Shown piece by piece: positions 1-11,901 of a DNA stretch of 11,901 bases. The stretch's first letter is position 1, and each line of letters begins with the position of its first letter. The notes below the pieces were generated by a model, which saw only the letters and a program-made list of their open reading frames with translations, made no database searches and had not been told where the DNA came from. This DNA comes from Actinomycetota bacterium (lineage in GTDB: Bacteria > Actinomycetota > Acidimicrobiia > Acidimicrobiales > UBA8592). A program made the translations under genes and the position numbers. Location: contig PAYW01000022.1 in NCBI GenBank assembly GCA_002715425.1, positions 20,067 through 31,967 on the forward strand, written 5' to 3'.

Positions 1-778
1 ATTGCGGACCAGGGCCTCCGCCAGGCATAAGCATCCGACAGTGCCCAGATGGATATAAATCAAACTGGCAACCACTGTGGTGTTCATTCAAATGATTAAG
101 GGTCTGGGGGTGGACGAACGGAAGGTGGTAACTTTCGTTAAAATTATCTTGAACGCATTTCCAATTCCATTCCCCTTCGATGGTTACCCAATGCGTTCGC
201 TTCATTTCTTCCATGCGGTATGAGTCCAGATGTTCGGTAACAGGATTTAGCCAGTCTCTAAGACTGTCAGATTGAGGATCCATATTGAACCAAATGAAAC
301 CCGCCCAAGTTTCGCATGGAATTTCAACTAAGTTTAATTTCCCACATGGCGACCCTTGTGGGAAATCATCTTCATCGTATGCCCACGTGCACTCACCGGA
401 AGAGCTGAATCTCCAACCGTGGTAAGCACACTGGAATTCTCCACTTGCCAAGGTTCCGACTTCTGCAGTTACTAGTTGGTTTCCGCGATGCTGGCAAGCG
501 TTATAGAAGGCTCGTATTTCGTGGTCTTCGCCGCGAACACAAATAATCGATTCATGGACGATGTCATACTTAACGTAGTCTCCTGGATCAGGTATCTGGT
601 CAACTCTCCCTGCAATCTGCCAGACTCTGGTCCACATTCGCTCCCATTCTTTCTGGGCAAAAGCAGGGGAGTAGTAACGGTAACCAAAAATATTTTGTTC
701 TGAACCTAAATCGGGATCTGGGGCTTTATCTCTTGGTATGCCCGTAATCTCAAGATGAGTTGATCTTGTGTCAGTCAT
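1..778 (-). CDS. Rieske ring-hydroxylating oxygenase alpha subunit (N-terminal 259 residues, runs off the window)
   Basis: The gene reads from an ATG at 778 down to base 1 without a stop, so only the N-terminal 259 codons are present. The [2Fe-2S] Rieske motif is complete: C95-Q-H97 and C117-A-Y-H120, followed by GW. The mononuclear iron site of the catalytic domain begins in D211-N-F-N-E-S-Y-H218-L-P-F-V-H223, with H218 and H223 as ligands. The third ligand would lie beyond the edge. Such alpha subunits take electrons from a reductase and hydroxylate or demethylate an organic substrate in the cytoplasm. The residue three before H218 is Glu215, whereas naphthalene dioxygenase has the bridging Asp there. 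Glu is known from the carnitine/betaine oxygenase type, so the substrate need not be aromatic. No clear Shine-Dalgarno precedes the ATG, but the next in-frame Met (residue 48) lies inside the domain. The gene is divergent from the yeeE-like pair. The family is certain; the substrate is unknown. Confidence 0.93.
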   Translation of the reverse strand, partial: MTDTRSTHLEITGIPRDKAPDPDLGSEQNIFGYRYYSPAFAQKEWERMWTRVWQIAGRVDQIPDPGDYVKYDIVHESIICVRGEDHEIRAFYNACQHRGNQLVTAEVGTLASGEFQCAYHGWRFSSSGECTWAYDEDDFPQGSPCGKLNLVEIPCETWAGFIWFNMDPQSDSLRDWLNPVTEHLDSYRMEEMKRTHWVTIEGEWNWKCVQDNFNESYHLPFVHPQTLNHLNEHHSGCQFDLYPSGHCRMLMPGGGPGPQ

Positions 779-859
779 AAGAAAGTTTTTCTGCTTTTTA
801 AGATAGTTTATTAGTTAGATCACAAAGAATGCAGAAACTAAAAATATTTCGAGGGTAAA
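779..859. promoter_or_regulatory. AT-rich divergent intergenic region
   Basis: This 81-bp AT-rich gap lies between the start of the minus-strand Rieske gene and the plus-strand YeeE-like gene, so it must carry promoters for both unless the YeeE-like pair is read from elsewhere. On the minus strand a TATCTT (complement of 800-805) is a possible -10 box, but I found no convincing -35 at normal spacing. On the plus strand only the Shine-Dalgarno GAGGG at 851-855 is clear. No strong palindrome was seen. Confidence 0.45.
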
Positions 860-1339
860 ATGTTTGATTTGTTGCCGGAAAGGCTCGCTTGGTACATCGT
901 AGGTCCTTCTCTTGGGCTTCTGATTGTGATCTTTTTTCTTGTGCTAAACCAACCATTAGGCGCTAGCGGTGCTTATGTGCATTCGTTAAAATTGATTCAA
1001 CGTAAAACTGACGTCGCAGTTTGGAGAATCTGGTATTTCTTCGGCATCTTCTTAGGAGGAATTCTCACAACACAGATTTTCAGAGATTCAGGGAAGATCC
1101 GATCAGGATACTCAACGATGATAGAGGTGATGCAAGGCGGACCAACAATACTTATAGTTTTCGTAGGTGCTGTTGTCATGGGCTACGGAGCAAAAGTAGC
1201 TGGAGGCTGCACCTCTGGTCATGGCATATGTGGAACGTCCCAACGCTCCGTCGCTTCCATGGTTGCGACAGGGACCTTTATGACCACAGCAGTCCTTACA
1301 ACCCTTGTTATCAGAATATTATCTGGTGGTGATCTATGA
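860..1339 (+). CDS. YeeE/YedE-family membrane protein, N-terminal half-type subunit
   Basis: This 159-residue protein has four likely membrane segments, near residues 11-30, 53-72, 95-114 and 133-153. The signature lies between the last two: G-G-C117-T-S-G-H121-G-I-C124-G. It is the YeeE/YedE (DUF395) sulfur-transport motif, in which conserved cysteines sit along the pore and pass thiosulfate or related sulfur species inward. Full-length members such as TsuA contain two such halves in one chain. Here the halves are separate genes, as in the PmpA/PmpB type. GAGGG at 851-855 is the ribosome binding site. The stop codon overlaps the next start (ATGA, 1336-1339), so the two are translationally coupled and probably form one complex in the cytoplasmic membrane. 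Some YedE relatives are linked to selenium use, which is relevant given the two selenoproteins in this window. The actual substrate is not determined. Confidence 0.9.
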   Translation: MFDLLPERLAWYIVGPSLGLLIVIFFLVLNQPLGASGAYVHSLKLIQRKTDVAVWRIWYFFGIFLGGILTTQIFRDSGKIRSGYSTMIEVMQGGPTILIVFVGAVVMGYGAKVAGGCTSGHGICGTSQRSVASMVATGTFMTTAVLTTLVIRILSGGDL

Positions 1340-1791
1340 AGAACTCTATGGGGCTTCTTTTCGGAGCGTGCTTTGGGGGCTTACTTGGCGCAGCAAATCT
1401 GCATGAATATGACACCATTCATGCAATGTTAAGGCTCGACGAATTCGACGTCTATGGTCTAATGGCGTCTGCCATCTTAGTTTCTGCAGGATTATTGTGG
1501 TGGCTTGAACGTCGGCCAACTCCCACGGTGTTTGATGGGATATTAACACTTCAACGATCTCGCCCTAAAAGACACCACATCATAGGGGGAGGACTTTTCG
1601 GAATCGGATGGGCAATAGCGGGAACCTGCCCAGCGCCAGCTTTAGTGATGGTTTCATCAGGAGCGCTCTATGGCTTAATCGTCATTCTTGGTATCTTTAT
1701 TGGAATTTACCTTGGAGATCGCAACAATATTTCATCTTCATTTGGAGATGGAGAGCACCATTCCTCTAGTGAGGAATTTATCTCACTTTAA
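1336..1791 (+). CDS. YeeE/YedE-family membrane protein, C-terminal half-type subunit
   Basis: This 151-residue partner of the preceding gene starts inside its stop codon. Hydrophobic segments lie near residues 4-22, 40-57, 82-98 and 108-126. The family cysteines are C12 in the first helix and C98 in a G-T-C-P-A-P motif, which matches the second-half signature of YeeE/YedE proteins. The tail after residue 130 is hydrophilic and rich in Ser, Glu and His and probably lies outside the membrane. Together with the first half it would make a complete pseudo-symmetric transporter for a sulfur, or conceivably selenium, compound. The gene ends 11 bp from the end of the convergent bicupin gene, and no terminator hairpin is visible between them. 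Confidence 0.88.
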   Translation: MKNSMGLLFGACFGGLLGAANLHEYDTIHAMLRLDEFDVYGLMASAILVSAGLLWWLERRPTPTVFDGILTLQRSRPKRHHIIGGGLFGIGWAIAGTCPAPALVMVSSGALYGLIVILGIFIGIYLGDRNNISSSFGDGEHHSSSEEFISL

Positions 1792-1802
1792 CTTCAAATG
1801 GT

Positions 1803-2879
1803 TTATGCGTTCGTCCCCAGTGGTGACCATGCGAGGAGGGAAGAGTCACCAGGGAAAACGTTAGCCACGAGTGGGGCGTCATTTGCATCAGCCATTTCTT
1901 TATAGCTCATCCACGATACAACTGCCGCTATTGGAGTTCCCATGCCTTCGTCAAACTGAACTGGCCCATACACATTCGCCGTGTAGATCAGATCTTCATT
2001 TCCGACCCTTTGTGTAGCTTCATGCCGAGCTCCTGCAGGCTCATAGAACCATACTCCAGGACCATAGCCTTCGGGTGGCCCTGCTCTATAACCTATTCGA
2101 CCATTGAGTACAAGAAAATCGGCTGCTCCAAGGTGATAGTGGGGTCCCGCAACGCTGTTATGAAGAACAAGTAGCGTTGACATCATTGTTTCTTCGCTGA
2201 CACGAAGGATCTTGATGCCATAGTCATCCATTCCTGGGAATTCAATCCAAGGTATTGGCCGTGTATCGACCCAATGGGGATGCGTAAACGCTTCATCACC
2301 TGAAGCTCCGCTAGATTGAAGGACTTCACCAAGTGCTTCTGTCTGAGCTATGGCCAGCGGCTCAGGCTCACCATGGAATGGGGCAGGGCGCTCCTGCATG
2401 CATTCTGCCAAACTATTTGGAACTAGAGTCAATCCATTTGTATTCGAAGCTGCTAGGACGTCAAGCGCTGTTAGGATGCTGTCAACTGTCTTGCCATCAT
2501 CCGCTAGGAACGCCACAGGGCCGAAATAGTTTGCTTGGTATTCCGTGGTTTCTTCAACGACTATTCCTTCAACGCGGGAATTGGCCGGAATGTATCCCCA
2601 GATGCCTGGGCCAATGGGAGCCGCCAGCTCTCCTTTGGTGTACGTCATGCGTCCAGAAAGGATCATCATATCTGTCCCACCAAGGAAGACCGTCGTTGGT
2701 AATTCGGTACCAGCTTCAACCTGAACGATCATGGAAAACCATCCTGACTCTCTGCTAGCTCGTAGCGGTTTGAAGCGCATTCCAGGAGCTTGTTTGATTT
2801 CGATCCAAGGCATGGTGTTGGTGTCAATGCCACCTTCGATACCTGTAGGGTCAAATTCTGGGTTGTATGAGACCGACAT
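1803..2879 (-). CDS. Bicupin protein (ChrR/Dke1/dihydroxyacetophenone-dioxygenase-like), N-terminal cupin lacking metal ligands
   Basis: This 358-residue protein contains two cupin domains, roughly residues 25-125 and 210-310. The C-terminal cupin has the expected metal ligands: H247-Y-H249 in motif 1, D254 as the acidic position, and H286 in P-A-G-A-R-H-E. Aligned by the repeated LGxxD and xGR signatures, the N-terminal cupin has T63, F65 and V103 where the three His should be. It is therefore probably a structural copy without a metal. The layout resembles bicupins of the ChrR-like and 2,4'-dihydroxyacetophenone dioxygenase group, which cleave C-C bonds next to ketones using one Fe(II) site. 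The exact reaction is unknown. A good ribosome binding site (AGGAGA on the minus strand) precedes the ATG. It lies 17 bp downstream of the ABM-domain gene, so the two probably form an operon. Confidence is high for the fold and modest for the dioxygenase role. Confidence 0.82.
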   Translation of the reverse strand: MSVSYNPEFDPTGIEGGIDTNTMPWIEIKQAPGMRFKPLRASRESGWFSMIVQVEAGTELPTTVFLGGTDMMILSGRMTYTKGELAAPIGPGIWGYIPANSRVEGIVVEETTEYQANYFGPVAFLADDGKTVDSILTALDVLAASNTNGLTLVPNSLAECMQERPAPFHGEPEPLAIAQTEALGEVLQSSGASGDEAFTHPHWVDTRPIPWIEFPGMDDYGIKILRVSEETMMSTLLVLHNSVAGPHYHLGAADFLVLNGRIGYRAGPPEGYGPGVWFYEPAGARHEATQRVGNEDLIYTANVYGPVQFDEGMGTPIAAVVSWMSYKEMADANDAPLVANVFPGDSSLLAWSPLGTNA

Positions 2880-2896
2880 GTGGGTTCTCCTATTTT

Positions 2897-3220
2897 CTAT
2901 TCAACGGACAATTCTCCCATCAAAGACCAATCATTTGCGTCCTCGATGGTTGTATTAACTATTTTTGGCGTTTCTGCTAGTGCTTGAGGCATTTCGCTCA
3001 TAGCTTTCTTAAAGTGGTCGCTATTAACATGAGGGACAGCGCCATCTTCTTGAAATGCCTCTACAAGAACAAATGTAGATGGATCGTCAGCGCTTTGTGA
3101 CCATTCAAACCATAGATTCCCTGGCTCTTCTCGCGTGGCAACTGTAAAGTCTTGGACAAGATCTAGCCATTTGTCTGTCCATTCAGGTTTTGTCTTAAAT
3201 TTGACAACAATAAAAATCAT
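2897..3220 (-). CDS. ABM-domain (antibiotic biosynthesis monooxygenase superfamily) small protein
   Basis: This is a 107-residue single-domain protein. It opens with a beta strand (MIFIVVKFK), a helix, then E-E-P-G34-N35 and a strand with W37 and F38. A V-L-V-E strand and P-H64-V-N-S-D-H69-F follow. This order is typical of the dimeric alpha/beta-barrel ABM fold, which includes quinone monooxygenases, haem-degrading proteins and autoinducer-2-processing enzymes. Length and motifs fit a complete family member. A strong purine-rich ribosome binding site (AGGGGGAAG on the minus strand) lies a few bases before the ATG. It is the first gene of a likely two-gene operon with the bicupin, suggesting that both act on the same oxidised small molecule. 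The specific activity cannot be assigned, because ABM domains also act as non-enzymatic or cofactor-free proteins. Confidence 0.82.
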   Translation of the reverse strand: MIFIVVKFKTKPEWTDKWLDLVQDFTVATREEPGNLWFEWSQSADDPSTFVLVEAFQEDGAVPHVNSDHFKKAMSEMPQALAETPKIVNTTIEDANDWSLMGELSVE

Positions 3221-3346
3221 TCTTCCCCCTTTTCTTTAAGCATAAATTTCATTTCACAGATTGGCAAGCTAAAGGACTTCCAATGTGTTTGCATGAAAGG
3301 GCATGTACAAATTAATCTTCTATACATTCCACATCGAAGGAGTAGT
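3221..3346. promoter_or_regulatory. Divergent intergenic region with an imperfect inverted repeat
   Basis: This gap separates the minus-strand ABM/bicupin pair from the plus-strand CoA-transferase run and must hold promoters for both. An imperfect inverted repeat, TTGGCAAG (3261-3268) and CTTCCAA (3277-3283) around an 8-nt centre, could be an operator. TATACAT at 3321-3327 is a weak -10 candidate for the plus strand, but no good -35 was found at normal spacing. A Met codon at 3293 opens the same frame as the CoA-transferase but is not used as the start here (see that gene). Confidence 0.4.
3336..3342 (+). promoter_or_regulatory. Ribosome binding site that fixes the CoA-transferase start
   Basis: GAAGGAG lies four bases before ATG 3347. 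The in-frame ATG at 3293 has no such site, and the 18 residues it would add do not resemble the family's N-terminus. Confidence 0.75.
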
Positions 3347-4543
3347 ATGTCTGGACCGCTGCAAGGTTATAAAATAATCGATTTAACTCAAGTAGTATCC
3401 GGCCCCTTTGCAACTATGTTGCTGGCTGATCAGGGTGCCGAAGTAATTAAGATAGAGCCAACAACAGGACTTGGCGATTTAACCCGCCTCCCTTCATTCG
3501 ACAAAGGAGGCATAGGGGCCTTTTATCTGAATAACAACAGAAGAAAAAAGTCTCTATCGATAGATCTTTCCGGAGATGATGGAAAGCAGATCGTTTTAGA
3601 TCTATGTGCAGAGGCAGACGTTATTGTCCAAAACTTTCGACCAGGTGCAATTGAGCGACTAGGTCTAGGTTATGACAGTATCAAGAAAATAAATCCGAAC
3701 ATTATTTATGTTTCAATAAGTGGTTTCGGACCCACCGGGCCATATTCGGATAGGCCTGTTTTGGATCCAGTAATTCAGGGAGTTTGTGGAGTCATTAGCA
3801 GGCAGCTAAACCCCCAAGTTCCATTTCCTGACCTAATAAGGAACCTATACGCTGATAAATCAACTGCATTAACAGTAGCGCAAGCTACGACTGCAGCATT
3901 GCTTGCAAAAGAGCGCGGAAATGGTGGTCAATTAGTTGAGATACCGATGGTCGATGCATGCATGTACTTCTTTTGGCCAGACGCAATGATGGATTTGACG
4001 TTGACAGATGAAGATGCAAATGGCGGAGTGCTTCTTTCAAGCGTCTACAACCTGACTGAGTGTAGTGATGGGAAAATAGTTTACTTCGCAGCCTCAGATG
4101 GGCAACGCGCCGGAGTGTGTCAAGCAGTTGGTCACCCTGAATGGGCTGAAGATGAGCGATTCTCTTCTATGCAGGCTCTTGCTGCAAACCCACAGAATTT
4201 TATACTTCTAGGAGAAATGCTTGCTGAGGCTTTCTTGGAGATGACATGTGACGAAGTTATAGCAGCGCTGATTGAAGCTGATGTGCCAGCGGGCCCTGTC
4301 CTCACTGGCGAAGAGGCCGTTGCAGACCCGCAAATCATCCATAATGAAACACTTGTCGAATGGCAACACCCAGATGCAGGCACGGTTCGCCAGCCGCGCC
4401 CCGCAGCACGCTTTTCGGAAACCCCAACAGATTTGGATTTCTCTGGAGCTCATCGCGGTCAACACAATGAAGAAATCCTCGGTGGTCTTGGGTATTCATC
4501 AGAGCAGATTCAAGGCCTTCAAGAATCTGGAGTGATTGGTTAA
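3347..4543 (+). CDS. CoA-transferase family III (CaiB/BaiF type)
   Basis: The protein is 398 residues, the normal length for a class III CoA-transferase such as formyl-CoA transferase or CaiB. It begins with the family opening G-Y-K-I-I-D-L-T-Q-V-V-S-G-P, followed by M-L-L-A-D-Q-G-A-E-V-I-K-I-E-P at residues 24-38. N-N-N-R-R-K-K-S-L (62-70) and V-Q-N-F-R-P-G (94-100) follow. The nucleophilic Asp that forms the enzyme-CoA anhydride is D140 in D-R-P-V-L-D. The enzyme would move CoA between an acyl-CoA donor and a carboxylic acid in the cytoplasm, usually to activate a substrate for degradation. The start was chosen at 3347 because of the adjacent GAAGGAG. It heads a co-directional run, with an acyl-CoA dehydrogenase 59 bp downstream that could take its product. 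The family is secure; donor and acceptor acids are unknown. Confidence 0.93.
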   Translation: MSGPLQGYKIIDLTQVVSGPFATMLLADQGAEVIKIEPTTGLGDLTRLPSFDKGGIGAFYLNNNRRKKSLSIDLSGDDGKQIVLDLCAEADVIVQNFRPGAIERLGLGYDSIKKINPNIIYVSISGFGPTGPYSDRPVLDPVIQGVCGVISRQLNPQVPFPDLIRNLYADKSTALTVAQATTAALLAKERGNGGQLVEIPMVDACMYFFWPDAMMDLTLTDEDANGGVLLSSVYNLTECSDGKIVYFAASDGQRAGVCQAVGHPEWAEDERFSSMQALAANPQNFILLGEMLAEAFLEMTCDEVIAALIEADVPAGPVLTGEEAVADPQIIHNETLVEWQHPDAGTVRQPRPAARFSETPTDLDFSGAHRGQHNEEILGGLGYSSEQIQGLQESGVIG

Positions 4544-4585
4544 GACTAGAGGACCTGAAGTATTCGCTAGCATGGAATAAAATAC

Positions 4586-4593
4586 AAAAAGGA
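4586..4593 (+). promoter_or_regulatory. Ribosome binding site that fixes a GTG start
   Basis: AAAAAGGA lies nine bases before GTG 4603. The only nearby upstream ATG (4572) is followed two codons later by a stop, so the GTG is the best start for the acyl-CoA dehydrogenase. Confidence 0.6.
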
Positions 4594-4602
4594 CATATTG
4601 AA

Positions 4603-5826
4603 GTGCAGCCAACATATTCGAAAGAAGCCGAAGCGTTCCGTGAAAAAGTTCAAGCTTTTTTGGGGGAGCACCTCCCAGAGAACTGGAAAGGGATTGGAGC
4701 CCTGCCAGCTGATGAAGCATATGCCTTTACCAATAACGAGTGGAGGCCGCTACTAGCCGAGCATCGATTTCTAGCTCCAGCTTGGCCCGAAGAATACGGA
4801 GGCGGTGGATTAACTGAACTGGAGCAGGTTATTTTGGCAGAAGAGTTCATGCGTGCGGGCGTTCCTGCTGGAGGCACAAATGACGCTTTCAGTATTCAGA
4901 TGGTAGGAAACACCATTCTACATTGGGGGAGCGAAGATCAAAGATCACATTTTCTACCAAAAATAATCTCTGGAGAGTACGTATGGTGTCAGGGCTACTC
5001 AGAACCGGATGCGGGCTCAGACTTGGGGGGTCTCGGATGTTCCGCTGAACTCGATGGTGATGAATGGATAATTAACGGACAAAAAATCTGGACATCAGCA
5101 GGCCAATTTGCGAATTGGATCTTCGTGCTCTGCCGAACAGATAAGGATGCCCCAAAACATAAAGGCATTAGTTTTCTCCTTTGTGAAGTAGATCAGCCAG
5201 GGATTGAAATGCGCCCAATCAAAATGCTTTCTGGAGAGTCCGATTTCAATGAAACATTTTTCACCAATGCTAGAACAGCAAAGGAAAATGTCGTAGGTGA
5301 AGTTAATGGCGGGTGGGCCGTTGCTATGACTCTTCTTGGATATGAACGAGGAGAGAGCGCTGCAACAATGCCGATTATGTTCCGGCACGAAGTTGACAAA
5401 CTACTTGAATTAGCGAAGGAAAAGAAACTATCTACAGATCCGACTATTCGTCAGAGGCTTGCCCAAATTTATATTGAAGTTGAATTAATGCGCTTGTTGG
5501 GTATGAGGACGTTAACTGGATTTCTCAAAGGAAGGCAGCCAGGTCCTCAGGAAAGCGCATTTAAGCTCTATTGGTCTGAATATCATAAACGGGTGACAGA
5601 GCTTTCTCTTGATATTTTGGGAAGTGAAGCACTAGCGCTTGAAGGAAGTCCGCCCTCCACATCCTTTCATGCAGATAATCCAGGCGCGGAGAATTCTAGT
5701 TCATCATGGATCGGCGCTTTCTACAATGCGCGGGCAGGAACGATATACGCTGGCACGTCACAAATTCAACGAAATATCCTCGGAGAGATGGTCTTGGGCC
5801 TCCCCAAAGAGCCTCGTCCAGGTTAA
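4603..5826 (+). CDS. Acyl-CoA dehydrogenase with the catalytic Glu in the isovaleryl-CoA-dehydrogenase position
   Basis: This is a complete 407-residue FAD-dependent acyl-CoA dehydrogenase starting at GTG. Landmarks are W-P-E-E-Y-G-G-G-G (61-69), the FAD/acyl segment G-Y-S-E-P-D-A-G-S-D-L (131-141), K-I-W-T-S-A-G (161-167) and the C-terminal Y-A-G-T-S-Q-I-Q-R-N-I (382-392). In medium-chain enzymes the catalytic base is the Glu of YEGT, which here is Ala383. The G-Y-E248-R-G segment supplies a Glu next to Arg, where isovaleryl- and long-chain-type enzymes carry their base, so the protein is probably active. It would form a trans-2,3 double bond in an acyl-CoA and pass electrons to an ETF. The ending E-M-V-L-G-L-P-K-E-P resembles actinobacterial FadE proteins acting on branched or steroid-like acyl-CoAs. 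It follows the CoA-transferase by 59 bp and precedes the AhpD-like selenoprotein by 9 bp. Confidence 0.94.
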   Translation: MQPTYSKEAEAFREKVQAFLGEHLPENWKGIGALPADEAYAFTNNEWRPLLAEHRFLAPAWPEEYGGGGLTELEQVILAEEFMRAGVPAGGTNDAFSIQMVGNTILHWGSEDQRSHFLPKIISGEYVWCQGYSEPDAGSDLGGLGCSAELDGDEWIINGQKIWTSAGQFANWIFVLCRTDKDAPKHKGISFLLCEVDQPGIEMRPIKMLSGESDFNETFFTNARTAKENVVGEVNGGWAVAMTLLGYERGESAATMPIMFRHEVDKLLELAKEKKLSTDPTIRQRLAQIYIEVELMRLLGMRTLTGFLKGRQPGPQESAFKLYWSEYHKRVTELSLDILGSEALALEGSPPSTSFHADNPGAENSSSSWIGAFYNARAGTIYAGTSQIQRNILGEMVLGLPKEPRPG

Positions 5827-5835
5827 GGGGTACTC

Positions 5836-6903
5836 ATGGGGTTCACTGCTTTATCTAACCATGTAAACAAAGAAATTGTGGATGCATTCAAAATTGTCTG
5901 GGATTACCTTGGTCGTCCAGGAGCATGGTGGACAGGAACTCAGCGTATTGCTATAGCCCAGCAAGTTCGCAACTCTGCGCCTAGGCCACTATGGGACAGG
6001 CCACCACCATTAGATACACTTTCTGACGAAGCTAATGGTGTATTGACTTTCTTTGAGCTTGGCGTTGTCGAGCGGGTTACCGTTCAACCATCATCGATAA
6101 ATCTCGAAACATATCAACACATCGTCCAAAGAATGGGTCAAGACAAGTACGCAGAGCTAGCGTCAGTTGTCTCACAAATTGTTCCGATTGACCATCTACA
6201 TGATTCGCTTGGCCTCGGCAGAGAAGAGCTGCCGACTCCGATAGAGGGCGATATCACCAGAGAACGCCCAGACGGACTGGTTGCCGGAGTCGGGTTTTTG
6301 CCAACTCTTCCAGCAGAAGGGCTCCCGCATGTAGCAGTCGCACTAAGTCTGGCACTAGCCGATAATGCACGCCGGATGCTTCTCGTACGCGCAATGTACT
6401 CCGGAGACTCATTCGCTGAGATGGTGTGGACGCATAGAAGTTTAAGTCGCCCTCAGGTCGAGCTTGTAGCAGCTCGAACTTCGGCTTTGAATGAGTGCTT
6501 CTATTGAACGAGCGCTCATAGCATGCTACTTAGTTTAAGTAGCGCCGCATCTGAAGTTGAAAGCGACCCCACCTCTATAAACGGGACGATTTCTGCATCC
6601 GACGGCATTCCAGCCGGTCAAGAGCTATTAAATTTCACTGACTCTGTACACCGATTGGATGACTCGTTAGAGCCTCATAGGGCAGCTCTGATTGACACGA
6701 TAGGAGAAGAAGGGATGATTGATGCAGCAGTCATATCCTCAGTCTTTAGAAGTCTAAACATTACTGCAGATAGCTCTGGGATAAGAATAGACGATGATTG
6801 GGAATCTGCGGCAGCTGGATTTGCCGTACAAACTGGAGCGCAAACATATAGAACTTTAGAGAACTCGCCTAAGGTGAAATCAATCTTAGAGGAAGGGGCA
6901 TAA
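5836..6903 (+). CDS. AhpD/CMD-like (alkylhydroperoxidase-related) selenoprotein, UGA-encoded Sec at residue 224
   Basis: Read through the in-frame TGA at 6505-6507, this is one 355-residue protein. The motif across the TGA is N-E-C221-F-Y-U224-T-S-A-H228, which is the CxxCxxxH active site of AhpD/carboxymuconolactone-decarboxylase proteins with selenocysteine in place of the second Cys. C221 is the only Cys in the whole chain. The frame is open on both sides, with 223 codons before and 131 sense codons after. The C-terminal part (about 205-350) is the redox AhpD-like domain. The N-terminal 200 residues look like a related all-helical domain without a CxxC. Family members reduce peroxides or act as thiol-disulfide oxidoreductases; the substrate here is unknown. 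A SECIS-like hairpin follows at 6525-6543. AAGGGG at 5825-5830 is the ribosome binding site. The gene starts 9 bp after the acyl-CoA dehydrogenase and abuts the P450. The alternative, a nonsense mutation, is made unlikely by the motif position and the second case downstream. Confidence 0.9.
6505..6507 (+). other. In-frame UGA read as selenocysteine (AhpD-like protein)
   Basis: TGA replaces the second Cys codon of the CxxCxxxH motif. The upstream reading frame ends E-C-F-Y and the downstream frame continues T-S-A-H-S-M-L-L without any other stop until 6901. The family motif is thus complete only if UGA is decoded as Sec. Confidence 0.9.
6525..6543 (+). promoter_or_regulatory. SECIS-like hairpin for the AhpD-like selenoprotein
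   Basis: GCTACTT (6525-6531) pairs perfectly with AAGTAGC (6537-6543) around the five-base loop AGTTT. A U-G pair (6524, 6544) could extend the stem. The loop starts 24 nt after the UGA and has G as its second base. As I recall the bacterial SECIS model, the loop lies about 16-37 nt after UGA and has a G in its first two positions; this hairpin fits. It would bind SelB carrying Sec-tRNA. Confidence 0.8.
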
Positions 6904-8163
6904 ATGGGCGCTGAACCGAAACTGCCTCTCTCTGAAGTTAATTTTTTCGACTCAGAAATTTCTGAATGCCCATACGGCGCCTACAAAGTGCTTCGAGAAG
7001 AAGCGCCGGTTTGGAAAGATCCAATTTCTGGAATCTACGTTATTACCAGGTATGACGATATTAAAGACGTTCTGATAGATACAGAAACTTTTAGAAATGA
7101 AAGAAAATTTCGGGCACGAACAAATACAAGGTCTGAAGTAATTCGTAATCTCTATGAGGAGAAAGGCTGGGTCCCAGCTCCTACGCTTGCTGGACGTGAT
7201 GATCCAGAACACAAAGAGATGAAAGCTTTATTCGCTCACGCATTTCGTCCCCAAAAAATAAAGCAATTAGATCCATTCGTTGAAAACCTCGCAATTAGAC
7301 TCTTTGACGATTTCTTACCAAAGGGAGAATGTGACTGGGTAAAAGAATTCGCTATACCGCTTCCCTTAATAGTGATTGGGCATCAAATGGGTGTTCCTGA
7401 AGCAGATATTTGGCAGATCAAAGCGTGGACAGACGCCTGGGTCCAGCGACTCGGCATGATGCAGACAGACGAGGAAGCTATTTGGTCAACCGAGATGGAA
7501 ATCGAAGCACAGCATTATTTCCAACCGATCTTTGAGCGGCTTCGTAAGGTTCCTGACGATACGCTCTTAAGCGATCTAGTTAATACTGAAATTCCTGAAT
7601 GGGGCAGAACCCTAACTGACGAAGAGCTACATGCAGAAATGATGGCTGACACATTTGTTGGTGGCTCAGAGACCAGTACCAATGCAATAGCTGCAGGAGT
7701 TATGCTTTTGATAGAACAGAATGACCAATGGGAACTGCTTAAATCCAATCCAGATAAGTATCTGCCAATTCTTATAGAGGAAATCTTGCGGCTTGAAGGA
7801 CCAGTTCAGGGCCTATTTAGAGAAGCTGCATGCGACGTCACGTTACACGGGGTGAAGATACCAAAAGGTTCTACTATCAATATTCGATACGCATCGGCTA
7901 ACCTCGATGACTCTATCTTCGACCGACCAAGCAAATTAGACTTAGAGAGACCAAATTCAAGGCGGCACTTAGCATTCGGCTTCGGAGTTCACTACTGTAT
8001 GGGAGCGCCTTTGGCTCGACGAGAATTGTTCTTTAGCTTTAAGACTCTTGTCGACCGGGTAGATCAGATGTGGTTTATTGAAGGAGAAAACGACTTCCTT
8101 CATCATCCAAATTTTTGCCTTCGAGCTCTCCGTGAATTACACATTGGCTTTACTCTCAAATGA
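6904..8163 (+). CDS. Cytochrome P450
   Basis: This is a complete 419-residue soluble bacterial P450 with no membrane anchor. The haem-binding loop is F358-G-F-G-V-H-Y-C365-M-G, with C365 as the thiolate ligand. The ExxR of helix K is E293-I-L-R296. Helix I carries G253-G-S-E-T-S, supplying the acid/alcohol pair E256 and T257 for oxygen activation. It would hydroxylate an organic substrate with electrons from a ferredoxin and its reductase, neither of which is encoded in this window. The start directly follows the stop of the selenoprotein gene. GGAAGGGG at 6891-6898 is a strong ribosome binding site lying inside that gene's last codons. The end overlaps the coaE start by four bases (8160-8163). 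The position after CoA-transferase and acyl-CoA dehydrogenase genes suggests a catabolic role on a lipid, terpenoid or steroid-like compound, but the CYP family cannot be assigned by eye. Confidence 0.95.
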   Translation: MGAEPKLPLSEVNFFDSEISECPYGAYKVLREEAPVWKDPISGIYVITRYDDIKDVLIDTETFRNERKFRARTNTRSEVIRNLYEEKGWVPAPTLAGRDDPEHKEMKALFAHAFRPQKIKQLDPFVENLAIRLFDDFLPKGECDWVKEFAIPLPLIVIGHQMGVPEADIWQIKAWTDAWVQRLGMMQTDEEAIWSTEMEIEAQHYFQPIFERLRKVPDDTLLSDLVNTEIPEWGRTLTDEELHAEMMADTFVGGSETSTNAIAAGVMLLIEQNDQWELLKSNPDKYLPILIEEILRLEGPVQGLFREAACDVTLHGVKIPKGSTINIRYASANLDDSIFDRPSKLDLERPNSRRHLAFGFGVHYCMGAPLARRELFFSFKTLVDRVDQMWFIEGENDFLHHPNFCLRALRELHIGFTLK

Positions 8164-8813
8164 ATCCACTAGTGATTGGGTTGACTGGAGGTATCGGTGT
8201 AGGAAAGACAACTACAGCGAATCTCATCAAAGAATGCGGAGCGAACATCATTGAAGTGGATCAGTTAGGGAGAGATTTACTTCATAAAGATCCTCATGCA
8301 AAAGCTAATATCGTTAAAGAATTTGGAGAATCAATTCTCGATGGCACTGGCAAGATAGATCGTGAGAAGCTTGGCCGAATTGTCTTTGGTAACCTTGAGC
8401 GCCTTCAAACGCTGGAGGCGATAAGCCACCCTGCGATAAATCAGACTTTGAATAAGCTAATTGGGGAACAAAGCTCAGGGGTCATTATCCTCGACATGGC
8501 GGTCCTCGTGGAAAAAAAGCTCGCCTACTTTCAGGGGTCACCTATGTATCAAAAAGTAGTTGTTGTTGAGTCAGAAATGGTCTTAAGAAATGAACGTTTG
8601 AAGCAGCGAGGGTTAACGAAGGAAGAAATCGAAAAGCGGATCAGATCACAAGCAACGGATGACGAAAGAGCTGAAGTGGCGGATTACGTGATAACCAACA
8701 ACGGCAGCATGAAAGATCTTCAAAGCGAGGTGAAAATCCTTTGGGACAAAATAGGGATTTGGCGAGTCAACCTGACGAATGATTGTATGAGTAGAGAGTT
8801 AAAGAACAAGTAG
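8160..8813 (+). CDS. coaE: Dephospho-CoA kinase
   Basis: This 217-residue protein catalyses the last step of coenzyme A synthesis, phosphorylation of the 3'-hydroxyl of dephospho-CoA by ATP. The P-loop is G10-G-I-G-V-G15-K-T. The family segment E-V-D-Q-L-G-R-D follows near residues 32-39, and I-S-H-P near 88-91 is also typical. The lid-region Arg-rich stretch R-L-K-Q-R-G and the R-I-R-S-Q segment are recognisable as well. Length is close to the usual 200 residues; the last 20 or so residues are extra and not conserved-looking. The ATG overlaps the P450 stop (ATGA), and no separate Shine-Dalgarno is visible, so translation is probably coupled. A housekeeping gene in this run ties CoA production to the acyl-CoA enzymes upstream, though in many bacteria coaE simply sits among unrelated genes. 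Confidence 0.93.
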   Translation: MNPLVIGLTGGIGVGKTTTANLIKECGANIIEVDQLGRDLLHKDPHAKANIVKEFGESILDGTGKIDREKLGRIVFGNLERLQTLEAISHPAINQTLNKLIGEQSSGVIILDMAVLVEKKLAYFQGSPMYQKVVVVESEMVLRNERLKQRGLTKEEIEKRIRSQATDDERAEVADYVITNNGSMKDLQSEVKILWDKIGIWRVNLTNDCMSRELKNK

Positions 8814-8840
8814 TACAGTAGGAACTGCGAATCCGAAACT

Positions 8841-8847
8841 AAGGGAG
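8841..8847 (+). promoter_or_regulatory. Ribosome binding site fixing the ArsC-like start upstream of the UGA
   Basis: AAGGGAG lies five bases before ATG 8853. It shows that translation begins upstream of the in-frame TGA at 8886-8888, not at the TTG (8907) that opens the uninterrupted frame. Confidence 0.8.
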
Positions 8848-8852
8848 CACTA

Positions 8853-9209
8853 ATGGCAAATGTAACGATCTATCATAATCCTCATTGAGGTTCTTCACGA
8901 AATGCCTTGGCGGTCGCCGAGGAAATGGGAGTAGAGCATGATGTTGTCCTTTACATAAAGGAGCCACCGGATGAAAAAACCCTTCGAGCTATTGCCGAAG
9001 GACTAGAGGACCCGATTGAAGACCTTGTCAGAAAAGACTCGAAGTTCAAAAAACTAGAATTGAATCCAGACGACTATGTTGGCAATTTGGAAAATGTTGT
9101 CGAAATCCTTGTTAAGCATAAACAACTCCTCCAACGGCCAGTAGTTGTGAAAGGGAAGAAAGCAATCATTGGGCGCCCTAAAGACCGTATAGCAGCATTC
9201 TTATCCTAG
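8853..9209 (+). CDS. ArsC-type arsenate reductase-like selenoprotein, UGA-encoded Sec at residue 12
   Basis: Translated from ATG 8853 through the TGA at 8886-8888, the protein has 118 residues. It begins M-A-N-V-T-I-Y-H-N-P-H-U12-G-S-S-R-N-A-L. This matches the ArsC start of plasmid R773 (T-I-Y-H-N-P-A-C12-G-T-S-R-N), with Sec exactly at catalytic Cys12. The arginines that bind arsenate in that enzyme (R60, R94, R107) have counterparts at R60, R95 (in Q-R-P) and R108 (in G-R-P). The fold is thioredoxin-like. There is no Cys anywhere in the protein, so the selenol must be recycled by an outside thiol such as glutaredoxin or mycoredoxin. A SECIS-like hairpin follows at 8905-8922. No other ars gene is present, so the natural substrate may not be arsenate. 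It lies 39 bp after coaE and 20 bp before the cysQ-like gene. Confidence 0.9.
8886..8888 (+). other. In-frame UGA read as selenocysteine (ArsC-like protein)
   Basis: TGA lies at codon 12, the position of the nucleophilic Cys of ArsC, between N-P-H and G-S-S-R-N-A. The frame is open from the ribosome-binding-site-preceded ATG at 8853 to the TAG at 9207, apart from this codon. Confidence 0.9.
8905..8922 (+). promoter_or_regulatory. SECIS-like hairpin for the ArsC-like selenoprotein
   Basis: CCTTGGC (8905-8911) pairs with GCCGAGG (8916-8922) in a 7-bp stem containing one U-G pair (8908, 8919). The loop is GGTC, starting 23 nt after the UGA, with G in the first two positions. The GGU in the loop recalls the loop of E. 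coli fdhF. Stem length and spacing are nearly the same as for the AhpD-like gene. Confidence 0.8.
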
Positions 9210-9229
9210 GTAGGTATTGAGTTGAGTAT

Positions 9230-9967
9230 ATGAATGACCACGAACTCGCTGGATATCTAGCAGAATCCGCTGGTGCAGAACTATTAAAACTTCGAACGTC
9301 CGCCGCCACTGAACGATTAAACACCTGGTACTTACGTGATCAAGGTGACATGCTCTCTCATAAATTATTGATTGATCAAATACGTGAACATAGGCCAGAA
9401 GATCACGTCCTTTCGGAAGAGGGGGCAGATGACAAATCTCGAGTGGATGCCGACCGGGTGTGGATAATAGACCCTCTAGACGGATCTCAAGACTATCCAT
9501 ATCCTGAGAGTGCCGAATGGGCAGTACATATTGCTTTGATTGAATCAGGAAAGATTAAAGCTGGGGCTGTTGCTTGCCCCTCCCTAGGACGTCATCACGT
9601 CACCGGATTTGATTCGTCTATTGCAGAGAGAAAAAATGAGGCGCCACTCATCGTTTCCAACCGCTGGAATACCTATCAAGTTTCATCTATCGCTGAAACT
9701 ATTGGAGCTGAATTGACATGCTGTGGGTCAGCAGGAGTAAAGACCTCATTAGTGCTTAGCGGCGATGCTGACGTCTACATACATGGAAGCGGACTCTACG
9801 AATGGGACGCCTGTGGTCCAGTTGCAGTTTCAAGAGATGCTGGTTTGGTGGCGTTCCAATTAGATGGAAGCGATTTCCAGTTCAACAAACAAACGCCCGT
9901 CGTTCGCGGACTAGTTATTTCCCGTCCAGAGTATTCAGATCTAGTTCGCAAAGCGCTCTCATACTGA
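9230..9967 (+). CDS. CysQ / inositol-monophosphatase-family phosphatase
   Basis: This 245-residue protein belongs to the Mg-dependent, lithium-sensitive phosphatase family (inositol monophosphatase, CysQ). Metal ligands are visible in L-S-E63-E64-G, in W-I-I-D81-P-L-D84-G-S and in E-W-D193. The motif has Ser (86) where Thr is usual (DPLDGT), a mild change. The third motif reads W-D-A-C-G-P where W-D-x-A-A-P is common. CysQ removes the 3'-phosphate from pAp or PAPS, while other members hydrolyse inositol phosphate. Neighbours do not settle this, although the 3'-phospho chemistry of coaE nearby would suit a CysQ role. The start at 9230 has only a weak upstream Shine-Dalgarno and lies 20 bp after the ArsC-like stop. 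It is the last gene of the seven-gene run; a 109-bp gap follows. Confidence 0.85.
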   Translation: MNDHELAGYLAESAGAELLKLRTSAATERLNTWYLRDQGDMLSHKLLIDQIREHRPEDHVLSEEGADDKSRVDADRVWIIDPLDGSQDYPYPESAEWAVHIALIESGKIKAGAVACPSLGRHHVTGFDSSIAERKNEAPLIVSNRWNTYQVSSIAETIGAELTCCGSAGVKTSLVLSGDADVYIHGSGLYEWDACGPVAVSRDAGLVAFQLDGSDFQFNKQTPVVRGLVISRPEYSDLVRKALSY

Positions 9968-10007
9968 TCATCTAGTATTTTCTAGAAATTTACGCATTAA
10001 ACAACGA

Positions 10008-10037
10008 TTGAGTCTGTCCATGCCCTAGAGTTAATCT
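10008..10037 (+). promoter_or_regulatory. Possible promoter of the cold-shock gene
   Basis: TTGAGT (10008-10013) and TAATCT (10032-10037) are separated by 18 bp and lie in the 109-bp gap after the cysQ-like gene. They would give a leader of roughly 30 nt. The matches to consensus are partial. The leader contains a repeated ATAAGG and then AAGGAAG as the likely ribosome binding site. Confidence 0.35.
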
Positions 10038-10076
10038 GGCGGCAATAAGGTCGCGATAAGGTAAGGAAGTTTCATC

Positions 10077-10277
10077 ATGGCAAGGGGAACGGTCAAGTTC
10101 TTTAATACACAGAAGGGCTATGGATTTATAGCTCAAGAAGAAGGGGACGATGTCTTCGTCCACTATTCAAATATTTCGGGCGGCGGCTTCAAGAATCTTG
10201 AAGAAGGTCAAGAAGTCGAATTCGAAGTAGGTGAAGGCCGAAAAGGTGATGAGGCGTTGGATGTTCGGGTCGTCTAA
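10077..10277 (+). CDS. Cold-shock protein (CspA family)
   Basis: This 66-residue single cold-shock domain starts G-T-V-K-F-F-N. It contains RNP1, K-G-Y-G-F-I (13-18), and RNP2, D-V-F-V-H-Y-S (25-31), the aromatic patches that bind single-stranded RNA or DNA. Length is exactly typical. Such proteins act as RNA chaperones in the cytoplasm; some respond to cold and others are constitutive, and the sequence does not decide between these. AAGGAAG lies a few bases before the ATG. The next gene begins 2 bp after the stop and is probably co-transcribed and translationally coupled. Confidence 0.96.
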
Positions 10278-10279
10278 CT

Positions 10280-10540
10280 ATGGCCAGTAAGGGACGAGAA
10301 AGCTGGGATAAGCGCCAACGCGAACGCACAAAAAAAGATAAACAAGCTGCAAAACGTGCTGAACGTGCTGAGCGAAGAAATTCAGAAGATGAATTGCAAG
10401 ACGAGGGCCCTAATGAGGCGGAACTGTATGAGCGTTTCGCAAAATTGAGCGCTTCACACGCAAATGGTGAAATCGACGATGAAGCCTTTGAAGAAAAAAA
10501 AGAGGAGATATTCGAACTTCTCGGCGTGCAGCTCCACTAA
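10280..10540 (+). CDS. Small charged protein with a C-terminal SHOCT-like segment
   Basis: This is an 86-residue protein with two clear parts. Residues 1-35 are very rich in Lys, Arg and Glu (R-E-S-W-D-K-R-Q-R-E-R-T-K-K and onwards), probably a charged or coiled helix able to touch nucleic acid. Residues 47-83 (about E-L-Y-E-R-F-A-K-L through E-I-D-D-E-A-F-E-E-K-K) resemble the SHOCT motif, a short helical pair seen in many small bacterial proteins and of unclear function. It starts 2 bp after the cold-shock stop with no good ribosome binding site of its own, so it likely depends on translation of that gene. No specific function can be assigned. Confidence 0.75.
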   Translation: MASKGRESWDKRQRERTKKDKQAAKRAERAERRNSEDELQDEGPNEAELYERFAKLSASHANGEIDDEAFEEKKEEIFELLGVQLH

Positions 10541-10614
10541 CAAATGATCATCCTCGGACTGGGCCATACTTGCCAAGAGTTCGTCAACTTCTAAAGACTA
10601 GTTAAACCACCCTG

Positions 10615-10620
10615 TAGAGT
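10615..10620 (+). promoter_or_regulatory. Possible -10 element for leaderless transcription of the luciferase-like gene
   Basis: TAGAGT fits TANNNT and ends six bases before ATG 10627. That would place the transcript start at or next to the start codon. No Shine-Dalgarno is visible before this ATG, which supports a leaderless message of the kind common in actinobacteria. The 86-bp gap around it shows no other feature. Confidence 0.35.
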
Positions 10621-10626
10621 AGTTGT

Positions 10627-11514
10627 ATGAAATTGCAGAATAAATTGCGCACAAGAGGAGTGTGGTTCTTTACAGAAACCATGGACTCTGAGCATGCGAT
10701 AGCGTTTGCGCAAAAGGTGGAAAGTCTCAATTATTCGGCTTTGTGGCTACCAGAAACGACAGGGCGTGATCCGTTTAGTCATATATCCATGCTGCTCGCT
10801 AACACTGAACGCCTAGTTTTTGCGACAGGAATTGTTAATATTCATCACCGTCATCCCGGCGTTACAAAACAAGCAGCTACAACATTGGCAGAGATGTGCG
10901 ATAACCGATTTCTGCTCGGGCTAGGGGTATCGCATGCGCCGCTTGTAGAAGGTCTACGTCAATTGGACTACTCGAAGCCGTTAAGAGCTATGCGAAACTA
11001 TCTTACTGCCATGAAAAATTCGCCCTATACATCGGTGCCACCCTCAGAGGACCCCCCATACGTTCTTGCAGCGCTAGGTCCGAAAATGATGGAACTCGCT
11101 GCGGAAATGACAGACGGAGCTCATCCCTACTGGACGACTCCAGAGCACACCGCTCAAGCTCGGGAACTCCTTGGTAAAGACAAGATGCTTTGCGTGGAGC
11201 AAAAAGTTGCATTTACTACAGACAAAGAAGTCGCTTACCAAACAGTGCGTACAGAATTAGCTCGATACATAAATCTACCGAATTATCGAAATAACTGGAA
11301 ACGACTTGGGTTCAGTGAAGAGGAGATAGATGCAACTTCTGATCGCTTTATCGATGAACTGGTTGCTTGGGGAACTCTGGATCAAATAAATGAACGCTTA
11401 AATGAGCACGAAGAAGCAGGTGCTTCCCACATTTGTATACAGCCTTTAGCAGTGCATGGGGAGTTTGGAAACCCACATTGGGAAGCATTAGAAGCATTAT
11501 CGCCGACCAGCTGA
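10627..11514 (+). CDS. Luciferase-like monooxygenase family, probably F420-dependent oxidoreductase
   Basis: This is a complete 295-residue TIM-barrel protein of the luciferase-like superfamily. Typical segments are Y-S-A-L-W-L-P-E (36-43), T-E-R-L-V-F-A-T-G-I-V-N (60-71), a cofactor-site region N-I-H-H-R-H-P-G (71-78) and R-F-L-L-G-L-G-V-S-H (94-103). In actinobacteria such proteins mostly use F420 rather than FMN; here that is inference from length and motif spacing. It would transfer a hydride or oxygenate a small organic substrate. It has no clear ribosome binding site and may be leaderless. The MFS transporter gene starts 4 bp after its stop, so the pair may import or export the compound that the enzyme acts on. 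Neither substrate nor cofactor can be fixed by eye. Confidence 0.88.
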   Translation: MKLQNKLRTRGVWFFTETMDSEHAIAFAQKVESLNYSALWLPETTGRDPFSHISMLLANTERLVFATGIVNIHHRHPGVTKQAATTLAEMCDNRFLLGLGVSHAPLVEGLRQLDYSKPLRAMRNYLTAMKNSPYTSVPPSEDPPYVLAALGPKMMELAAEMTDGAHPYWTTPEHTAQARELLGKDKMLCVEQKVAFTTDKEVAYQTVRTELARYINLPNYRNNWKRLGFSEEEIDATSDRFIDELVAWGTLDQINERLNEHEEAGASHICIQPLAVHGEFGNPHWEALEALSPTS

Positions 11515-11518
11515 GCAA

Positions 11519-11901
11519 ATGCGTAAACTCCTGAATAGAAACGGATTACTGACGCGAGATGTCGTTCTTCTTCTATCAGCAGGACTGGCTTACTTTATCG
11601 TTGCTGGTATCTCATTCCCCGTTTTGCCTCGACTTGTAAAACAAGAATTAAATGGAGGTGAATTTGAAATAGGGCTTGCTTTCGGTGTGATGGGGCTTGG
11701 GATGTTAGCTATGCGGCCTCTAGTCGGATTCCTTGCTGACAAGTATGGAAGAAAGCAGCTAATAGTCGTTGGAGCAATAGTAATTATTATCACCCAGCTA
11801 CTTCATGTCCCAGCCGCGAGATCCAGTTTGGGGATGTTGCTCCTTGTTCGCTTTGTGCTTGGGTTGGGAAGTTCAGCGATGTACGTTGGGCAAGCTACAA
11901 C
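11519..11901 (+). CDS. MFS transporter, N-terminal part (runs off the window)
   Basis: 127 complete codons are visible from ATG 11519 to the window edge with no stop. Residues 14-36 form the first membrane helix. After the second helix comes the major-facilitator motif A, G70-F-L-A-D74-K-Y-G-R78-K, in the cytoplasmic loop between helices 2 and 3. Helix 3 (81-95) and helix 4 (from about 104) follow, the latter with the conserved Arg111 in L-V-R-F. These proteins move small molecules by proton-coupled or exchange transport; drug/metabolite export and substrate import look alike at this level. It starts 4 bp after the luciferase-like stop with only a weak ribosome binding site, suggesting coupled translation. 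Confidence 0.9.
   Translation, partial: MRKLLNRNGLLTRDVVLLLSAGLAYFIVAGISFPVLPRLVKQELNGGEFEIGLAFGVMGLGMLAMRPLVGFLADKYGRKQLIVVGAIVIIITQLLHVPAARSSLGMLLLVRFVLGLGSSAMYVGQAT

Follow-up and report, generated by a model that had tools for sequence, protein, structure and literature searches.

The closest described relatives of the gene studied here are the UxxS 'arsenate reductase' selenoproteins. Zhang et al. (2005, Genome Biol 6:R37; PMC1088965) reported 14 UXXS arsenate reductase selenoproteins with predicted SECIS elements from the Sargasso Sea, and the GOS paper (PLoS Genet 2008; PMC2398784) counted 77 'ArsC 1' sequences of the UxxS form. The family is retained in the consulted passages of a 2022 review (PMC9312934) and of a 2026 review (PMC13188914), the latter calling the functions of such selenoproteins largely uncharacterised. 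A literature search on selenoproteins in Acidimicrobiia listed only papers that are unrelated, judging by their titles and the opening of their abstracts.

Here, a stretch of 11,901 nucleotides (contig PAYW01000022.1, hereafter the window) from the genome of an Acidimicrobiales bacterium with marine actinobacteria among its relatives was analyzed. It almost certainly carries a selenocysteine (Sec)-containing member of the ArsC family (PF03960) in the UxxS form; this confidence applies to the assignment and not to arsenate as the substrate. The features discussed below, each with the evidence it is based on, are:

5836–6903, plus strand: AhpD-related CFYUT-family selenoprotein gene, Sec at TGA 6505–6507 (read-through, NF041238, relatives)
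8841–8847, plus strand: likely ribosome-binding site AAGGGAG, 5 bases ahead of the ATG (read directly)
8853–9209, plus strand: ArsC-family selenoprotein gene, 118 residues, Sec at codon 12, no Cys (frame, profile matches, relatives)
8886–8888, plus strand: TGA codon 12, read as selenocysteine (frame, relatives, machinery co-occurrence)
8905–8922, plus strand: bacterial SECIS-type hairpin, 7-bp stem 8905–8911/8916–8922, loop GGUC 8912–8915 (pairing counts, covariation)

One frame runs from ATG 8853–8855 to TAG 9207–9209 (118 codons). With TGA translated as U, the product begins MANVTIYHNPHUGSSRNAL and contains no Cys among its 118 residues. The initial annotation had proposed the start at ATG 8853 behind AAGGGAG, a TGA at codon 12 of an ArsC frame and a Cys-free protein, and direct reading bears out each of these points. 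Its remark that an automatic call from 8907 misses the active site also holds: the table-11 ORF list offers only a 100-residue piece starting at TTG 8907, with the active site lost.

A search of genome contigs kept 80 of 128 relatives, which, with the locus of the nearest genome (G001), gave a set of 81 whose codon 12 was read via tblastn. All 81 carry TGA at this codon, none carries Cys there, and their products are likewise Cys-free; an identical protein is specified by L001 and L002, and three loci are truncated, L007 and L018 at the 5' end and L006 at the 3' end. The hosts comprise Acidimicrobiia and other Actinomycetota along with Verrucomicrobiota, plus a single Pirellulaceae and one labelled simply 'bacterium'. 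Of 118 sampled genomes from the order, 69 matched the ArsC gene. The 29 TGA-form genomes all have their TGA at codon 12, and the non-TGA matches that span it have Cys (TGC or TGT) in 38 of 38 cases and never Trp; two partial matches end short of it. A lack of residue preference at position 12, which the initial annotation had named as counter-evidence, is thus not what the relatives display, codon 12 being TGA or a Cys codon in all that were read. The Cys form of one genome (G103) branches within the Sec clade beside the Sec form of its own family (forks 97/94 and 91/79), in a tree built from few columns, with bootstrap not settled and deep forks unused. None of tRNA-Sec, selA and selB was seen in G103, where ArsC residue 12 is Cys. 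As a separate observation, two contigs (L110 from G097 and L111 from G055) each hold two TGA-containing ArsC paralogues, the second being a UGKS form that shares about 42% identity with the window protein.

The hairpin CCUUGGC-GGUC-GCCGAGG is separated from the TGA by a 16-base spacer and so opens with the 17th downstream base. It was assessed in 101 distinct TGA sequences, counting identical sequences once and leaving out L007 and L087 (the genome of the latter being present via L023); all 101 entered the synonymous-draw and codon 19/22 counts. Of these, 79 form the full seven-pair stem, versus 2.7 expected when synonymous codons are drawn from the remainder of the same genes, and 89 keep the GGUC loop. 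Among 17 Cys homologues none forms seven pairs, the best being a single sequence with six. At the third positions of codons 19 and 22, where changes are synonymous in most rows, the bases covary (15 AT, 0 AC, 8 GT and 68 GC; p 9e-12, kinship ignored). Covariation in an alignment of 35 sequences exceeded all 500 shuffles and every slid version, these 35 being what remained of 45 diverse picks once ten with fewer than six pairs were left out, a choice that favours structure. Fewer than six of the seven pairs form in 13 of the 101 sequences; five of these have a hairpin shifted by six bases (three with seven pairs, two with six), and the other eight have none at either place. The position of the SECIS thus seems to have shifted within the family. 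In L112, L114, L118, L119 and L120, six or seven pairs (GCAATGC-CGTGC-GCATTGC or near) lie six bases earlier. Folded as a single sequence, 8886–8939 has a z of -1.90. An Rfam scan of the window gave no SECIS family and one sub-threshold sRNA match, and model R1 run over the window found no second good match.

Machinery genes were scored per genome at limits of at least 58 bits for tRNA-Sec, more than 100 bits for SelA and at least 230 bits for SelB. The tRNA-Sec limit was set since a threshold of E up to 1e-3 let through every one of 14 controls, and the SelB limit admits three genomes (G093, G102 and G022) that are all under the curated cut-off. At least one of tRNA-Sec, selA and selB was found in 29 of the 29 TGA-form genomes of the order sample and at least two in 28 of them; the TGA form occurs in none of the 45 genomes of the order with none of the three. 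The exception is G001 (76% complete), which has tRNA-Sec and neither selA nor selB over the limits; all three were seen in G077, G027 and G113 of the same genus. By these limits, G072 is without tRNA-Sec and G100 without selB. SelA was present in 14 of 16 further genomes reached via loci, and in 11 of the 12 non-Acidimicrobiia among them. Genome-wide absence of Sec machinery had been another point named as counter-evidence; in the relatives, the window's genome standing outside this count, the machinery accompanies the gene.

A read-through scan of the window gave 65 candidate TGAs; overlapping genes account for the majority of those that are conserved. TGA 6505 was singled out because two adjacent ORFs, 5836–6507 and 6523–6903, share its frame; it lies within NECFYUTSAH. 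Against NF041238, the profile for alkylhydroperoxidase-related (seleno)protein (cut-off 175), the read-through product reaches 240.7 bits. All 13 locus matches, a single genome having supplied two of them, conserve the TGA. In the fold of 6505–6559, the TGA is followed by a stem whose apex is AGU/GUU, no stabler than shuffles (z -0.07). This second selenoprotein gene supports Sec use in the window's organism. The TGA/Cys exchange, the hairpin, the co-occurrence with machinery and the second selenoprotein gene together make the ArsC-family gene very probably a genuine selenoprotein, and one of no new kind, since the UxxS 'arsenate reductase' was published in 2005 and 2008.

The family assignment was examined with profiles, pairwise matches and structure. 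The window protein reaches 61.3 bits against Pfam ArsC (PF03960), over the gathering cut-off of 24 bits. Among NCBIfam profiles it matches TIGR00014, arsenate reductase (glutaredoxin), best, at 97.9 bits (C for U), below the curated cut-off of 106.05, and 26 of 26 aligned family members match this profile at E up to 1e-3; TIGR01617 gives 48.7 bits, and the NF041106 profile has no match to the protein at E up to 1e-3. In a search of solved structures, phmmer places the Sec opposite the Cys of R773 ArsC (1jzw, 1i9d), which agrees with the proposed Sec at the catalytic Cys position. R60, R95 and R108, for which counterparts had been proposed, are each paired with an arginine of R773 ArsC, which we take to be the arsenate-binding R60, R94 and R107. 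Across 110 Sec and 17 Cys rows (some being one genome twice), these three arginines are kept in every row, and His8 is found in 109 Sec rows, the remaining one being a gap, and in 16 Cys rows. The AlphaFold model (pLDDT 87.3) has an ArsC chain, 3rdw, as its best PDB match (TMq 0.79), and Spx chains fit it as well as ArsC chains do. The earlier reading of the gene as an ArsC-like selenoprotein is supported by these results; that annotation mentioned neither the SECIS hairpin nor the second selenoprotein gene nor the publication of the family in 2005.

We propose that SelB and Sec-tRNA would read the UGA with the aid of the hairpin. The selenolate at residue 12, just past strand 1, would then attack an oxidised substrate, presumably held by His8, Arg60, Arg95 and Arg108. 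Because the protein has no Cys, the Se-adduct would have to be resolved by an outside thiol: thioredoxin, or a low-molecular-weight thiol paired with either glutaredoxin or mycoredoxin. As judged from the sequence, the prediction of a selenol that acts as the nucleophile and relies on an outside thiol for resolution is well founded.

Arsenate as the substrate is the family default and another oxidised substrate a serious alternative, with about even chances; arsenate reduction by the window protein itself is something we infer. That the protein reduces arsenate with glutaredoxin or mycoredoxin as its partner, Sec replacing Cys12, strikes us as a toss-up. The R773 ArsC alignment, the conserved His8 and three arginines, and the rank of TIGR00014 among the NCBIfam matches favour it, although that score is below the cut-off. 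A glutaredoxin-family (PF00462) protein is present in 24 of the 29 TGA-form genomes of the order and in 10 of 10 Verrucomicrobiota genomes searched (34/39), but is absent from G001 and from G077 of the same genus. MshC, the mycothiol marker, reaches at least 400 bits in 28 of the 29 order genomes, with none over the curated cut-off of 485.1. The pump counts are also unfavourable: ArsB at E up to 1e-3 occurs in 0/29 TGA-form genomes versus 27/89 others (p 0.0002, kinship ignored).

The same counts favour an ArsC-fold selenol reductase that does not detoxify arsenate and acts in general redox upkeep on another substrate (a peroxide, a disulfide, or a selenium or sulfur oxyanion), a reading that we place a little short of an even chance. 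Only 28 of the 110 Sec rows have Arg at residue 16, versus 14 of the 17 Cys rows, and Pfam recognised no ars-operon gene among the other genes of the window. Against this, little or no variation is seen at His8 and the three oxyanion-site arginines, and Acr3 alone shows no difference, whether at E up to 1e-3 (6/29 versus 20/89, p 1.0) or over the cut-off (3/29 versus 17/89, p 0.40). The association with pumps depends on the limit chosen: Acr3 over the cut-off or ArsB above 150 bits gives 3/29 versus 29/89 (p 0.029), and any Acr3 or ArsB match at E up to 1e-3 gives 6/29 versus 38/89 (p 0.046), in both cases with kinship ignored. As exits for arsenic, the counts cover ArsB and Acr3, and many of the genomes are incomplete.

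The other genes of the window encode a Rieske oxygenase, two sulphur-transport-like proteins, cupin, ABM, CoA-transferase III, acyl-CoA dehydrogenase, AhpD-related, P450, CoaE, inositol phosphatase family, cold shock, SHOCT-like and luciferase-like proteins, and an MFS protein whose gene is cut by the window end. Beside the ArsC-family gene, such neighbours turn up again only among close kin (CoaE at 14 of the 81 loci, the phosphatase at 15). Seven recurring neighbours of other loci, scanned as single representatives, included no ars gene. At 860–1791 on the plus strand, two adjacent ORFs correspond to halves of Sulf_transp (YeeE-type), the first to the C-terminal part and the second to the N-terminal part.

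Tentatively, and with less confidence than in either substrate reading, we hypothesize that these proteins form a Cys-free, obligate-selenol clade of ArsC-fold reductases that has been transferred among Actinomycetota, Verrucomicrobiota and Planctomycetota. Such a clade would have left arsenic detoxification for another substrate, with Cys returning only where a lineage loses the Sec machinery, as in G103.

Public databases lose such genes through N-terminal truncation or by giving Trp for Sec. Of 17 proteins fetched from public sets (P0002 to P0120), 12 are full-length with W12, presumably from gene calling with TGA as Trp, and five are truncated to 94 or 100 residues. Reassignment of TGA to Trp, which the W12 entries might suggest, is very improbable given Cys in every non-TGA homologue spanning the site, no TGG seen there in DNA homologues, and the Sec machinery of the relatives. 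A pseudogene or sequencing error, with the true start at 8907 or a miscalled Cys codon, would fit the table-11 ORF and the truncated entries, and is equally improbable: the TGA stands in all 81 other loci, the three arginines are kept, the hairpin exceeds codon expectation and the gene co-occurs with Sec machinery, counts that already contradict it, while recurrence of the TGA in separate assemblies excludes the error at 8886–8888 that the initial annotation had considered.

Compared with known systems, the window protein shares with the UxxS 'arsenate reductase' (COG1393/pfam03960) its family name, Pfam family, catalytic-site Sec and a predicted bacterial SECIS. The UxxS motif is common to 'ArsC 1' and the window protein (UGSS), a comparison made by motif and family name with the sequences unaligned. 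The passages of PMC1088965 and PMC2398784 consulted name no host for the published proteins, whereas the present set links the form to Acidimicrobiia and Verrucomicrobiota. 'Arsenate reductase 2' (cd03032; NF041106) is likewise an ArsC-type selenoprotein, but has a UxxC motif. Spx/YffB-type proteins share the fold, with similar TM-scores, and the window sequence scores lower against them (TIGR01617). R773/E. coli ArsC (1i9d, 1jzw) has the fold, nucleophile position, His8 and three arginines in common with the window protein, which differs in having Sec for Cys, about 30% identity, a score below the TIGR00014 cut-off, a variable residue 16 and no recognised ars-operon neighbours. Our results add the Cys-free, Sec-only state in 81 close relatives and the covariation and co-occurrence tests. 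They provide a full-length, well-supported member of a selenoprotein family known, in the cited passages, from sequence only. The named host groups and the natural Cys counterpart in G103 permit a direct test of the benefit of Sec in a one-nucleophile ArsC-type enzyme, and the same material allows the 'arsenate reductase' label to be tested.
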